Assembly (NCBI GenBank): GCA_001777915.1
Contig: MFFN01000004.1
Span: forward strand, 867,744 to 931,743
Direction of reading: 5' to 3'
From: Candidatus Edwardsbacteria bacterium RifOxyA12_full_54_48
GTDB lineage: Bacteria > Edwardsbacteria > AC1 > EtOH8
Length of the DNA stretch: 64,000 bases
Of the stretch, positions 1 to 64,000 are shown piece after piece. The position numbers and the translations under genes are program-made. Under the pieces are notes generated by a model. That model ran no database searches, was not told where the DNA came from, and saw nothing but the letters and a program-made list of their open reading frames with translations. Each line of letters starts with the position of its first letter. Position 1 is the first letter of the stretch.

Positions 1-63
1 GACCGGAAAACGGATAATTCGGGTATAAAACCATTGAGAGTCCCGATAATATTAACACCTTAA
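1..63 (+). other. possible C-terminal tail of an upstream gene
   Basis: Frame 1 stays open from the first base of the window to a TAA at 61-63, giving about 20 residues ending in PIILTP. The other two forward frames stop earlier. The piece is too short to identify. It could equally be non-coding leader sequence for the gene at 131, whose start lies 67 bases further on. Confidence 0.2.
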
Positions 64-130
64 CAATGTCCGGGGAGATTTTTGAAATCGAACCGGGCAT
101 AATTTTTCAACCATAACAAAAAAGGCCAAT

Positions 131-1315
131 ATGCAATTAAAAATAACAATATTGACATTATTGGCGCTGTCCGCCGGGCTGTCCTTCTCGGAGGCTGTTT
201 CCGCCTTTGATCCGCCCCCCCCCAATTTTTATGTGGAGAATCTGAAGGCGGAGGATGTTCCCAATGATGCCGGAGGCGAGCTGCGGGTGACCTGGGAACT
301 GCCGGCCTACCAGGGTCCGGAGATATTGGTGCTGCGATTACAGAGGGCCGGATCCCAGGAGGGTCCGTTCTCCCAGATCGTCGAAATGGCTCCCGGGATC
401 AGCGAGTACTCGGACCAGGGGCTGGCCAACGGAAAAAAATATTTCTATCGAATAGATGCGGTCACCGATGCCGGGGTGTTTGCTTCCCGGGTCAGCGAGC
501 CGGCGGTTCCGCGGGCATCGTGGTTCAACAGCCAGCGGGTCAGCCTACTGATCGCTTTGGCCCTCTTTGCCGGGCTGGTGCTGTTCTTCATCTGGCGGGC
601 CAGAAGGGGGGCCACCCTGTTTGTCCGCAAGATAACCGGCCTGTCGGCGGTGGACGAGGCCATCGGGCGGGCCACCGAGATGGGACGCCCCATCCTGTAT
701 CTGCCGTCGGGGGGGCTGTCGGCGGTGTCCGACATCCAGACCCTGGCCAGCCTGGTGATCCTGGGGCGGGTGGCCGAGAAGGCCGCCGAGTATGAGACCC
801 CCCTGCTGGTGCCCTGCTCCGATCCCCTGGTGATGACCCTGGCCCAGGAGATCGTCAAGGCCAGCTACATGAACGCCGGGCGGCCGGACGCCTACCGGGC
901 CGAGAACATCCGCTACCTGACCAACGAGCAGTTCGCCTATACCGCCGGGGTGGACGGCATCATGATCCGCGAGAAACCGGCGGCCAATTTCATGATCGGG
1001 ACCTTTTACGCCGAGTCCCTGATCTTGGCCGAGACCGGCTATGCCACCGGGGCCATCCAGATCGCCGGCACCGCCATGATCACCCAGCTGCCGTTCTTCG
1101 TGGCGGCCTGCGACTACACCCTGATCGGCGAGGAGATCTACGCCGCCTCGGCCTACCTGTCAAAGGAGCCGGTGCTGATGGGCACCATCAAGGCCCAGGA
1201 CTGGGGCAAGGCCATCGCCATCGGGCTGATAATTCTGGGCGTCATCCTGGAGACCCTGGCCCTGAAATATCCCCAGCTTCACTTTTTCGCCAGCCGCTGG
1301 CTGGCCTCGCAGTAA
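131..1315 (+). CDS. membrane protein with fibronectin type III-like domain and DUF6754-like cytoplasmic region
   Basis: The 394-residue product begins with a signal peptide (about residues 1-25, ending SAVSA-like), followed by a fibronectin type III-like beta domain (about 30-125) with the typical WELP and YFYRIDAV strands. A transmembrane helix lies at about 137-155. A conserved-looking alpha/beta region follows (about 165-360) rich in small residues (GRPILYLPSGG, TAGVDGIMIRE), and the protein ends with a second hydrophobic helix near 360-380. The C-terminal region resembles the family named DUF6754 from memory; no enzyme motif is visible. The gene leads a tight run of four membrane-protein genes (131-3442) with gaps of 13 bases or fewer, which implies one complex. 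Function unknown. Confidence 0.8.
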   Translation: MQLKITILTLLALSAGLSFSEAVSAFDPPPPNFYVENLKAEDVPNDAGGELRVTWELPAYQGPEILVLRLQRAGSQEGPFSQIVEMAPGISEYSDQGLANGKKYFYRIDAVTDAGVFASRVSEPAVPRASWFNSQRVSLLIALALFAGLVLFFIWRARRGATLFVRKITGLSAVDEAIGRATEMGRPILYLPSGGLSAVSDIQTLASLVILGRVAEKAAEYETPLLVPCSDPLVMTLAQEIVKASYMNAGRPDAYRAENIRYLTNEQFAYTAGVDGIMIREKPAANFMIGTFYAESLILAETGYATGAIQIAGTAMITQLPFFVAACDYTLIGEEIYAASAYLSKEPVLMGTIKAQDWGKAIAIGLIILGVILETLALKYPQLHFFASRWLASQ

Positions 1316-1328
1316 GGAGATCACTGAA

Positions 1329-1991
1329 ATGAAAAAAACACTGCCATTGACGATCACTTTCCTGGCCGGGTTCTACATGATACTGGCCTTCTTCGTGCCG
1401 CACAAGATCATCGCGGCATCGGCCCAGGAGATGCAGTCCTGGGAGATCATCATCGTGGCCTTCACCCTGGTGCTGGGGATCGGCAATCTGATCCAGGTGC
1501 ATGCCGACAAGATCCACCGCCAAAAAAGCGGCTGGTATTACAGCCTGGTGCTGCTGATATGCCTGGTGTCGATGATGGTGATCGGGCTGTTCTGGGGCAT
1601 CAACGAGGGCACGGCCTACTACTGGCTGTACGACAACGTGATGGCGCCGCTGTCGGCCGCCATGTTCTCGCTGCTGGCCTTCTTCATCGCCTCGGCCGCC
1701 TACCGGGCCTTTCGGGCCCGCAACAAGGAGGCCACCTTGCTGCTGGTGGCCGCCACCATCATCATGATCGGCCGGATCCCGCTGGGCAACCTCATCTGGC
1801 ACCACCTTCCCTGGCTGGGGGCCAAATTCCCCAACGCCCTGGAAGGCCTGACCCAGTGGATCATGGACATTCCCAACGCCGCCGGCCAGCGGGGCATCAA
1901 GATCGGGGCGGCCCTGGGGGCGGTGTCCATGGCCCTGCGGATGCTGCTGGGTATCGAACGGTCCTACCTGACCACCGGGGGAGGCAATTAA
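1329..1991 (+). CDS. polytopic membrane protein of unknown function
   Basis: This 220-residue protein has about six hydrophobic stretches (near 7-27, 38-55, 69-90, 101-120, 132-150, 195-205). The stretch around 90-105 contains GINEGTAYYWLYDN. No recognised catalytic motif is present. It starts 13 bases after the DUF6754-like gene with AAGGAG upstream, and is followed one base later by the next membrane protein, so it is almost certainly co-transcribed and probably part of the same membrane assembly. I do not recognise the family. Confidence 0.75.
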   Translation: MKKTLPLTITFLAGFYMILAFFVPHKIIAASAQEMQSWEIIIVAFTLVLGIGNLIQVHADKIHRQKSGWYYSLVLLICLVSMMVIGLFWGINEGTAYYWLYDNVMAPLSAAMFSLLAFFIASAAYRAFRARNKEATLLLVAATIIMIGRIPLGNLIWHHLPWLGAKFPNALEGLTQWIMDIPNAAGQRGIKIGAALGAVSMALRMLLGIERSYLTTGGGN

Positions 1992-1992
1992 G

Positions 1993-2835
1993 ATGGGATT
2001 CAAGGAAACGATGACCAAACTCACCCAGCTGGACCGCCGCTGGATATTTTTGGCCATGGGGCTGGTGGTGGCCGCGGCCCTGCTGGTCGATCTGAAAATG
2101 CCGGTGACCATCTCCCAGGACGTGCGGCGGGCCTACGATCTGATCGACAGCCTGCCGGCCGGGACCCCGGTGCTGTTCTCCTGGGACTACGATCCCGGCT
2201 CGATGCCGGAGCTGCATCCCCTGGCCGACGCCATGCTGCGGCACGCCATGCGCAAGGACCTGAAGGTGGTGATGATGGGGCACTGGGTCACCGGCATTCC
2301 GCTGATCGAGCGGCAGATCGGCGAGGTGATCCGGAAGGATTTCCCCGGCAAGGCCTACGGCACCGACTACGTCAACCTGGGCTACAAATCGGGCCAGTAT
2401 GTGGTGGTGGTCTCCATGGCCCAGAACATCTACGACGCCTTTCCCCAGGACTATTACCACAACCGGACCGACACCCTGCCGCTGATGAAAAAGGTAAGGT
2501 CGCTCAAAAACCTGGCCGCCATCGTATCCTTCTCGGCCGGCGATCCCGGCCTGCTGATGTGGATCCAGTTCGCCTGGCAGCGCTTCCGGATCCCGGTCAC
2601 CGGCGGATGCACCGCGGTGTCGGCCCCGGAGTTCTCGGCCTACCTGCAGTCCAACCAGCTGCAGGGCCTGATGGGCGGCATGCGGGGGGCGGCCGAGTAC
2701 GAGATGCTGATAGACCGCCCGGCCGCGGCCACCACCGGGATGTCGGCCCAGAGCCTGGGCCATTTCCTGATCATCGCCTTCATCATCATCGGCAACATCG
2801 CCTACTTTGCCACCCGCAAGAAGGAGGAGAAATAG
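1993..2835 (+). CDS. membrane-anchored protein of unknown function, two terminal helices
   Basis: The 280-residue product has one hydrophobic helix near the N-terminus (about 18-35) and one near the C-terminus (about 255-272), with roughly 215 soluble residues between them. That segment has Rossmann-like alternation (GTPVLFSWDYDPGS, DLKVVMMGHW, YVVVVSMAQN, LAAIVSFSAGDPG). The topology suggests a domain held at the membrane by both ends. The start is preceded by GGAGG in the end of the previous gene. It is the third gene of the four-gene membrane operon and is followed one base later by the fourth. No family assigned. Confidence 0.75.
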   Translation: MGFKETMTKLTQLDRRWIFLAMGLVVAAALLVDLKMPVTISQDVRRAYDLIDSLPAGTPVLFSWDYDPGSMPELHPLADAMLRHAMRKDLKVVMMGHWVTGIPLIERQIGEVIRKDFPGKAYGTDYVNLGYKSGQYVVVVSMAQNIYDAFPQDYYHNRTDTLPLMKKVRSLKNLAAIVSFSAGDPGLLMWIQFAWQRFRIPVTGGCTAVSAPEFSAYLQSNQLQGLMGGMRGAAEYEMLIDRPAAATTGMSAQSLGHFLIIAFIIIGNIAYFATRKKEEK

Positions 2836-2836
2836 C

Positions 2837-3442
2837 ATGGCGGTATTCGGAACCTGGCTGGCGGCGCTGCTGGTGCTGTGCATCTACAGCTTTTTGTACA
2901 AGGACAACCCGCTCTACAAATTCGCCGAGCATGTCTACGTGGGGATCTCGGCCGGCTATTTTGTGGCGGCCGAATACCACAATGTGGTGCTGCCCAATCT
3001 GCTGACCCCCCTGTACCGCGACTTCGCTCACAAGTTCTATCTGATAATCCCCGGGATACTGGGGCTGATGATATTCTTCGCCTTCTCCCGCAAGCTCAAC
3101 TGGCTGATCCGGTTTCCCCTGTCATTCGTGGTGGGCATCGGGGCCGGCCTGACCGTGATGGCCTTTCTGTCGGCCGATGTCCTGGCCCAGGTGCAGGCCA
3201 CCGCCATTCCTCTGAACTCGCTCAACAATGTCCTGTTCGTGGGCGGGGTGCTGACCACCCTGGTCTACTTCTTCTTTTCGGCCCAGCACAAGGGATTCGT
3301 GGGCGGGACCGCCCAGGTGGGGGTGTGGTACCTGATGATCGCCTTCGGGGCGGCCTTCGGCTACACGGTGATGGCCCGGATATCGCTGCTGATAGGGCAG
3401 ATGCAGTTCCTGCTGGGCAACTGGCTGCACATATTGAAATAA
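2837..3442 (+). CDS. polytopic membrane protein of unknown function
   Basis: The 201-residue product contains about six hydrophobic segments and almost no soluble part. The ATG at 2837 is chosen because AAGGAGGAG lies just upstream, overlapping the end of the preceding gene; an in-frame start 30 bases upstream would only add charged residues translated from that tail. It contains the short conserved-looking stretch FAEHVYVGISAGYFVA. Last member of the membrane operon that begins at 131; no function can be assigned. Confidence 0.75.
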   Translation: MAVFGTWLAALLVLCIYSFLYKDNPLYKFAEHVYVGISAGYFVAAEYHNVVLPNLLTPLYRDFAHKFYLIIPGILGLMIFFAFSRKLNWLIRFPLSFVVGIGAGLTVMAFLSADVLAQVQATAIPLNSLNNVLFVGGVLTTLVYFFFSAQHKGFVGGTAQVGVWYLMIAFGAAFGYTVMARISLLIGQMQFLLGNWLHILK

Positions 3443-3461
3443 AATATTTTATTCTGGCCGG

Positions 3462-5387
3462 ATGCTAAAATTGGAAAATAAATCGTACGCCAATAAAGGG
3501 AAGCCGATAATCATTGGGTTTTTGTTTTTACTCGCATGGTTCGCGGTTTCTTTCTTCAACGGGCGCTTCACCTGGGGGTTTGATCATCTGCAGTATTACC
3601 CGTTGTGGTTCCGGCTGGGCTGGATCTTGGTGGGAGTTTCGGTCTTTTTATTCCTAAGCTTAGGGGCTCCAAGGCTGCCAAAAACAGAGGGCCGGTTTGC
3701 TGTCCGGAAGCCCTGGGGCCTGGTCCTGCTGTTAGCTGTCATGGGAGGGCTGTTCTTTTTGCTGCGCCAGGCCATCCCCCTGCTGGGGGACGGCTTCCTG
3801 AGGGTCCGCGAGATCTCCGGCGGCCGGATAATCTCCCTGACCGAGCCTTTGACCACCATGCTCCACGGCCTGCTGTTCAGGATCCTGTCCGGGAAGGTCA
3901 CCGCTGATGCGACCCGGGCCTACGTTATGATCAGCATCCTGTCCGGTCTGGCGGTGGTTTGGCTCTATCGAAGGATATCCACCCGGTGGTTCGGAAACAG
4001 CCCTTGGCTTGCCATGGCCCTGCTGCTGGGTTTGGGCTTCAACCAGATATTCTTCGGCTATGTGGAGAGCTACGCTCCTTTTATATTGGCGGTCCTGGCC
4101 TTCGCCTGGCTGGGCGCCCGGTCCCTGGAGGATGAAGCCGGGCCCCTGCCCCTGGTGCTTCTATTCGGGCTGATCGTGGCCCTGCACGCCAAGGGAATCT
4201 TTCTGCTGCCGGCCCTGGTCTATGTGCTGGCGGCCAAGTGGGCGGAGGTCCGCCGGAAATTGTGGTGGGTTGTTCCCCTGTCGGCGGCCCTGCCGCTGGC
4301 GGTGGTGCTGGCCGGAAAGTGGCTATCGCCGGATATTCACTGGGAGACCTCGCTGGGCGAGATCCCCCAAAAACCACTGCTGCCGCTGTGGGACGGGATG
4401 TGGGGCTATGGTATTTTTTCCCCCGGACACTGGATGGACATCTTGAATGAATACCTGCTGACCATCCCCGCCATCATTTTTTTATTCTCGGCGTTGCCGA
4501 TCGAACGCGCCAGGATCAAGCCGGATCGGGCAACGATCTTTTTGTCACTGCTGGCCATCAGCGGGCTGGCTTTCATCGTCATCACCGATCCCAAGCTGGG
4601 GGCCGCCCGGGACTGGGACCTGTTCGCCTGGGCGGGCATTCCGGCGGCGCTTTGGGCCCTTCACCGGCTGCGACATGACCCGGGCCGGGGGCGGTTGTTG
4701 GCCCTGGGCGGTTTTTTATCGCTGTGGCTGGCCATCCCCTGGCTGTTCCTCAATTCCAGTCCGGACCTGTCGGTAAAACGATATTTAAATTTACTGGAGC
4801 AGGATAAAAAATCATCGGCCTACGGCTACGAGAACCTGGCCATCTACTACCGGACCAGTGGCCTTTACGATAAAGCCGAGCAAGTCTATAAAAAAGCGGT
4901 GGAGAACGAACCCCGGCATCCCCGGATGCTCTATAACTACGGAAGCGCGCTGGCCTGGAACGGCAGACACGCCGAGGCAGTGGAGTTTTTTGTCAGGGCT
5001 CTGGAGATAGACTCAGCCGGATCGGATTACTGGAGTAATCTGGGGGCAACCTTTCTGAAAATCAACCAGCCGGAAAAGGCGGCCGGGGCATTGGAAAAAG
5101 CGGTGCAGTATAACACTGCCAACGGCAACGCTTGGTTCAATTTGGGGATCGCTTATGCTATCCTGGAAAATTGGCCCAAGGCCGACGAATCATTTTCCAA
5201 CGCCTTCATCAACGGCTGCGGCGATCTCTGGCTGGCGGCTTACTGGGGCGAGGTTCAGCTCCGCCTGGGCCAGTATGAAAAGGCCGCCCAGAATCTGGGG
5301 ATGGCGATAAAATCCGGAATAAAAGATAGTGCAGTGACCGACGGGTACCACCGGGCGGTCTCCGCAGTCGAAAGGATGAAAAAATAA
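3462..5387 (+). CDS. polytopic membrane protein with C-terminal TPR repeats
   Basis: The 641-residue product has about ten transmembrane segments in its first 430 residues, then four to five tetratricopeptide repeats (about 450-625; for example YENLAIYYRTSGLYDKAEQV and WFNLGIAYAILENWPKADES). Acidic loop residues follow the first hydrophobic segments, and the overall plan of a multi-pass domain followed by TPRs is that of protein O-mannosyltransferase-like (GT-C fold) membrane glycosyltransferases. I see no decisive catalytic motif, so this is inference. It begins 19 bases after the membrane operon and ends one base before the LipM-like gene, so it may be read with both. Confidence 0.65.
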   Translation: MLKLENKSYANKGKPIIIGFLFLLAWFAVSFFNGRFTWGFDHLQYYPLWFRLGWILVGVSVFLFLSLGAPRLPKTEGRFAVRKPWGLVLLLAVMGGLFFLLRQAIPLLGDGFLRVREISGGRIISLTEPLTTMLHGLLFRILSGKVTADATRAYVMISILSGLAVVWLYRRISTRWFGNSPWLAMALLLGLGFNQIFFGYVESYAPFILAVLAFAWLGARSLEDEAGPLPLVLLFGLIVALHAKGIFLLPALVYVLAAKWAEVRRKLWWVVPLSAALPLAVVLAGKWLSPDIHWETSLGEIPQKPLLPLWDGMWGYGIFSPGHWMDILNEYLLTIPAIIFLFSALPIERARIKPDRATIFLSLLAISGLAFIVITDPKLGAARDWDLFAWAGIPAALWALHRLRHDPGRGRLLALGGFLSLWLAIPWLFLNSSPDLSVKRYLNLLEQDKKSSAYGYENLAIYYRTSGLYDKAEQVYKKAVENEPRHPRMLYNYGSALAWNGRHAEAVEFFVRALEIDSAGSDYWSNLGATFLKINQPEKAAGALEKAVQYNTANGNAWFNLGIAYAILENWPKADESFSNAFINGCGDLWLAAYWGEVQLRLGQYEKAAQNLGMAIKSGIKDSAVTDGYHRAVSAVERMKK

Positions 5388-5388
5388 T

Positions 5389-6165
5389 ATGTCTGAAGTC
5401 AGGCAGCGTTGGCGTCTTCTCAATACCGGCCTGAATGACGGAGCATACAATATGGCCCTGGACCAGGCGCTGGTGCATTCGGTGCAATCCGGCGCCTCAC
5501 TTCCGGTGATCCGTTTCTTCGGGTGGAGCCCCCCGGCGGTATCCCTGGGATACAACCAGAAGATAAAAGACCTGGATATCGAAGCCTGCCATCGGGCCGG
5601 CTTCGACATAGTCCGCCGGCCCACCGGGGGGAGGGCGGTGATGCATCAGGACGAATTCACCTACAGCGTCATTGCGCCGGAGGACGATCCGGTGATAGGC
5701 GGGACCATCATGGAGACCTATGGACGCATCGCCCAGGGACTTTTGGCGGGCCTGAAAATATTGGGGGTAGATGCCGAGATGGTGAGATCGGAGGTTCCTG
5801 ATGTCTCGGCCGCAGCCTCGGCCCTGTGCTTTGCCGCCGCCGGGCGTTACGAGATCACCGCCGGAGGCAAAAAGCTCATCGGCAGCGCCCAGCGCCGGAT
5901 GAACGGCGTCATTCTCCAGCAGGGCTCCCTGCTGATGAACTGCGGGCAGGAGCATAAGTTTTTCAGCCGTGATCCCCGGGAGGTCCGGGCGGGAACCTTA
6001 AGGGATATCCTGGGGCGGGAACCGGCTTTCGACGAGGTGGCAGCCGGAATGGAGGATGGTTTCAGGGGATCATGGGGCCTAGACTTGGCTCCGGGGTCCC
6101 TGACCCAGGACGAGGAAAAGACCGCCGGGAGGTTAAGGACCGGGCTGACATATGCCGAAGGATGA
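5389..6165 (+). CDS. lipoate-protein ligase A / LipM-family octanoyltransferase
   Basis: This 258-residue protein belongs to the biotin/lipoate ligase fold family. It has the RRPTGGRAVMHQDE motif (about 70-85), the lysine that forms the thioester-proximal site in KKLIGSAQRR (Lys162), and NGVILQQGSL after it. A cysteine at residue 147 in LCFAAAGRYEI sits where LipM octanoyltransferases carry their catalytic cysteine. This argues for octanoyl transfer from acyl carrier protein rather than ATP-dependent lipoate ligation, though assignment between LplA and LipM needs alignment. It modifies lipoyl domains such as GcvH or 2-oxoacid dehydrogenase E2. No lipA gene is visible nearby. Confidence 0.8.
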   Translation: MSEVRQRWRLLNTGLNDGAYNMALDQALVHSVQSGASLPVIRFFGWSPPAVSLGYNQKIKDLDIEACHRAGFDIVRRPTGGRAVMHQDEFTYSVIAPEDDPVIGGTIMETYGRIAQGLLAGLKILGVDAEMVRSEVPDVSAAASALCFAAAGRYEITAGGKKLIGSAQRRMNGVILQQGSLLMNCGQEHKFFSRDPREVRAGTLRDILGREPAFDEVAAGMEDGFRGSWGLDLAPGSLTQDEEKTAGRLRTGLTYAEG

Positions 6166-6174
6166 AAATTTTTG

Positions 6175-6203
6175 TTGACAGATGGGAGATTTTCAATTAG
6201 ACT
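6175..6203 (+). promoter_or_regulatory. sigma70-like promoter for the DUF4388/Roadblock genes
   Basis: A consensus -35 box TTGACA (6175-6180), a 17-base spacer and a -10-like TAGACT (6198-6203) lie 60 bases before the ATG at 6263. The surroundings are AT-rich compared with the genes. Confidence 0.55.
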
Positions 6204-6262
6204 TAATATATTAGGTATAAAAGAAGTTACAAAAATTTTCTAATACCCATTATTTTCCATTT

Positions 6263-7132
6263 ATGAGCCTTCAAACCGATCTGTCAGATTTCCATCTTAC
6301 TGAAATAATCTATCTGTTGGCCCACTTCCAGAAGACCGGGGTGATCACCGTCAAGGCCGGAAAGAACTTTGGCGAGATCTACTTCGACAAGGGCCGGGCG
6401 GTGCATGCGGTTTACGGCGATATCAAGGGCAGCGAGGCGGTTTACGGCCTGTGCCTGGAATCATCCGGCGAGGTAAAATTCGCCTCTGGGACCAAGGCCT
6501 CCGAGGAGACCATCAAGGAGGGGGCCGATGCCCTGCTGCAGGAGGGCGACCGCCGCCGCCTGGAGATGGACGAGATATTAAAGACCCTGCCACCGTTCGA
6601 TACCACCCTGGTCAGAACCGCCCAGGCTCCCGAGGAATCGGCCGTCACCATCCGGCGCAGCGACTGGACCATACTGGCCCTGGTCAACGGCAAGCGCGAC
6701 ATCCGGGCCATCATCGATGAGAGCAAACTGGGGGTGCTGGAGGTGGTCAAGACCATCTCCTGGTTCCTGGCCAAGAACCTGGTGGTGGACCCCCATGAGG
6801 TGGAGCGGACCCTGCAGGCCAAGGTGGATTTCGTCAACCTGATGCTGGAGGAATTCGGGGTCAAGGGGGCCGGAGTGGGGCCCTGGGTGGAACTGGCCAA
6901 AACCACCCTGGCGGCCGGCGATAAGAATGGCAACCTGGCCCGCCACGTGGAGTTCACCGATTTTGTGGTCAAGATAAAGGACGGCACCAAGTCCGACATC
7001 AGCCGGGATGAGGTGGTCCAGGTATGGGACCAGGTGGCCGAGGCCATGCACCAGAAGGGCGTCAAGGAATACGGGCCGATGCTGGCCAAACACAAATACC
7101 AGGCTGTCCAGAAGCTGGCCAAGGGCGGCTAA
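6263..7132 (+). CDS. DUF4388 (PATAN-like) domain protein
   Basis: The first 90 residues of this 289-residue protein match the DUF4388 pattern: LTEIIYLLAHFQKTGVITV, then GEIYFDKGRAVHAVYG and GSEAVYGLCLESSGEVKF. The family is found in bacterial signalling proteins, often near Roadblock/MglA-type modules. The middle (about 110-185) looks like a winged-helix segment with WTILALVNGKRDIRAIIDES. A C-terminal helical module (about 188-288) with LMLEEFGVKG and SDISRDEV reappears in the next gene. No clear ribosome-binding site precedes the ATG, but the promoter is close. Likely a cytoplasmic signalling or scaffold protein acting with the two following products. Confidence 0.8.
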   Translation: MSLQTDLSDFHLTEIIYLLAHFQKTGVITVKAGKNFGEIYFDKGRAVHAVYGDIKGSEAVYGLCLESSGEVKFASGTKASEETIKEGADALLQEGDRRRLEMDEILKTLPPFDTTLVRTAQAPEESAVTIRRSDWTILALVNGKRDIRAIIDESKLGVLEVVKTISWFLAKNLVVDPHEVERTLQAKVDFVNLMLEEFGVKGAGVGPWVELAKTTLAAGDKNGNLARHVEFTDFVVKIKDGTKSDISRDEVVQVWDQVAEAMHQKGVKEYGPMLAKHKYQAVQKLAKGG

Positions 7133-7168
7133 CGGGGCAGGATATTTTAAAGCGTTGATGGAGAGATT

Positions 7169-7864
7169 ATGGCCAAGGAACCAGCTGAGCTGATGGACAG
7201 CGTCCTGAAGATGGAGGGCGTCAAGTGCAGCGCCGCCGTCTCCAAGGAGGACGGGTCCACAATAAAGGCCTCCGCCGGCGCCCCGGGCAACCTGGGCGAG
7301 GTGGTGGCTTTTATCGGTTCGGCCGCGGAGGTGATCACCTCCAATCTGGACCTGGGCAATCTGAATTCGGTGGTGGCCGAGGGCGAGGGCCATAAGATGC
7401 TGATCATGCCGGTGGGGCAGGCCTATCTGGGGGTGCAGCTGGACGGGGCCCAGATTCCCTGGTGGGCCACCCAGATAAACCCCATAGAGCTGCTCTCCGA
7501 GGACAAGATGACCGAGATCTCCGAGGCCGAGGAACTGCTCAAACAGAAGGTCATTCTGCTGAACATGCTGCTGGAGGAATTCGGATCCAAGGGCGAAAAA
7601 GCCAAGGAGTGGCAGGAGATGCTGGACAAGGAGATCAAGAACGTCGATCCCCAGGGCCGGCTGGACAGGATGCTGGAGGCCGGGGCGGGGCTGGTCACCG
7701 CCCGCAGCGGGGTCAAGACCGATATCTCCAAGAAAGAAGTGGGGGATGCCTTTGAGAAACTGGTGAACCTGACCTGCAAGAGGGCCATCGCCTCCATCGG
7801 TTTCGTGGAGGTCAAACAGAAGTTCCAGGCCGTGATATCCCGGCTGGCGGCGGAAAAGAGGTAG
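7169..7864 (+). CDS. Roadblock/LC7-like protein with C-terminal helical module
   Basis: The N-terminal 115 residues of this 231-residue protein resemble the Roadblock/LC7 fold: an initial helix, then VKCSAAVSKEDGSTIKAS, and later GHKMLIMPVGQAYLGVQLD. The family acts as dimerising platforms and as regulators of small GTPases of the Rab/MglA type. The C-terminal 105 residues repeat the module of the preceding gene (LLEEFGSKG, TDISKKEV, KQKFQAVISRL). It lies 36 bases after the DUF4388 gene with GGAGAG upstream and 5 bases before another Roadblock-like gene. No GTPase gene is present in the window. Confidence 0.7.
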   Translation: MAKEPAELMDSVLKMEGVKCSAAVSKEDGSTIKASAGAPGNLGEVVAFIGSAAEVITSNLDLGNLNSVVAEGEGHKMLIMPVGQAYLGVQLDGAQIPWWATQINPIELLSEDKMTEISEAEELLKQKVILLNMLLEEFGSKGEKAKEWQEMLDKEIKNVDPQGRLDRMLEAGAGLVTARSGVKTDISKKEVGDAFEKLVNLTCKRAIASIGFVEVKQKFQAVISRLAAEKR

Positions 7865-7869
7865 CGGCC

Positions 7870-8595
7870 ATGGAAGAATTACTGATACGATTGTCCAGCC
7901 TGCCCGGCGTTACCGGGAGCTTTTTCGTGGGGGACGACAGCAGCTTTGTCTCCCAGTCGCTCTCCTCGTCGTTCGTTCAGGAGAACGCCAAGCGGGCGGT
8001 GATGGTGCTGGCCCAGACCTTCGAAGCACTCTCCCAGGTGGCCCAGTTCAAGATAAACCGGATGATGGTCAACACCGGGGGCAGCCGGTTGTTCATCCGG
8101 CGCAGCGACAAGGGATTTTTGAACCTGCTGACCGATATCACCGCCGATGTCAGCGTGATAGATTCGGCCCTGGACGGGGCTTTAAAGGAAATGCTGATAA
8201 TGGCCCAGCAGCCCGCCCCGGCCCCGGCCCCGCCGGCCGTGCCCCAGACCGTGGTGGCCGCCTCCGTCAAAACAGCGCCGGTCCAGCAGCCCGCTTCGGC
8301 CCCGGCGGCCCCGGCGCTGGCCCCAACGCCGGCCAAGGCTCCGGCCCCCAAGCCGCCCACCACGGTGGACGCCTCCATCCTGGAGAAGATCCTGGCCCAG
8401 GCCGAGGAGGCCCTGGGCGAGCTGGGCGCCACCATCTACGAGAACCAGCTCTCCGACCACAAGCTGAGCACCTCCAAGCTGACCAGGGATTCGGTGATGA
8501 AGTTCTGTTACGCCCTGCAGAAGGACGCCTCGATGATCATCGGGCCCTCGGCCGCCAAGCAGATGGCCGACAAGATGATGATGTTGTTAAAATAA
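7870..8595 (+). CDS. Roadblock/LC7-like protein with Ala-Pro linker
   Basis: This 241-residue protein opens with a Roadblock-like domain (about 1-115: LSSLPGVTGSFFVGDDS, then GSRLFIRRSDKGFLNLLTD). About 50 residues of alanine-proline-rich linker follow (about 117-172), and a helical C-terminal domain closes it (about 173-241, with ILAQAEEALGELG and IIGPSAAKQMADKM). It follows the previous Roadblock gene by 5 bases. The flexible linker suggests two separately moving binding domains. The trio 6263-8595 probably forms one regulatory assembly; partners are unknown. Confidence 0.7.
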   Translation: MEELLIRLSSLPGVTGSFFVGDDSSFVSQSLSSSFVQENAKRAVMVLAQTFEALSQVAQFKINRMMVNTGGSRLFIRRSDKGFLNLLTDITADVSVIDSALDGALKEMLIMAQQPAPAPAPPAVPQTVVAASVKTAPVQQPASAPAAPALAPTPAKAPAPKPPTTVDASILEKILAQAEEALGELGATIYENQLSDHKLSTSKLTRDSVMKFCYALQKDASMIIGPSAAKQMADKMMMLLK

Positions 8596-8618
8596 GCTTT
8601 GCTTGATTACGTTCGTTT

Positions 8619-8680
8619 GTCATTCCGGGCTTGACCCGGAATCCAGTATTTTCATGGATTCCCGCTTTTGCGGGAATGAC
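8619..8680. repeat. interspersed double-hairpin repeat
   Basis: A 62-base element starts GTCATTCC and ends GGAATGAC. Inside it are two hairpins (ATTCCGGG with CCCGGAAT, and ATTCCCGC with GCGGGAAT). The design matches a repeat commonly seen between genes in many bacterial genomes. It follows the last Roadblock gene and could act as a transcript-end structure. Confidence 0.75.
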
Positions 8681-8808
8681 GCGTTATGTTGCGTTTTATG
8701 GCGCTGTGTATAAATGTAATCTATTAACCGCCCCCATTAATAAAATAACAAAGCAGAAGGCAGAAATTTTTTCGCGTATTTCCCGCCACTATTAAGTTAA
8801 CATCTATA

Positions 8809-8894
8809 GCCCGCCACCGCAGGCAAATCCATATAGGCTGGCCTGCCTATGGCACGAGCGGGTCTGCCTGTGGCACGAGCGGACAAGCGCGGGC
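8809..8894. repeat. GC-rich repeat element with two direct units and inverted ends
   Basis: The ends are inverted (GCCCGC at 8809-8814, GCGGGC at 8889-8894). Inside are two near-identical 19-base units with a 21-base period at 8843-8861 and 8864-8882, differing at one base and sharing GGCACGAGCGG. There are only two units, so this is not a CRISPR array. The remaining bases of the 8596-8940 gap show no gene. Confidence 0.65.
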
Positions 8895-8940
8895 AAAGGA
8901 TTTAAAATAAAATCACCGTAATCAACATTTGGAGGCGAAC

Positions 8941-9315
8941 ATGTTCAAACTGCTCCTCTATGATAACGAGTTTCTGTGGTACGTCACCGTCACCAACCTG
9001 GTGACCATCGCCGGCAGCATCCTGCTGTGGATCACCTGCGTGCTGTTCGGGCTGATCGCCCGGAAGTACGAGCTGGTGCTGCGCAAGAAGACCGACTGGC
9101 AGTACATGATCTTCGCCCCCTCCGGGATCCTGGTCTACGCCGTCATCCAGATCATCGCCTTTGCCGACCAGGTCAAGCTGAACGTCATGCAGTCCTGGAT
9201 AGCCTACACCTTTTTCCTGCTGTCCGGGCTGCTGTCCCTGCTGGGGGCCATGAAGTTCAAGAAGGTGGTGACCCCGGTCAAAAAGGCCGTCCCGGCGGCA
9301 AAACCGGCCGCCTGA
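8941..9315 (+). CDS. small membrane protein of unknown function
   Basis: This 124-residue protein has about three or four hydrophobic helices (near 13-38, 58-75, 82-100) and a basic, alanine-proline-rich tail (about 107-124, KKVVTPVKKAVPAAKPAA). The ATG at 8941 is chosen because GGAGG lies nine bases upstream; an in-frame TTG at 8929 overlaps that ribosome-binding site. The segment LRKKTDWQYMIFAPSG separates the helices. Family not recognised. It is followed 60 bases later by another small membrane protein that may share the transcript. Confidence 0.6.
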   Translation: MFKLLLYDNEFLWYVTVTNLVTIAGSILLWITCVLFGLIARKYELVLRKKTDWQYMIFAPSGILVYAVIQIIAFADQVKLNVMQSWIAYTFFLLSGLLSLLGAMKFKKVVTPVKKAVPAAKPAA

Positions 9316-9375
9316 TCTTTTCGGGAACCGGGCATCATCAAGCTGTATCTAAACCTTTTTTAGGAGGCTGCAAGC

Positions 9376-9714
9376 ATGGAAATATCGATACCGGCCGAAC
9401 TGCTGTTCGCTGTTGGAGTGGCGCTTTTCTGCCTGTCGCTGTTCTTATATGCCAGGATACTTAAGAGGCTTCTGGCGGTCATCAGACGGGAATCCGGCAT
9501 CTGGGTATTGCCCATGGTGGGCGCCGGCTTTTTGGCTTTGGGGGCCATATTTCATTTCATCCCACTGGCCATCTATCCCCAGCTGGACCCCTCCCGCACC
9601 GACCAGCTGATGCAGATCTGCCAGAACCGCTCGGCCGAGGCGGCCGGCATATTTTTGGCGGGCATAATATCCATTCTGGCCGGCTGGATGTATACCCGGT
9701 GGACCAGCCGCTAG
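9376..9714 (+). CDS. small membrane protein of unknown function
   Basis: This 112-residue protein carries three hydrophobic segments (about 7-25, 43-65, 92-110) separated by a basic loop and by a short polar loop containing DPSRTDQLMQICQNRSAE. TTTTAGGAGG lies upstream as a ribosome-binding site. Nothing in it points to a function. It probably shares a transcript with the small membrane protein at 8941. Confidence 0.6.
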   Translation: MEISIPAELLFAVGVALFCLSLFLYARILKRLLAVIRRESGIWVLPMVGAGFLALGAIFHFIPLAIYPQLDPSRTDQLMQICQNRSAEAAGIFLAGIISILAGWMYTRWTSR

Positions 9715-9786
9715 CCGGGGGACAATGGTTTTTTTATTTCAACCCGCCAGCCTGCCAAAAAGATAAAATTTTATTTTAGAAAACGC

Positions 9787-9815
9787 TTGACTTTTTTAAT
9801 AAAAAATGGTAATTT
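9787..9815 (+). promoter_or_regulatory. sigma70-like promoter for the secreted propeller protein
   Basis: TTGACT (9787-9792), a 17-base spacer and TAATTT (9810-9815) preceded by TGG, an extended -10 feature, lie in a strongly AT-rich stretch 187 bases before the start codon at 10003. Transcription from here would give a long 5' leader. Confidence 0.5.
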
Positions 9816-9896
9816 CTAAAATGGCAGAAATCCCAAGAAATAAATTTTGGGATCAGTGTGCTATTGCATTGTTTTTATTGAATGATTGAATTTTCG

Positions 9897-9956
9897 AAAG
9901 GAGGTGAGGGAGTCCCAGAGAGTTTTATTTACCAAACCGGCAAGGTAGATTGCCGG
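9897..9956 (+). promoter_or_regulatory. 5' leader with AGGAGGTGA motif and stem-loop
   Basis: The leader of the gene at 10003 contains AAAGGAGGTGAGGGAG (9897-9912) followed by TCCCAGAG (9913-9920), about 100 bases before the start codon. A similar arrangement occurs at 12356-12387 before the first TonB-dependent receptor. Further on, a 7-base-pair stem CCGGCAA / TTGCCGG (9937-9943 with 9950-9956) can form. No plausible start codon follows the purine-rich motif at a normal distance, so it is not an obvious leader-peptide ribosome site. Its role is unknown. Confidence 0.4.
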
Positions 9957-10002
9957 CCCTAATCACAAGCAACCAAATTAAACAAAACTCAAGGAGAAAA
10001 AC

Positions 10003-12105
10003 ATGAAAAAAGGTTTGTTGTTATTCGTAGCCATTTTCGCCTGTTTTGCCTTAGCAGCCTACGCCGCCCCCACCCAAAAGGGCATTCCCATGGAAGGCGG
10101 AAGCTCGACTGCGGTTAAGGCTCCGGCGGCCAAGGGTCCGGCCGGCAGCGTGACCATCGGCCTGATGGGCTATGCCGACGCCTGGAGGACCATTGCGGCC
10201 TCCCAGGGCAAGAGCATCGTCTCCAACGCCGCCGGCACCGACATCCAGGTAGTCTACTCGGAGTACAGCGGATCGGGCGGAAGCCCCTCCAACCTGACCT
10301 GGGGCTATTCCGACGACGGCGGGTCAACCTGGAACAAGCAGACCATCGCCTCCAACCGCAACTCCCGGACCTACTCCGGGCTGGCGGTGGACGCCAATTT
10401 CACCCCCTACATCGTCTGGCAGGACCGGACCACATCCGCCGAATGGCCCATCTGCCTGGCCTTTGACGAGGGCGGATACCAGGCCGGGCTGTGGAGCACC
10501 GCCATCAACCTGACCGACTCCGGCGATATGTACCTGCCGGGGATGGCCATCAACGACGACGGGGCCGGGACCTTCGACCTGTTTGTCGACGCCTTCCCGC
10601 ATCCGGCCTTTGGCTATGACGCCAGCCTGTACATGGCCCACAACGATGCGGCCGACCTGAGCAGCTGGGTGTCCCCCTGGGACCTGAGCGGCAGCTGGGG
10701 CTGGAACATGTGGGTGGACGCCCCCTGGGACGACCAGGATGCGGCCGACTTCACCATCTCCCCTGACGGCAACACCGTGCTGGCCTTCAACGAGCAGGCC
10801 GAGGACACCATCAACTGGTATTACATTCCCATGTACAACCTGTCCACCGACGGCGGCAACACCTGGAGCGGCGTCACCCCGTTCGCGGTCCCCGGGGCCG
10901 ATGCCAACGGCAAGCCCTACCAGTACAAGGCCGGCGGCTGGTGGTACCGGTATGATGCGGCCTGGATAGGCGACAAACCCTATTACCTGTATGCCCACGC
11001 CGACGATGTCTGGAACGGGATCGGCCTGTACATCTATTTCCCGACCACCGCCGGCGACTACAGCGCCTGGACCTGCACGCGCATCTCCGAGATACCGGCC
11101 AACCTGAATGGGGTGACCGACGGCGACCTGCTGGGCAGCTACGCCGATTACGCCACCCTGTCCTATGACGCCTCGGGCAACATCTTCGCCACCTACGTGG
11201 GCTATTCCCCGGGCTCCAACGCCTACGCCGACATTCTGGGCGTGGCCTCCACCGACGGCGGCCAGACCTGGCTGCAGCAGGTATACCTGACCAGCGACGG
11301 CGCCACCTACGACTACAGCTTCGTCGAGGCGGCCGAATACGCCGGCGGCGGATATGTCCACGTGCTGACCCCCCCGGCGGCCATGGACAGCCTGTACTAC
11401 CAGAAGTTCGCCACCTCCATATACCTGGCGGCCCCGGTCAGACCCCGCGAGATCGACCTGGCTCCGCTGCTGTGCGGCGTGGTGGGCGGCTCGGTGGGCG
11501 GCCCGATCGATGCGGTGATGGACACCGTGGCCACCGACGACCTGTACTTCATCTGGTCACCGGCCATCGGCCTGAACGGCCAGTATGAGGTCACCATCTC
11601 CAAGACCGCCGACTGGTCAGTGGCCGGCGACAACTACGACTACGCCAGCCTGCTGGACTACAATTACATCCTTCCGGTGACCGGCCTGCCCTCCCCCGGG
11701 GTGTGGTACTACAAGGTCCGCTCCCACTTCGGCGGAGAGGTATCCCCCTGGAGCGAGGTGTACGACTTTGAATACACCGGCACCGCGGTCAACACCACCG
11801 ACTGGGTAAACCCGTCGGGCGTCACCGGCAAGCCGACTGTCAGCAATCCCTTCGTGCTGAACCAGAACCGGCCCAACCCGGTGAACGGCAACACCGCCAT
11901 CTCCTTCAGCCTGCCCAAGGCCGGGGACTACAGCCTCAAGGTCTACAATGTGGCCGGACAGGTTGTCAGCAACATCTCTGGCCGCGGCAACGCGGGCAAC
12001 AACACCATCAACTGGAACAGCCGGGCTGTCTCCAACGGCGTCTATTTCTATCAGCTGAACGCCGCCGGCAGCACCGCCACCCGGAAAATGGTAGTGGTCA
12101 AATAA
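10003..12105 (+). CDS. secreted sialidase-like beta-propeller protein with C-terminal sorting domain
   Basis: The 700-residue product has a signal peptide (about 1-22). Several repeats then resemble BNR/sialidase-type propeller blades: SDDGGSTW (about 105), STDGGNTW (about 283) and STDGGQTW (about 420) are Asp-box-like. A fibronectin-like segment (about 515-595) precedes a C-terminal beta-sandwich of about 85 residues (NQNRPNPVNGNTAISFSL, LKVYNVAGQVV, NGVYFYQL, TRKMVVVK). This matches type A sorting domains of the type IX secretion system. It is therefore probably exported across the outer membrane and surface-bound. Catalytic sialidase residues are not evident, so substrate and activity stay open. 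AAGGAG precedes the ATG. Confidence 0.75.
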   Translation: MKKGLLLFVAIFACFALAAYAAPTQKGIPMEGGSSTAVKAPAAKGPAGSVTIGLMGYADAWRTIAASQGKSIVSNAAGTDIQVVYSEYSGSGGSPSNLTWGYSDDGGSTWNKQTIASNRNSRTYSGLAVDANFTPYIVWQDRTTSAEWPICLAFDEGGYQAGLWSTAINLTDSGDMYLPGMAINDDGAGTFDLFVDAFPHPAFGYDASLYMAHNDAADLSSWVSPWDLSGSWGWNMWVDAPWDDQDAADFTISPDGNTVLAFNEQAEDTINWYYIPMYNLSTDGGNTWSGVTPFAVPGADANGKPYQYKAGGWWYRYDAAWIGDKPYYLYAHADDVWNGIGLYIYFPTTAGDYSAWTCTRISEIPANLNGVTDGDLLGSYADYATLSYDASGNIFATYVGYSPGSNAYADILGVASTDGGQTWLQQVYLTSDGATYDYSFVEAAEYAGGGYVHVLTPPAAMDSLYYQKFATSIYLAAPVRPREIDLAPLLCGVVGGSVGGPIDAVMDTVATDDLYFIWSPAIGLNGQYEVTISKTADWSVAGDNYDYASLLDYNYILPVTGLPSPGVWYYKVRSHFGGEVSPWSEVYDFEYTGTAVNTTDWVNPSGVTGKPTVSNPFVLNQNRPNPVNGNTAISFSLPKAGDYSLKVYNVAGQVVSNISGRGNAGNNTINWNSRAVSNGVYFYQLNAAGSTATRKMVVVK

Positions 12106-12116
12106 CACGGCACTCT

Positions 12117-12146
12117 AAGTTGGCGGGGCTTTTGCCCCGCCAACTT
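12117..12146 (+). terminator. strong hairpin terminator after the propeller protein
   Basis: A perfect 13-base-pair stem (12117-12129 with 12134-12146, core TGGCGGGGC / GCCCCGCCA) encloses a TTTT loop 11 bases after the stop codon. The following T run is short, so termination may be partial or factor-assisted. Confidence 0.7.
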
Positions 12147-12355
12147 TATAAGCCCGGCAATTTTTTAACCGGACCTTAAAACGGTCTTCATACGATCTTC
12201 ATTATTAAAGAAAACAACATATCCGGCCACAGCCGGCTCCGAACATGCCTTCGACCGTCCCTCCAGCCCAGCCGGGCCTTAGGGACGATAAGCAATATAA
12301 GGATCATCCCCGGCCGCCGTAAACAGATAAAATAAATAAAAAATAAAAACCATTT

Positions 12356-12387
12356 AAGGAGGTGAAGGTTCAAGCAATATCCCAGAG
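12356..12387 (+). promoter_or_regulatory. leader motif before the first TonB-dependent receptor
   Basis: AAGGAGGTGAAGG (12356-12368) and TCCCAGAG (12380-12387) lie about 105 bases before the start codon. Both elements recur at the same distance before the gene at 10003. The rest of the 354-base gap 12106-12459 holds the terminator hairpin, a run of nine C residues near 12405-12413 and no evident gene. Confidence 0.4.
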
Positions 12388-12468
12388 GACCAGAGACCCT
12401 GGCACCCCCCCCCAAGGGTTAAGCAAGAAATAAGCAACAACCATATTTCTGGAGGTAAAGTGGAAGTT

Positions 12469-15400
12469 ATGAAGACTCTAAAGTTCTTAATTGCCGCCGT
12501 GGTCTGCCTGGTGATGGCAGGAGGATTACTGTTTGCCGGCACCACCGGGAAGATAGTCGGCACCGTGACCGATTCAGAGACCAAGGAGCCGGTCCCCGGT
12601 GCGGTAGTGGAGCTGCTGGGAACCAGCATTGGCGCCAATACCGACCTGGACGGGCGGTACTTCATAGTCAACGTTCCGGTGGGGACATATTCCCTGAAGG
12701 CCAGGATGATGGGCTTTGAGACGGTGACCATTACCAATGTCAAATCCATCATGGATCTGACCACCACCATCAATTTCAAGCTCAAACCGACCGTTCTGCT
12801 GAGCGAGGGGATCACCGTGACCGCCAGGCGGCAGATGGTCATCCCCGACGCCACCTCCACCTCCCGGGTGGTCTCCACCAAGGAGATCATGGCCATGCCC
12901 AACGCCAGCGCCAACAACGTCATCGGCAACACCGCCGGGGTGGTTACCTCGGGCGGGCAGATGAACGTCCGGGGCGGGCGATCCGACGAGATGGCCTTCT
13001 TCGTGGACGGGGTCTCGGTGACCGACGCCCTGAGCGGCGCCATGGGCTCCCAGATCAACACCGCGGCCATCGAGGAGGTGATGGTCATCACCGGCGGCTT
13101 CAACGCCGAATACGGCGAGGCCATGTCCGGGGTGGTCAACGTGGTCACCAAGGAGGGCGGCGACAAGTTCAACATCTACGGCCGGTTCACCACCGATATG
13201 TACATGATGGACAATAGCCGCAACAACAACAAGGTAGAGCTGAGCCTGGGCGGCCCGGTGCCCTATGCCAAGAACCTGGGGTACTTCCTGTCCGGCGAGG
13301 TCAGCAACACCGACGATTTCCGCCCGGTGTTCATGCCCGATAAATTTTACGAACACGATCCCAGCAAGGATTATTTCTGGGCCGACACCCTGCAGTACAG
13401 CATGGCCGAGTGGAATCCCGCCGACAGCGTGGGGCTGATAGGCTGGGCGGGCGACTGGGCCGATTCCAGCGCTGCAGCCTGGGAGGCCGAAAAGGCCCGC
13501 CGGATCTCGCTGGGCTACATCCGGGGATGGTCGGAGTACGACAAGAACTACCTGCCCCACAACGATTACAACAGCTACCGCCTGCAGGGCAAGCTGACCT
13601 ACAAGCTGCCGGCCTGGCAGGCCAAGATCACCCTGGGGGGCTTTGCCAACCGCGACCAGCGCGGCAATTACAGTGCTGCCTGGAAATACTGGCTGGACAG
13701 CTATTATTCCTACCTGACCAAGTCCTACCAGGGCAACGCCAGCTGGCGCCACCAGATAGGCAAAAGCACCTTTTATAACCTGACGATAAACAAGTTCTCC
13801 ACCAGCACCCAGACCGGGGTGCGCGACACCGCTGTCGAGAAGGACCGCAACTGGTGGGAGGACTATACATTTCTGACCGACGAGGACGCCGATAACGACG
13901 GCATGTACGACGCCTATGAGGGCCAATCCTACAGCACCAATATCGACAATCCCTACGGGGTGGCCGGCCCCTTCTACACCTTCGGGCTGGCCCGGCTGTG
14001 GGAGAAGACCAAGGCCGAATACGTGGCCGGAAAACTGGATGTCACTTCGCAGGTGAACCAATTCAACCAGGTGGTGGGCGGCCTGGAGGTGAAACGGCAC
14101 CATGTGTTCACCAAGAACAACTCCCTGCCCTGGGACCCGGTGCCCTTCAAGGACGAGTTCGACTTCAAGCCCATCACCGGAGCGGCCTACCTGCAGGACA
14201 AGCTGGAGTTCCAGGGATTCATTGTCAACGCCGGCCTGCGGCTGGACTTCATGATGCCCGAGTCCCAGAAGAAGGTCAACAACTTCAACCTGACCGACAC
14301 CGCCTCCTACATCGCCTCCGAGACCAAGTACAAGGTCAGCCCCCGGCTGGGCATCTCCCACCCCGTCTCCGACAAGACCGTGCTGCACATCAGCTACGGC
14401 CACTTCTTCCAGCAGCCGCAGCTGCAGTACCTGTATGAATCGCTGGGAGCCAACATCGCCCGGGGCAACAGCGTGATGGGCAATCCCGACCTGGGGGCCC
14501 AGCGCACCATCGCCTACGAGATCGGCTTCAACCAGCAGTTCAGCAACGATCTGGCCGGAGACGTCACCGTCTATTACAAGGATATCTTCGACCTGCTGGG
14601 CACCCGGCTGCTGCAGGATACCACCACCGGGCTTAGCTACACCAATTTCATGAACGCCGAATACGGCAACGTCCGGGGTTTTGAGATGGCCGTCAACAAA
14701 CGGGCCTCGGCCAACGGGATATTCTCCGGCAAGCTGTCCTATTCCCTGATGCTGGCCAAGGGCACCGCCTCCGACCCCTGGGAGGGCTACAACCGCTACA
14801 TCTACGGCGGCGGGACCGACCCGGCCACCGGACTGCCGGTGCCCTTCCCCAAGACCGACGCCTTTTTGGAATACGACCAGCGCCACACCTTCTCGGTGTC
14901 CACCAACTTTGACTTCGGCGAAAAGTACGGGCCGGCCATCGCCGGATTCCGGCCCATGGCCAACCTGTCGGTCAGCCTGCTGAACAACATCGGCAGCGGA
15001 ATGCCCTACACCATTATCAATTCCAAGGGGGTCCAGATCGGCGGGGTCAACGAGGGCCGGATGCCCTGGACCTTCAACACCGACCTGCTGGTCAGCCGCT
15101 CCTTCAGCCTGGCCGGGGTGAGGATGTCCCTGGACTTCGAAGTGCTGAACCTGCTGAACCGCAAGAACGTCAACAATATCTACCCGGTGACCGGGGACGT
15201 GCTGCAGGATGGCACCGTGATCACCCTCAGCGATTTCTCCGCCACCGCCACCCCGGACAGCGTCTCCTACACGGTGGACGGGGCGGGCGATCCGGTGATG
15301 GTGCCCAATCCCTACTACAGCAAGTGGCGCGACATCGACGGCAACGGCGAGATAGACCAGTACGAGAAATATGTCACCTACGTGGCGGCCTGGAACGACT

Positions 15401-15495
15401 ATATCACCGATCCCTATAACTTCTCCAGGACCCCCAATCCCCGGGGATACAGCGAACCGCGGCGCACCCGGCTGGCTTTAAGCTTCAGCTTCTAG
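12469..15495 (+). CDS. TonB-dependent outer membrane receptor with N-terminal carboxypeptidase-regulatory-like domain
   Basis: The 1008-residue protein has a signal peptide, then a CarboxypepD-reg-like beta domain (about 22-105; GKIVGTVTDSETKEPVPGA, LDGRYFIVNVPVG). A plug domain follows (about 120-230; NVRGGRSDEMAFFVDGVSV, GGFNAEYGEAMSGVVNVVT), and then a large beta-barrel ending in LALSFSF, the aromatic C-terminus expected for BAM insertion. Two EF-hand-like loops, DADNDGMYDAYE (13885-13920) and DIDGNGEIDQYE (15331-15366), sit in probable extracellular loops. The substrate is unknown. GTG at 12460 is an alternative start; GGAGG at 12451 suits ATG spacing better. It is followed by a hairpin and the 1051-residue secreted protein. 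Confidence 0.9.
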   Translation: MKTLKFLIAAVVCLVMAGGLLFAGTTGKIVGTVTDSETKEPVPGAVVELLGTSIGANTDLDGRYFIVNVPVGTYSLKARMMGFETVTITNVKSIMDLTTTINFKLKPTVLLSEGITVTARRQMVIPDATSTSRVVSTKEIMAMPNASANNVIGNTAGVVTSGGQMNVRGGRSDEMAFFVDGVSVTDALSGAMGSQINTAAIEEVMVITGGFNAEYGEAMSGVVNVVTKEGGDKFNIYGRFTTDMYMMDNSRNNNKVELSLGGPVPYAKNLGYFLSGEVSNTDDFRPVFMPDKFYEHDPSKDYFWADTLQYSMAEWNPADSVGLIGWAGDWADSSAAAWEAEKARRISLGYIRGWSEYDKNYLPHNDYNSYRLQGKLTYKLPAWQAKITLGGFANRDQRGNYSAAWKYWLDSYYSYLTKSYQGNASWRHQIGKSTFYNLTINKFSTSTQTGVRDTAVEKDRNWWEDYTFLTDEDADNDGMYDAYEGQSYSTNIDNPYGVAGPFYTFGLARLWEKTKAEYVAGKLDVTSQVNQFNQVVGGLEVKRHHVFTKNNSLPWDPVPFKDEFDFKPITGAAYLQDKLEFQGFIVNAGLRLDFMMPESQKKVNNFNLTDTASYIASETKYKVSPRLGISHPVSDKTVLHISYGHFFQQPQLQYLYESLGANIARGNSVMGNPDLGAQRTIAYEIGFNQQFSNDLAGDVTVYYKDIFDLLGTRLLQDTTTGLSYTNFMNAEYGNVRGFEMAVNKRASANGIFSGKLSYSLMLAKGTASDPWEGYNRYIYGGGTDPATGLPVPFPKTDAFLEYDQRHTFSVSTNFDFGEKYGPAIAGFRPMANLSVSLLNNIGSGMPYTIINSKGVQIGGVNEGRMPWTFNTDLLVSRSFSLAGVRMSLDFEVLNLLNRKNVNNIYPVTGDVLQDGTVITLSDFSATATPDSVSYTVDGAGDPVMVPNPYYSKWRDIDGNGEIDQYEKYVTYVAAWNDYITDPYNFSRTPNPRGYSEPRRTRLALSFSF

Positions 15496-15513
15496 CCCTT
15501 ATAAATCAGGCAA

Positions 15514-15548
15514 TCCCGGGCCCCAAGACCTTACCTGAGGGCCCGGGA
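15514..15548 (+). terminator. intergenic hairpin between receptor and secreted protein genes
   Basis: A perfect 10-base-pair GC-rich stem, TCCCGGGCCC (15514-15523) with GGGCCCGGGA (15539-15548), lies 19 bases after the receptor stop codon. There is no T run behind it, so it may protect or process a shared message rather than end it. Confidence 0.45.
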
Positions 15549-15592
15549 CCGGACCCAAATAATATTAAAATATTCTTACAGGAGGATAGTCA

Positions 15593-18500
15593 ATGTTCAA
15601 ACGCATACCTAAGGGTGTTTGGCTGATCCTAATAGGGCTGGCGGCGATAACCGTTGCAACGGGCCAGGTCCTGGCAGCCACCGCTCCGGGAGCCCGCGTT
15701 GCGCCGAGCAAATTAATGTCCCAGAAGACCCTAAGCACCAACGCCTGGCTGATCTATACCACCAACTACGGGCCGTTCGTAAACCCCGGGGTCGGAAGCG
15801 GAGGCTTCTGGCGGAACCCGGCCCACGGCTACATCTACGGCGCCGGGATGTGGGTGGGGGCCACCGACGAGAACGGCAACAAGGTGGTGGCTTTCGGCTA
15901 CAACCCCAATGCCGGCACCTCCGAGTTCAGCCCGGCCGATCTGAGTGCCGATTTCAACACCGGGGGGTATCTGAGCGATGCCCTGGCGCGGGTCTATCTC
16001 TCCACCGATCCGGCCGATTATGCGGTCTGGCCGGTGATAGAGGGCGGGAAGAAGGTCATCAAATCGCGCCAGGACAGCTATAGCCGTTACAGCGACATGA
16101 ACGACCAGTTCACCACCTCGGGCGACAAGCAACTGGGGGTGGGCATAGAGCAGTTCACCTACGCCTGGAACTACGCCGACAACAACGACATCGTCTTCTT
16201 CTATTTCAGGGTCCACAACATCAGCGGCAAGACCCTTAACAAGGTCTACATCGGGCCGGCCAACGACTGCGACATCGGCGACGAATCCGGCACCAACGCC
16301 AACGACCGGACCATCTTCGATTACACCCGCAACCTGGCCATCCAGTTCCAGAAGGAGCCGGAGCCGGGCTGGGACAAGGTGGGGGTGGTGGGCTTCAGGT
16401 ATTTCGAGAGCCCGGCCAACAACACCGGAGACACCGTCCGGGTGGTCGACAACCAGTTTTCCCACAAGATCGCCCCGGATTCGGCTTTAGGGATGACCGC
16501 CTTCAAGATATTCACCCTGGACACGGATCCCGCAGTCGACGAGGAGCGCTACCTGGTCTTGCAGGGCATTAATTACGCGACCCTGATCGAGGACGCCTAT
16601 GACGAGACCGGGGCCGATGCGCCGGACGACAAGCGTTTCCTGATGTCCAGCGGACCGTTCACCCTGTACGATGATTCGGTGGCCACCACCTGCATCGGGG
16701 TGATCGGGGCCCTGGACACCACCAAGCTTAAGCTGGCCTCGGACATCGCCCAGACCATCTACGACAACAAATTCGAGCTGGCCACCCCTCCGGCCGCCCC
16801 GGGCCTGACCATCACCTCGGGGGACAAATTCGTGGTGATAAGCTGGGACCGCAAGGCCGAGACCACCCCGGACCCCTACTGGGACAAACTGGACACCACC
16901 AAAAAATGGTTCACCTATTTTCCCGGCTCCTGGACCTGGCTGGCAGCCTCCAGCCAGGTGCTGGTGGATTCCCTGGAGATAAAGACCGGCCCTGCCACCA
17001 CCCTCAAGATCATTAGGGGGGATACCCTCAGCGCGGCTCTGGGGACCGACACCGTCAACACCAAGTTCAGCGAACAGTCCATGTACGACGAATACGACTT
17101 CCAGGGCTATCTGGTCTACCGGGCCCGGACCGTGGGCGATCTGGCTGACCCCGCCAAGCGGGAGCCGGTGGGCACGCTGTATACCGACCCCGATGCAGCC
17201 TTCAACAGCACCACCCTGAGCTTCGGCGGCGGCGCGGGCTATTTCTACGACAAGGCGGACGGCATCAAGATCATGCGTAATTTCGACGCCAACAGCTATT
17301 ACACCCCGGACAGCGCCGTGGTGCTGACCAAATACGACACCCTGGGGACCGACCGGGGCCTGGTCTACAGCCTGCGGGACGACGACGTCATCAACGGCTT
17401 CGGCTGGTATTACGGGGTCTCGGCCTATGACTATCAGAGCAACGTCTACTTCACCCACAAGTGCCCCACCACCCTGGCCAGCAATCCCACCGAGAACGCC
17501 ACCTACGGGGTGGCCCAGAAGACCATGGTGGACTACCAGGCCCCGGTGGTCAGGTACACCGTCACCGGCGGCTCGGACATCAAGACCGGGGGGACGCTGG
17601 ACTACGAGTACAAGCTGACCCTGGTACCCAAGAACGTCAGCAACGACACCTTCCGGCTGCTGTGGAATCCCATAACCAAGGCCAGCATCGCCGGGACCAA
17701 CTACCCGGTATACCATGCCGAGCTGCGGGACATGCGGCCGGTCAACGGCGACTCGCTGCTGCAGACCATAGATTTTCGTCCCGACTTTACCATGGTGGGC
17801 ACCGACCCGGTGGCCACCTATAACGGCACCTTTGACGACGAGATCCCCTTCGGGGGGGTGGTGTTCAATGCCGATTACAAGTACGACTACACCCTGGCCA
17901 AGGTGGACACGGTGTCGGTCACCGGGGTCTACCCGGCCGACAGCATCTTCGCCCAGGCCTACGGCCCCCTTAACACCCTGTTCACCGCCTCGGCCAACGC
18001 CTGGCAGTGGCGGGGCTCGGATTTCGAGATCCGCTGGCGGGACAGCGTGGGCACGGTGGGCACCAATCCGGCCGGCAGCATCCTGTGCGCCACGGTGTGG
18101 GACATCACCAACAACGTGGAGGTGCCGCTGGAGCCCGTAGTGACCAAGGCCAACATGACCATGTCCTCCTGGTGCTTCAACCCGGCGGCCACCGCCGGCC
18201 GGGCCTATCTGGACAGCGTCAACGCCACCGCCCGGCTGGGGATGTATATCGGCGGCGTGGTGCTGTTCTTCAACCGGGCCAACGGCGCCACCCTGCGCAA
18301 CATCTCCACCCTGTGGAATTTAAGGCCCCACACCGGCGATGTCTGGACGGTGCGCTGCTCCGGACCAGGCAATCCGGCCCAGGGCGGAACGGTGACCTTC
18401 ATCACCACCAAGGCCTCCCAGAAGGCGGCCCTTTCGGCCAGCCTGCTGGACAAGATCAAGGTGGTGCCCAACCCCTACCTGGTGCGGGCCAGCTGGGATG

Positions 18501-18748
18501 TCAGCAAGAACTATCCCAACATCTACTTCGTCAACCTGCCGTCCAAGTGCACCATCCGGATCTACAACCTGGCCGGGGACCTGATCCGGGTGCTGAACCA
18601 CGAATCCACCTTCGACGACAACAACGGCACCGAAAAATGGGATATGCTGTCCAGCTATGACAAGCGTCCCGCCAGCGGGGTGTACCTCTTCCAGATCGAT
18701 GCGCCGGGCATCGGCACCAAGCTTGGTAAATTCGCCGTAATCAAGTAA
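15593..18748 (+). CDS. large secreted protein with C-terminal sorting domain
   Basis: This 1051-residue protein starts with a signal peptide (about 1-28). The body is rich in aromatic and Asp/Asn-containing beta segments, with repeated Gly-Asn motifs and no enzyme signature. A fibronectin-like part (about 400-500) contains APGLTITSGDKFVVISWDR. The last 95 residues form a sorting-type beta-sandwich (VVPNPYLVRASWD, CTIRIYNLAGDLIRVL, SGVYLFQIDA, KLGKFAVIK). GGAGG lies upstream. It is placed between a TonB-dependent receptor and a PorV-like gene, and the PorV gene follows after 18 bases, so surface export with these partners is likely. Its role could be structural or substrate capture. Confidence 0.75.
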   Translation: MFKRIPKGVWLILIGLAAITVATGQVLAATAPGARVAPSKLMSQKTLSTNAWLIYTTNYGPFVNPGVGSGGFWRNPAHGYIYGAGMWVGATDENGNKVVAFGYNPNAGTSEFSPADLSADFNTGGYLSDALARVYLSTDPADYAVWPVIEGGKKVIKSRQDSYSRYSDMNDQFTTSGDKQLGVGIEQFTYAWNYADNNDIVFFYFRVHNISGKTLNKVYIGPANDCDIGDESGTNANDRTIFDYTRNLAIQFQKEPEPGWDKVGVVGFRYFESPANNTGDTVRVVDNQFSHKIAPDSALGMTAFKIFTLDTDPAVDEERYLVLQGINYATLIEDAYDETGADAPDDKRFLMSSGPFTLYDDSVATTCIGVIGALDTTKLKLASDIAQTIYDNKFELATPPAAPGLTITSGDKFVVISWDRKAETTPDPYWDKLDTTKKWFTYFPGSWTWLAASSQVLVDSLEIKTGPATTLKIIRGDTLSAALGTDTVNTKFSEQSMYDEYDFQGYLVYRARTVGDLADPAKREPVGTLYTDPDAAFNSTTLSFGGGAGYFYDKADGIKIMRNFDANSYYTPDSAVVLTKYDTLGTDRGLVYSLRDDDVINGFGWYYGVSAYDYQSNVYFTHKCPTTLASNPTENATYGVAQKTMVDYQAPVVRYTVTGGSDIKTGGTLDYEYKLTLVPKNVSNDTFRLLWNPITKASIAGTNYPVYHAELRDMRPVNGDSLLQTIDFRPDFTMVGTDPVATYNGTFDDEIPFGGVVFNADYKYDYTLAKVDTVSVTGVYPADSIFAQAYGPLNTLFTASANAWQWRGSDFEIRWRDSVGTVGTNPAGSILCATVWDITNNVEVPLEPVVTKANMTMSSWCFNPAATAGRAYLDSVNATARLGMYIGGVVLFFNRANGATLRNISTLWNLRPHTGDVWTVRCSGPGNPAQGGTVTFITTKASQKAALSASLLDKIKVVPNPYLVRASWDVSKNYPNIYFVNLPSKCTIRIYNLAGDLIRVLNHESTFDDNNGTEKWDMLSSYDKRPASGVYLFQIDAPGIGTKLGKFAVIK

Positions 18749-18766
18749 TACGACAAGGAGTAAAAA

Positions 18767-19834
18767 ATGAATAAGATAAAGATCATACTTGTTCTATCCC
18801 TGGTCTCCCTGGGGCTGGCCTCCCAGGGCTGGGCCCAGCCGGAATATTCCAACGTGGGCCGGGCCGGGCTGAACTTTCTCAAGATCGGGATAGGCTCCAG
18901 AGCTATCGGCATGGGCGGCGCTTTTACCGCGGTGGCCAACGATGCTTCGGCCCTATACTGGAACCCGGCCGGGGTGGCCAAACTCAAGAAGATGGAGGCC
19001 ATCTTCAGCCACACCAACTGGGTGCTGGACATCAACCAGGAATACATCGGGTACGTGGTCCCGGCCGGGCTGATGGGGAATTTCGGCTTCAGCGCCTCAT
19101 TCCTGTCGATGGGCGACTTCGAACGGACCACCATCGACGACATCACCACCACCATCCGGGAGGATGACGGAGAGGGGCTTTCCAGCTTCTCGGCCAACGA
19201 TCTGGCCCTGGGGGTGACCTACGCCCGCAACATGACCGACAAGTTCAGCGTGGGGGTGACCGCCAAGTACGTCCGGGAGAAGATAGCCGAGGTCTCGGCC
19301 GGCGCCATGGCCCTGGATGTAGGCACCTATTACCTGACCGGCTACAAGACCCTGCGCATCGGGATGGCCATCCTCAACTACGGCCCGGACGTCCAATTTT
19401 CCGGCAAGGACCTGCAGGCCGAATGGGTCGACGTCAGCTGGCCCAGCAATTACACCGGCAACAGCTGGGAGATCCTATCCACGCCCTTCCCCATGCCGCT
19501 GCAGTTCAAAATGGGGGTGGCCTACGATTTCCTGTTCGGACAACAGCATACCCTGATCGCTGCGGCCGACCTGATCCATCCCAACGACGGCAACGAGAAG
19601 GTGGCGGTGGGAACCGAATACACCTGGAAGAATTCTCTGGCCAACCTCTCGCTGAGGGGCGGGTACAAGTACGACCCCGATTGGTATGACACCAAGAGCG
19701 GGGCCGACAACCTGAACGCCGGCATCGGCATCGGCCGCAAGCTGGGCATGTCCAAGGTCAATGTGGATTACGCCTACACCAACATGGGCTATCTGGACAA
19801 TATCCACCGCTTCAGTCTGGGATTGAGCTTTTAA
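18767..19834 (+). CDS. PorV/PorQ-family outer membrane protein
   Basis: The 355-residue protein has a signal peptide (about 1-23). It then shows the family hallmark GSRAIGMGGAFTAVANDASA followed by LYWNPAGVAKL (about 44-75). The remainder is an amphipathic beta-barrel ending in HRFSLGLSF, with a terminal phenylalanine. In Bacteroidota, PorV escorts sorting-domain cargo to the type IX attachment complex, and barrel proteins of this family occur widely in FCB lineages. Its place 18 bases after a sorting-domain gene fits that role. Other type IX parts (PorK, L, M, N, sov) are not visible in this window. Confidence 0.8.
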   Translation: MNKIKIILVLSLVSLGLASQGWAQPEYSNVGRAGLNFLKIGIGSRAIGMGGAFTAVANDASALYWNPAGVAKLKKMEAIFSHTNWVLDINQEYIGYVVPAGLMGNFGFSASFLSMGDFERTTIDDITTTIREDDGEGLSSFSANDLALGVTYARNMTDKFSVGVTAKYVREKIAEVSAGAMALDVGTYYLTGYKTLRIGMAILNYGPDVQFSGKDLQAEWVDVSWPSNYTGNSWEILSTPFPMPLQFKMGVAYDFLFGQQHTLIAAADLIHPNDGNEKVAVGTEYTWKNSLANLSLRGGYKYDPDWYDTKSGADNLNAGIGIGRKLGMSKVNVDYAYTNMGYLDNIHRFSLGLSF

Positions 19835-19855
19835 TAACAGCCAGAGGTCATTCTT

Positions 19856-19887
19856 AAGGGAAGGGTGCTATGTCATCCTTCCCTTTT
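19856..19887 (+). terminator. terminator hairpin between porV-like gene and second receptor
   Basis: A nine-base-pair stem AAGGGAAGG (19856-19864) with CCTTCCCTT (19877-19885), extendable by about three pairs, ends in a short T run. It covers the ATG at 19870, which supports a start at 19912 for the following gene. Confidence 0.6.
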
Positions 19888-19911
19888 CCAACATATAAAT
19901 CAGGGGGCGAT

Positions 19912-22617
19912 ATGCGATACCTGGCAATGTTGGCCGGTTTTTTGATCACCATTTCGGGCACCGCCCAGGCCGGGAACACCGGAAAGATCTCCGGGCAGAT
20001 CACCGACGCCGGTAACGGGCTGCCGCTGTTCGGGGCGGTGGTTTCGGTGCCGGGCACCAGCATCGGCGGCTTCACCGACGACCAGGGGCGTTACTTTTTG
20101 ATCAACATCCCTCCGGGCAGCTACAGCATCCGGGTCAACATGACCGGATATTCGCCGGTGACAGTCATCGATGTCAAATGCACCCAGGATATCACCACCA
20201 AACTTAATTTAAAGCTTAAGGTGTCGCCCATAATGACCGAAGGCATCGTGGTGACAGCCCAGCGCCCGATAGTGGACAAGGAACTGACGGCCACCCGGCG
20301 GACCATCAAGATAGAGAACCTGGCCCTGATGCCCTGGGATACGCCCGAGAAGGCGGTGGCCAGCCAGCCGGGGGTGGTGACCAAATCCCAGGAGTTCCAC
20401 ATCCGGGGCGGCCGGTCGGACGAGGTCAGCTACCTGCTGGACGGCATCTCGGTGCGGGACGCGGTGGAGGGCTACTCCGGCCTGCTGGTCAACAGCAACG
20501 CCCTTTCGGATCTCAATATGCTGACCGGCATCTTCGACGCCCAGTATGGCGAAGTGATGTCCGGGGTGATAGAGGCTTCCATCAAGAACGGCGGGGACGC
20601 CGCATTGAATTTTTCCACCAAAAGCGGGAAGGTCATGGGAAGCCAGACCGGGCGGGGATACCAGAACTACCAGCTGGATTACGGACGATCGCTTCTTCGG
20701 GACAAATTACGGATCTTCGGCGCCGCCGACCTGTCCCTGACCGATGACTGGGAGCCCCACCGCGAGATGGTGCCGCACCAGGACCGCCAGGATTACTCGG
20801 GGCTGGTCAAAACCACCTATACCGCGCCCCTGGGGATCAGGCTGACCGCCCTGGGGGCCCAGTCCCGGAGCCAGTACGGCTATTACGGGCACGACTGGTA
20901 TTTCTTCCCCGGGAGCTATCGTTCTGACCTGCGCAAGGGACGGCTGGGATCTTTCAACATCAACCAATCCCTGAGCCGCGCCACCTTTTACAACCTCAAC
21001 CTGGGCTGGTTCTGGAACACCGGAAAATTCGGGGTGCGGGACACTTTTTGGGATATCGGGCGCTACTGGTGGGAGGATATCAAATTCTTTGACTACCAGG
21101 ACAATCAGATATACTACGACGAGAACGGGGCGGCCCATTTCACCGCCGGCTATAACCCCTACGGATACGACCGGATGTTGTTCTACCGCTATGGCAGCTA
21201 CTGGAAATACCGGGATCGGGTCACCGACCAGAGGTTCGTCAAATTCGACATAACCTCACAGGTGAATACCATCCACCAGCTGAAGCTGGGGACCGACCTC
21301 AAATTCTATCGGATAAATAATTTCTATCTCTATCCCACCGCCAACGGAATTCCCATATTTGACGCTTATGACAAGAATCCCTCCACCCAGGCGGTCTATC
21401 TGCAGGACAAGGTGGAGTACCAGGGATTGGTGGTCAATCTGGGCCTGCGTTATGAGAGGATAGACCCCAAGGTATCGGCCACCTCGCTGGGCCTGTGGGC
21501 CCAGGGCCTGGAGAACATCGACCTCTCGCCCAAAAGCATCTACAGCCCCAGAGTGGGCCTGTCCTATATCATCTCCCCGGTCACCACCTTTCATCTGGGT
21601 TACGGAAAATATTTCCAGCAGCCGCAGTTCCAGCATCTGTACCAGTATCTGGGAGCCTATAACGCCATCGAGCTCAAGGGGAATATCCTGGGCAATCCGT
21701 CACTCAAGCCGCCCACCACCACCAGTTTGGAATTCGGCACGGTCACCGAGTTCGCCAAAGAATGGAGCTTCGATCTTACCATTTACAGCAAGGACATCCG
21801 CCATCTGATCGGCGTAGAGTACATTCCCGCGGTGCCCGAAGCCTACTACCAGTACCGCAACATAGATAATGCCTCCTCCAAGGGGATAGAGGCCACTATT
21901 AAAAAGCATCTGGGACAGCGTTTCACCGGGCTGGTGCAGTACAGCTACGCCAAGGCCGAGGGCACCGGATCCAGCCCCCAGGCGGTCTGGGAAAAATACC
22001 TGTCCACCGTCCAGGGCGAATCGCTGGGCACCCTGCCCCAGGAATCCATCCCCCTGGAATTTGACCAGCGCAACAAGGTGTCCCTGGAAGCCTCGGTTTT
22101 CAGCCGGGAGGATTCCGGGACGGGATCCCTGAAACGATGGGTAAAATCGGGGAACACCCTCAACCTGATATTCCAGTACGGAAGCGGCCTGCCGTCCGCC
22201 GTCACCCCGGTGGATACCATCACCCGGGACGCCCAGGACCTGAATGATGATCGCAGCAGCGCCACCAAGCAACTGGACCTGAAATTCACCAAAAAGATGA
22301 ACCTGGGCCGTTGGTCCGGGTACCTGAGCCTGGAGATACTTAACGTTTTCAACTGGGAAAACTTCAATTATTCCTATCAGCGGGAGATCGGTCCCTACGA
22401 GATCTACACCAAGGACTGGACACCCAGGAGCCCTTCGGCCGATTACACCTCCGGCTCGCCGTATTACGATGCCACCGGTGACCAGGACCAAAACGGGGTT
22501 TTCGAGGTCTCCGAGCAGTGGGCCCAGTGGGAATATTTCAGCCAGCTGTATAATTCCAACCCGGCCCTCAGTTCCATGCCCCGTCTGATGAGGCTGGGCT
22601 TCAAGATCACTTTTTAG
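19912..22617 (+). CDS. TonB-dependent outer membrane receptor with carboxypeptidase-regulatory-like domain
   Basis: The 901-residue protein has a signal peptide and the same architecture as the receptor at 12469: a regulatory-like domain (GKISGQITDAGNGLPLFGA, DQGRYFLINIPPG), a plug (IRGGRSDEVSYLLDGISV, GIFDAQYGEVMSG) and a beta-barrel ending in LGFKITF. One EF-hand-like loop, DQDQNGVFEVSE (22480-22515), lies near the C-terminus. Start 19912 is chosen for its GGGGG ribosome-binding site and because an upstream ATG at 19870 lies inside a terminator hairpin. Substrate unknown. It is followed 11 bases later by a lipoprotein gene, which suggests a receptor-lipoprotein pair. Confidence 0.9.
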   Translation: MRYLAMLAGFLITISGTAQAGNTGKISGQITDAGNGLPLFGAVVSVPGTSIGGFTDDQGRYFLINIPPGSYSIRVNMTGYSPVTVIDVKCTQDITTKLNLKLKVSPIMTEGIVVTAQRPIVDKELTATRRTIKIENLALMPWDTPEKAVASQPGVVTKSQEFHIRGGRSDEVSYLLDGISVRDAVEGYSGLLVNSNALSDLNMLTGIFDAQYGEVMSGVIEASIKNGGDAALNFSTKSGKVMGSQTGRGYQNYQLDYGRSLLRDKLRIFGAADLSLTDDWEPHREMVPHQDRQDYSGLVKTTYTAPLGIRLTALGAQSRSQYGYYGHDWYFFPGSYRSDLRKGRLGSFNINQSLSRATFYNLNLGWFWNTGKFGVRDTFWDIGRYWWEDIKFFDYQDNQIYYDENGAAHFTAGYNPYGYDRMLFYRYGSYWKYRDRVTDQRFVKFDITSQVNTIHQLKLGTDLKFYRINNFYLYPTANGIPIFDAYDKNPSTQAVYLQDKVEYQGLVVNLGLRYERIDPKVSATSLGLWAQGLENIDLSPKSIYSPRVGLSYIISPVTTFHLGYGKYFQQPQFQHLYQYLGAYNAIELKGNILGNPSLKPPTTTSLEFGTVTEFAKEWSFDLTIYSKDIRHLIGVEYIPAVPEAYYQYRNIDNASSKGIEATIKKHLGQRFTGLVQYSYAKAEGTGSSPQAVWEKYLSTVQGESLGTLPQESIPLEFDQRNKVSLEASVFSREDSGTGSLKRWVKSGNTLNLIFQYGSGLPSAVTPVDTITRDAQDLNDDRSSATKQLDLKFTKKMNLGRWSGYLSLEILNVFNWENFNYSYQREIGPYEIYTKDWTPRSPSADYTSGSPYYDATGDQDQNGVFEVSEQWAQWEYFSQLYNSNPALSSMPRLMRLGFKITF

Positions 22618-22628
22618 AAAGCCGAAGG

Positions 22629-23864
22629 ATGAACATCATTAAATACCTTATCCTGCCGGCAGTCCTGCTGACGGCCGGCAGCTGCAGCCACGATCCGGTC
22701 TATCCCTCCATCGGCTCCCTGTATGTCTCCACCGAACCGGTGGGGGTGGAGGTCCTGATCGACGGCCAGACCCAAAATCGGCTGACTCCGGCCAAGATAG
22801 ACGGCATTCCGGTGGGTTGGCATACCATCAGCCTGCGCTACTATCGCTGCAAGGAGTGGAGCCAGCGGCTGGAGATCAAGCCCGGGCAGACCCGGAACCT
22901 GATCATCAGGATGCCATACGTTGCGCCGAGTGTCATCCAGAGGTTTTCCCTCAGCTATTTCGGGGTGGACATGGACTATGCCCCCCAAGCCAGAAAGCTG
23001 TTCATAGCCAACAAGTCCAGCATCTACCTGACCGAGCTGAACTTGGGGGATTCCACCATTCTTTATGCCACCAGCCGGCTGGTCGGTTCCTGGCAATACC
23101 TGGTGGCAGCCAGTGACCAGGCAAACCGGATCTATGCCCTGATAAACGGCGACAGTCTGGCGGTGCTGGAACTTAATTCCGGCACCCTGCTTAAGAAGAT
23201 CCCGCCGCCCCGCCATCTGGGGGTAAAAAACCTCACCTTTTCCCCGGACGGGCAATTTCTCTATGCGGCCAATTCGGCCGACAGTAGCATCTTTATCTTT
23301 CAGACCGGATCGGACACCTTAATAAAATCCCTGAAACTGGACGGGGAACCCAACGAGATCATCGGCAGCCCGACGAACAACGATCTATACATATCCTTCG
23401 ACAAGGAAAAACGGCTGGCCCGGAGAGACGCCGGCACCGGCGCCCAGCTGGCGGCTACCGCTACCGGCAACGCCCCCCGGGGATTATTCTGGGACCTGGA
23501 TCATCAGAACATCGGCTTGTGCAACTCGGCCGACCGCACCCTGTTGGTGGCTGATGCTATGGGGCTGGGCGGGGCCATCAGCCCGGCCTTCCCCTACGGC
23601 ACGATAGTTTGCGATGCCTGCTACTCGGCTAACGGGACCCACCTGTGGGTGCTGCAATCCTATCCCACCAGCACCGGCGGCGATCCCCCGCCGCCCCCCG
23701 GCCGGCTGGCGCTGATCTACAAACCGACCTGGCAGTTCGTGGGCCACTACGACCTGGGGTCGATCCCCGTAAAGATCACCCAATCCTCCGACGGCAGGTT
23801 CATCTATGTATTGAACTACCTGGGCCAGGATGTGATGGTATTCCGGACCGACCTGATGAATTGA
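22629..23864 (+). CDS. PEGA-domain beta-propeller lipoprotein
   Basis: The 411-residue protein has a lipoprotein signal ending LLTAGSC (Cys19). A PEGA-like domain follows (about 30-95; LYVSTEPVGVEVLIDGQ, LTPAKIDGIPVGWHTISL), then a YVTN/WD-like propeller of about seven repeats (for example LTFSPDGQFLYAANSADSS and TQSSDGRFIYVLNYLGQDV). It sits 11 bases after the second receptor. By analogy with SusC/SusD pairs it may be a surface lid or substrate-binding partner for that receptor, but this is inference: SusD is alpha-helical and this protein is not. It could also be a periplasmic scaffold. Confidence 0.75.
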   Translation: MNIIKYLILPAVLLTAGSCSHDPVYPSIGSLYVSTEPVGVEVLIDGQTQNRLTPAKIDGIPVGWHTISLRYYRCKEWSQRLEIKPGQTRNLIIRMPYVAPSVIQRFSLSYFGVDMDYAPQARKLFIANKSSIYLTELNLGDSTILYATSRLVGSWQYLVAASDQANRIYALINGDSLAVLELNSGTLLKKIPPPRHLGVKNLTFSPDGQFLYAANSADSSIFIFQTGSDTLIKSLKLDGEPNEIIGSPTNNDLYISFDKEKRLARRDAGTGAQLAATATGNAPRGLFWDLDHQNIGLCNSADRTLLVADAMGLGGAISPAFPYGTIVCDACYSANGTHLWVLQSYPTSTGGDPPPPPGRLALIYKPTWQFVGHYDLGSIPVKITQSSDGRFIYVLNYLGQDVMVFRTDLMN

Positions 23865-23902
23865 GCGTCGGCTGCCGAATGGCGGAGCCCAGTAACACAG
23901 GT

Positions 23903-23931
23903 ATAGCCTTTCCGGAGCCCGGGAAGGCTAT
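23903..23931 (+). terminator. terminator after the lipoprotein gene
   Basis: An 11-base-pair stem with one G-T pair (ATAGCCTTTCC at 23903-23913 with GGGAAGGCTAT at 23921-23931) lies about 40 bases after the stop codon and runs into TTATAT. It probably ends the surface-protein transcript before smc. Confidence 0.6.
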
Positions 23932-23954
23932 TATATTGGGGCCGGATATTTTCA

Positions 23955-23989
23955 TTGACGACACAGGCTATATCTGTTAAACTTAACAG
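23955..23989 (+). promoter_or_regulatory. smc promoter with overlapping palindrome
   Basis: TTGACG (23955-23960), a 17-base spacer and TAAACT (23978-23983) form a likely promoter 46 bases before smc. A perfect inverted repeat, CTGTTAA (23974-23980) and TTAACAG (23983-23989), covers the -10 box and has the form of a small repressor operator. Confidence 0.45.
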
Positions 23990-24028
23990 TTAAAACAAGT
24001 TAATAAAGACAATAAATCAGGGATAAAA

Positions 24029-27000
24029 ATGTATCTTTCCAGATTAGAGCTGTTCGGATTCAAATCCTTTCCCCAGAAGATAACCCTGGAAATAGGCTCG
24101 GGGATCACCTGTATCGTCGGCCCCAACGGCTGCGGCAAGACCAACGTCATCGATGCCATTCGCTGGTGCCTGGGCGAGCAGAGCACCAAGATGCTGCGTT
24201 CCGACAAGATGGAGGATGTGATATTCAGCGGGGCCCGGGACGAGAAGCCGCTTTCCATGGCCGAAGTGTCGCTGATATTCTCCAACCAGGACGGGCAGCT
24301 GCCGGTGGAATACAGCGAGGTGTCGGTCACCCGTCGGCTGTTCCGCTCCGGGGAAAGCGAATACCTGATGAACAACCAGGTCTGCCGCTTAAAGGACATC
24401 GTGGATCTTTTCCTGAATACCGGGCTGGGGGCCGACAGCTACTCCCTGATAGAATCCAAGATGATCGACACCATCCTGTCGGAGGACCCCTCCATCAGGC
24501 GCAGCCTGTTCGAGGAGGCAGCCGGGGTGGCCAAGTATCGCCTGCAGAAGAGGACCGCCCAGCGCCGGATGGAGGCCACCACCGAGGACCTGCTGCGCCT
24601 GCAGGACATCGTCGGCGAGGTGGAAAAGAGGCTGCGCTCATTGAAGCGCCAGGCCAGCAAGGCCAGGGTCTATGACAAGTTCAACCAGGAGTTGAAGGAT
24701 ATCGACCTTAAGGTGGCGGCCATCGACCGCGACCGGTTGAATGTTCAGGCCCTGGAACTGAAGGAGAATATATCACAGTGGCAGAGCGCCCGCAGCGAAC
24801 TTTCGGCCAAGCTGGAGATGCAGGAGGGGGAGATCTCCTCCGCCAGGGAGGCCCTGGAGGTCAACGAGGGGCAGATAGAAACACTGCAGCAGGAGTTATC
24901 CCGCCTAAGCGAGCAGTTGCAACTATGGGAGAACAACCAGGCGGTGATCAAGGAAAGGCGTTCCGGCATCGAGCAATCCATGGAGCGCCGCGAGAAAGAA
25001 ATAAAACTGCTGATGGCCTCCATCGGTGAGCACGAGAGCCAGATCAAGAAGGTCCAGGAGAGCCTGCAAAGGTCGTCCGGCGATATCGTGGCCAAAACCG
25101 AGCAGTTGAAGATAAAGGAATCGGCCCTGGCCGGGCTGGAATCGGAGCTTACCTCGGCCAAGCTGGCCCTGAGCGAGGCCCGGAAAGAATTATTCGAGTC
25201 CCTGAAGCAGGAGGCCGACGGCAAGGAACAGCTGGCCCTGCTGGAGAACCGCTACGGGAACACGGTGGCCGAGCAGGACAAGGCCCAAAAGGAGGGACAA
25301 TCCCTGCGGCGTGAGCTGGAGGAGGGGAATCTGAAACTGGCCGAGCTCAACGACAGGATGGACTCCCAGAAAAAGGCCCTCCAGGTGCTGACCGAGGAAA
25401 AGATAAGGCTGAAGCAGAAGAGCGGGGAATGGCAGAAACAGCTGTTGATCGCCAACGACAGCCTGCGGGAACTGTCCTCAAGCCTTTCCGGCCTGCAGAA
25501 AGAAAAGGAACTGCTGTCCGAACTGCAGCAGAAATATGAGGGATACGGCCAGGGGGCTCAGCACCTGCTCTCCCGGCGGCAGGATTTCACAGGCACCATA
25601 GCGCCCCTGGCCGAGATGATAGAAGCGGAGCCCGGCTATCAGGCGGCGATAGAGGCCGCCCTGGCCGAAAAGCTGCAATGGCTGGCGGTGGAGGATCTGG
25701 ATAACACCAAAAAGGCCATCGCCCTATTAAAATCCGAAAAAACCGGCAAGGCCACATTGGTAGCCCTTTCGGCCCCGGTCGAAAACACCGGCAGCCGGGA
25801 GATCTCCGGGCCGGGGATAAGGGGGGCCGCCTTCAAATTCGTCCGCTGCGACCAGAAGGTTAAAAATTTGGTCACCATTATGTTGCGGGATGTGGCAATA
25901 GTTGAGAGCTTGGACAATTTCTGGGAATATTCAAGCAAGTATCCCGGAGTGCGCCTGGTCAGCCTGGACGGGGAGGTGCTGCATTCAACCGGGGCCATCG
26001 AAGCCGGAGAGCTTCCCCAGGGCCAGATAGGGCTGCTGCAGAGGAAGGAGAGGATTGAAAAATTGGGCGCAGAGATATCCTCTTTTGAAGAAAAAATAAA
26101 GCAGGAGGTTGGCGGCATCCAGAGCCTGAAGGCCAAGCTGGAGGAGCAGGACAAACAGCTGGAGAACGTCGACCGGGAAACGGAAAAATACCAGAAGGAG
26201 ATCACGACCTCGGAGGGATCCCTGGCCAAGAGCAAATCCGCCCTGGAGATGAACCACCGCCGGTTGAACGAACTGGAGCAACAGTCCCAAGCCCTGCAGG
26301 GCAGCATCTCCCTTCTGGAATCGGAATTGAACCAGGCCCGGGGATCTTTCCAGGAGATAAGCGAAAGCAACAAGGACGAAAGCGGTTTGCTGGGACAGCG
26401 GGATCAGGATATGTCGCAGAAGGAGGAAAAGCGCAATCAGGCGGCCGAAGAGGTGAACCGTCTGCGAATAGCATTGTCCGAGGCCCAGTCGGAAAGGGAA
26501 CGGCTGCGGCAGGAATCGGCCAACATGGAGCAGAGGAAGAACGAGGCGCTGGAGAGGATCCAGAACTTCCGGGCCGAGGACCAGGCCGGGTATGCCGCCA
26601 TCGCCAAGCTTCAGGAGGAGGCGGAAAAGCTGAGCATCGAGATCGAGGGCAGCGCGGCCCACCGCAAGACATTTCTATCCAAGCGGGAGGAGATGCAGAG
26701 ACAGAGCCAGGGCTCGCTCAACCGTCTGAAGCAGGCCGAGTCGGTGATGCACCGCAGCCGCCTGGAGAGCGACGAGCTTCAGAGCAAGCTTTCCCAGGCT
26801 CAGATAGAGCTGGGCTCGGTGCGGAACGATCTGGACAACATCACCAACCGGCTGAGGAACGAATACGAGGTCGATATCCAGGCCCTGGCGGCCTGCGAAG
26901 AAATAAACCTGGAAGAGAGCCGCAGCCGGATAGAAGACCTCCGCCACCGTTTGAAGAAACTGGGCCCGGTCAATTTTGCCGCCTTCCAGGAGCTGCAGCA

Positions 27001-27559
27001 GGATGAAGAGCGGTACGGTTTCCTGGTCAAACAGCGGGACGACCTGCTGTCGGCCAAGGAGGATCTGGCCAACACCATCAGGAAAATTGACGAAACCGCC
27101 AGGGCCATGTTCCTGGAAACCTTCGAGGCCATCAAGAAAGGCTTCTCCCAGATATTCCAGCGCTTGTTCATCGGCGGGGAGGCCGACCTGAAACTGACCG
27201 GCAGTGATGATCCGTTGGAGGCCGAGATCGAGATCCTGGCCACCCCGGAGGGCAAGAGCCTGAAGTCCATCCGGCTGTTGTCGGGCGGGGAGAAGGCCAT
27301 GACCGCCACCGCCCTGCTGTTCGGGATCTATCTGGTCAAACCGGCCCCCTTCTGCGTGCTGGACGAGCTGGACGCACCGCTGGACGACGCCAATGTCCAG
27401 CGCTTCTGCGCCATGCTCAAGGACTTTGCCGGCGGCACCCAATTCCTGGTGATCACCCATAACAAGCGGACCATGGAGGTGGCCGACCGGCTTTACGGGG
27501 TGACCATGGAGAAGCCCGGCATCTCAAAGGTGGTCTCGGTCAAATTTGACAACAGTTAA
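24029..27559 (+). CDS. smc: chromosome segregation protein SMC
   Basis: This full-length 1176-residue SMC protein has an N-terminal ATPase half with Walker A GPNGCGKTN (about 32-40) and RSDKMEDVIFSGA. Two long coiled coils flank a hinge (about 510-640). The C-terminal half has the ABC signature LLSGGEKAMTATALLFG and Walker B CVLDELDAPLDDANV. It acts as a dimer with ScpA and ScpB to compact and separate chromosomes; scpAB are not in this window. The CorA-like gene follows after 19 bases. Length and motifs leave little doubt. Confidence 0.97.
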   Translation: MYLSRLELFGFKSFPQKITLEIGSGITCIVGPNGCGKTNVIDAIRWCLGEQSTKMLRSDKMEDVIFSGARDEKPLSMAEVSLIFSNQDGQLPVEYSEVSVTRRLFRSGESEYLMNNQVCRLKDIVDLFLNTGLGADSYSLIESKMIDTILSEDPSIRRSLFEEAAGVAKYRLQKRTAQRRMEATTEDLLRLQDIVGEVEKRLRSLKRQASKARVYDKFNQELKDIDLKVAAIDRDRLNVQALELKENISQWQSARSELSAKLEMQEGEISSAREALEVNEGQIETLQQELSRLSEQLQLWENNQAVIKERRSGIEQSMERREKEIKLLMASIGEHESQIKKVQESLQRSSGDIVAKTEQLKIKESALAGLESELTSAKLALSEARKELFESLKQEADGKEQLALLENRYGNTVAEQDKAQKEGQSLRRELEEGNLKLAELNDRMDSQKKALQVLTEEKIRLKQKSGEWQKQLLIANDSLRELSSSLSGLQKEKELLSELQQKYEGYGQGAQHLLSRRQDFTGTIAPLAEMIEAEPGYQAAIEAALAEKLQWLAVEDLDNTKKAIALLKSEKTGKATLVALSAPVENTGSREISGPGIRGAAFKFVRCDQKVKNLVTIMLRDVAIVESLDNFWEYSSKYPGVRLVSLDGEVLHSTGAIEAGELPQGQIGLLQRKERIEKLGAEISSFEEKIKQEVGGIQSLKAKLEEQDKQLENVDRETEKYQKEITTSEGSLAKSKSALEMNHRRLNELEQQSQALQGSISLLESELNQARGSFQEISESNKDESGLLGQRDQDMSQKEEKRNQAAEEVNRLRIALSEAQSERERLRQESANMEQRKNEALERIQNFRAEDQAGYAAIAKLQEEAEKLSIEIEGSAAHRKTFLSKREEMQRQSQGSLNRLKQAESVMHRSRLESDELQSKLSQAQIELGSVRNDLDNITNRLRNEYEVDIQALAACEEINLEESRSRIEDLRHRLKKLGPVNFAAFQELQQDEERYGFLVKQRDDLLSAKEDLANTIRKIDETARAMFLETFEAIKKGFSQIFQRLFIGGEADLKLTGSDDPLEAEIEILATPEGKSLKSIRLLSGGEKAMTATALLFGIYLVKPAPFCVLDELDAPLDDANVQRFCAMLKDFAGGTQFLVITHNKRTMEVADRLYGVTMEKPGISKVVSVKFDNS

Positions 27560-27578
27560 CATTATCTGGTTATAACCG

Positions 27579-28493
27579 ATGCTCAGAATATGCCAAATAA
27601 AAGACCATCAGGTGTCCGATTGTTCCGGAGAACAGGGACCCATCTGGGTATACACCAATCCCAGCGAGCAGGAAAAAAAGCATCTGGTAAATGAACTGAA
27701 GATCGACGAGCACACCCTGGCCTCGGCCCTGGACCCCGATGAGTTATCGAGGCTGGAATTCGAGCCGGATCATGCGGCCCTGATATTCAAACGGCCCAAG
27801 AACTACTCCTCCCAGGACGAACTTCTGTTCAAGGTGTCATCGGTCGGCCTATTCCTTTTTAAGGACCGGCTGATCGTGGTGATGCCGGAAGAGGCTCCGC
27901 TGTTCGAGGGAAAACAGTTCCAGCGGGTGGCGTCCCTGAACGACCTGTTGCTTAAGTTGATCTACCGATCCATCTTTCATTACCTGGAGCACCTGAAGAT
28001 AATAAACATGATAACCGATTCTTTGGAGGACAAGATCAGCTCCTCCATGGAGAATAAATACCTGCTCAACCTGTTCACCCTGGAGAAGAGCCTGGTCTAT
28101 TACCTGAATGCCATCAACTCAAATTCCATGCTGATAGAAAAACTCAAGACCAATGCCGCCAAGATCGGCTTCTCGCCCGAGGGGCTGGAATTCCTGGACG
28201 ACATCATCATCGAGAACAACCAGTGCTACCGTCAAGCCGAAATATATTCCAACATCCTGGCCAGCATGATGGACGCCAGAGCCTCCATCGTCAGCAACAA
28301 CCTCAACGTGCTGATGAAGACCCTGAACATCATCACCATCGGCATCATGGTGCCCACCTTCGTGGTCAGCGCCTTCTCCATGAACGTCGGCATCCCCCTT
28401 TCCTGGCACCCGTCGGCCTTCTGGATGGTGATGGGACTGGCCCTGGTCTCGGTGGTGGCCTTCATGCTGTTCTGGCGCTTCAAGAAGTGGTAG
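27579..28493 (+). CDS. CorA-family divalent metal transporter, GMN motif altered to SMN
   Basis: The 304-residue protein has the CorA layout: an acidic soluble N-terminal domain, a long helix (about 150-235; SLEDKISSSMENKYLLNLFT), and two C-terminal transmembrane helices (about 244-265 and 275-298). The conserved pore-entrance GMN motif is here SMN (SAFSMNVGIPL, about 264-274). CorA proteins form pentameric magnesium/cobalt channels or, in some members, zinc exporters. The start has no strong ribosome-binding site and lies 19 bases after smc; ftsY begins two bases after the stop, so the three genes look co-transcribed. Confidence 0.88.
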   Translation: MLRICQIKDHQVSDCSGEQGPIWVYTNPSEQEKKHLVNELKIDEHTLASALDPDELSRLEFEPDHAALIFKRPKNYSSQDELLFKVSSVGLFLFKDRLIVVMPEEAPLFEGKQFQRVASLNDLLLKLIYRSIFHYLEHLKIINMITDSLEDKISSSMENKYLLNLFTLEKSLVYYLNAINSNSMLIEKLKTNAAKIGFSPEGLEFLDDIIIENNQCYRQAEIYSNILASMMDARASIVSNNLNVLMKTLNIITIGIMVPTFVVSAFSMNVGIPLSWHPSAFWMVMGLALVSVVAFMLFWRFKKW

Positions 28494-28495
28494 CC

Positions 28496-29401
28496 GTGCC
28501 CCTGATCAAAAGCATCCGGGACGGCCTGAATAAGACCCGGATGGGCATCTGGCAGAAAACGGTCGGCGTTATCACCGGAAAAAGATCGCTGTCACCTCAG
28601 GAACTGTCGGAACTGGAAGAGCTTCTTATCCTTTCTGATGTCGGGGTGGAGGCCGGGGAAAGGCTGATCAACGCTGTCAGGAACGGCCAGAGCGACCAAA
28701 CGGCCATGGAACGGCTGAAGGGCGAGATGCTGGGGATCCTGTCCCTAAATTCAAATTTCAAATTTCAAATTTCAAAATACGAAAATAAACCCCAGGTATG
28801 GTTGATCATAGGGGTCAACGGGTCGGGCAAGACCACCTCCATCGCCAAATTGGCGCATTACCTGAAAGAACAGGACCGGCGGGTGATGCTGGCCGCCGGG
28901 GATACCTACCGGGCGGCCGCCATCGAGCAGCTTAAAAAATGGGCCGACCGGCTGGGGGTCGAGTTCATCGGCAGTAAAACCGGGGCCGACCCGGCCAGCG
29001 TAGCCTACGATGCGGTGGAATCGGCCGCGGCCAGAAAGGTCAGCCATCTTTTGATAGATACCGCCGGCAGATTGCATACCCAAAAGCATCTGCGGGACGA
29101 GCTGGGCAAGATATACTCCACCATAGGCAAAAAGCTGCCGGGGGCCCCGCATCTGACCCTGTTGGTACTGGATGCCACCACCGGACAGAATGCCGTCAGC
29201 CAGGCCAAGCTGTTCTCGCAGGCTGCCAAGATCGATGGTATAATACTCACCAAATTAGACGGCACCGCCAAGGGCGGCATAGTGCTGGCCATTGCCATGG
29301 AGCTGAAGATCCCGGTTTTTTTCACCGGAGTGGGGGAGGGTCTGGATGACCTGCTGGCTTTCGAACCGGCTGCTTTTGTGGATAGCCTGCTGGAGGGATA
29401 G
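28496..29401 (+). CDS. ftsY: signal recognition particle receptor FtsY
   Basis: The protein is about 301 residues and starts at a GTG two bases after the transporter gene, giving PLIKSIRDGLNKTR as the start of the N domain. The NG domain has the GTPase P-loop GVNGSGKTT, then DTYRAAAIEQL, LLIDTAGRLHT and LTKLDGTAKGG. FtsY docks ribosome-SRP complexes at the membrane and works with Ffh, whose gene is at 44441. It lacks the long acidic A domain of Escherichia coli FtsY. A short AT-rich repeat segment lies in frame between the N and G domains (28747-28787). Downstream is the riboswitch promoter. Confidence 0.93.
   Translation: MPLIKSIRDGLNKTRMGIWQKTVGVITGKRSLSPQELSELEELLILSDVGVEAGERLINAVRNGQSDQTAMERLKGEMLGILSLNSNFKFQISKYENKPQVWLIIGVNGSGKTTSIAKLAHYLKEQDRRVMLAAGDTYRAAAIEQLKKWADRLGVEFIGSKTGADPASVAYDAVESAAARKVSHLLIDTAGRLHTQKHLRDELGKIYSTIGKKLPGAPHLTLLVLDATTGQNAVSQAKLFSQAAKIDGIILTKLDGTAKGGIVLAIAMELKIPVFFTGVGEGLDDLLAFEPAAFVDSLLEG
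28747..28787 (+). repeat. heptamer repeat in frame inside ftsY
   Basis: Successive copies of the unit AAATTTC (AAATTTCAAATTTCAAATTT is visible) encode NFKFQISKYE just before the GTPase domain. Base composition is far lower in GC than the flanking coding DNA, and the segment falls at a domain junction. Confidence 0.7.
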
Positions 29402-29424
29402 CCGGGTTTTAAAGCATTTGAATA

Positions 29425-29453
29425 TTGACATTATCTTGATAATGGGATATATT
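29425..29453 (+). promoter_or_regulatory. promoter of the riboflavin operon
   Basis: A consensus TTGACA (29425-29430), an exactly 17-base spacer and TATATT (29448-29453) sit just before the FMN riboswitch, so transcription would begin at about the first base of the aptamer. Confidence 0.75.
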
Positions 29454-29460
29454 TACCATA

Positions 29461-29645
29461 CCTTCGGGGCGGGGTGAGATTCCCCGATCGGCGGTAGGTC
29501 CGCAAAATAAGCCTGGCGGACAAAGCCCGCAAATCCATCATGGATCGACCCGGTGAAATACCGGGGCCGACGGTCCCTCCACAATACCCATAATTAACTG
29601 CTCTTTCAGTGGTTGAGCGGAGGGGAAAGTCCGGATGAAAGAAGG
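29461..29645 (+). ncRNA. FMN riboswitch (RFN element)
   Basis: The conserved aptamer segments appear in order: CCTTCGGGGC, GGGTGAGATTCCCCG, GGCGGTAGG, AAGCCCGC, GGTGAAATACCGGGGCCGAC and AGTCCGGATGAAAGAAGG. The closing stem pairs CCTTC (29461-29465) with GAAGG (29641-29645). An extra hairpin (CCCTCC with GGAGGG) fills the variable region before AGTCCGGATG. FMN binding should favour the downstream terminator and shut off ribD-ribE-ribBA-ribH. Confidence 0.97.
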
Positions 29646-29702
29646 TTTAACGGGGCCTGAATGCAAGCAGCGTTCTTGCGTAAGGGCTGTCTGTTTTGAT
29701 TT

Positions 29703-29738
29703 CCCCGAAGGAGTCTTTTAGGCTTATTCGGGGTTTTT
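29703..29738 (+). terminator. terminator in the FMN riboswitch expression platform
   Basis: CCCCGAA (29703-29709) pairs with TTCGGGG (29727-29733) and is followed by TTTTT. It lies between the aptamer and ribD, as expected for transcriptional control by FMN. Confidence 0.85.
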
Positions 29739-29750
29739 ATTTGTCAATGC

Positions 29751-30866
29751 GTGAGCCAGATGGAAGAACATAAGCGATACATGATGATGGCCCTGGAGCT
29801 GGCGGCTAAGGCCAAAGGCCGGACCTGGCCCAATCCCATGGTGGGGGCGGTCATCGTAAAAGGGCATCAAGTCGTAGGGCAGGGGTATCACCAAAAGGCC
29901 GGACTGGTGCATGCAGAGATTGAGGCCCTGGCCCAGGCCGGGGATCAGGCCGGGGGGGCCATCCTGTATGTCAACCTGGAGCCCTGCTGCCACAGCGGAA
30001 AAAGGACCCCGCCCTGCACCCAGGCCATCATTGGGGCCGGCATCAAAACCGTAGTGTACGGGATGGATGATCCCAACCCCAATGTCAATGGAAAGGGAGC
30101 CGAAGAACTCAAAAAAGCCGGAATCGAAACGATAGGAAAAGTGATGGAAAAAGAAGCCCAAGGGTTGAACGAAGTTTACCGGAAATACATGATCACCGGG
30201 TATCCCTTTACGGTTCTTAAGATGGCTTTAAGCCTGGACGGCAGGATCGCTATCCATAATGGGGAATCGCGTGGGCTGTCGTCGAAGGAATCCCTTGAAC
30301 TGGTGCATAAACTGCGGCTGGAATCGGAGGCCATCATGGTGGGCAGCGGCACGGTGATTAAGGACGATCCCGATCTGACAGTCCGGCTGGTGGACAACCC
30401 CGACAATAAACAGCCCACCAGGTTCGTGGTCGACAGCACTCTAAAGAGTCCAACCAACTCCAAAGTCTTTGATCAATCCATTGCCAAGACGGTGATGATA
30501 ACCACCGACCAGGCTGATCCCAGCAGGAAAGCGGAACTGGAAAAGAAAGAAATAGAGATCTGGACAATCCGGGCCCTGCCGGACGGAATGGTGGACATAA
30601 AGGAACTGCTGCGCCAGATGGGGCTTCATGAATACTGCAACCTCCTGGTCGAGGGAGGCAGCGGCCTGGCCACGTCATTTTTAAAAGCGGGGCTGGTCGA
30701 CAAGCTGAGCCTCCTTTATACGCCCACTATCATCGGGGGGGACGGGGTCCCGCCTTTCGGCCAGCTGGGTCTGAAAAACATCGCCGAGGCCTTCAAGCTT
30801 CGCGATCTGAAGGCCCGGCCGGTGGGCGATGATATTTTAGTCGAAGCCTACCCGGCGAGGGATTGA
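29751..30866 (+). CDS. ribD: RibD: bifunctional diaminohydroxyphosphoribosylaminopyrimidine deaminase / reductase
   Basis: This 371-residue protein (or 368 from ATG 29760) carries both domains. The N-terminal zinc deaminase has HAEIEAL and PCCHSGKRTPPC, supplying the zinc-binding histidine and cysteines. The C-terminal reductase (about 145-370) has FTVLKMALSLDGRIA, PTRFVVDS and LVEGGSGLATSFL. It catalyses the second and third steps of riboflavin synthesis from the GTP-derived intermediate. First gene behind the FMN riboswitch; ribE starts one base after its stop. The GTG at 29751 has little ribosome-binding sequence, so the start is uncertain. Confidence 0.95.
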   Translation: MSQMEEHKRYMMMALELAAKAKGRTWPNPMVGAVIVKGHQVVGQGYHQKAGLVHAEIEALAQAGDQAGGAILYVNLEPCCHSGKRTPPCTQAIIGAGIKTVVYGMDDPNPNVNGKGAEELKKAGIETIGKVMEKEAQGLNEVYRKYMITGYPFTVLKMALSLDGRIAIHNGESRGLSSKESLELVHKLRLESEAIMVGSGTVIKDDPDLTVRLVDNPDNKQPTRFVVDSTLKSPTNSKVFDQSIAKTVMITTDQADPSRKAELEKKEIEIWTIRALPDGMVDIKELLRQMGLHEYCNLLVEGGSGLATSFLKAGLVDKLSLLYTPTIIGGDGVPPFGQLGLKNIAEAFKLRDLKARPVGDDILVEAYPARD

Positions 30867-30867
30867 T

Positions 30868-31455
30868 ATGTTCACCGGACTGATAGAGCAGATAGGCACC
30901 ATCAAGGCCCTTAAAAATGCCGGGCATTCGGCCCAGATCGATATTGCGGCCGAGTGGTCCGGCCTGGTTTTGGGGGAGAGCATCGCTGTCAACGGGGCCT
31001 GCCTGACCGTGGCCAGGATGATCGCCGGGGGGTTTTCCGCCGACCTCAGCCGGGAGACCATCAGTAAAACTTCGTTTTCCGGGATCAAGATCGGTGCTCC
31101 GGTCAATCTGGAAAGGGCCCTGAAGTTAGAGGACAGGTTTGGCGGCCATTTTGTCTCCGGGCATGTGGACTGCACAGCAAAGATCTCCAAGATCATCCTC
31201 CGTCCGGGCGGCACCGAGATCAAGATATCGATAGGCTTGGGGCATTCAAAATACATAATTGACCAGGGCTCGGTGGCGGTGGACGGCATCAGCCTGACGG
31301 CATCGCGCAAAGAGCCCGACGGATTCTGGATAGCCGTCATTCCCCATACCCTGGAACATACCAACCTGAAATTCCGAAAAACCGGGGACCAGGTAAACCT
31401 GGAGTTTGATATGATGGTCAAATATACCGAATCAATAATAAAAGGGAAGCGATAA
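30868..31455 (+). CDS. ribE: riboflavin synthase alpha chain
   Basis: The 195-residue protein has two similar lumazine-binding halves, each opening with a match to the family pattern (MFTGLIEQIGTIKAL at the start; GHFVSGHVDCTAKIS in the second half), and GESIAVNGACLTV with VDGISLTAS. It converts two 6,7-dimethyl-8-ribityllumazine molecules to riboflavin and a pyrimidine that is recycled, working with the lumazine synthase encoded downstream. One base separates it from ribD. The symbol ribC or ribE depends on naming convention. Confidence 0.95.
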   Translation: MFTGLIEQIGTIKALKNAGHSAQIDIAAEWSGLVLGESIAVNGACLTVARMIAGGFSADLSRETISKTSFSGIKIGAPVNLERALKLEDRFGGHFVSGHVDCTAKISKIILRPGGTEIKISIGLGHSKYIIDQGSVAVDGISLTASRKEPDGFWIAVIPHTLEHTNLKFRKTGDQVNLEFDMMVKYTESIIKGKR

Positions 31456-31552
31456 TTCAACCACAAAAGGCGCAAATCAAAACCAAGAAATATATCTTGT
31501 GATCGATGTGCTTTATGTGGCTAAATTCGGAATGTTATTTTATAAGGAAACG

Positions 31553-32779
31553 ATGAGCGGTAAATTTAAATTCAACTCCATTTCCGAGGCCATCCGCGAT
31601 ACCAGAGCCGGCAAAATGATCATAGTAGTGGACGATGAGAACCGCGAGAACGAGGGGGATCTGGTGATGGCGGCGGCCAGGGTGACCCCGGCAGCGGTGA
31701 ATTTTATGGCCAAAGAGGGGCGGGGGCTGGTCTGCGCCTCGCTCTCCCGGCAGAGGCTGGAACAACTGGATCTGGGGCCGATGGTGGAGCGCAACACCGC
31801 CAAGCTGGGGACCAATTTCGCGGTATCGGTGGATGCCGTGAAAGGCACCACCACCGGCATCTCCGCCCATGATAGGGCCTCCACCATCAAAACCCTGATC
31901 CATCCCAAGACCCGGCCGTCCGACCTGGCCCGGCCCGGCCATGTTTTTCCGCTGATGTCGGCCGAGGGCGGGGTGCTGCGGCGGACCGGACATACCGAAG
32001 CGGCCCTGGACCTGGCCCGGCTGGCCGGACTGTATCCGGCCGGGGTCATCTGTGAGGTCATCTCCGACGACGGTACCATGGCCCGGGGAGCAAAACTGTT
32101 TGCCTTCGCCGCCAGGCACAAACTGAAGATCATCACCATCAAGGATCTGATAGAATACCGCCGGAAGAAGGAAAAATTGGTGATGCCGGTGCTGGAGACC
32201 AAGCTGCCCACCAAATACGGCCAGTTCCGGCTGGTGGTCTACGAAGACATGATTGAGAATTACCATCATCTGGCCCTGGTAAAAGGGGCGGTCAGGGGCC
32301 GGAAAAATATCCTGGTGCGGGTGCATTCCCAGTGCCTGACCGGGGACATTCTGGGCTCCAGCCGCTGCGACTGCGGCGACCAGCTGGCGGCGGCCATGAA
32401 GATGATCGACCAGGAGGGCCGGGGGGTCTTTTTGTACATGAGGCAGGAGGGCCGGGGCATCGGGTTGTTCAACAAGCTGAAGGCCTATAAGTTGCAGGAC
32501 CAGGGGATGGACACCATCGAAGCCAACCTGGCCCTGGGCTTCGCCGCCGACGAGAGGGACTACGGCATCGGGGCCCAGATACTGGCCGACCTGGGCCTCT
32601 CCAGCATCAGGTTGATAACCAACAACCCCGATAAGATCGCCGGCCTGGAGGGCTATGGCCTGAAGATAGTAAAGCGGATCGCCATTCAGGTGCCCTGCAC
32701 CCCGGCCAACGCCCGCTATATGAAGACCAAGCGCGACAAGATGGGACATCTGCTGGACAAGAATTTCTGCCTCAGCTGA
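31553..32779 (+). CDS. ribBA: RibBA: 3,4-dihydroxy-2-butanone 4-phosphate synthase / GTP cyclohydrolase II
   Basis: The protein is about 408 residues. The N-terminal RibB domain (about 1-205) has DDENRENEGDLVMAA, SAHDRASTIK and RRTGHTEAALDLARLAG. The C-terminal RibA domain has the zinc site CLTGDILGSSRCDCGDQL and RQEGRGIGLFNKLKAYKLQD. It supplies both committed precursors of riboflavin, from ribulose 5-phosphate and GTP. ATG 31553 is chosen for AAGGA five bases upstream and for normal RibB length; a GTG at 31499 would add 18 residues. Third gene of the riboswitch operon. Confidence 0.95.
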   Translation: MSGKFKFNSISEAIRDTRAGKMIIVVDDENRENEGDLVMAAARVTPAAVNFMAKEGRGLVCASLSRQRLEQLDLGPMVERNTAKLGTNFAVSVDAVKGTTTGISAHDRASTIKTLIHPKTRPSDLARPGHVFPLMSAEGGVLRRTGHTEAALDLARLAGLYPAGVICEVISDDGTMARGAKLFAFAARHKLKIITIKDLIEYRRKKEKLVMPVLETKLPTKYGQFRLVVYEDMIENYHHLALVKGAVRGRKNILVRVHSQCLTGDILGSSRCDCGDQLAAAMKMIDQEGRGVFLYMRQEGRGIGLFNKLKAYKLQDQGMDTIEANLALGFAADERDYGIGAQILADLGLSSIRLITNNPDKIAGLEGYGLKIVKRIAIQVPCTPANARYMKTKRDKMGHLLDKNFCLS

Positions 32780-32818
32780 TCCGTTAACGGAACATTCATT
32801 ATTTTAAGGAGGGTTAAA

Positions 32819-33283
32819 ATGCCAAAGATAATCGAGGGCCACTTAAGCGCGGCCGACAAAAAATTCTGCCTGGTGGTGTCACGCTTCAACGACCTGATAA
32901 GCCAGCGCCTGGTGGACGGAGCCTTGGACTGCATAACCAGGCACGGCGGGAGCGACGCCAACGTGGAGCTGGTCTGGGTGCCGGGCTCCTTTGAGATCCC
33001 CGGGGTGGCTGCCAGGGTGGCCGCATCCAAAAAATATCAGGCGGTCATCTGCCTGGGGGCCGTCATCCGGGGCGATACCCCGCATTTCGACTATATCGCG
33101 GCCGAGGTGGCCAAGGGGGTGGCCCAGGTCTCCATGAATTCAGGGGTGCCCACGGTGTTCGGAGTGATCACCACCGACAACCTGGACCAGGCCCTGGACC
33201 GGGCCGGCAGCAAGGCCGGCAACAAGGGATGGCAGGCGGCCCTGTCGGCCATCGAGCTGACCGATCTCTACCGGAAGATATAA
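32819..33283 (+). CDS. ribH: 6,7-dimethyl-8-ribityllumazine synthase
   Basis: The 154-residue protein matches lumazine synthase length and motifs: VVSRFNDLISQRLVDGA, WVPGSFEIPGVA, CLGAVIRGDTPHFDYI with the catalytic-region histidine, and GVITTDNLDQALDRAG. It condenses the RibBA product dihydroxybutanone phosphate with the RibD product; the family assembles into pentamers or 60-subunit shells. AAGGAGGG precedes the ATG, and nusB follows after 7 bases. Confidence 0.96.
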   Translation: MPKIIEGHLSAADKKFCLVVSRFNDLISQRLVDGALDCITRHGGSDANVELVWVPGSFEIPGVAARVAASKKYQAVICLGAVIRGDTPHFDYIAAEVAKGVAQVSMNSGVPTVFGVITTDNLDQALDRAGSKAGNKGWQAALSAIELTDLYRKI

Positions 33284-33290
33284 GGAACAG

Positions 33291-33710
33291 ATGGGCTCCC
33301 GAAGAAAATCAAGAGAGCTGGCCCTGCAGGCCCTGTACCAGGTGGACCTCACCGGGGACTTGGCGGAGAAGGCGTTGTATGACCTTAAACACCGGAATCC
33401 AGAGGATCCTGAAATGGTCGAGTTTTCAGGGGTCCTGGTCAATGCCGTGATCACCAACCTGGACAGCATCGATCGGGTCATCATCAAAGCGGCCCAGAAC
33501 TGGACCATGGACCGCATGGCCCTGATCGACCGGAATATCATCCGTCTGGGGGTGGCTCAATTGCAGCATCTTGAGGAGCAGGTGCCCCCCAAGGTGGCCA
33601 TCGACGAATCCATCGAACTGGCCAAGAAGTTCGGGGACGAGGAATCCGGGCGCTTCATAAACGGAGTGCTGGACAAGATATTCAAGGATATGGAAAAAAA
33701 GGAAAGATAA
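33291..33710 (+). CDS. nusB: transcription antitermination protein NusB
   Basis: The 139-residue protein is all-helical and NusB-like: RRKSRELALQALYQVDL at the N-terminus, NWTMDRMALIDRNIIRLG in the middle and AIDESIELAKKFGDEESGRFINGVLD at the end. It binds boxA RNA with NusE (S10) in antitermination of rRNA operons. The ribH-nusB pairing is common in bacteria. AAGGA lies before the ATG, and the phosphoesterase gene begins one base after its stop. Confidence 0.95.
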   Translation: MGSRRKSRELALQALYQVDLTGDLAEKALYDLKHRNPEDPEMVEFSGVLVNAVITNLDSIDRVIIKAAQNWTMDRMALIDRNIIRLGVAQLQHLEEQVPPKVAIDESIELAKKFGDEESGRFINGVLDKIFKDMEKKER

Positions 33711-33711
33711 G

Positions 33712-34452
33712 ATGCGGTGCGCCTTAATATCAGACATACATGGCAACCATGAAGCCCTGGCCGCGGTGCTGGCCGACATCAAACAAAAAGGCATCAAGGA
33801 CATTTTTTGCCTGGGCGACACCGTAGGTTACGGGGCCGATCCGGCCAAGTGCCTGGCGGAGATAGGCGGGCTTACCGACCAGGTCATCGCCGGCAATCAC
33901 GACCATGGGGCGGTGGGCCTGCTGGATCTTTCCAGCTTCAATCTTAATGCCCGCAAAGCGGCGGAGTGGACGGGGAAAAAACTAACCTCGGGGGAAAGAG
34001 ACCTCCTTAAAAAACTACCCCTGAATCTAAAGGCCAGCATTCAGGGAAACGAAATGCTGATGGTCCACTCCACTCCCAATAAGCCGGAGGACTGGCATTA
34101 TATCCTGTCGCTGGATGAGGCCGAATACCAGTTTGAAAAATTTGGCGAAAGGCTTTGTTTTGTCGGCCATTCCCACCAGCCCATATTCTGGGAATGCGAC
34201 GCCCATGGCAAGTGTAGCATCGCCGGCAGGGAGTACGTTCACCTGGAGAGGGACCGGAGATATATAATCAACGTGGGCAGCGTGGGGCAGCCCAGGGACG
34301 GCGACCCCAGGGCCACCTATGCCATCTGCGACGGGGAAAGAATGGAAGTGGCGATACGGCGGGTGGAGTACGATATCAAATCCGCCCAGGAAAAGATAAT
34401 CCGGGCCGGTTTGCCGGCCCGCCTGGCCGAACGCCTGTCAACCGGGATCTAA
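33712..34452 (+). CDS. calcineurin-like metallophosphoesterase
   Basis: The 246-residue protein shows the dinuclear-metal phosphoesterase motifs in order: SDIHGNHEAL, GDTVGYGADP, GNHDHG, MVHSTP, VGHSHQP and NVGSVGQPRDGDP. The last resembles the YfcE/predicted phosphodiesterase subgroup that acts on nucleotide or phosphodiester substrates. The true substrate cannot be read from sequence. One base separates it from nusB, so it is probably at the end of the riboflavin transcript and possibly controlled by FMN. Confidence 0.88.
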   Translation: MRCALISDIHGNHEALAAVLADIKQKGIKDIFCLGDTVGYGADPAKCLAEIGGLTDQVIAGNHDHGAVGLLDLSSFNLNARKAAEWTGKKLTSGERDLLKKLPLNLKASIQGNEMLMVHSTPNKPEDWHYILSLDEAEYQFEKFGERLCFVGHSHQPIFWECDAHGKCSIAGREYVHLERDRRYIINVGSVGQPRDGDPRATYAICDGERMEVAIRRVEYDIKSAQEKIIRAGLPARLAERLSTGI

Positions 34453-34469
34453 CGGGGGATATCGCAGCC

Positions 34470-35498
34470 ATGTCAACCGCCATAGCCATAATAATACCGC
34501 ATCACAACGGCCAACAGATGCTGGCCGACTGCCTGTGTTCCCTGGCCAAGACCGAATATGATAATTACCGCATCTACCTGGTGGACAATGCTTCGCGGGA
34601 CGGAAGCCCCCAATGGGCCAAACAGAACTATCCCCAGATAGAACTGATCTCCTCCCAACAGAACCTGGGATATGCCGGCGGCTGCAACCTGGGCATCCGT
34701 TCCACCACCGAAAGATATATCGTTCTCCTGAACAATGACACCGAGGTCAAGCCGGACTGGCTGAGCAAGCTGTCCTCCGAACTTGACCAGGACGATACCA
34801 TAGCTGCGGCCCAGCCCAAGATCCTGTGGCTGAAGGACCGGACCCGGTTTGATTATTCCGGCGGGGCCGGAGGCATGATGGATATCTACGGATTTCCCTA
34901 TTGTCTGGGCCGGCTGTTCGACTGTAAGGAGAAGGATCTGGGGCAGTACGACCATAATCAGAAAGATATCTTCTGGGCCTCGGGATCGGCCTCCATATAC
35001 CGCCGGAGCGTGCTGGACAAGGTGGGCCTGCTGGACCAGGATTTCTTCATGCACATGGAGGAGATAGATCTGGCCTGGCGGATGCACCTGGCCGGGCACC
35101 GGGTGATAGCCGTCCCCGGGTCGGTGATCTATCATTTATCCGGAGGTTCCCTGCCGGCCGGCAATTTCCGCAAGATGTACCTCAATCACCGCAACAGCCT
35201 GCTGATGCTGTGGAAGAACTATTCGCTGACCAGCCTTCTGTGGGTCTGGCCCCTGCGGCTGGCGCTGGAGGTGATGGCATTCTTAAAAGCCTTGACCTCC
35301 GGCAATCTGGAGTGGGCCCGGGCCATTGTCCAGGCGGGTTTATGGATGGCGGAAAACCCGCGGCTGGTCTGGAAAAAACACCGGGAGGTCCAGAGATTAA
35401 GAGCCGCCAGCGACAGCAGGATCAGGGCTAAAATGTACCAGGGCAGCATAGCTGTCAAGTATTTTCTTCAGGGTAAACGCACTGCCAACGATTTATGA
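34470..35498 (+). CDS. family 2 glycosyltransferase (rhamnosyltransferase-like)
   Basis: The 342-residue GT-A enzyme has IIPHHNGQQML, IYLVDNASRDGS, NLGYAGGCNLGIR, the metal-binding LLNNDTEVK and, further on, MHMEEIDLAWR. This layout is typical of sugar transferases that build surface polysaccharide or cell-wall sugars from NDP sugars. A hydrophobic stretch near 255-275 may contact the membrane. It lies 17 bases after the phosphoesterase gene and 6 bases before a flippase-like gene, consistent with a glycan or glycolipid role. Confidence 0.88.
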   Translation: MSTAIAIIIPHHNGQQMLADCLCSLAKTEYDNYRIYLVDNASRDGSPQWAKQNYPQIELISSQQNLGYAGGCNLGIRSTTERYIVLLNNDTEVKPDWLSKLSSELDQDDTIAAAQPKILWLKDRTRFDYSGGAGGMMDIYGFPYCLGRLFDCKEKDLGQYDHNQKDIFWASGSASIYRRSVLDKVGLLDQDFFMHMEEIDLAWRMHLAGHRVIAVPGSVIYHLSGGSLPAGNFRKMYLNHRNSLLMLWKNYSLTSLLWVWPLRLALEVMAFLKALTSGNLEWARAIVQAGLWMAENPRLVWKKHREVQRLRAASDSRIRAKMYQGSIAVKYFLQGKRTANDL

Positions 35499-35504
35499 AA
35501 TGAA

Positions 35505-36494
35505 ATGAGAGAAAATATAAAGAAGGCCTCCCTGCTGATTCTGAGGATAATCATCAGCCTGGGCTTGATCGGTTGGATCATGCTGAAAGTTGATAAGCGG
35601 CAATTGCTGGAATCATTCCGGTCCCTGAACGTCTGGCTGTTGCTGTCATCGCTGGCCGCCTATTTCGTGGTCAATGCCATCTGCGCCTGGCGCTGGCAGC
35701 TCTTGCTGACGGCCCGGGGGATAAAAAGCGGATACGGGACGCTTCTGCGGTACTTTTTGAACGGCCTGTTCTTCGGCAATTTCCTGCCCACCACCGTGGG
35801 GGGCGACCTGGCCCGGGCCTACCTGGTGGCCGACGATTGCGCCAGCAAGTCCGAGGCCCTGGCCTCGGTGCTGGTGGACCGCTTCATCGGGCTTTTCGGG
35901 GTGATCATCACCGGCATAGCGGGGCTGATCCTGGTGGCCAAGGGCGGCCAGGAGATCAGCCTGCTGCAGGGCATGCTGATCGGCATCGTGGCGGCGCTGT
36001 TGTTCGTGGTTTTATTTTTGAACAAATCATTGGTAAAAAAGTTCCGCTGGCTTTTTAAGCTTCCGCTGATGGAAAAAATTGAGCAGCAGCTGATAGATTT
36101 CTATCATGCCATCTACGCCTACCGCACCCATAAGCGGGAGGTGTTTCTGTCCCTCTTCCTGTCCCTGATGGTTCAGGTATTTGTGGTGGTAACCGCCTAC
36201 CTGATAGCCCTGTCGCTGGGAATAGGGATATCCGTGATACCGTTCTTCCTATATATGCCGGTGATCGCCGCGGTCAGCATGATCCCCCTGTCCATCAACG
36301 GCTGGGGGCTCCAGGAAGGGGCTTTCATTGTATTCTTCGGCCGGGCGGGGATAGCCCAGCCCCTGGCCCTGTCGCTGGGATTTTTATATCACCTGGTGGC
36401 CGTCGGCATCTCCCTGCTGGGCGGCCTGCTGTGGCTGATATTCGGGGGGCGCAAACCGGGCAATAACAATAAAGACAGTTCAAAGTGCGGATAA
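35505..36494 (+). CDS. flippase-like membrane protein (LPG synthetase TM / UPF0104-like)
   Basis: The 329-residue protein has about eight transmembrane segments. It carries family-type motifs NGLFFGNFLPTTVGGDLARAYL (about 88-108), ASVLVDRFIGLFGVI (about 120-135) and PLSINGWGLQEGAF (about 264-277). This fold is shared by the N-terminal part of MprF and by predicted polyprenol-sugar flippases. Given the glycosyltransferase next door, lipid-linked sugar movement is a reasonable guess. It overlaps the next gene, fmt, by 10 bases. Confidence 0.82.
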   Translation: MRENIKKASLLILRIIISLGLIGWIMLKVDKRQLLESFRSLNVWLLLSSLAAYFVVNAICAWRWQLLLTARGIKSGYGTLLRYFLNGLFFGNFLPTTVGGDLARAYLVADDCASKSEALASVLVDRFIGLFGVIITGIAGLILVAKGGQEISLLQGMLIGIVAALLFVVLFLNKSLVKKFRWLFKLPLMEKIEQQLIDFYHAIYAYRTHKREVFLSLFLSLMVQVFVVVTAYLIALSLGIGISVIPFFLYMPVIAAVSMIPLSINGWGLQEGAFIVFFGRAGIAQPLALSLGFLYHLVAVGISLLGGLLWLIFGGRKPGNNNKDSSKCG

Positions 36495-37429
36495 TCTTTA
36501 TGGGAACTCCGGGGTTTGCTGTGCCCACTCTGGAGGCCATTCATCAAAAAGGGCACCAGGTCGTGGCTGTTTTTACCCAGCCGGACCGGCCGTCGGGCCG
36601 GGGCCGCAGCATTGCCTTTTCCCCGGTCAAGCAAAAAGCCCTGGAACTGAATCTGCCGGTTTGCCAACCGGCGACATTAAAAGACACTGCGACAGTCGAA
36701 CACCTTTCAAACCTCAAACCAGACGTTCTAATGGTGGTGGCTTACGGACTTAAACTTCCTGACGATATCCTGAACATCCCGAAATACGGCGCGGTCAACC
36801 TGCACCCCTCGTTGCTTCCCAAATACCGTGGGGCGGCGCCCATCAATCACGCCCTGCTCAATGGGGAGAAGTCCACCGGGGTGACCAGCATCCTAATGAA
36901 CAGCAGAATGGACGCCGGGGACATCATCCTGCAGCAGGAGGTGCCGATCACTGGCGATGAAAATGCCGGGGAACTGGAAAACAGGCTGGCCGTATTGGGG
37001 GCAGACCTGATCTCCAGAAGTTTAGAAGTTCTGAAGACGGAGAACTGCGAACTTAAAAAACAGGATGAGGGCTTGGTCACTTTGGCGCCGAAACTTTCTT
37101 CTCAAGACGGACATATTGACTGGGGCCGGACCGCTATCCAGATCCAGAACCAGATCCGGGGGCTGGCCCCCAGGCCCGGGTCCTATGCCCTGTTCAAAGG
37201 GAAAAGACTAGAGATATTGAATATACTGACAAATTGCAAATTGCAAATTGTAAATTACGAATTACTGCCGGGGCAAGTAGTGGCGGCGGATAAAAACAGC
37301 GGATTGGTGGTTAAAACCCTGGACGGGGCGGTTATCTTGATGAAAGTAAAACCGCAGGGAAAAAATGCGATGAGCGGTGACGAATTCATCCGGGGATACA
37401 AGCCGCTAGTGGGGGAAAAGTTATCATGA
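36485..37429 (+). CDS. fmt: methionyl-tRNA formyltransferase
   Basis: The 314-residue protein starts at a GTG (36485) and reads RIIFMGTPGFAVPTLEAI. It has the folate-binding and catalytic motif NLHPSLLPKYRGAAPI (about 99-115) and LAPRPGSYALFKG in the C-terminal OB-fold domain. It formylates initiator methionyl-tRNA. The reading frame overlaps the previous gene by 10 bases. An AT-rich heptamer-like repeat segment (37230-37264) encodes TNCKLQIVNYEL within the C-terminal domain, and an earlier stretch encoding VLKTENCELKKQ has similar character. No def gene is seen beside it. Confidence 0.93.
   Translation: MRIIFMGTPGFAVPTLEAIHQKGHQVVAVFTQPDRPSGRGRSIAFSPVKQKALELNLPVCQPATLKDTATVEHLSNLKPDVLMVVAYGLKLPDDILNIPKYGAVNLHPSLLPKYRGAAPINHALLNGEKSTGVTSILMNSRMDAGDIILQQEVPITGDENAGELENRLAVLGADLISRSLEVLKTENCELKKQDEGLVTLAPKLSSQDGHIDWGRTAIQIQNQIRGLAPRPGSYALFKGKRLEILNILTNCKLQIVNYELLPGQVVAADKNSGLVVKTLDGAVILMKVKPQGKNAMSGDEFIRGYKPLVGEKLS
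37230..37264 (+). repeat. AAATTGC-type heptamer repeat in frame inside fmt
   Basis: Three near-copies of CAAATTG followed by TAAATTACGAATTA interrupt the GC-rich coding sequence without changing the reading frame. It resembles the AAATTTC repeat inside ftsY in composition and unit length. Confidence 0.65.
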
Positions 37430-38181
37430 ATGGCAGCAAGAGGTTGTTTTTGGCCCTGTCCTTCGTCAGCCTGGCCATCCTGGGCAGCGGGGTGATGCTG
37501 TTTTTCTGGCTGGTGATGCCGCGCCTGCAGATGCTGTCGGAATGGATGTTCTATGCCGCCGGCGCCGCGGCAGCATTGTTCCTGCTGGTGGTAAGCGGCG
37601 GGCTGTTCCTGCTTTTCCTGTCGGCCATAACCGAAAGGGATTTCCTGTTTCCCCACGGCAAAAAACAGGTGACGGTCAAAGTGCTCTACCCCATAAACCT
37701 TTTCCTGGGATTTCTGCTGGGCATCGGCCGGGAGAGGGTGGGGGAGTCTTTCGTCGAATTCAACAATGCCCTGGTCCGGGCCACCAGAAAGCGGATCGAT
37801 CCCGGCCGGATGATGATATTGCTGCCGCACTGCCTGCAGCTGAGCGACTGTCAATATCGGGTAACATCGGATATCGGCAACTGCCGGAGATGCGGTAAAT
37901 GTGCCATCTCCAAACTGGCCGAGCTTTCTGAAAAAATCAACGCCAGGATCGCAGTGGCCACCGGCGGAACCCTGGCCCGGCGGTTGATCGTGGAGATCAA
38001 ACCGACCCTGATACTGGCGGTGGCCTGCGAACGGGACCTGGTCTCGGGGATCCTGGATGCCTACCCCATCCCGGTCTACGGCATTTTGAACCAGCGCCCC
38101 CACGGACCATGTAACAACACCACGGTGGACATGGAAAAGGTCAAGGCGGGCTTTGTCTCCCTGCTGGGAAAGGAAATTTAA
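37426..38181 (+). CDS. DUF116 family membrane protein
   Basis: The 251-residue protein has two N-terminal transmembrane helices (about 8-28 and 41-64) and a soluble domain with the DUF116 pattern: MILLPHCLQLSDC, then CRRCGKCAISKL (a likely metal- or iron-sulfur-binding cysteine set), VATGGTLARRLI and AVACERDLVSGI, ending near PHGPCNNTTVDM. Genes of this family very often sit between fmt and rsmB, as here, but the function is unknown. It overlaps fmt by four bases and ends directly at rsmB. Confidence 0.85.
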   Translation: MNGSKRLFLALSFVSLAILGSGVMLFFWLVMPRLQMLSEWMFYAAGAAAALFLLVVSGGLFLLFLSAITERDFLFPHGKKQVTVKVLYPINLFLGFLLGIGRERVGESFVEFNNALVRATRKRIDPGRMMILLPHCLQLSDCQYRVTSDIGNCRRCGKCAISKLAELSEKINARIAVATGGTLARRLIVEIKPTLILAVACERDLVSGILDAYPIPVYGILNQRPHGPCNNTTVDMEKVKAGFVSLLGKEI

Positions 38182-39510
38182 GTGACGGCCAGAGAAACCG
38201 CTCTCAAAATACTGTCGGCCATAGATCAGAATACCGAGTTCAGCGACAGCATATTGAGAAAATATTTCAGCCAGGCCGGGCTTTCCCGGGTCGACCAAAA
38301 CCTGGCCAGGGAATTGGTGTCAGGGGTGCTCAGGCATAGGGCCAAACTGGACTGGCTGCTGGATGGGTCGCTTAAAAGGGGCCTAAAATCACTTAATGCA
38401 TTGGAAGCCAATATATTGCGGTTGGGGCTGTATCAGGTTGCATTTTTGGATAAAATCCCGGCATTTGCAGCGGTAAATGAAAGCGTTGAACTGGTTAAAC
38501 GCTTTGGCCGGAAAGAGATAATTGGCTTGACAAACGCCGTCCTGCGGGATATAATTAGGAACAAAAAATATCTGAAAAAACCCGATACCGGGGATAAAGT
38601 TAAAGATGCCGGCGTCGAATATTCCCATCCGGAATGGCTGATCGAAAGATGGGTCAAGCAATTGGGCTGGGATGATACCCTAAAGATATTAGAATTCAAT
38701 AATTCTCCGGCCCCGGTGATCATAAGGGCCAACCGTCTGAAGGCCCCGGCCGAAAATTTATTCGAACAACTTGAGGCTGGGGGGTTTGGGCCGAAATGCC
38801 TGGAAATCATTCCCCAGGCCATAGAAATAGACAACCCTTCCGGACTGGTTGATAATGAATTATTTGTCCGGGGGCAGTTCTATTTTCAGGATTCCAGCGC
38901 CCAGGCGGCGGGGATGCTTTTTGGGGCCAAAGAGGGCGACAGCATTTTAGACCTGTGCGCGGCTCCGGGGGGCAAGGCAGGGCTGGCCCTGGAGCAGGCC
39001 GACGGCCGGGCGGATATGTTCGCCCTGGACCGAAGTTTCCGGAAATTGCCCAGGGTCAGAGAGAATTTTATCCGGCTGGGCTTGGATTCATGGTATTTGA
39101 TCAACGGAGATGCCGTTGATATAAAATTCAAGACCGCTTTCGATCTGGTCTTGGCCGATGTGCCCTGCACCGGGCTGGGCGTCATTAGGCGGAGGCTGGA
39201 CCTGCGCTGGCGGATCAGGGAGGCCGATATCCAGCGGATGGCCGGGCTGCAGAGCCTGATCCTGGAGAATGCCGCAGGGCTGGTCAAGCCTGGCGGGGCG
39301 GTGGTATACAGCACCTGCACCCTGACCCCGGAGGAGAACCAGGATCAGATAAAGGGATTTTTGACCCGCCATCCCGAATTCTGGCTGGACCCGGCCGAAA
39401 AATACCTTCCGGCAGTGCTGTGCCAAAACGGTTTTCTGGCCGCCTGGCCGCAGCTCCATCAAATGGACGGGGCCTTTGCCGCCCGTTTAATAAAAAACAA
39501 AAACATATAA
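38182..39510 (+). CDS. rsmB: 16S rRNA (cytosine(967)-C(5))-methyltransferase RsmB
   Basis: This 442-residue protein has an N-terminal NusB-like RNA-binding domain (about 1-135) and a C-terminal SAM-dependent methyltransferase domain. The latter shows DLCAAPGGKAG for SAM binding, the ADVPCTG cysteine (Cys329) and the STCTLTPEEN cysteine (Cys379), the pair used in C5-cytosine methylation. It starts at GTG 38182 immediately after DUF116. The Cys pair spacing is that of the family. It is followed 20 bases later by a PASTA protein. Confidence 0.93.
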   Translation: MTARETALKILSAIDQNTEFSDSILRKYFSQAGLSRVDQNLARELVSGVLRHRAKLDWLLDGSLKRGLKSLNALEANILRLGLYQVAFLDKIPAFAAVNESVELVKRFGRKEIIGLTNAVLRDIIRNKKYLKKPDTGDKVKDAGVEYSHPEWLIERWVKQLGWDDTLKILEFNNSPAPVIIRANRLKAPAENLFEQLEAGGFGPKCLEIIPQAIEIDNPSGLVDNELFVRGQFYFQDSSAQAAGMLFGAKEGDSILDLCAAPGGKAGLALEQADGRADMFALDRSFRKLPRVRENFIRLGLDSWYLINGDAVDIKFKTAFDLVLADVPCTGLGVIRRRLDLRWRIREADIQRMAGLQSLILENAAGLVKPGGAVVYSTCTLTPEENQDQIKGFLTRHPEFWLDPAEKYLPAVLCQNGFLAAWPQLHQMDGAFAARLIKNKNI

Positions 39511-39530
39511 AACCAATCCAGGAGAAAGTG

Positions 39531-40265
39531 ATGCCGATATACGAACAGACCAGCAACAAGAAGAACGTATGGGTGGCGATCCTATCGGGGGCCCTGTCCG
39601 GCCTGATCACCACCATTTTATTCTGGGCTTTTATCCAGCCGATCCTGGAGATGTCCGAGGTGCCCGATGTCACCGGCAAGAAGGTCGAGATCGCCAAATC
39701 GCTGCTGGAGGGCCGCGGATTCCGGGTGTACGAGGAGACGGCCATCAGCGATCCCACCGTGCCGGACGGGACGGTCAGCAAGCAGGATCCGGTGCCGGGC
39801 AGCAAGGTCCGCAAAGGGTGGACGGTCAAGGTGTGGCCCAACAGCGCCGGGGCCGAAGTGCCCAATATGAAGAGCCTGCCTCTGGCCCAGGCCACGGTGG
39901 TGCTGCAGCAGTCCGGGCTTAAGCTGGGACAGGTGATAATGCAGCCCTCCGACTCGGTGGAGAAGGACGGGGTGATATCCAGCAATCCGGTGTTCGGGCT
40001 GAAGGTGTCCAAGGACAGCGCGGTGGACCTGATAGTCAGCGCCGGGGCCGGAGAGGTGGCGGTGCCCTCGGTGCGCGGCTGGGGCCGGTCCCGGGCCCAG
40101 GAGATGATCAAGCAGGCCGGCCTTAACGTGGGCGGCATCCGATATGTCTACGACGAGGAGCAGGATCCGGGCCTGGTGATCAGGCAGGATCCCTCGCCGG
40201 GATCCAAGGTCGCCAAGGGCTCCAATGTCAACCTCTGGATAAGCACCGACGTCGAACCGGAATAA
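39531..40265 (+). CDS. membrane-anchored PASTA-domain protein (three repeats)
   Basis: The 244-residue protein has a short cytoplasmic start, one transmembrane helix (about 16-36) and three PASTA repeats (about 42-108, 109-175, 176-242), each opening with a V/P-P-x motif (EVPDVTGKKVE, EVPNMKSLPLA, AVPSVRGWGRS) and closing with dense PGS/KV motifs. Such domains bind peptidoglycan fragments, mostly as sensors on PrkC-type kinases, but no kinase domain is present. GGAGAAAG lies before the ATG at 39531; a longer in-frame extension would run into rsmB. It precedes a second PASTA protein by three bases. Confidence 0.87.
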   Translation: MPIYEQTSNKKNVWVAILSGALSGLITTILFWAFIQPILEMSEVPDVTGKKVEIAKSLLEGRGFRVYEETAISDPTVPDGTVSKQDPVPGSKVRKGWTVKVWPNSAGAEVPNMKSLPLAQATVVLQQSGLKLGQVIMQPSDSVEKDGVISSNPVFGLKVSKDSAVDLIVSAGAGEVAVPSVRGWGRSRAQEMIKQAGLNVGGIRYVYDEEQDPGLVIRQDPSPGSKVAKGSNVNLWISTDVEPE

Positions 40266-40268
40266 TAA

Positions 40269-41006
40269 ATGCCTAAATTTTTCAAAAAACTTCCCCGGCT
40301 TTGGCGTAATGTGATCTGGGTGCTGCTGGTCTTTCTGGGCGGATTTCTGCTGGCCAACTTCGTGCTGATGCCGCTGATCGTCCGCCAGGGCTCGGTGGTG
40401 GAGGTGCCCGATGTCCGGGGCATGAATATCAAGCAAGCCCAGGAGATCCTGCAGGCCCGGGAGCTGGAACTGGTGAACGCCGGCTGGCGCTATGATGCCG
40501 CTCTGCCCGACAGCTCCATCATCTCCCAGGACCCCGAGCCCAGGATGATGGTCAAGAAAAGACGCAAGGTGCGGGTGATCATCAACCGGGGGGAGGAGAA
40601 GGTCTCGGTGCCCTATCTGGCCGGGCTCTCATCGGTGCGGGCCATCAACCTGATCGACCGGCTGGGGCTGGCGGTTAACGAGGTGGACAGCATCTCCAGC
40701 GATTCCATCGCCCTGGGCTGCGTGGTATCCTCCAGTCCGGCGGCCGGGACCCTGCTGGCCAAAAGGAGCGCCATCAAGCTCACCATAAGCAAGGGTTCCA
40801 CCGGCAAGATGCTGATGCCCGACCTGGTGGGCCGCAAGCTGGCCGAGATCCAGGGCCAGCTGGTGGGCCAGGGCCTGGTGATAGGCCAGATCAAGTACAT
40901 CTCCGGCCAGGCTCTGGAGCCGGGGACCGTCATGCTGCAGGCCCCCCAGCCCGGTTTCGTCATCAAGCAGGGCGATACCATCAATATCGCGGTCAGCACC
41001 CAGTAG
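40269..41006 (+). CDS. membrane-anchored PASTA-domain protein (three repeats)
   Basis: The 245-residue protein has a transmembrane helix at about 14-34 and three PASTA repeats (starting at VEVPDVRGMNIKQA, VSVPYLAGLSSVRA and LMPDLVGRKLAEIQ). It has the same plan as its neighbour and is clearly a paralogue by architecture. The pair probably binds cell-wall or glycan material outside the inner membrane. No kinase or penicillin-binding domain is attached. The gene is three bases from the first PASTA gene. A repeat element separates it from rpe. Confidence 0.87.
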   Translation: MPKFFKKLPRLWRNVIWVLLVFLGGFLLANFVLMPLIVRQGSVVEVPDVRGMNIKQAQEILQARELELVNAGWRYDAALPDSSIISQDPEPRMMVKKRRKVRVIINRGEEKVSVPYLAGLSSVRAINLIDRLGLAVNEVDSISSDSIALGCVVSSSPAAGTLLAKRSAIKLTISKGSTGKMLMPDLVGRKLAEIQGQLVGQGLVIGQIKYISGQALEPGTVMLQAPQPGFVIKQGDTINIAVSTQ

Positions 41007-41048
41007 GCACGGACAAGCTAAATTCTATGAAAATGCATAATTTTTTTT

Positions 41049-41130
41049 GACAGGATTTACAGGATGATCAAAGTTTTGCATAATGGTCATTTACAGAATG
41101 TTAAATCCGGTAAATCATGTTAATCCTGTC
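41049..41130. repeat. interspersed repeat with inverted ends
   Basis: GACAGGATTTAC (41049-41060) and GTTAATCCTGTC (41119-41130) form near-perfect inverted ends around AT-rich sequence. This is a widely seen intergenic repeat design and lies in the 175-base gap between the second PASTA gene and rpe. Confidence 0.65.
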
Positions 41131-41181
41131 TGATTTGGTTCCGGCTTGCCCGCCCCGCAAAGACGGTGGCCCGGGTTGGGA

Positions 41182-41838
41182 ATGACGGATATGATCAAGA
41201 TCGCAGCTTCACTGCTGTCGGCGGATTTTGCAGATCTTAAAAGCGAGATCAGATCAGTGGAACAGGGCGGGGCCGACTGGCTGCACCTGGACGTGATGGA
41301 CGGGCACTTCGTTCCCAACCTCACCTTCGGGCCTTTCATCGTGGAAGCCATTAAAAAGATCTCCCGGCTTCCGCTGGATGCACATTTGATGATCAGCGAC
41401 CCCCTGAAATACGCTCCGGAGTTCGCCAGGGCCGGGGCCGATTACATCACCATCCACGCCGAGGCCATCGATGACCTGCCGGCAGCGGTGGAGCATATCA
41501 AAAGGCTCGATGTCAAGGTGGGTCTGTCGGTCAACCCGGAGACCCCGCTGGACAAGGCCCTGCCGGCCATAGAAGGGATAGACCTTTTCCTGGTGATGAG
41601 CGTCCATCCCGGATTCGGCGGGCAGAAATTCATGCCGGAGGTGCTGAACAAGGTCCGGCAGTTGTCCGCCCTGAAAAAGCAGGGAAAGACCAAGGCCATA
41701 ATATCCATAGACGGGGGCATCAACCCGGAAACATCCCGGCAGGCCAGGGAGGCCGGGGCCGAGGTGCTGGTGGCCGGGGCGGCCATCTTCAAGCACCAGG
41801 ACCGGGCGGCGCAGATAAAAGCCATCAGGGGGATATAA
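41182..41838 (+). CDS. rpe: ribulose-phosphate 3-epimerase
   Basis: The 218-residue TIM-barrel enzyme has SLLSADFADLKSEI, WLHLDVMDGHFVPNLTFG (metal-binding His and Asp), DAHLMISDP, VMSVHPGFGGQKF and SIDGGINPETS. It interconverts ribulose 5-phosphate and xylulose 5-phosphate in the pentose phosphate pathway and so feeds RibBA's substrate pool. ATG 41182 and ATG 41191 are both possible starts; an upstream in-frame TTG is unlikely. Its stop codon overlaps the next start by one base. Confidence 0.95.
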   Translation: MTDMIKIAASLLSADFADLKSEIRSVEQGGADWLHLDVMDGHFVPNLTFGPFIVEAIKKISRLPLDAHLMISDPLKYAPEFARAGADYITIHAEAIDDLPAAVEHIKRLDVKVGLSVNPETPLDKALPAIEGIDLFLVMSVHPGFGGQKFMPEVLNKVRQLSALKKQGKTKAIISIDGGINPETSRQAREAGAEVLVAGAAIFKHQDRAAQIKAIRGI

Positions 41839-42344
41839 TGGATCCCAACGCTTTCCGGCTGATCAGTTACGGGATGTATGTGGTCTCCAGCTTCAGGGAG
41901 GGAAAGCTGAACGGCCAGATAGCCAACACCGTCTTTCAGGTGACGGCCGAGCCGCCGTTGATGGCGGTCAGCCTCAACTGCCAGAACCTGACCAACGAGT
42001 TCATCAAGAGTTCAAAAAAGTTCTCGATCGCGGTGCTGTCCCAGGAGACGCCGCTCACCACCATCGGCACTTTCGGCTTCAAGTGCGGCCGCCAGGTGGA
42101 CAAGTTCAGCGGGGTCAAATACCAGGTCTGCTCCAGCGGCAACCCCAAGATACTGGACCACAGCCTGGCTCATTTCGACCTGGAGGTGGTCCAATCGGTG
42201 GAATTGGGCAGCCACACCCTGTTCATCGGGAAGGTGGTGGAATCGGAGATCCTGGCCGAGGGCCAGCCTATGACCTACGATTACTATCATAAGGTCAAGG
42301 GCGGGAAGACCCAGAAGAACGCGCCCTCCTTTGTTAGATCCTAA
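41838..42344 (+). CDS. flavin reductase-like FMN-binding protein
   Basis: The 168-residue protein has the flavin reductase-like split-barrel pattern (SYGMYVVSSFREGKLNGQIANTVFQVTAEP in shortened form: SSFREGKLNGQIANT, FSIAVLSQETPL, LFIGKVVESEIL). Family members bind FMN and pass electrons from NAD(P)H to flavin or rubredoxin. It overlaps rpe by one base and is followed by rubredoxin and a flavodiiron protein, so it is the best candidate for the electron donor of that set. Confidence 0.85.
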   Translation: MDPNAFRLISYGMYVVSSFREGKLNGQIANTVFQVTAEPPLMAVSLNCQNLTNEFIKSSKKFSIAVLSQETPLTTIGTFGFKCGRQVDKFSGVKYQVCSSGNPKILDHSLAHFDLEVVQSVELGSHTLFIGKVVESEILAEGQPMTYDYYHKVKGGKTQKNAPSFVRS

Positions 42345-42363
42345 AATTGCCGACAATGTTCAA

Positions 42364-42418
42364 CCACTAAAATCACCTAACCGCACGAAACACCCATCTG
42401 TTTTCGTGCATTTAGTGG
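42364..42418. repeat. imperfect inverted repeat between flavin reductase and rubredoxin genes
   Basis: CCACTAAA (42364-42371) pairs with TTTAGTGG (42411-42418), and GCACGAAA (42383-42390) with TTTTCGTGC (42401-42409). A related string, CCCACGAAACACGCGAAAA, occurs at about 44225. The structure could be a repeat element or a weak terminator. Confidence 0.5.
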
Positions 42419-42444
42419 GCAACGGATAGAAAGGGAGATATGCC

Positions 42445-42606
42445 ATGAAGAAGTACACTTGCACTGTCTGCGGATATGAGTACGATCCGGCCATCGGCGA
42501 TCCCGATAACGGGATACAGCCCGGGACCAGTTTCGAATCCCTGCCCGACGACTGGGTATGCCCGGTGTGCGGCGCCGCCAAGGACGCCTTTGAGCCGGAA
42601 GATTAA
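42445..42606 (+). CDS. rubredoxin
   Basis: This 53-residue gene encodes [19 protein letters not shown] with the first CxxC pair, and [18 protein letters not shown] with the second CPxCG pair, the four cysteines that hold one iron. It is a small cytoplasmic electron carrier. AGGGAGAT precedes the ATG. It lies between a flavin reductase gene and a flavodiiron protein gene, which is the common partner of rubredoxin in oxygen or nitric oxide reduction. Confidence 0.95.
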
Positions 42607-42615
42607 AACCGATAC

Positions 42616-42641
42616 TTTTTACCACCAAGACACCAAGGCAC
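42616..42641 (+). repeat. ACCACCAAGACACCAAG-type repeat, plus orientation
   Basis: The element contains ACCACCAAGACACCAAG. An inverted copy is found at 44106-44130, on the other side of the flavodiiron gene. Such sequences are frequent interspersed repeats. Confidence 0.6.
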
Positions 42642-42720
42642 AGAGAGAACAAAATCAAACTTGGCAACATATCGGTGATTTGATATTGGGTTTTGTTTAG
42701 CGTTTAGAATTTAAATTGAG

Positions 42721-43899
42721 ATGATCAGAGAATTAAAGAAGAACATTTACGCCGTCGGGGTGCAGGACTGGGACCGCCGTCTGTTCGACGAACTGATCCC
42801 CCTGCCGCACGGCACCAGCTATAATTCCTACCTGATAAAGGGCAGTCAGAAGACCGCCCTGGTGGACTCGGTGGATCCGGCCAAGTATGATGAACTGCTG
42901 GCCAACCTGGCCGAGCACGATGTCAAGCAGCTGGATTACATTATCTGCAACCATGCCGAGCAGGACCATTCCGGCTCCATCGGGTTCCTGGCGGAAAAGT
43001 ATCCCCAGGCGGTGGTGGTGACCAACCAGAAGTGCCAAGGCTTTCTGATCGACCTGCTGCACATCCCGGAGGGCCGGTTCCAGGTGGTCAGGGACGGGGA
43101 GACGCTATCGCTGGGCGACAAGACAGTTGAGTTCATCCTGGCGCCCTGGGTGCACTGGCCGGAGACCATGTTCAGCTATCTGAGGGAGGACAAGGTCCTC
43201 TTCTCGGGAGACTTTTTGGGCTCACACCTGGCCACCACCGATATCTTCGCCTGCGACGATACGGTGCTGGAGGGCGCCAAACGGTATTATGCCGAGATCA
43301 TGATGCCCTTCCGCCCCTCCATAGTCAAGCACCTGCAGAAGCTGGACAGCATGGATCTGGAACTGATCGCCCCCACCCACGGTCCGGTCTACAAAAAGCC
43401 GTTCCATATCGTGGAGGCCTACAGGGATTGGAGCTCGGAGAATGTCAAAAACGAAGTGGTGATATCCTGGGTCTCGATGCACGGCAGCACCGAGGCCATG
43501 GTCAAGCATCTTACCGAGGCCCTGGTCAAAAAAGGCATCGCCGTCAAACCGTTCAATTTGACCAAGACCGACCTGGGCGAACTGGCCGCCTCGCTGGTGG
43601 ACGCCGCCACGGTCATTCTGGCCACCTCCACCGTCCTGGTGGGGCCGCATCCCCAGGGGCTGTATGCCGCGGCGCTGGTGGGGGCCTTAAGGCCCAAGAC
43701 CAAGTTTCTGGGCATCATCGGATCATACGGCTGGGGCAGCAAGGCGGTGGAGACAATAAAATCACTGCTGACCAACGTCAAGGCCGAACTGCTGGAGCCG
43801 GTCTACATCAAGGGCGCACCGCGTAAAGAGGATTTCGAGGCCTTGGATAAGCTGGCCGAGGCGGTCTTCGAGAAGCATAGATCTTTAGGGCTGTTATAA
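42721..43899 (+). CDS. flavodiiron protein (FprA-type A flavoprotein)
   Basis: The 392-residue protein has an N-terminal metallo-beta-lactamase-like domain with a complete diiron set (His78, Glu80, Asp82 and His83 in HAEQDH; His145 in WVHWPE; Asp164 in FSGDFLG; His220 in PTHGPV) and a C-terminal flavodoxin domain (about 250-385; SWVSMHGSTEAM, STVLVGPHPQG, GIIGSYGWGSKAVE). It reduces oxygen to water or nitric oxide to nitrous oxide, using rubredoxin as donor, and protects anaerobes. It starts directly at 42721, about 115 bases after the rubredoxin gene. Confidence 0.95.
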   Translation: MIRELKKNIYAVGVQDWDRRLFDELIPLPHGTSYNSYLIKGSQKTALVDSVDPAKYDELLANLAEHDVKQLDYIICNHAEQDHSGSIGFLAEKYPQAVVVTNQKCQGFLIDLLHIPEGRFQVVRDGETLSLGDKTVEFILAPWVHWPETMFSYLREDKVLFSGDFLGSHLATTDIFACDDTVLEGAKRYYAEIMMPFRPSIVKHLQKLDSMDLELIAPTHGPVYKKPFHIVEAYRDWSSENVKNEVVISWVSMHGSTEAMVKHLTEALVKKGIAVKPFNLTKTDLGELAASLVDAATVILATSTVLVGPHPQGLYAAALVGALRPKTKFLGIIGSYGWGSKAVETIKSLLTNVKAELLEPVYIKGAPRKEDFEALDKLAEAVFEKHRSLGLL

Positions 43900-44002
43900 G
43901 TGTTTGACTGTCATTGAGACCCGGAGTCTCAGAGAATAAAAATGGTGTCAAGGGGGAAGAAACCCAACCCCTGCAACCTGACCTCACCCGGTCTGCCGAC
44001 CA

Positions 44003-44028
44003 CCCTCTCCAAATTAATTTGGAGAGGG
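44003..44028. repeat. 26-base perfect palindrome
   Basis: CCCTCTCC, AAATTAATTT and GGAGAGGG join to make a perfect palindrome. Similar AT-centred palindromes occur as interspersed repeats in other genomes; no coding frame crosses it. Confidence 0.7.
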
Positions 44029-44105
44029 ATAGCCTGCCCGCCTATAATAGTATCTTGTTAATAGCGGGGGTTAGGTCAAAGCCACGGAAACTTAGAAAAA
44101 ACTTT

Positions 44106-44130
44106 GTGACTTGGTGTCTTGGTGGTTAAA
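44106..44130 (-). repeat. ACCACCAAGACACCAAG-type repeat, minus orientation
   Basis: On the plus strand it contains CTTGGTGTCTTGGTGGTT, the complement of the element at 42616-42641. The two copies lie on either side of the flavodiiron gene in opposite orientation. Confidence 0.6.
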
Positions 44131-44254
44131 AGGGGATCAAAAAAGCCGTGCAACGCCAAATTCCTGGCGGAACTTGAGGAATTAACGCAGTACAACTGAC
44201 GGCGTTTTGTATTTACCGGAGTTGCCCACGAAACACGCGAAAATACAGTTATGA

Positions 44255-44434
44255 AAGATTATTTATGAAGCCATATGTCAGATATATTACTCTTTTACAG
44301 TAAAAAACCATTTCCAGCGTATACTTGTTGGTCTCTCAATAATAATAGTTTTATTGGTATACATACCGATAGGGTTACTGTTAAGGTATCTTTACAAGAA
44401 ATATCTTTGGAAGATAAATAAGAAAATTATTTAG
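44255..44434 (+). pseudogene. open frame with membrane-helix coding but no standard start; possible gene remnant
   Basis: A 59-codon frame closed by TAG at 44432-44434 encodes a basic stretch, a hydrophobic helix ILVGLSIIIVLLVYIPIGLL, then a basic tail RYLYKKYLWKINKKII. It resembles a membrane-protein end. No ATG, GTG or TTG precedes the helix in a sensible place; the frame begins just after a TGA at 44252. The region is AT-rich. It may be a decayed gene or chance. Confidence 0.25.
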
Positions 44435-44440
44435 CAAGCA

Positions 44441-45790
44441 ATGTTCGACTCATTATCAGAAAAACTCACAGGTCTGTTCAAAGATCTCACCGGAAAGGGC
44501 AAACTTTCCGAGGATAATATAAAAGAAGCCTCGCAGAAGGTCAAACGGGCCCTGCTGGAAGCAGATGTCAATTACAAAGTGGTCAAGGATTTCGTTGCGG
44601 CGATAGAAGAAAAGGCCCTGGGGGCCGAGGTGCTTAACAGTATCACTCCCGGCCAGCAGTTCATTAAAATAGTCCACGAACAATTATCCGCCACCCTGGG
44701 CACCAAGAACGAGCCCCTGCGCATGGCCTCCCAGCCGCCCACGGTGGTGATGGTCTGCGGCCTGCAGGGCTCGGGCAAGACCACCACCTGCGCCAAGCTG
44801 GCCAAGAGCCTGCTGCAGCCCGGCCGCCGGGTGATGCTGGCTGCGGCCGATGTCTACCGCCCGGCCGCCATCGAACAGCTGGAGATCCTGGCCAAGCAGG
44901 TGGGCTGCGATTTCTTTAAGAAGGACTCCGCCTACGCTGAAGCTACGGCGGATAAATCCACCGACGTGGTGGACATCTGTAGGTCAGCCCAGCACGAGGC
45001 CGTCAAGCGGCTGGCCGACTGGCTGATCCTGGACACTGCCGGGCGCCTGCATATAGACCAGCCGATGATGGAGGAGCTCAAGGCGGTCCAGGCGGCGGTC
45101 AAGCCCCATGAGGTCCTGTTGGTGGTGGACGGGATGACCGGGCAGGACGCGGTCAATATCGCCTCGCAATTCGGCCAGCAGCTGGAGCTTTCCGGCGTGA
45201 TCATGACCAAGCTGGACGGCGATGCCCGGGGCGGGGCGGCCCTAAGCCTCAGGGCCGTCACCGGAAAGCCCATCAAATATATCGGACTGGGCGAGAAGCT
45301 CAACGCTTTGGAGCCGTTCCATCCCGACCGGATGGCCTCGCGGATCCTGGGCCTGGGCGACGTGGTGGGCCTGGTGGAGAAGGCCCAAAACGTCTTTGAC
45401 CAGAAGCAGGCCGCCAAGATGGAGGAGAAGGTCCGCAAACAGAGCTTCACCCTGGAGGACTTCTCCCAGCAGATGAAACAGATCAAGAAGATGGGCTCCA
45501 TGTCGGAGATAATGGCCATGATCCCCGGGGCGGCCAAACTTCCCCAGAACGCCGAGATCGACGATAAGGCCCTAAGCAGGATCGAGGCCATCATCGGCTC
45601 CATGACCCCGCAGGAGAGGAACCGCCCCCAGATCATCAACGGCAGCCGGCGCAAGCGGATAGCCTCGGGCAGCGGCACCAGCGTCCAGGAGGTCAATCGC
45701 CTGCTGAACCAGTTCGAGATGAGCCAGAAGATGATGAAGCAGATGATGAATTCAAAGGGCCGGGGCTTCAGGATGCCCAAGGGATTTTGA
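44441..45790 (+). CDS. ffh: signal recognition particle protein Ffh
   Basis: The 449-residue protein has an N domain, a GTPase domain (LQGSGKTTTCAKLA, DVYRPAAIEQLEIL, LILDTAGRLHI, TKLDGDARGGAAL) and a methionine-rich M domain at the end (FRMPKGF, MMKQMMNSKGRGF). It binds signal peptides and the SRP RNA. A ten-residue stretch SAYAEATADK interrupts the G domain in frame and corresponds to a near-palindromic repeat at 44927-44952. It opens the classical ffh-rpsP-khpA-rimM-trmD-rplS gene order. The start has no clear ribosome-binding site. Confidence 0.95.
   Translation: MFDSLSEKLTGLFKDLTGKGKLSEDNIKEASQKVKRALLEADVNYKVVKDFVAAIEEKALGAEVLNSITPGQQFIKIVHEQLSATLGTKNEPLRMASQPPTVVMVCGLQGSGKTTTCAKLAKSLLQPGRRVMLAAADVYRPAAIEQLEILAKQVGCDFFKKDSAYAEATADKSTDVVDICRSAQHEAVKRLADWLILDTAGRLHIDQPMMEELKAVQAAVKPHEVLLVVDGMTGQDAVNIASQFGQQLELSGVIMTKLDGDARGGAALSLRAVTGKPIKYIGLGEKLNALEPFHPDRMASRILGLGDVVGLVEKAQNVFDQKQAAKMEEKVRKQSFTLEDFSQQMKQIKKMGSMSEIMAMIPGAAKLPQNAEIDDKALSRIEAIIGSMTPQERNRPQIINGSRRKRIASGSGTSVQEVNRLLNQFEMSQKMMKQMMNSKGRGFRMPKGF
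44927..44952 (+). repeat. 26-base near-palindrome inserted in frame in ffh
   Basis: The element begins TCCGCC and ends GGCGGA, with the inner core GCTGAAGC and bulged TA pairs. It codes for part of SAYAEATADK in a region where Ffh proteins normally run straight from the I-box surroundings into STDPV-like sequence. Confidence 0.65.
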
Positions 45791-45896
45791 CGGCGGTCAT
45801 GCAATAGAAAACAATGGCCATACGATAGTTCAATAAAAGTAAATCAAAATAAATCAATAACAATAATCACTACAACCAAGGGAGGTGTCAAACCAA

Positions 45897-46244
45897 ATGT
45901 CGGTATCAATCAGAATGTCCCGGGGCGGAAGCAACAAATTAGCTGCCTACAGAATCGTGGTGGCAACCACCAGGTCCAAGCTCGACGGTTCCCAGTTGGA
46001 TACTTTGGGATACTATCGGCCGGCCGCCAAGCCGGTGGAAGCCCGGGTGGACCTGGAAAAGGCCCGGGAGTGGATCAAGAAGGGAGCCATTGTCTCCAGC
46101 ACGGCCATGCGGGTGATCAAGCTGGCCGAAAAGCAGGCCGCCAATGACGGAGTGGATCTGAAGAAGGTGATGGTCACTTTTTCGTCAACCAAAACCAAAA
46201 AGACCCACAAGGAACGGTTGGCTGCCAAAAAGAAAAAGGATTGA
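45897..46244 (+). CDS. rpsP: 30S ribosomal protein S16
   Basis: The 115-residue protein reads SVSIRMSRGGSNKLAAYRIVV, DTLGYYRPAAKP and the helix VDLEKAREWIKKGAI, all typical of S16. It helps 16S rRNA 5'-domain assembly. ATG 45897 is chosen because GGGAGG lies about twelve bases upstream; a GTG at 45885 overlaps that site. The tail (about 75-115) is rich in lysine. Followed six bases later by khpA. Confidence 0.96.
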   Translation: MSVSIRMSRGGSNKLAAYRIVVATTRSKLDGSQLDTLGYYRPAAKPVEARVDLEKAREWIKKGAIVSSTAMRVIKLAEKQAANDGVDLKKVMVTFSSTKTKKTHKERLAAKKKKD

Positions 46245-46250
46245 TGAATT

Positions 46251-46484
46251 ATGTTGAAGGATTTAGTGGAATTCCTTTCCAAGTCCCTGGTGGACCAGCC
46301 CGAAAAGGTCAGCGTCAGCGAAGTGACCAAGAACAGCGTCACCGTATATGAACTGAGGGTGGCCAAGGAGGATATCGGAAAGGTGATCGGCAAGAAGGGC
46401 CGGACCGCCCAGTCGCTGAGGACCCTGCTGGCAGCCGCCGGAACCAAGCTGGGCAAGCGGACCTCCCTGGAGATAATCGAGTGA
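46251..46484 (+). CDS. khpA: KH-domain RNA-binding protein KhpA
   Basis: The 77-residue single KH domain has VSEVTKNSVTVYELRV and the nucleic-acid-binding loop GKVIGKKGRTAQSLRTL. KhpA binds RNA, often with KhpB, and affects cell division and translation in some bacteria. Its place between rpsP and rimM is conserved widely. Six bases separate it from rpsP. Confidence 0.92.
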   Translation: MLKDLVEFLSKSLVDQPEKVSVSEVTKNSVTVYELRVAKEDIGKVIGKKGRTAQSLRTLLAAAGTKLGKRTSLEIIE

Positions 46485-46502
46485 CCGGGACGGGCTGCTC
46501 CG

Positions 46503-47051
46503 GTGGCAAAAAAGTGCTGGGATAAAATGATCTCCCAAGACATAAATAGGGACGACCTGGTGGTGGTGGCCACGGTGATAAAAAGCCACGGACTGAAGGG
46601 CCTGTTAAAGGTCAGGGTGGAGACGGACAATCCCAAAAGGTTCCTGCCCGGCGAGTCCCTGCTGCTGGTCCTGGCAAACAGGATCCAGGAAGCGACGGTG
46701 GAGAGTTTTACGCCCCAGAACAAATACGGACTGCTTAAGCTGGCCGAGATATCCAGCATCGAGCAGGCCGATCCCTGGCGGGGGGCGGAGCTGGCCATAC
46801 CGGACTCCCGGCTGGAACCGCTGGAGCCGGGACGTTATTATACTTTTCAGCTGCTGGGGATCAGCGTGATATCCCAGGACAACCAGCAACTGGGGGTGCT
46901 GTCGCGGATCGAGGATATGCCCTCCGGCGACATCTACCTGGTCAAGGGACCGAAGGGGGAATTCTATATCCCGGCTCAGGGCGACATCATCCAGCAGATA
47001 GACCTGGATAAAAAGGTGATGGTCATCAGGGATGCGGAAGGCCTGAGGTGA
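46503..47051 (+). CDS. rimM: ribosome maturation factor RimM
   Basis: The 182-residue protein (174 from ATG 46527) has an N-terminal RimM domain (VVVATVIKSHGLKGLLKV, RVETDNPKRF) and a C-terminal PRC-barrel (GRYYTFQLLGISVI, DIYLVKGPKGEFYIPA). It helps 30S head assembly with S19. Its stop codon overlaps the trmD start. The first GTG at 46503 and the ATG at 46527 are both possible. Confidence 0.93.
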   Translation: MAKKCWDKMISQDINRDDLVVVATVIKSHGLKGLLKVRVETDNPKRFLPGESLLLVLANRIQEATVESFTPQNKYGLLKLAEISSIEQADPWRGAELAIPDSRLEPLEPGRYYTFQLLGISVISQDNQQLGVLSRIEDMPSGDIYLVKGPKGEFYIPAQGDIIQQIDLDKKVMVIRDAEGLR

Positions 47052-47770
47052 AGATAGACGTATTGACCCTGTTTCCCGAGATGTTCCCCCCGGTGCTGGG
47101 ACAGAGCATCATCGGGCAGGCCCAGAAGAGGGGTATCGTAAACTTCAACATCGTCAATATCCGGGATTTCGCCCACGACAAGCACCGGGTCTGCGACGAC
47201 GTTCCCTACGGCGGCGGCCCGGGCATGGTGATGAAGCCGGAGCCGATATTCGAAGCGGTGGAAAAGATAAAGGCCGATCCCGACGCCAAGGTGGTTCTGC
47301 TGTCTCCCCGGGGGAAGGTATTCAATCAGGAGACCGCCCGGCGGCTGGCCGGAGAGGAGCATCTGGTATTTCTTTGCGGGCATTACAAGGACATCGACGA
47401 GAGAAACAGGAGCCTGGTGGACCTGGACATCTCCCTGGGCGACTATATCCTGTCCGGGGGGGAGCCGGCGGCCCTGGTGGTGATAGACGCCATCGTCCGG
47501 CTGCTGCCCGGGGCCATCTCCGACCCGGAGTCGGCCAACTGCGATTCCTTCGAGACCGGGTTGCTGGACCATCCCCATTACACCAGGCCCGAGGAATACC
47601 GGGGGATGAGGGTGCCGGAGGTGCTGCGTTCCGGGAACCATGCCCAGATAAAGCAGTGGCGCAGACAGCAGGCTTTGAAATTGACCCAAAGACACCGGCC
47701 CGATCTTCTGGATAAGGCCGATCTGAGCGACCAGGACGCCGCCTTTTTAAAAGAAGCGAACAATAAATAA
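47048..47770 (+). CDS. trmD: tRNA (guanine-N(1)-)-methyltransferase TrmD
   Basis: The 240-residue SPOUT methyltransferase has [45 protein letters not shown] and, in the knot region, [12 protein letters not shown] and [10 protein letters not shown]. It makes m1G37 in tRNAs and so prevents frameshifting. In Escherichia coli TrmD the motif is CGRYEGIDER; here it is CGHYKD, a shift toward the Bacteroidota-like CGHYKG form, with Asp where Gly is usual. GTG start, overlapping rimM by four bases. Confidence 0.93.
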
Positions 47771-47804
47771 TAAAAAAATAATCAGGAGGTTTAGATCAAC
47801 CATT

Positions 47805-48179
47805 ATGAACAAGCAAGCTGTGATCAAAAGCATAGAGGCCGAGCAGACCAAGAGCGATCTTCAGGAGTTCCGGGCCGGGGACACGGTAAAGGTGCAGGTC
47901 CGGGTCATCGAGGGCGACAAGGAAAGGCTGCAGGCCTTCCAGGGGGTGGTCATCCAGAAGAGGGGCCGGGGAATTGGCGCTTCCTTCACCGTCAGGAAGA
48001 TCTCCGGCGGAGTGGGGGTGGAGAGGATCTTTCCGCTTCATTCTCCCAATATCGCCGCCGTCGATGTGGTCAAGAGGGGCGATGTCCGAAGGGCCAAGCT
48101 GTTCTATCTGCGCAAACTGACCGGCAAGGCCGCCAAGGTGGCCCAGAAGAGGGAGCCCGCAGCTCCGGCGGTAAAATAG
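47805..48179 (+). CDS. rplS: 50S ribosomal protein L19
   Basis: The 124-residue protein contains [50 protein letters not shown] and [16 protein letters not shown], diagnostic of L19, which sits at the 30S-50S interface. An AGGAGG ribosome-binding site lies before the ATG. The preceding trmD and following rnhB match the common gene order. Confidence 0.97.
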
Positions 48180-48185
48180 CTTCAA

Positions 48186-48833
48186 ATGGCCAGCCGGTCC
48201 GAAGGCAATAAATTATACCTGTTCGACAGTTCATACCGACGGCAGGGTTATAAACTTATCGCCGGAGTGGACGAGGCCGGGCGGGGTCCGCTGGCCGGGC
48301 CGGTGGTGGCCGCCGCAGTGATCCTTAGGGGAAAAGCCGTTCTGCCGGGCATCGACGATTCCAAGAAGCTTAGCCCAAAGCAGCGAGAGATCGCCTTTAA
48401 ACTGGTGCTCGAAAGCTCTCTGGCGGTGGGCGTCGGGATCGTTGCCCCCGAGGAGATCGACCGGATCAATATCCTTCAGGCCTCGCTCAAGGCCATGAAT
48501 TACGCCCTATGTTGTCTTAATCTCAGGCCCGACCTGGTCCTGATCGACGGCAACAGGATCCCCCGGGGATTGCCCAAGGGCCTCAAGCCCCAAGAGGCTA
48601 GGGCGGTCATAGCCGGGGATTCCCTCAGCCTGGCCATCGCCTCGGCATCGATAATCGCCAAATGCCTGCGGGATTCGCTGATGAGGGCCCATCATGGTGA
48701 TTTCCCCGGCTACGGTTTTGACAGGCACAAGGGCTACGGCACCAGATATCACATTGCCGCCCTGAACAGATACGGCCCCTGTGCCATTCACCGCAAAAGT
48801 TTTGAGCCGGTCAAATCTTTATTGGGAGCCTGA
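48186..48833 (+). CDS. rnhB: ribonuclease HII
   Basis: The 215-residue protein has AGVDEAGRGPLAGPVVAAA with the catalytic Asp and Glu, DDSKKLSPKQR, DLVLIDGNRIPRG and AKCLRDSLM, then YGFDRHKGYGT near the end. It nicks RNA-DNA hybrids and excises single ribonucleotides from DNA. It starts six bases after rplS. Confidence 0.95.
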   Translation: MASRSEGNKLYLFDSSYRRQGYKLIAGVDEAGRGPLAGPVVAAAVILRGKAVLPGIDDSKKLSPKQREIAFKLVLESSLAVGVGIVAPEEIDRINILQASLKAMNYALCCLNLRPDLVLIDGNRIPRGLPKGLKPQEARAVIAGDSLSLAIASASIIAKCLRDSLMRAHHGDFPGYGFDRHKGYGTRYHIAALNRYGPCAIHRKSFEPVKSLLGA

Positions 48834-48834
48834 A

Positions 48835-49209
48835 ATGAAAGAGACGCCGTCCGCCGGTAAATGGGGGGAGGAACTGGCAGTCTCTTTTTTGTCGGAAAAG
48901 GGTTATATCATAGATGAGAGAAACTGGCACTCCGGGCGGGACGGAGAGATCGACATAATAGCCCGGGACGGGCCGATCATAGTATTCATAGAGGTCAAGA
49001 CCCGGTTCTCGGAAAAATACGGCCAGCCGGTCCAGGCTGTGGGAATAAGCAAACAGAGGCAGATCGGCCGGCTGGCCAAGAAATACCTGTACCTGAAAGA
49101 CCTTTATGGAAAAGCCGACTGCCGTTTCGACGTGGTGGCCATAAAATTTACCGGTGGGAAAAAGATAATTGAGCACATCGAGGACGCTTTCCGTATCAAT
49201 CCCAGATGA
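48835..49209 (+). CDS. UPF0102 family protein YraN
   Basis: The 124-residue protein has the predicted nuclease-fold pattern GKWGEELAVSFLSEKGY, ERNWHSGRDGEIDIIARD and VFIEVKTRFSEKYG, the restriction-endonuclease-like D...E-x-K core. The in-frame extension upstream overlaps rnhB, so ATG 48835, one base after the rnhB stop, is chosen. Often next to rnhB; the cellular role is poorly known. Confidence 0.93.
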   Translation: MKETPSAGKWGEELAVSFLSEKGYIIDERNWHSGRDGEIDIIARDGPIIVFIEVKTRFSEKYGQPVQAVGISKQRQIGRLAKKYLYLKDLYGKADCRFDVVAIKFTGGKKIIEHIEDAFRINPR

Positions 49210-49218
49210 TTGGTGAAG

Positions 49219-49953
49219 ATGGTAGTTGTAGTCCTTCCGGCTTATAATGCCTCCAGAACGCTGGCCGATACCTACCGGGAGATACCGCTGTCCGTGGTGG
49301 ACAAGGTGATCCTGGTGGATGATGCCAGCAACGACCAGACGGTGTCGGTGGCCCGCGAACTGGGCATCGAGACCCATCTCCACCAGAGCAACCGGGGCTA
49401 CGGCGGCAACCAGAAGACCTGCTATAAAAAGGCCCTGGAGCTGGGGGCCGACATCATCATCATGCTGCACCCCGATTACCAGTACACCCCCAAGCTGATA
49501 CCGGCCATGATCGATCTGATAAGGTCCGGGGAATACGACGTGGTGCTGGGCTCCCGAATACTGGGGGGCAAAGCCATCCAGGGCGGCATGCCCCGCTATA
49601 AGTACTATGCCAACCGGCTGCTGACCATGATCCAGAACATCCTGATGGGACAGAAGCTTTCGGAATACCACACCGGATACCGGGCCTTCAGCCGGGTGGT
49701 GCTGCAGAGGGTAGGTTGGCAATCCAACAGCGATGATTTTGTGTTCGACAATCAGATGCTGTGTCAGATACTGTTCCATGGTTTCCGGGTGGCCGAGGTG
49801 ACCTGCCCCACCAAATATTTCAAGGAGGCCTCCTCGATAAATTTTTTCCGCAGCCTGGGGTACGGCGCAGGATGCCTAAAAACGGCCCTGCTGTACCGCC
49901 TGAATAAATGGAATATCATCCGATCGGATCTATTCAAATGCTGTCAAAACTGA
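49219..49953 (+). CDS. family 2 glycosyltransferase (dolichol-phosphate mannosyltransferase-like)
   Basis: The protein is about 244 residues. It has [49 protein letters not shown] and the metal-site stretch [11 protein letters not shown], which resembles polyprenol-phosphate sugar transferases. A TTG at 49210 and GTG at 49213 are alternative starts. The 3' end overlaps comM by 16 bases. It is probably a membrane-surface enzyme for glycan building; the sugar is unknown. Confidence 0.88.
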
Positions 49954-51476
49954 TATCCTCGGCGGTGCTGGGCATAGACGCCTATCCGGTGGAGATCGAG
50001 ACCGATCTGGGCTCCACCATTCCCGGATTTGCCATGGTGGGCCTGCCGGACAACGCGGTCAAGGAATCCCGGGAACGGGTGGAGAGCGCCATAAAAAATT
50101 CCAGCTTTGTCTTTCCCCTGAAACGGATCACCATCAACCTGGCGCCGGCCGACATTAAAAAAGAGGGATCGGCTTTCGATCTTCCCATCGCCCTGGGGAT
50201 CCTGGCGGCCCACGAGCAGGTGCTGGGCGACGACTTCGACAAGATCGCCATACTGGGCGAGCTATCCCTGGACGGCAGTCTGCGGCCGGTGCGGGGCAGC
50301 CTGCCGATAGCGGCGGCCATGAGGGATGCCGGGTTCAAGGGGCTGATGCTGCCGGCCGCAAATGCCCAGGAGGCCGCCATCGTGGAGGGGATAGAGATCT
50401 ATCCGGTTAACACCCTGAAGCAGGCGGTGGCTTTCTTCAATAAAGAGACCGTGATAGAGGCCCACCGGGTCGACCTGGACAGGATCTTCAGCGACAGCGC
50501 AGTTTACCCGGTGGACTTCTCCGATGTCAAGGGCCAGGCCCATGTCAAGAGGGCCCTGGAGGTGGCGGCCGCCGGCGGCCACAATATCCTGATGATCGGA
50601 CCGCCGGGGTCCGGCAAGACCATGCTGGCCAGGAGGCTTCCCACCATTCTGCCCAGGATGTCCCTGGCTGAAGCCCTGGAGACCACCAAGATCCACAGCG
50701 TGGCCGGCCTGCTGCCGGTCAATTCGGCCCTGGTGGCCACCAGGCCTTTCCGGACCCCGCACCACACCATCAGCGACGCCGGACTGATCGGCGGGGGCGC
50801 CCATCCCCGGCCGGGCGAGGTCTCCCTGGCCCATCACGGGGTGCTGTTCCTGGACGAGCTGCCGGAGTTCAACAAGAACGTGCTGGAGGTGATGCGCCAG
50901 CCGCTGGAGGACGGGAAGGTGACCATATCGCGGGCGGCCATGTCCCTGACCTTTCCGGCCTGGTTCATGCTGGCCGCCGCCATGAATCCCTGTCCCTGCG
51001 GGTATTACACCGACCCCAACCACGAGTGCAACTGCAGCCCCCAGAGCATTCAAAAATACATGTCCAAGGTCTCCGGCCCGCTGCTGGACAGGATAGACAT
51101 CCATATAGAAGTGCCGGCCCTCAAGTACCAGGAGCTGACCCAAAAAGAACCCGGGGAATGCTCCGGGGCCATTCAATCCAGGGTCGACCAGGCCCGGGAC
51201 GTACAGCTTAAAAGGTTTCAGGGCCGGAAGAACATCTTCTGCAACGCCCATATGCAGTCAAAAGATATCCGTAAATTCTGCACCATCGATGAATCCAGCG
51301 ATGAAATGCTGCGCAATGCCATCAACAAATTCGGCCTGTCGGCCAGGGCCTACGACCGGATACTCAAGGTGTCGCGCACCATTGCCGATCTGGACGGGTC
51401 GGAAAACATCTCCCAGGCCCAGATAGCCGAGGCCATACAATACCGCAGCCTGGACCGGAACGTGTGGGGCCAGTGA
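49938..51476 (+). CDS. comM: YifB/ComM-family Mg-chelatase-like ATPase
   Basis: The 512-residue AAA+ protein has an N-terminal S5-like ChlI domain (about 1-165; [31 protein letters not shown]). The Walker A motif is GPPGSGKT (about 221-228). Further on are [14 protein letters not shown] and the zinc-like cysteine group [11 protein letters not shown] followed by ECNC. ComM forms hexameric rings that aid branch migration during natural transformation. It overlaps the glycosyltransferase gene and is followed by bamD 32 bases later. Confidence 0.93.
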
Positions 51477-51508
51477 AATATTCAATCTCACAATACAAGG
51501 AGCAGTAA

Positions 51509-52216
51509 ATGCAAAAAGGTATCCTATCCATAACGGCGGCGCTGTTGATAATGTTGTCAATGATCTCCTGCGGCGGGAAAAAGGCGGTGGCCAAACTTGA
51601 TGCCGAGGACACTTTTGCCAGGGGCATGGAATTTTTCAACCGGAAGAAATATGTGGATGCCATAGACGATTTCAAAGAGATCGTATATAACTACTCCGGC
51701 ACCAGGGTGGCCGCCGAGGCTTCGTATTACCTGGGGGAATGTTATTTTAACACCAAGGATTATGCCACGGCGGTTGACGAGTACCAGCATTTGACCTCCG
51801 ACTATCCTTCCAGCCCCATGGCCGAAAAGGGCCTGTATCGCATGGCTTACGCTTATTACAAAATGTCGCCCAACTATGCCCTGGACCAAAGCGAGACCGC
51901 CGAAAAATCCAAAAGCACTTTGCAGTTGTATTTTGAGCGCTACCCGGAGGGCCAGGAGGACGCCCAGAAGCTGCTGCTGCAGGTAAACGAAAAACTGGCT
52001 CATAAGGATTACGAGTCAGGCTTGATATATTTCAAGATGAAACAATATTCTCCGGCCCAGATATATTTCCAGGGCGTCATAAAAGATTATCCCGGCACTT
52101 CCTGGGCCGGGAAATCGGGCCAGATGCTGCTGCAGATCGAACCGCTGCTGAAAAAAACGGCCCCGGCAAAACCTGAGCCTGCGGCCGACAGCACCAAGAG
52201 CGACCAGACCGACTAG
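51509..52216 (+). CDS. bamD: outer membrane assembly lipoprotein BamD (YfiO)
   Basis: The 235-residue protein has a lipoprotein signal ending LSMISCGG (Cys21). About five TPR-like repeats follow (FARGMEFFNRKKYVDAIDDF, ASYYLGECYFNTKDYATAVDE, ADYPSSPMAEKGLYRMAYA-like in sequence). It is part of the BAM complex that folds beta-barrel proteins, which the TonB receptors and PorV-like protein here would need. AGGAG lies before the ATG. The C-terminal tail is proline-alanine rich. Confidence 0.88.
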   Translation: MQKGILSITAALLIMLSMISCGGKKAVAKLDAEDTFARGMEFFNRKKYVDAIDDFKEIVYNYSGTRVAAEASYYLGECYFNTKDYATAVDEYQHLTSDYPSSPMAEKGLYRMAYAYYKMSPNYALDQSETAEKSKSTLQLYFERYPEGQEDAQKLLLQVNEKLAHKDYESGLIYFKMKQYSPAQIYFQGVIKDYPGTSWAGKSGQMLLQIEPLLKKTAPAKPEPAADSTKSDQTD

Positions 52217-52225
52217 GCCAGCTAC

Positions 52226-52834
52226 ATGGCGGTGATCAAAAATAAAATAAAAAAAATCGGGATCTTCGGGGGCACCTTCGATCCCATCCATTACGGACAC
52301 TTGATAGCCGCCCAGAGCGCCCTGGAGACCCTGGGGCTGGACCGGCTGATATTCGTCCCGGCCGGGAAGCCCCCGCATAAATGCAGCTGGAAGATATCCC
52401 CGCCCGCAATAAGATTTAAAATGGTCAAGCTGGGCATTATGGGCAATAAGTATTTTACTGCTTCAGATATCGAGCTGGCGTCCGACTGCGCCTCGTATAC
52501 CGTAGAAAGCCTGAAGAAGTTAAAAAAAATGTTCCCCGGTTCAGAATTATACCTATTGATCGGCCTGGATCAGGCCTTGGCCCTATCCGCCTGGAGGAAG
52601 CCCGAGGAGATATTAAAAATATGCCAAGTGATGGTTATGTCCCGGCCCGGATACAGTCCTGTGGAGGTTGAGAGCAAATGGAGGAAGGAGACGGGTTTTC
52701 TGCCGGTCCCGCTTATCGAGATCAGCGCTTCAGATATCCGGGGGAGGATCTTTCGCGGTGCCAGCATAGAATACCTGGTGCCCCCCAGTGTCCGACAATA
52801 CATCCAGCAGCAGGGGCTCTATAAAGATAAATGA
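52226..52834 (+). CDS. nadD: nicotinate-nucleotide adenylyltransferase
   Basis: The 202-residue protein has GIFGGTFDPIHYGHLIAAQ near the start, LIGLDQALALSAWRKPEEI and the late ISASDIRGR motif. It makes nicotinic acid adenine dinucleotide from NaMN and ATP. It begins nine bases after bamD and overlaps the ATGA of the next gene, the CNB-protease fusion, by four bases, so the two may be read together. Confidence 0.93.
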   Translation: MAVIKNKIKKIGIFGGTFDPIHYGHLIAAQSALETLGLDRLIFVPAGKPPHKCSWKISPPAIRFKMVKLGIMGNKYFTASDIELASDCASYTVESLKKLKKMFPGSELYLLIGLDQALALSAWRKPEEILKICQVMVMSRPGYSPVEVESKWRKETGFLPVPLIEISASDIRGRIFRGASIEYLVPPSVRQYIQQQGLYKDK

Positions 52835-55800
52835 CGGATTTGCGAGATAAAACGATGGACTCCCAGAATAATAATTCTCCATCATCAATTTCATTCTGGC
52901 AAAATCTGACCGACAAGATGGATTTTGCCAAAAGCCGCCCGGCCATCCGGCCGGGATGCGAGGAGGCCCGTTTTATCAGCCGCGACGGCAAAGAGTTTTA
53001 TGTTCTGAAATCCCCCGGCGGAGTGGGCTATATCCGCCTTTCAGTCAAGGATCATTTCCTGTTCACACTGCTCGACGGCAGCCGGACGGTCCAGGAGGTC
53101 CTGGTGGAGTATTTCAGGAAATACGGCGCCCTGGCCTTCTCCAGGCTGGGGACCCTGGTACAGGAGCTCTTCAAAGGGGGCTTTCTTTCCGAAAGCCCGA
53201 GATCTTTCTACCGCAGGCTTCTCAAGAGGATCAAACTTGACAAACCACTGGTCAAGCTTATTGATCTCTTAAAATCGCTGCCCCGGCGGCAGTGGCCGAT
53301 TGCAAATCTGGACACCGGCATCACCTGGCTGTATGAAAAAGGCTTCAAACTGTTCTATTTCAGGCCGGTGCAGATAGTTGCCGCCGTCTTTTCCCTGGCA
53401 GGGTTATTCATGTTTGCCCACCTATTCAGGGCCGGAGAATACAGCCTGTTTAAATCGTCCGGCTCGGTCGTTTTGGGGCTGGCGGTGCTGGTGCTCCTCA
53501 ATTACGTTTCCATTGTGGCCCATGAGCTCTCACATGCCCTGGCCTGCAAACATTACGGGCGGCGTGTCAACAGCGGCGGTGTGATCATAAATACAGTCTT
53601 TCCGTCCTTCTATGTTGATATCACGGACTCCTGGCTGCTGCCCAAGCGAAAAAGGGTTCTGATATCACTGATAGGGCCTTTCTCCCAGGCATTTATCGCC
53701 GGGGTCCTGTCGGCCGTAATAATGATATTTCCCCATCTTTTCATCAATCCGCTGCTTTATAAATTCGCCTTTCTGTCCTACCTGACGGTGTTCCTCAATC
53801 TCAATCCGTTGCTGGAGCTGGACGGATATTACGTTCTGATAGACTGGCTGGAGATCCCGGGCCTTAAGGCCAAGGCCTCCGATTTCGTCAAGAAACGGTT
53901 ATGGCCTAAGATCAGGACCAGAGAGCCGTTTAGCTGGCAGGACAAGGTCTTCACGGCCTACGGCCTGGGCGCCATCATTTGGTCGGCTCTGGCCCTGGCC
54001 ATCGTGGGGTATTTCTGGCGGATAAGAGCCCAGCAGATAGGGAGCCATTTATTCAACGCTACCAGCCAGCAGCTGCGCCTGATCCTTCTATTGGGAGTTG
54101 GTGTGATAATCTTGGCGGCAATGGGAGCTGCTTATAAAAAGATAAAACTTATGGCGGTCAGCCTCTGGAGGGGCTTTACCGACCTGATATATCGCAGACC
54201 GGCAGCCATGGCCGGCGCCCTTTTCTTTTTATGCCTGCTGGGCAGCTTCATTTACAGCCATATTCAAGGCTGGCCGGCCATCGCCATCTCAATCACCTTT
54301 GCCCTGGTGCTGGGGGCGCTTTCCCAGAGGGTTTATTCCTATTATAAAGGATCTTCATTGTGGCTGGTGTTGATGGGGCTTCTTCTGGCGGCCCTGGGAA
54401 GCCTATTCATAAAGATATTTCCGGTTGGCCTTCGGCCGGCCGTTTGGCTGATCGGGTCGGTGGCATTGTTTGCCGCCACCTATACCCAATTTTCCTTTTC
54501 CAGCCTGCGCCGCTGGCGGCAGTGGCAGCGGGTATTGTGGGGCGGGCTGTGGTTCGGAATACTGGTATTGCTGGGGTATTTTCACGGGATGTCCACTTGG
54601 CGGACCCTGGCCATAATGCTTTCCACCACCGCCTTTCTGATGCTGTTGTCGCTGGTGTGGCACAACATGGGCTCTTCGCTGGAATATTTTTGGATATACT
54701 TTTTGCTTGGCATCATCTCTTGGAACATCATACTTATATTTTCGCTATTCAATTTTGGTTTTCTTGCCGCGCTGCTTTTGGTGTTTGCCGTGTTTTGGCT
54801 GTATTTGATAATAAAAAGCGCCCGCTGGCTCCCGGAGAGCGCAAGCTTTGAACCGGCATCGTCCGAAAAAAGAAGGATGCGCCAGGCCGCCGTAAAGATC
54901 TACCGGATGGCAAGCAGTTATTTTGCCTCGTTTTTCGGCCAGGGGCAGGCCCGGGCGATGGACGACCGCCTTAATCTGATCATGATAGAAAAGAACTGGC
55001 CGATCCGCCTTTACGGCAACCGAAGCGAGGAACGATTTGAGCGCAGTACCGGTATAGTCGACCGGAGCCAGGCTTTCCGGGGCATGCTGGATGAAGTGTT
55101 GAATTACCTTTCCCATGAGGTGGGCGATTATTTTGCCAGGAATACAATAAAAACGGCCTATCAAAGCCTTTATTGGGAGGAGCGGGAGATAGCCCAGCAG
55201 TACTTGATGAAGGGTTCTCTGTGGGCCAGGGATATGGCTGTGGCCAATCTCAAACAGGAGAAGCGTGACGCCCAGAATGTCATTGCCGGGGTGGCAAGGT
55301 TTTGGGAATTGGGCGAAGAGGAAACAACCCTGTTCTATTCCCACCTCAAGGAGGAAAGGGTCCGTTCCGGAGAGATGATCATAAGACAGGGCGAACCGGG
55401 CGACAAGTTCTATATCATTAAATCCGGCCAGGTGGAGGTGGTAATCTCCCGCAAAGGCGAGCCCGATCTGATGGCGGCCAACCTTTCCCGCGGGGATTAT
55501 TTCGGCGAGATAGCCCTGATCAAGAACGTCCCCCGAACCGCGTCGGTAAGAGCCGTGGCCGACTGCTCCCTGTTGGTTCTGGAACGGAAGGATTTCGAGT
55601 CCCTGATGGCCAGAAAGGTGGATCTGGCGGTCCGGATCGATCGGCTGATAGAGAACCGGGGCTTTCTGATAAAACTGCCGCTATTTTCCGAGTTCGCTCC
55701 GGCTCAAGTGGCTATGGCCGCCTCCCGTCTGGTTCCTGAAAGATACCACCCCGGACAACCGGTAATAATTCAAGGGGAAATTGGCGACAGTTTTTTCATC

Positions 55801-56073
55801 ATCAAAGAGGGCCGCTTGGACGTCCTGGTGATGAAGGACGGACAGAAGAACAAGGTGGCCGAACTGGGTCCCGGCGAGTATTTTGGCGAGATAGCCTTGC
55901 TGCTTGATGTTCCTCGCACGGCCGATGTAGTGGCCGTTACGGAATGCCTGGTGCTCCGGCTCCATAAGGACGACTTTAAAAGTCTTTTAGGGGAGCAGCT
56001 GTATTTTGCCAAGAGCTTGGAGAGGACATCAAGCCGGAGGATGAGCGATACCAGGCACAAGATAAGTTTTTAG
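52831..56073 (+). CDS. PqqD-like / M50-type membrane metalloprotease fused to two cyclic-nucleotide-binding domains
   Basis: This 1080-residue protein has an N-terminal PqqD-like domain (about 35-125; FYVLKSPGGVGYIRLS, FTLLDGSRTVQEVL), then about a dozen transmembrane segments. The M50-type zinc site is HELSH (His231-His235), with the second motif LNPLLELDGYY (Asp331) in a later helix. More membrane helices (about 375-665) and a soluble linker follow. Two CNB domains close the protein (about 850-955 and 960-1070), each with an intact phosphate cassette: YFGEIALIKNVPRTA (Glu893) and YFGEIALLLDVPRTA (Glu1020). The cassette Arg is present in both. It may be a cyclic-nucleotide-gated membrane protease, or a transporter-like relative. 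ATG 52855 is an alternative start. Confidence 0.85.
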   Translation: MTDLRDKTMDSQNNNSPSSISFWQNLTDKMDFAKSRPAIRPGCEEARFISRDGKEFYVLKSPGGVGYIRLSVKDHFLFTLLDGSRTVQEVLVEYFRKYGALAFSRLGTLVQELFKGGFLSESPRSFYRRLLKRIKLDKPLVKLIDLLKSLPRRQWPIANLDTGITWLYEKGFKLFYFRPVQIVAAVFSLAGLFMFAHLFRAGEYSLFKSSGSVVLGLAVLVLLNYVSIVAHELSHALACKHYGRRVNSGGVIINTVFPSFYVDITDSWLLPKRKRVLISLIGPFSQAFIAGVLSAVIMIFPHLFINPLLYKFAFLSYLTVFLNLNPLLELDGYYVLIDWLEIPGLKAKASDFVKKRLWPKIRTREPFSWQDKVFTAYGLGAIIWSALALAIVGYFWRIRAQQIGSHLFNATSQQLRLILLLGVGVIILAAMGAAYKKIKLMAVSLWRGFTDLIYRRPAAMAGALFFLCLLGSFIYSHIQGWPAIAISITFALVLGALSQRVYSYYKGSSLWLVLMGLLLAALGSLFIKIFPVGLRPAVWLIGSVALFAATYTQFSFSSLRRWRQWQRVLWGGLWFGILVLLGYFHGMSTWRTLAIMLSTTAFLMLLSLVWHNMGSSLEYFWIYFLLGIISWNIILIFSLFNFGFLAALLLVFAVFWLYLIIKSARWLPESASFEPASSEKRRMRQAAVKIYRMASSYFASFFGQGQARAMDDRLNLIMIEKNWPIRLYGNRSEERFERSTGIVDRSQAFRGMLDEVLNYLSHEVGDYFARNTIKTAYQSLYWEEREIAQQYLMKGSLWARDMAVANLKQEKRDAQNVIAGVARFWELGEEETTLFYSHLKEERVRSGEMIIRQGEPGDKFYIIKSGQVEVVISRKGEPDLMAANLSRGDYFGEIALIKNVPRTASVRAVADCSLLVLERKDFESLMARKVDLAVRIDRLIENRGFLIKLPLFSEFAPAQVAMAASRLVPERYHPGQPVIIQGEIGDSFFIIKEGRLDVLVMKDGQKNKVAELGPGEYFGEIALLLDVPRTADVVAVTECLVLRLHKDDFKSLLGEQLYFAKSLERTSSRRMSDTRHKISF

Positions 56074-56168
56074 CAAGGTAAATAAAAGGCGGCGGGATAT
56101 AAATTTATCTGATTTTCAGTTGATGAGCAGCAAGCATAAATTATACAATAGAAAAGCAGGCCCAAAAC

Positions 56169-56936
56169 TTGATTATAAAGGATCTTCACACCCATACATT
56201 ATATTCTGACGGGAAACTTAAACCGGAAGAAGTATGCTCCATAGCCAAGGCCAAGGGATATCTGGTGGGTATCTCCGATCACTGCGGCGAAGGGAGTTTC
56301 CAGATAAACAGCGACGACCAATTCCGGCATTACCTTCAGGCTTTGGAAAGGCTTCCGGTATTCAGATCGGCCGAGTTGGACCTGGGCACCGAGATCAGAA
56401 TATCGCGGCAATTGCTGGATGAATGCGATTATCTCATCGGAGGGGTGCATTCGATCGGCGACCTGAATTTTTTTGACAGCCAGGCGCAAGTGACCGCCCC
56501 TCGGGCCATCACTGAACAGCTGTTGGACCTGATTGAAACAAAGGCCCAGCAGCACAGATTTCACATACTGGCCCATCCGGGGCTTCTCCCGTTAAAACTC
56601 AGACCGGATGCAGAAAAGATCCTGGATAACAAATGGAGCCAGCTCCTGGTGGGGCTGGCCCTGAAGTACGATTTTGCTCTGGAGATCAGTTCCCGGTGGG
56701 AACTGCCGGGATACGAAACGATACAAATTGCTTTGGAGGCCGGGGTAAGGTTTTCATTGGGTTCGGACGGCCACGACCGGGGAACGGTATGCCTATTGGA
56801 CCATTCGCTGGCAATAGTGAATAAGCTAGGCATTGCCGAGGAAAATATATTCCCAGGGAGAAGATCAGCCGACGGAGAGGCTGTCCTCGATCCTTTCGTT
56901 GAGCACCCTGATCCGGGCGGAAAGCACCCGGGATAA
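56169..56936 (+). CDS. PHP-domain metallophosphoesterase
   Basis: The 255-residue protein has the PHP fold motifs IIKDLHTHTLYSDG (His7, His9), GISDHCGEGSF, FHILAHPG and LGSDGHDRGTV. These are metal ligands of histidinol-phosphatase or RNase AM-like phosphoesterases. The TTG start at 56169 puts the first motif where it is in the family, but no ribosome-binding site is visible. The last 72 bases overlap the 3' end of the minus-strand CNB gene. In this context a nucleotide or signalling phosphoester substrate is possible but unproven. Confidence 0.83.
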   Translation: MIIKDLHTHTLYSDGKLKPEEVCSIAKAKGYLVGISDHCGEGSFQINSDDQFRHYLQALERLPVFRSAELDLGTEIRISRQLLDECDYLIGGVHSIGDLNFFDSQAQVTAPRAITEQLLDLIETKAQQHRFHILAHPGLLPLKLRPDAEKILDNKWSQLLVGLALKYDFALEISSRWELPGYETIQIALEAGVRFSLGSDGHDRGTVCLLDHSLAIVNKLGIAEENIFPGRRSADGEAVLDPFVEHPDPGGKHPG

Positions 56937-57323
56937 AGCTAACATTGTCTTGGCGGCAATCTTGGGCTCTTTTTCAACCAGGTAGGCGATGTGCTTTCTG
57001 GTCAGCACGAAAATCTCGGTCTGTTCAAGGGCCACCACATTGGCCGAACGGGGGGCTTTATCTAAAAGAGACATCTCTCCGAAGAACTTCCCGGGGCCCA
57101 GCTCGGCCAGGATAATATCCGTCTGTTCGGCCGGCAGACTGATCTGCACCCTACCGCTTTTTACCATGTAGAGACTGTCCCCCGGGGCGTCCTTTTGACA
57201 GATCAATGCTCCGGGCATGAAGCTTTCGGCATCGGTGGACATAATTTGAGTAATCTTCAAAAATTCCTCATCGGTCAATTCCTGAAAAAGCAGGCATTGC
57301 CGCAGGCCGGTAACCTCGTCCAT
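56865..57323 (-). CDS. single cyclic-nucleotide-binding domain protein
   Basis: The 152-residue protein is one CNB domain (about 8-128) with helical ends. The cassette FFGEMSLLDKAPRSANV has the conserved Glu and Arg. The short N-terminus, GLRQCLLFQELTDEEFLKI, matches common CNB starts. No DNA-binding helix-turn-helix follows, so it is not a CRP-type regulator but likely a receptor or effector adapter. GAAAGGAT lies upstream of the ATG on the minus strand. It is divergent from the CNB gene at 57362, with 38 bases between the starts. Confidence 0.9.
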   Translation of the reverse strand: MDEVTGLRQCLLFQELTDEEFLKITQIMSTDAESFMPGALICQKDAPGDSLYMVKSGRVQISLPAEQTDIILAELGPGKFFGEMSLLDKAPRSANVVALEQTEIFVLTRKHIAYLVEKEPKIAAKTMLALSRVLSARIRVLNERIEDSLSVG

Positions 57324-57361
57324 GTAAATATCCTTTCTATTATTTTTGGGAGGAAGACATA

Positions 57362-57814
57362 ATGACCAATATTGTTGAGGCCCTTAAAGGCAACAACCTG
57401 TTCAGCGCCCTCACCCCTGAGGAGCTGGAGAGGATATCCCGGCTTATCTTCGTAAGATCATACCGGTCCGGCAGGACCCTGTTCTTTGAGGGCACTCCCG
57501 GGGAGGTGATGTACCTGATCCATTCCGGCAAGGTCGGGATATACAAGACCGTAAAAGACAAAGAGGAACTGCTGCTGGCCACCCTTGGCCCCGGCAGCTA
57601 TTTCGGCGAGATGTCACTGCTGGATTCCCAGCCCCGTTCAGCCACCGCCAGAATATCAGAGGACGGAGAGCTGGTAGTGATCACCAAAAAGGTCTTTGAA
57701 CAGATGCTGGAAACCGACCCCAAAATAACGTCAAAACTCCTGATCACCCTGGTAAAGGTGGCCTTGCATCGCTTGAGAACGACGGATGAGAAATTCAAGG
57801 ATCAGAACAACTGA
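57362..57814 (+). CDS. single cyclic-nucleotide-binding domain protein
   Basis: The 150-residue protein is one CNB domain (EALKGNNLFSALTPEELERI at the start; cassette YFGEMSLLDSQPRSATA with Glu and Arg intact) plus a short C-terminal helix. It lacks an output domain. GGGAGGAAG precedes the ATG. It is close in layout to its divergent neighbour, which suggests an old duplication. Downstream are a small protein and the adenylate cyclase. Confidence 0.9.
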   Translation: MTNIVEALKGNNLFSALTPEELERISRLIFVRSYRSGRTLFFEGTPGEVMYLIHSGKVGIYKTVKDKEELLLATLGPGSYFGEMSLLDSQPRSATARISEDGELVVITKKVFEQMLETDPKITSKLLITLVKVALHRLRTTDEKFKDQNN

Positions 57815-57893
57815 CGCCCATCACTATATAGCATAGCAAAAGAAGACTTTGCTGTCAAGAAATAATGAATCTTTTAAACCGGGGGCATAGGAC

Positions 57894-58223
57894 ATGAGCA
57901 AACCGCAATCAAAAATCGACCAGGCTACCCCGATCCAAAAAAAGAACTATGGGTACTACCTAAAGCTGGTTGTCTTTTTGGAAAAACTCAAAAGGGAAAG
58001 CGACATGGACCTGGGGCCTAAACTGCTGGATAAGATCATCGACGCCCAGAGGGGGGGCGAATTGGCCTCCGAACAGGTGATGGAGCTTTCGGAGAGGATC
58101 CAGGGTTGGGTGGAAAGGCAGCACCAATACTTTGCCAGCCAGGAATTTCAGATGAAAAAACTGTTGAGGGCCATGGAGACCGGCGATCGCAGGGTAATAA
58201 AATCCAGGGTTCCACGTAGCTAA
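57894..58223 (+). CDS. small helical protein of unknown function
   Basis: The 109-residue product is predicted helical (KNYGYYLKLVVFLEKLKRES, LLDKIIDAQRGGELASEQVM, ERIQGWVERQHQYFASQEF) with a very basic end, and has no signal peptide or membrane helix. It lies 79 bases after a CNB gene and 22 bases before the cyclase, so it may be a cyclase-associated regulator. I do not recognise the family. Confidence 0.65.
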   Translation: MSKPQSKIDQATPIQKKNYGYYLKLVVFLEKLKRESDMDLGPKLLDKIIDAQRGGELASEQVMELSERIQGWVERQHQYFASQEFQMKKLLRAMETGDRRVIKSRVPRS

Positions 58224-58245
58224 AGATACAGAAAAGGAGCCAATA

Positions 58246-61200
58246 ATGGAACAGCGGGAGCTCGTAAAAAAAATACTGGAGAAACTGGATCATATAACCG
58301 GCAGGGAAAGCAGCTTGTTGCAGGGGGACCTGGAGCAGGCTGTTTTTGCCAAACTGGGCCAGGTGGAGAAGATAATATCATCCATTCAGAAATATTTGCC
58401 CAAAAGGGTGATAGACAAGATTCTGCTCAACCCCGATGGGGTCAAGGTGGAAGGGGAGCGCCGGCAGGTCACTGTTTTGTTCGGGGACCTGTCGGGCTTC
58501 ACCGCCATGTCCGAAACCATGGATCCGGAACAGGTGGTGGAGGTGGTCAATCAGTATTTCGATACCATGGTGGAGATAGCCTCCCGCTATGGCGGACATA
58601 TCGATAAATTCATGGGAGATGCGCTGATGGTGCTTTTCGGAGCTCCAGTGGCCCATGAGGATGATCCGTTAAGAGCCTGTATGGCGGCCATCGAGATGCT
58701 GGAGGCCATGGATCGTTTCAGCGCCGAGAGAAAAATGGATCTGGCCATGAGCATCGGCCTGAACACCGGGGAGGTGGTGGCGCTCAATGTCGGCTCCAAG
58801 GAAAGAATGGAATATACCGTCATCGGCGACGGGGTCAACTTGGCGGCCCGGCTGGAGAAGGTGGCCACCGCCCGGGAATGCGTTATCGGTGAAAACACCT
58901 ACCGGCAGGTAAAAGGCAAGATCAAGCTGAAGAAACTCAAACCAGTGATGGTGAAGGGTAAGTCCAAGCCCCAGAATGTCTACCTGATCCAGGGGCGGAT
59001 GGATGAGGCCGGTCAGGCCAGTACATTGCGGGCGGGCAGCATCAATCTGGTGGGTCGTATGGCCGAGATGGACAGCATCAAGCAGGCACTCGCCAAGGCC
59101 AAAGACTCACGGGGGCAGGTGGTGGCCATCACCGGGGACCCCGGGGTAGGCAAGTCCAGGATCGCCAAAGAACTGGAATTGCTGGCCAGGGACCAAGGAT
59201 TCAAATTTGCCAAGGGCAAATGCCATTCCTATTCCAACAACGTGGCTTATCTGCCCTTTATCAGGCAGATGCATCTGGTCTTCAACATCGAAGAAAAGGA
59301 CAGCAGTGAAAGAAAGCTTGAAAAGATCCAAGAAATTCTCCATATGCTGGACCTGGGCGATTTCGAATCATTTTTAGGGTCTTTGCTGGGCATCAATTAC
59401 CCCGAAATAGAAGGGCTGGATCCGGAAAAACGCAAGAGGAAAACCTTCGAAGGCATCCAGGAGCTTTACCTGCGTCTGTCAAAAAAACAGCCGCTGGTCG
59501 TTGCCTTTGAGGACCTGCAATGGGCCGATACCCTGAGCCTGGAACTGCTGGAGCATCTGGTGGATGCTACCGCAGGCCAGGCGCTGTTGATCTGCGCCGA
59601 CTTCCGCCCGGAGCTGGCCCTGCCCTTCATCGGCAAGCCCTATTGCCTGAATATAACCCTGAAACCGTTGGGAAAACAGGAGGCCTGGCAGATGGTCTCG
59701 GCCCTGGCGGCAGTTTCTGATGTCGAGGATCAGGTGCTGAACAAGCTTTTGGAAAGGACCGAGGGTAATCCCCTGTTCATAGAGGAAGTGATCCGGCACC
59801 TGATATCGCGGCGGCTGGTGAGGCGCGAGGGGGAAAGCCTGGTTCCTTCAAAAAGATTTGGAAAGATGACCCTTCCCAACACCGTGGCTTCGGTGGTACT
59901 GGGCCGGATCGACAAACTGGGAGAGGAGCTGAGAAGAGTCCTGCAGTATTCGGCGGTGATCGGCAAGGAATTCGACCGGACGGTGCTGGCCAAACTGCTC
60001 AAGCAGCCGGAGGAAAAGATCCAATCCCTGCTGGACAGCCTGGAACATTTCGAGGGGCTGCTCTATTCCAAGCTGGTGGACACCAGACGGGTCTACGAAT
60101 TTCATTCCACCACCACCCATGAGGCGACCTATTCCACCCTGCTCAAGCAAAGGAGAAAGGAACTGCACGGCAAGGTGGCCATGACCCTGGAGAACGAGTA
60201 CCGGGACAACCTTTTCTTCCATCTGGAGGATCTGGCCCATCACTATTACAACAGCAGCAATCAGGACAAAGCGCTATCCTACCTGCACCGGGCGGGAGAT
60301 AAATCCCGCGGGCTTTATGCCAATCCCGAGGCCATTGAGTTCTACGAAAAGGGGCTTACGGTCCTGAAGGCGCTAAAGGAAAATGATGACAGGCTTTTGG
60401 AAAAGGCCGAGATCCTGGGGGCCCAGGGAGCCATCTACCGGCTGATAGGTGAAATGAGCCGGGCTCTTAAAAATCTCAATCAGGCAGTCAAGGCAACAGC
60501 CGGTGGTGGCAATAGCGCCGTCTCCCGGAAATACACATTAGAGGTCGGCATCATCCATGATATGCTGGGCCAGGCCGACCGCGCCTTAGTCCTGTGGCAA
60601 AAAGTACAGAAAGCGGCCCAAAAGGACAAGGACAAGGAGGCCCAGGCCCTTTCCCTGCAAAATCAAGGACTTCTATGCTTGCGAAAAGGGGACCCGGCCA
60701 AAGCCGTCGAGGATTTCCAGACGGCCCTGAAGGTATTTGAGGAACTCAAGGTCAAAAAACACATTGCCCGGATAAACTCGCACCTGGCCCAGGCTCAAGA
60801 GGTCATGGGGAATCTCGACAAAGCCATCGAGCACAATGGCACCGCCCTGGCGATATCACAGGAGATCAATTACCTGGAGGGGATAGCCTCGTACAATAAT
60901 AACCTGGGCATCAACCTGTTGATGACCGGCAGCATCGAGCAGGCGGCGGTCAATTTCCGGACCGCCTATAACCTGGCCGGGAAGATCGGCGACCGAAGGG
61001 TCGAAGCCCTGGCCGGTTTCAACCTGGGCAACTGCCAGTACATCATGGGGAATTACGATTCGGCTCATGAATATTACCAAGGAGCCCTGGCCTCGGCCCG
61101 GGAGATAGGCGATATCGCCCAGCAGATGAACATAGACATCAACCTGGGATGTCTGCAACAGGTGAGGGGCAATGCCAAGGCCGCACTGGAATATCACACC

Positions 61201-62010
61201 AATGCCCTGGAAATAGCCTTGAAGATAGGCGACAGAAACAACGAACTGGAGACCAAGCGCAACCTGGGGATCGATCTTTCCATGTTGGCTGATTACAGCA
61301 GGGCCCGGGCCGAATTTGAAAGCGGGCTCAAACTGGCACTGGAGATAGGCGACCCCCGGATGGTGGCCTATCTCAGGGCCAATTATGGGCTGACCATGGT
61401 CAATCTTCGGGATCTGAACCAGGCCGAAAAGCTTCTATCGGAAGCGCTGGATGATGCCAGGAAGGTGGGGGATCCAGAGGTCATCCTGTCGGTGGTCAGG
61501 GGTTTCATAGAGCTGAACCAGGCCAAGGGCGATTTCGGGGCCGGCCGGCAGGAAGTTGACCGGGCCCTAAGGATATCCGGCGATACCCATAACAAGAGAG
61601 AACGGGCCTATGCCCTAATGTACAGCGCCCTGCTGATGGTCCAGCAGAATGAACACGAAGGGGCGGCTACCCCCATATCGGAATCGCTGACCCTGGCCCG
61701 GGAAATGAATGATGGTATCCTGTTGTGCAAGCTTTATCTGATCTCGGCCCGAAGATCGCTGGCCTGCGGATCGTTCAACGAAGCCCAGATGTTCATATCG
61801 GATGCCAGGGAGGAAGCGATTAAAAGCGGGGCCAGGGAGGAAATGGCAGAAAGTTGTGGCCTGATGGCCCGGCTAAAAAAAATGCAGGGCTTGGAAGATG
61901 AAGCCGAAACCGAATTGAACAGCCAAAGGAATGAGCTCAGCGACATTGCCCTGAGTATTCCGGAATATTTGAGAAAAGGTTATATGGAAGCCAGGATATC
62001 TTTCGATTAG
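58246..62010 (+). CDS. class III adenylate cyclase fused to AAA-type ATPase and TPR repeats
   Basis: This 1254-residue protein has a class III cyclase domain (about 70-245) with all key residues: metal-binding Asp81 (LFGDLSGFT) and Asp125 (KFMGD), the adenine-type Lys121, and the transition-state Asn198 and Arg202 (VNLAAR). An AAA16-like ATPase follows (Walker A GDPGVGKS at 297-304, Walker B LVVAFEDLQWAD at about 417-428). About ten TPR repeats fill 680-1200. It should make cAMP from ATP under control of its ATPase and TPR sensor part. AAAGGAG lies before the ATG. Four intact CNB domains are encoded in the preceding 5.5 kb. A terminator follows the stop. Confidence 0.92.
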   Translation: MEQRELVKKILEKLDHITGRESSLLQGDLEQAVFAKLGQVEKIISSIQKYLPKRVIDKILLNPDGVKVEGERRQVTVLFGDLSGFTAMSETMDPEQVVEVVNQYFDTMVEIASRYGGHIDKFMGDALMVLFGAPVAHEDDPLRACMAAIEMLEAMDRFSAERKMDLAMSIGLNTGEVVALNVGSKERMEYTVIGDGVNLAARLEKVATARECVIGENTYRQVKGKIKLKKLKPVMVKGKSKPQNVYLIQGRMDEAGQASTLRAGSINLVGRMAEMDSIKQALAKAKDSRGQVVAITGDPGVGKSRIAKELELLARDQGFKFAKGKCHSYSNNVAYLPFIRQMHLVFNIEEKDSSERKLEKIQEILHMLDLGDFESFLGSLLGINYPEIEGLDPEKRKRKTFEGIQELYLRLSKKQPLVVAFEDLQWADTLSLELLEHLVDATAGQALLICADFRPELALPFIGKPYCLNITLKPLGKQEAWQMVSALAAVSDVEDQVLNKLLERTEGNPLFIEEVIRHLISRRLVRREGESLVPSKRFGKMTLPNTVASVVLGRIDKLGEELRRVLQYSAVIGKEFDRTVLAKLLKQPEEKIQSLLDSLEHFEGLLYSKLVDTRRVYEFHSTTTHEATYSTLLKQRRKELHGKVAMTLENEYRDNLFFHLEDLAHHYYNSSNQDKALSYLHRAGDKSRGLYANPEAIEFYEKGLTVLKALKENDDRLLEKAEILGAQGAIYRLIGEMSRALKNLNQAVKATAGGGNSAVSRKYTLEVGIIHDMLGQADRALVLWQKVQKAAQKDKDKEAQALSLQNQGLLCLRKGDPAKAVEDFQTALKVFEELKVKKHIARINSHLAQAQEVMGNLDKAIEHNGTALAISQEINYLEGIASYNNNLGINLLMTGSIEQAAVNFRTAYNLAGKIGDRRVEALAGFNLGNCQYIMGNYDSAHEYYQGALASAREIGDIAQQMNIDINLGCLQQVRGNAKAALEYHTNALEIALKIGDRNNELETKRNLGIDLSMLADYSRARAEFESGLKLALEIGDPRMVAYLRANYGLTMVNLRDLNQAEKLLSEALDDARKVGDPEVILSVVRGFIELNQAKGDFGAGRQEVDRALRISGDTHNKRERAYALMYSALLMVQQNEHEGAATPISESLTLAREMNDGILLCKLYLISARRSLACGSFNEAQMFISDAREEAIKSGAREEMAESCGLMARLKKMQGLEDEAETELNSQRNELSDIALSIPEYLRKGYMEARISFD

Positions 62011-62026
62011 TCAGATTATATCAATG

Positions 62027-62057
62027 AAAAAAGCGCCCCGGTTCGGGGCGCTTTTTT
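62027..62057. terminator. bidirectional terminator
   Basis: A perfect eight-base-pair stem, GCGCCCCG (62033-62040) with CGGGGCGC (62044-62051), is flanked by a run of six A residues on the left and six T residues on the right. It therefore works on both strands, ending the cyclase transcript and the convergent secreted-protein transcript. Confidence 0.92.
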
Positions 62058-62067
62058 CATTGATCTG

Positions 62068-64000
62068 TTATCTCAACAGGGTGATCTTTTGGGTCAAGCA
62101 ACCTTGGCCCGAAGTCAGGCGGTAGAAATATACGCCATTGGACAGGTTCCGTCCGTTGTCATCGGTGCCGGTCCAGTTGGCGGCATAGCTGCCGGGCTGT
62201 TTGACCTCGTCAAATAGGGTCTTCACCAGATGCCCGCAGATATCGTAAACCTTTAGCGCCATCCTCTCCTGCCGGCTGGTGCTGTAGCGGATCTGGCAGC
62301 TGTTGTTGAATGGGTTGGGCATGGCCCTTAAGCTGTATGAATAGATATCGGCTGCCTCCGGGATGTTCACCAGCACCGGTCCGTACCATTCGGTGGCGCC
62401 AAGATTGTCCAGGGCTCCCAGGCGATACAGGTAATCTTGTCCCGGCAGGGCCGAATTATCCTGGTAGCTGTAATCCGAACCAGAGCCTGTCCCTTTCAGC
62501 TCAGCCAGGCGGGTATATATTTTTCCGTCGTCTGAGGATCGTTCCACCAGCCACAGATTGTGCTCCTCCTCCAGACCGCTCCGCCAGGCCAGGTTTACAC
62601 TTCCCTGTTCGAAAGCCGCAGCAAACATAGATAACTCCACCGCCATGGGAGTGGCAATGGCTCGGGGAGATACCCCGGCAGCCAGGCTGTTGAATTGGTA
62701 GTAAGAGCCGTACTTGGCCGGCACCTTGGCGCCCTTGGTGGTGATGGAATTTGTAGTTGGGAAGGCGTTCCATGGATTGTCGCTGGTTTCATATTGGGAA
62801 ACCGCCAAAAACTTAAATACATTGCCCACGGTGTATTTTAAATAACTAAAGGGCACCCGCATTTCAGCGTAGGTGTACTTATTGATGCTGTCCAGATAGG
62901 GCCTATTGGCTGCAAGATAGGCTGCTATGGTAACTGAATCAACCCAGGCTGAACCGTTCCATTTCTTTAAAGAAATGGAGTCGGCATTTTCAAAAACCAG
63001 GCAGAAATCTGGCCGGAAATTGACATCGAATCCGGCGGATCCGGTGCCGTTGTATTTGAAAGTTGAGTCGGCCCCTCCGGTGCGGGTGTCAAAATAAAAT
63101 AGCAAATCACCGGCTGTGCGCCAGTCATTGCGGCCGTAACCCAAGTATAGATTGGATGCATCCCACGTGGTAAATAGTGTGTCCCTTGAACCCACTGCTC
63201 CAATCCGTGTGCCGATCCGTTCGCTTTTGCAGAAATCATTTACGGCGCCGAATGTAACATAACCCAATCTTATCGTATGGGGAGTTACAGTATCTCCTGA
63301 AGCCACTATGCGGGGTTCGTTGCCCAAAGTTCCCCACCGAGTGGGAGAACTTTCATCTCCGGCTTTTAAGGCAAATATCAAGGTATCTCCCGGAGCAAAG
63401 CCGTAAACAGTTTTCTTCTCAAGCACACCAGCATTTGCTGGCGCCCAAGTCTGGTAATATGTAGAACCAGTGTCGATAAAATCGGTTTCGGAACTTATCT
63501 TGCCCAAGTCGGAAACAGCGGAATTGTACTTGGAATATTTCAGCCAGTATTTACTGGCTTTCTCTGTCAAAGCATCATCGCTGACAGCGGTCCACGAAAG
63601 TTCTACGGTGCCCTCAATGGTGCCGGTGTATACCGAATCCACCAGGTCAACGATCGGTTCCGGTTCAACGTTGAACCCCTGGTAGGCTAATATCCGGCGG
63701 GTCAGTTCGGAAGCGGTGCTGGGATGAATGCCGTTGCTCAACGACCCGATGGAGAAGGTCAAATAGACGTTATTGTGGTTGGAAGCTTTCTCTCCCTTGT
63801 AGTAGCTTCCATAGGTGGTGGCCCGGCCGTAGGTGATCTTGCCGGGACCTTCGCTCTCCATCAGCAACTGGCTCCCGGTCAACTTCGGTGAGATGATATC
63901 CACCGAATTATCAGGCCCCTGCTGGAAAGGATAGTCGAAATACATGCCCTCGGTGAATGTGCCGGCAATGCCGTTTATCTTCTGAATGTTGCCTGTTTCC
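62068..64000 (-). CDS. secreted protein with C-terminal sorting domain, N-terminus beyond window
   Basis: At least 643 residues are encoded, and the frame is open through the right edge (the first in-window ATG at 63943-63945 lies inside the gene, so the true start is outside). The early part contains SDDALTEKASKYWLKYSKYN, fibronectin-like, and a middle carbohydrate-binding or catalytic-like section with repeated aromatic residues. A second fibronectin-like segment is at about residues 455-540 of the in-window part. The last 85 residues are a sorting-type beta-sandwich (AMPNPFNNSCQIRYS, LKVYDICGHLVKTL, NGVYFYRLTSGQ, TQKITLLR). It may be a surface protease or adhesin; no active site is visible. 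Confidence 0.75.
   Translation of the reverse strand, partial: ETGNIQKINGIAGTFTEGMYFDYPFQQGPDNSVDIISPKLTGSQLLMESEGPGKITYGRATTYGSYYKGEKASNHNNVYLTFSIGSLSNGIHPSTASELTRRILAYQGFNVEPEPIVDLVDSVYTGTIEGTVELSWTAVSDDALTEKASKYWLKYSKYNSAVSDLGKISSETDFIDTGSTYYQTWAPANAGVLEKKTVYGFAPGDTLIFALKAGDESSPTRWGTLGNEPRIVASGDTVTPHTIRLGYVTFGAVNDFCKSERIGTRIGAVGSRDTLFTTWDASNLYLGYGRNDWRTAGDLLFYFDTRTGGADSTFKYNGTGSAGFDVNFRPDFCLVFENADSISLKKWNGSAWVDSVTIAAYLAANRPYLDSINKYTYAEMRVPFSYLKYTVGNVFKFLAVSQYETSDNPWNAFPTTNSITTKGAKVPAKYGSYYQFNSLAAGVSPRAIATPMAVELSMFAAAFEQGSVNLAWRSGLEEEHNLWLVERSSDDGKIYTRLAELKGTGSGSDYSYQDNSALPGQDYLYRLGALDNLGATEWYGPVLVNIPEAADIYSYSLRAMPNPFNNSCQIRYSTSRQERMALKVYDICGHLVKTLFDEVKQPGSYAANWTGTDDNGRNLSNGVYFYRLTSGQGCLTQKITLLR

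Follow-up and report, generated by a model that had tools for sequence, protein, structure and literature searches.

A conserved RRE-M50 protein with paired cyclic-nucleotide domains in Edwardsbacteria, and its association with Os1348-family precursor-like proteins

RiPP pathways are known to use M50 proteases and RREs, and site-2 proteases bearing CBS domains are also known. The EpeP/YydH-LiaK epipeptide proteases (NF058609) and the daptide HExxH proteases (NF041824) are likewise M50 intramembrane metalloproteases of RiPP pathways, and of the curated models these two best match the M50 core of the 1080 aa protein described here, which is encoded in a 64 000 nt window (the whole stretch analysed) of Candidatus Edwardsbacteria bacterium RifOxyA12_full_54_48. 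The protein nevertheless falls below both equivalog cut-offs, the epipeptide and daptide models cover no cyclic-nucleotide (CNB) domain, and no precursor of either type was seen for it. The pearlin proteases TglG and TmoG are membrane M50s acting on a scaffold peptide, in a review whose text mentions no cyclic-nucleotide domain (PMC10885120). A likeness to these is found in one genome (G585), where an MbnB/TglH/ChrH-type RiPP enzyme (E=2e-62) adjoins the family gene, and no pearlin gene set was seen at the Edwardsbacteria loci read. RRE(PqqD)-M50-HlyD peptide-export proteins have the N-terminal RRE-M50 core in common with our protein (25-30 % identity), but carry an HlyD barrel in place of CNB and lie on the other side of the tree. 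SpoIVFB, whose linker touches its substrate (PMC11486902), and mjS2P join an M50 core to a C-terminal nucleotide-type regulatory domain, as does the 1080 aa protein, which differs in having CNB instead of CBS, an N-terminal RRE and more transmembrane helices. Furthermore, the model TIGR03896 (cyc_nuc_ocin) describes CNB proteins tied by name to bacteriocin-type export; the likeness is confined to the CNB part (73 bits versus a cut-off of 161), and the model contains neither protease nor RRE. In the open papers searched we found no cyclic-nucleotide-gated M50 protease, no CNB linked to RiPP leader processing and no described function for the RRE-M50/CNB branch.

The gene forms an uninterrupted frame of 1080 codons from ATG to stop and specifies, from N to C terminus, an RRE/PqqD-like domain, an M50 core, extra transmembrane helices, a cytosolic linker and two CNB domains (Table 1). 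It is single-copy and full-length in all of the Edwardsbacteria genomes examined, which span four genera, and the homologues in the nine others share 50-92 % identity with it; a frame kept to this degree is no chance product. An earlier note on this DNA had proposed a single open frame without any sign of frameshift, encoding PqqD-like, M50 and two CNB domains. The full-length copies in ten genomes bear out the former and rule out a chance or frameshift fusion as the origin of the protein, whilst profile matches, motifs and predicted fold agree with every one of the domain calls. Searches of viral contigs yielded no relatives, and those of plasmids returned matches to CNB alone, none of which spans most of the protein.

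Table 1. Features of the RRE-M50-CNB-CNB locus, with positions in the window
Feature	Position	Strand	Details
nadD-like cytidylyltransferase	52226..52834	+	Upstream of protease gene, 4-bp overlap with its start (ATGA)
RRE-M50-CNB-CNB protein	52831..56073	+	1080 aa; in 10/10 Edwardsbacteria genomes
RRE/PqqD-like domain (predicted)	52960..53187	+	Residues 44-119; AF2 pLDDT 85; Foldseek match to TbiB1 RRE with bound leader
M50 core	53311..54030	+	Residues 161-400; NF041824 E=9e-41; 3b4r alignment
HELSH zinc/catalytic motif	53521..53535	+	Residues 231-235 (H231, H235); HExxH in 10/10 Edwardsbacteria
LDGYY motif	53818..53832	+	Residues 330-334; D331 predicted third zinc ligand
Additional transmembrane helices	54058..54831	+	Residues 410-667; hydropathy, helices in low-confidence model
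Conserved cytosolic helical linker	54856..55344	+	Residues 676-838, including W782-E-E-R-E786
CNB domain 1	55354..55614	+	Residues 842-928; E893 and R902 intact
CNB domain 2	55735..55998	+	Residues 969-1056; E1020 and R1029 intact
Stand-alone CNB protein	56865..57323	-	152 aa
Stand-alone CNB protein	57362..57814	+	150 aa
Class III nucleotide cyclase-AAA-TPR protein	58246..62010	+	PF00211 E=3e-30; 3' of protease gene

At the N terminus, Pfam PqqD (PF05402) had no match to the 1080 aa protein and matched just one of eight family members, weakly (E=0.006). The predicted fold of residues 36-132 (AF2, pLDDT 85), however, follows the RRE order of three strands and then three helices (winged), and the top PDB matches in Foldseek were the lasso-peptide RRE TbiB1 with bound leader peptide (TM 0.65, prob 1.00, at an E-value of just 0.0075). 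By its modelled fold the domain is thus RRE/PqqD-like, and leader binding is predicted.

The M50 assignment draws on curated models and motifs. Pfam M50 (PF02163) scored 18-20 bits, under its gathering score of 27.2; NF041824 matched residues 56-414 (E=9e-41), its 140 bits not reaching the equivalog cut-off of 300, and NF058609 gave 63 bits against a cut-off of 225, likewise not reached. A full-length AlphaFold model, built from a six-sequence alignment, had a pLDDT of 54, too low for an assessment of the zinc site, and every Foldseek match to it was a CNB protein; we therefore argue the proximity of HELSH and LDGYY from homology. When the family profile was aligned with the solved site-2 protease 3b4r (E=1.8e-4), HELSH fell onto HELGH and the D of LDGYY onto that of MDGG, which places the two motifs in one putative zinc site. 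On these motifs the protein would be an M50 (site-2-type) zinc metallopeptidase, and proteolysis is predicted. It is improbable that this part serves instead as an export or immunity factor, with a metal site for transport or binding: the ~14 transmembrane helices suggested by hydropathy and the low-confidence model do exceed a minimal M50, and CNB-bearing members without HExxH survive in three genomes (G197, G277 and G094), but all Edwardsbacteria copies have the H, E, H and D of the site, and D331 is shared by 42/42 homologues with HExxH. A likeness of the extra helices to YetJ (E about 0.02) was judged to be chance between hydrophobic helices. Beyond them, the linker motif W-x-[ED]-R-E recurs in long-form homologues outside Edwardsbacteria.

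PF00027 covers the C-terminal part in two stretches, over its cut-off (E=5e-51, 171 bits), with the phosphate-binding cassettes FGEIALIKNVPRTA (CNB1, ending at 904) and FGEIALLLDVPRTA (CNB2, ending at 1031). The earlier note had called both complete and had said that degraded CNB domains in close relatives would refute its reading; the paired Glu and Arg residues are indeed present in each, and no readable Edwardsbacteria copy has a damaged cassette, so this refutation fails, the X in the second cassette of G005 being due to an N in the assembly at that place. Both are also intact in G097, G052, G709, G585, G593, G617, G497b and others. Such completeness tells against the idea that the peptidase acts on the Os1348-type substrate proposed below with CNB domains that dock or dimerise, its activity constitutive or set by substrate supply and free of any nucleotide switch, as nucleotide binding that is not under selection should leave drift in the cassettes. 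We regard this as a somewhat unlikely alternative that deserves weighing: f61, a more distant long-form clade, retains the whole architecture although its CNB2 is without the phosphate-binding Arg in every copy examined, and NCBIfam has CNB in family 2B encapsulins and bacteriocin-transport-associated proteins, under model names that carry no ligand role. The loss of this Arg also means that cAMP gating may not be universal.

A potential source of ligand lies 3' of the protease gene. The cyclase at 58246..62010 has substrate residues of the adenylate type (the K of DKFMGD and the D of VIGDGVN) and is likely to be a source of cAMP; class III cyclases were found in 10/10 Edwardsbacteria genomes. 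By these cyclase residues cAMP is the favoured ligand, whilst the Thr in PRTA keeps cGMP possible.

The joining of RRE-M50 to CNB is no peculiarity of the Edwardsbacteria protein, but the rule in a broad RRE-M50 branch that extends across many families and falls apart from the HlyD-type M50s in the tree. Placement of CNB varies, being C-terminal, N-terminal or in an overlapping separate gene (G365, G094), and in the G075 member no CNB was detected. Genes of the Os1348 family (NF038399) adjoin the RRE-M50/CNB gene on the same strand in 10 genomes from eight families (G139, G094, G365, G488, G587, G709, G585, G527, G442 and G136), and for eight of these the neighbour exceeds the curated cut-off of 40 bits. 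A regular-expression search for precursor-like neighbours had found only two, the rest being recovered by profile and NF038399. No such gene was seen beside the HlyD-type M50 in six loci. Genome-wide, Os1348-family proteins occur in 27/30 genomes with the protease family versus 8/55 without it; among genomes picked irrespective of peptides the count is 17/20 (Fisher 2.7e-8, or 0.001 counted by family), and within the G069 phylum alone, counted by family, the association is weak (6/6 versus 6/13, p=0.04). The three protease-family genomes without Os1348 are G197 and G277, where HExxH is lost, and G075. As the RRE-M50/CNB branch co-occurs with these NHLP-clan, RiPP-precursor-like proteins, they are candidate substrates and likely targets of the protease family.

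The same observations bear on whether the protein might be a cAMP-gated site-2 protease that takes part in signalling by membrane proteins or in their quality control, on targets such as anti-sigma factors, signal peptides or surface proteins, the Os1348 link then being secondary or serving another task. Site-2 proteases with C-terminal nucleotide-type domains are known (SpoIVFB and mjS2P, with CBS; PMC11486902), the gene is single-copy across the phylum, and it has an operon-like link to bamD-nadD, a housekeeping context whose order is conserved in genera g1, g3 and g4. We nevertheless consider this role unlikely, given the recurrent same-strand adjacency in eight families, the lack of Os1348 genes alongside loss of the protease motif and the RRE-like fold at the N terminus.

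Peptide proteolysis under cAMP gating, which the earlier note had suggested alongside intramembrane proteolysis, is the best-supported reading; the breadth of the architecture and the likely substrate go beyond that note. In the scheme that we marginally favour, an N-terminal RRE on a membrane-embedded M50 (site-2-type) zinc peptidase would take hold of an Os1348/NHLP-clan precursor by its helical leader, and the peptidase would cleave the precursor at the membrane, so that its C-terminal part could be released or exported. Class III cyclases would make cAMP, to be sensed by the two C-terminal CNB domains, whose signal may pass through the W-x-[ED]-R-E linker and switch the peptidase, in a direction that we leave unpredicted. 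We infer the Os1348-type substrate and its cleavage, the binding of partners, cAMP as ligand and switching driven by binding. The fusion and its travelling precursors suggest a release of ribosomal peptides gated by a cell signal; that this represents second-messenger-gated RiPP-type maturation in several phyla, with cAMP switching RRE-M50-CNB peptidases that free Os1348/NHLP-clan products, is a more tentative proposal. If true, an intramembrane protease gains a direct small-molecule handle, peptide release is coupled to the signalling state of the cell, a large M50 branch acquires a substrate and Os1348-family proteins a likely role, and a signal-linked peptide system is fixed throughout an uncultured phylum.

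In Edwardsbacteria the candidate is an Os1348-type protein of ~143 aa, present in 9/10 genomes. That of the present genome (143 aa; G000:C4:609424-609855) lies outside the window and outside the protease operon, ~311 kb from the protease gene; it is probably the substrate of the 1080 aa protein. NF038399 gives it 38-39 bits against the cut-off of 40, and Pfam Frankia_peptide matches it at E=5e-8, under its cut-off. Next to it, as at the Edwardsbacteria loci read, no RiPP-modifying enzyme was found, the only one being that of G585; like the distance and the score just under the NF038399 cut-off, this weighs against the scheme. Four of the ten Edwardsbacteria genomes exceed the NF038399 cut-off, and in G004, G007 and G006 the ~143 aa gene lies 1.6-2.2 kb from the protease gene, on the same strand.

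The protease gene is open throughout its 1080 codons, in line with the single frame read in the earlier note, and its start ATG overlaps the stop codon of nadD (ATGA). The M50 core gave a sub-threshold match in the Pfam scan and, in NCBIfam, matches to the daptide HExxH and YydH/LiaK models, each below its equivalog cut-off. Using a family profile, we found that HELSH at residue 231 and LDGYY at residue 330 both align onto the corresponding motifs in the site-2 protease structure 3b4r (E=1.8e-4), which bears out the M50 site and partner motif claimed previously. Likewise, the two claimed cyclic nucleotide-binding (CNB) domains with complete cassettes were recovered (Pfam E=5e-51; GEIALIKNVPRTA at 892, GEIALLLDVPRTA at 1019). 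The N-terminal domain had been described as PqqD-like. Pfam PqqD did not match the protease, and the predicted structure of residues 36–132 (pLDDT 85) found as its top solved-structure matches leader-bound chains of TbiB1, a lasso-peptide RRE (TM 0.65, probability 1.00, E=0.0075). Because PqqD is unmatched and TbiB1 is the best fold match, we name the modelled domain RRE-like and not a PqqD member.

Exactly one protease copy was present in each of the ten Edwardsbacteria genomes examined, spanning four genera. Catalytic motifs and both cassettes are intact wherever readable (n=10; in genome G005 the second cassette falls within a masked or unsequenced run), so the degradation of CNB domains in close relatives that the earlier note named as a refutation is not seen. 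Linker 676–838 is as conserved in Edwardsbacteria as the known domains.

Related M50 proteins were identified in 37 genomes outside Edwardsbacteria (sample of 386) and in 54 of 301 genomes searched within the phylum of G069. The M50–CNB pairing also occurs there, and full frames revealed four layouts among relatives: long with C-terminal CNB (Edwardsbacteria, G097, G052, family f61), shorter with C-terminal CNB (e.g. G497b, G527, G593, G442, G617), N-terminal CNB (G136, G139, G497, G705), and CNB as a separate overlapping gene (G365, G094). In a tree of 47 cores, a supported branch (98/92) splits CNB-bearing proteins from nine M50s that are HlyD-type (a HlyD barrel in place of CNB) or similar; loci L077 (G075) and L081 (G365), neither of which carries a fused CNB, group on the CNB-bearing side, and the CNB label requires 2 changes vs 10 in shuffles. 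A single origin is likely, though short of proven, since nodes on the CNB side have moderate support and include some long branches. Family members L083 (G197), L085 (G277) and L076 (G094) have lost or altered HExxH (absent, QELGH and HQLVH, respectively) and retain CNB, fused or adjacent; they are possibly regulatory pseudo-proteases.

With respect to the ligand, class III cyclases were present in 10/10 Edwardsbacteria genomes. Adenylate cyclases of this class are marked by a Lys + Asp rule; the three cyclases of the window's genome carry the Lys in 3/3 and the Asp in 2/3. The cyclase 3' of the protease adjoins two single-CNB genes on opposite strands, a neighbourhood conserved in genus g1 and not kept in g2 or g4 loci; G005 has a cyclase and one CNB gene nearby. 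In family f61 the CNB2 cassette lacks the phosphate-binding Arg in every copy examined, with architecture retained (loci L072, L073, L115–L122).

Coordinates of the protease and associated features
Feature	Location	Strand	Remark
RRE-M50-CNB-CNB protease	window 52831-56073	+	1080 aa
Cyclase-AAA-TPR fusion protein (class III, adenylate-type)	window 58246-62010		1254 aa; 3' of protease
C-terminal part of giant surface protein	window 62068-63945	-	FlgD_ig + type IX-like sorting tail
Os1348-type protein	L149:8925-9356 = G000:C4:609424-609855	+	~143 aa; conserved in Edwardsbacteria; outside window
TPR protein	L030:6548-8338
TPR protein	L031:10248-11702
TPR protein	L154:4277-5716
TPR protein	L124:8792-9721
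TPR protein	L126:7129-8040
Os1348-family cluster (four matches)	G365:C39:47052-49305		one with in-frame stop; different contig from M50 gene

A candidate substrate emerged from the gene neighbourhoods. In G365 and G094 a small gene precedes the M50 and CNB genes; that of G365 belongs to NF038399 (Os1348 family NHLP clan, NCBIfam; 64.8 bits vs a cut-off of 40), and that of G094 scores 31.9 bits, below the cut-off. NF038399 was matched in 9/10 Edwardsbacteria, above cut-off in four, by ∼143-aa proteins whose N-terminus is NHLP-type, whose GLDQR[LV]S block is near-invariant and whose acidic tail is conserved. Their gene follows the protease and a TPR gene in G004 and G007, lies 1.6 kb beyond the protease in G006, and in the window's genome is ∼311 kb away on the same contig. 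A profile built from the Edwardsbacteria proteins and two outside ones, run on all ORFs of fetched loci, detected same-strand relatives adjoining the protease gene in G139, G488 and G587 (two each), G709, G585, G527, G442 and G136 (best per locus, E 3e-9 to 2e-4), and none over six HlyD-type M50 loci; in an independent scan, 9/10 ORFs tested exceeded the NF038399 cut-off.

Furthermore, of 30 genomes carrying RRE-M50 family members, 27 also contained NF038399 (E≤1e-5), vs 8 of 55 controls, defined by no match in the earlier M50 searches. As NF038399 was already known in ten of the 30 when chosen, we also counted the other 20 by genome (17/20, Fisher 2.7e-8), by family (8/11 vs 8/43, p=0.0012) and by family within the G069 phylum (6/6 vs 6/13, p=0.04), relatedness not being fully corrected for in these tests. 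The family-bearing genomes lacking NF038399 are G197 and G277, where HExxH is gone, and G075, with no CNB detected, a pattern recognized post hoc.

We propose that the leader of the Os1348-type protein would bind the RRE, and that the M50 site would cleave the protein at the membrane, perhaps in the GLDQR[LMV]S block that follows the leader, so that the C-terminal piece would be released or exported; binding of cAMP to the two CNB domains may alter the linker and hence access to the M50 site. Such a linker-based switch has precedent in SpoIVFB, in which the segment joining the TM and CBS domains touches the substrate (PMC11486902). M50 proteases of epipeptide and pearlin pathways have been reviewed (PMC10885120), and Os1348 itself, an 85-aa precursor-like protein, has been studied experimentally, its level depending on downstream genes (PMC7726476). 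RRE-Finder lists new RRE fusions, and a reading of its main text turned up neither M50 nor cyclic-nucleotide domains. Searches of the open-access literature returned no work that links CNB to M50 or to the processing of RiPP leaders, which is weak evidence of absence given that scope.

Additionally, the G585 gene run with an Os1348-type relative encodes an MbnB/TglH/ChrH enzyme, a TPR protein, a P450 and an aldo/keto reductase, and TPR proteins recur beside the protease or Os1348-type gene in unrelated genomes. In loci from eight Edwardsbacteria genomes a giant secreted-protein gene lies directly 3' of the Os1348-type gene (FlgD_ig/Big_5/secretion tail in those scanned), some also with a FecR-domain gene; the window's own giant surface protein is homologous to its counterparts 3' of that gene in G004 and G007.
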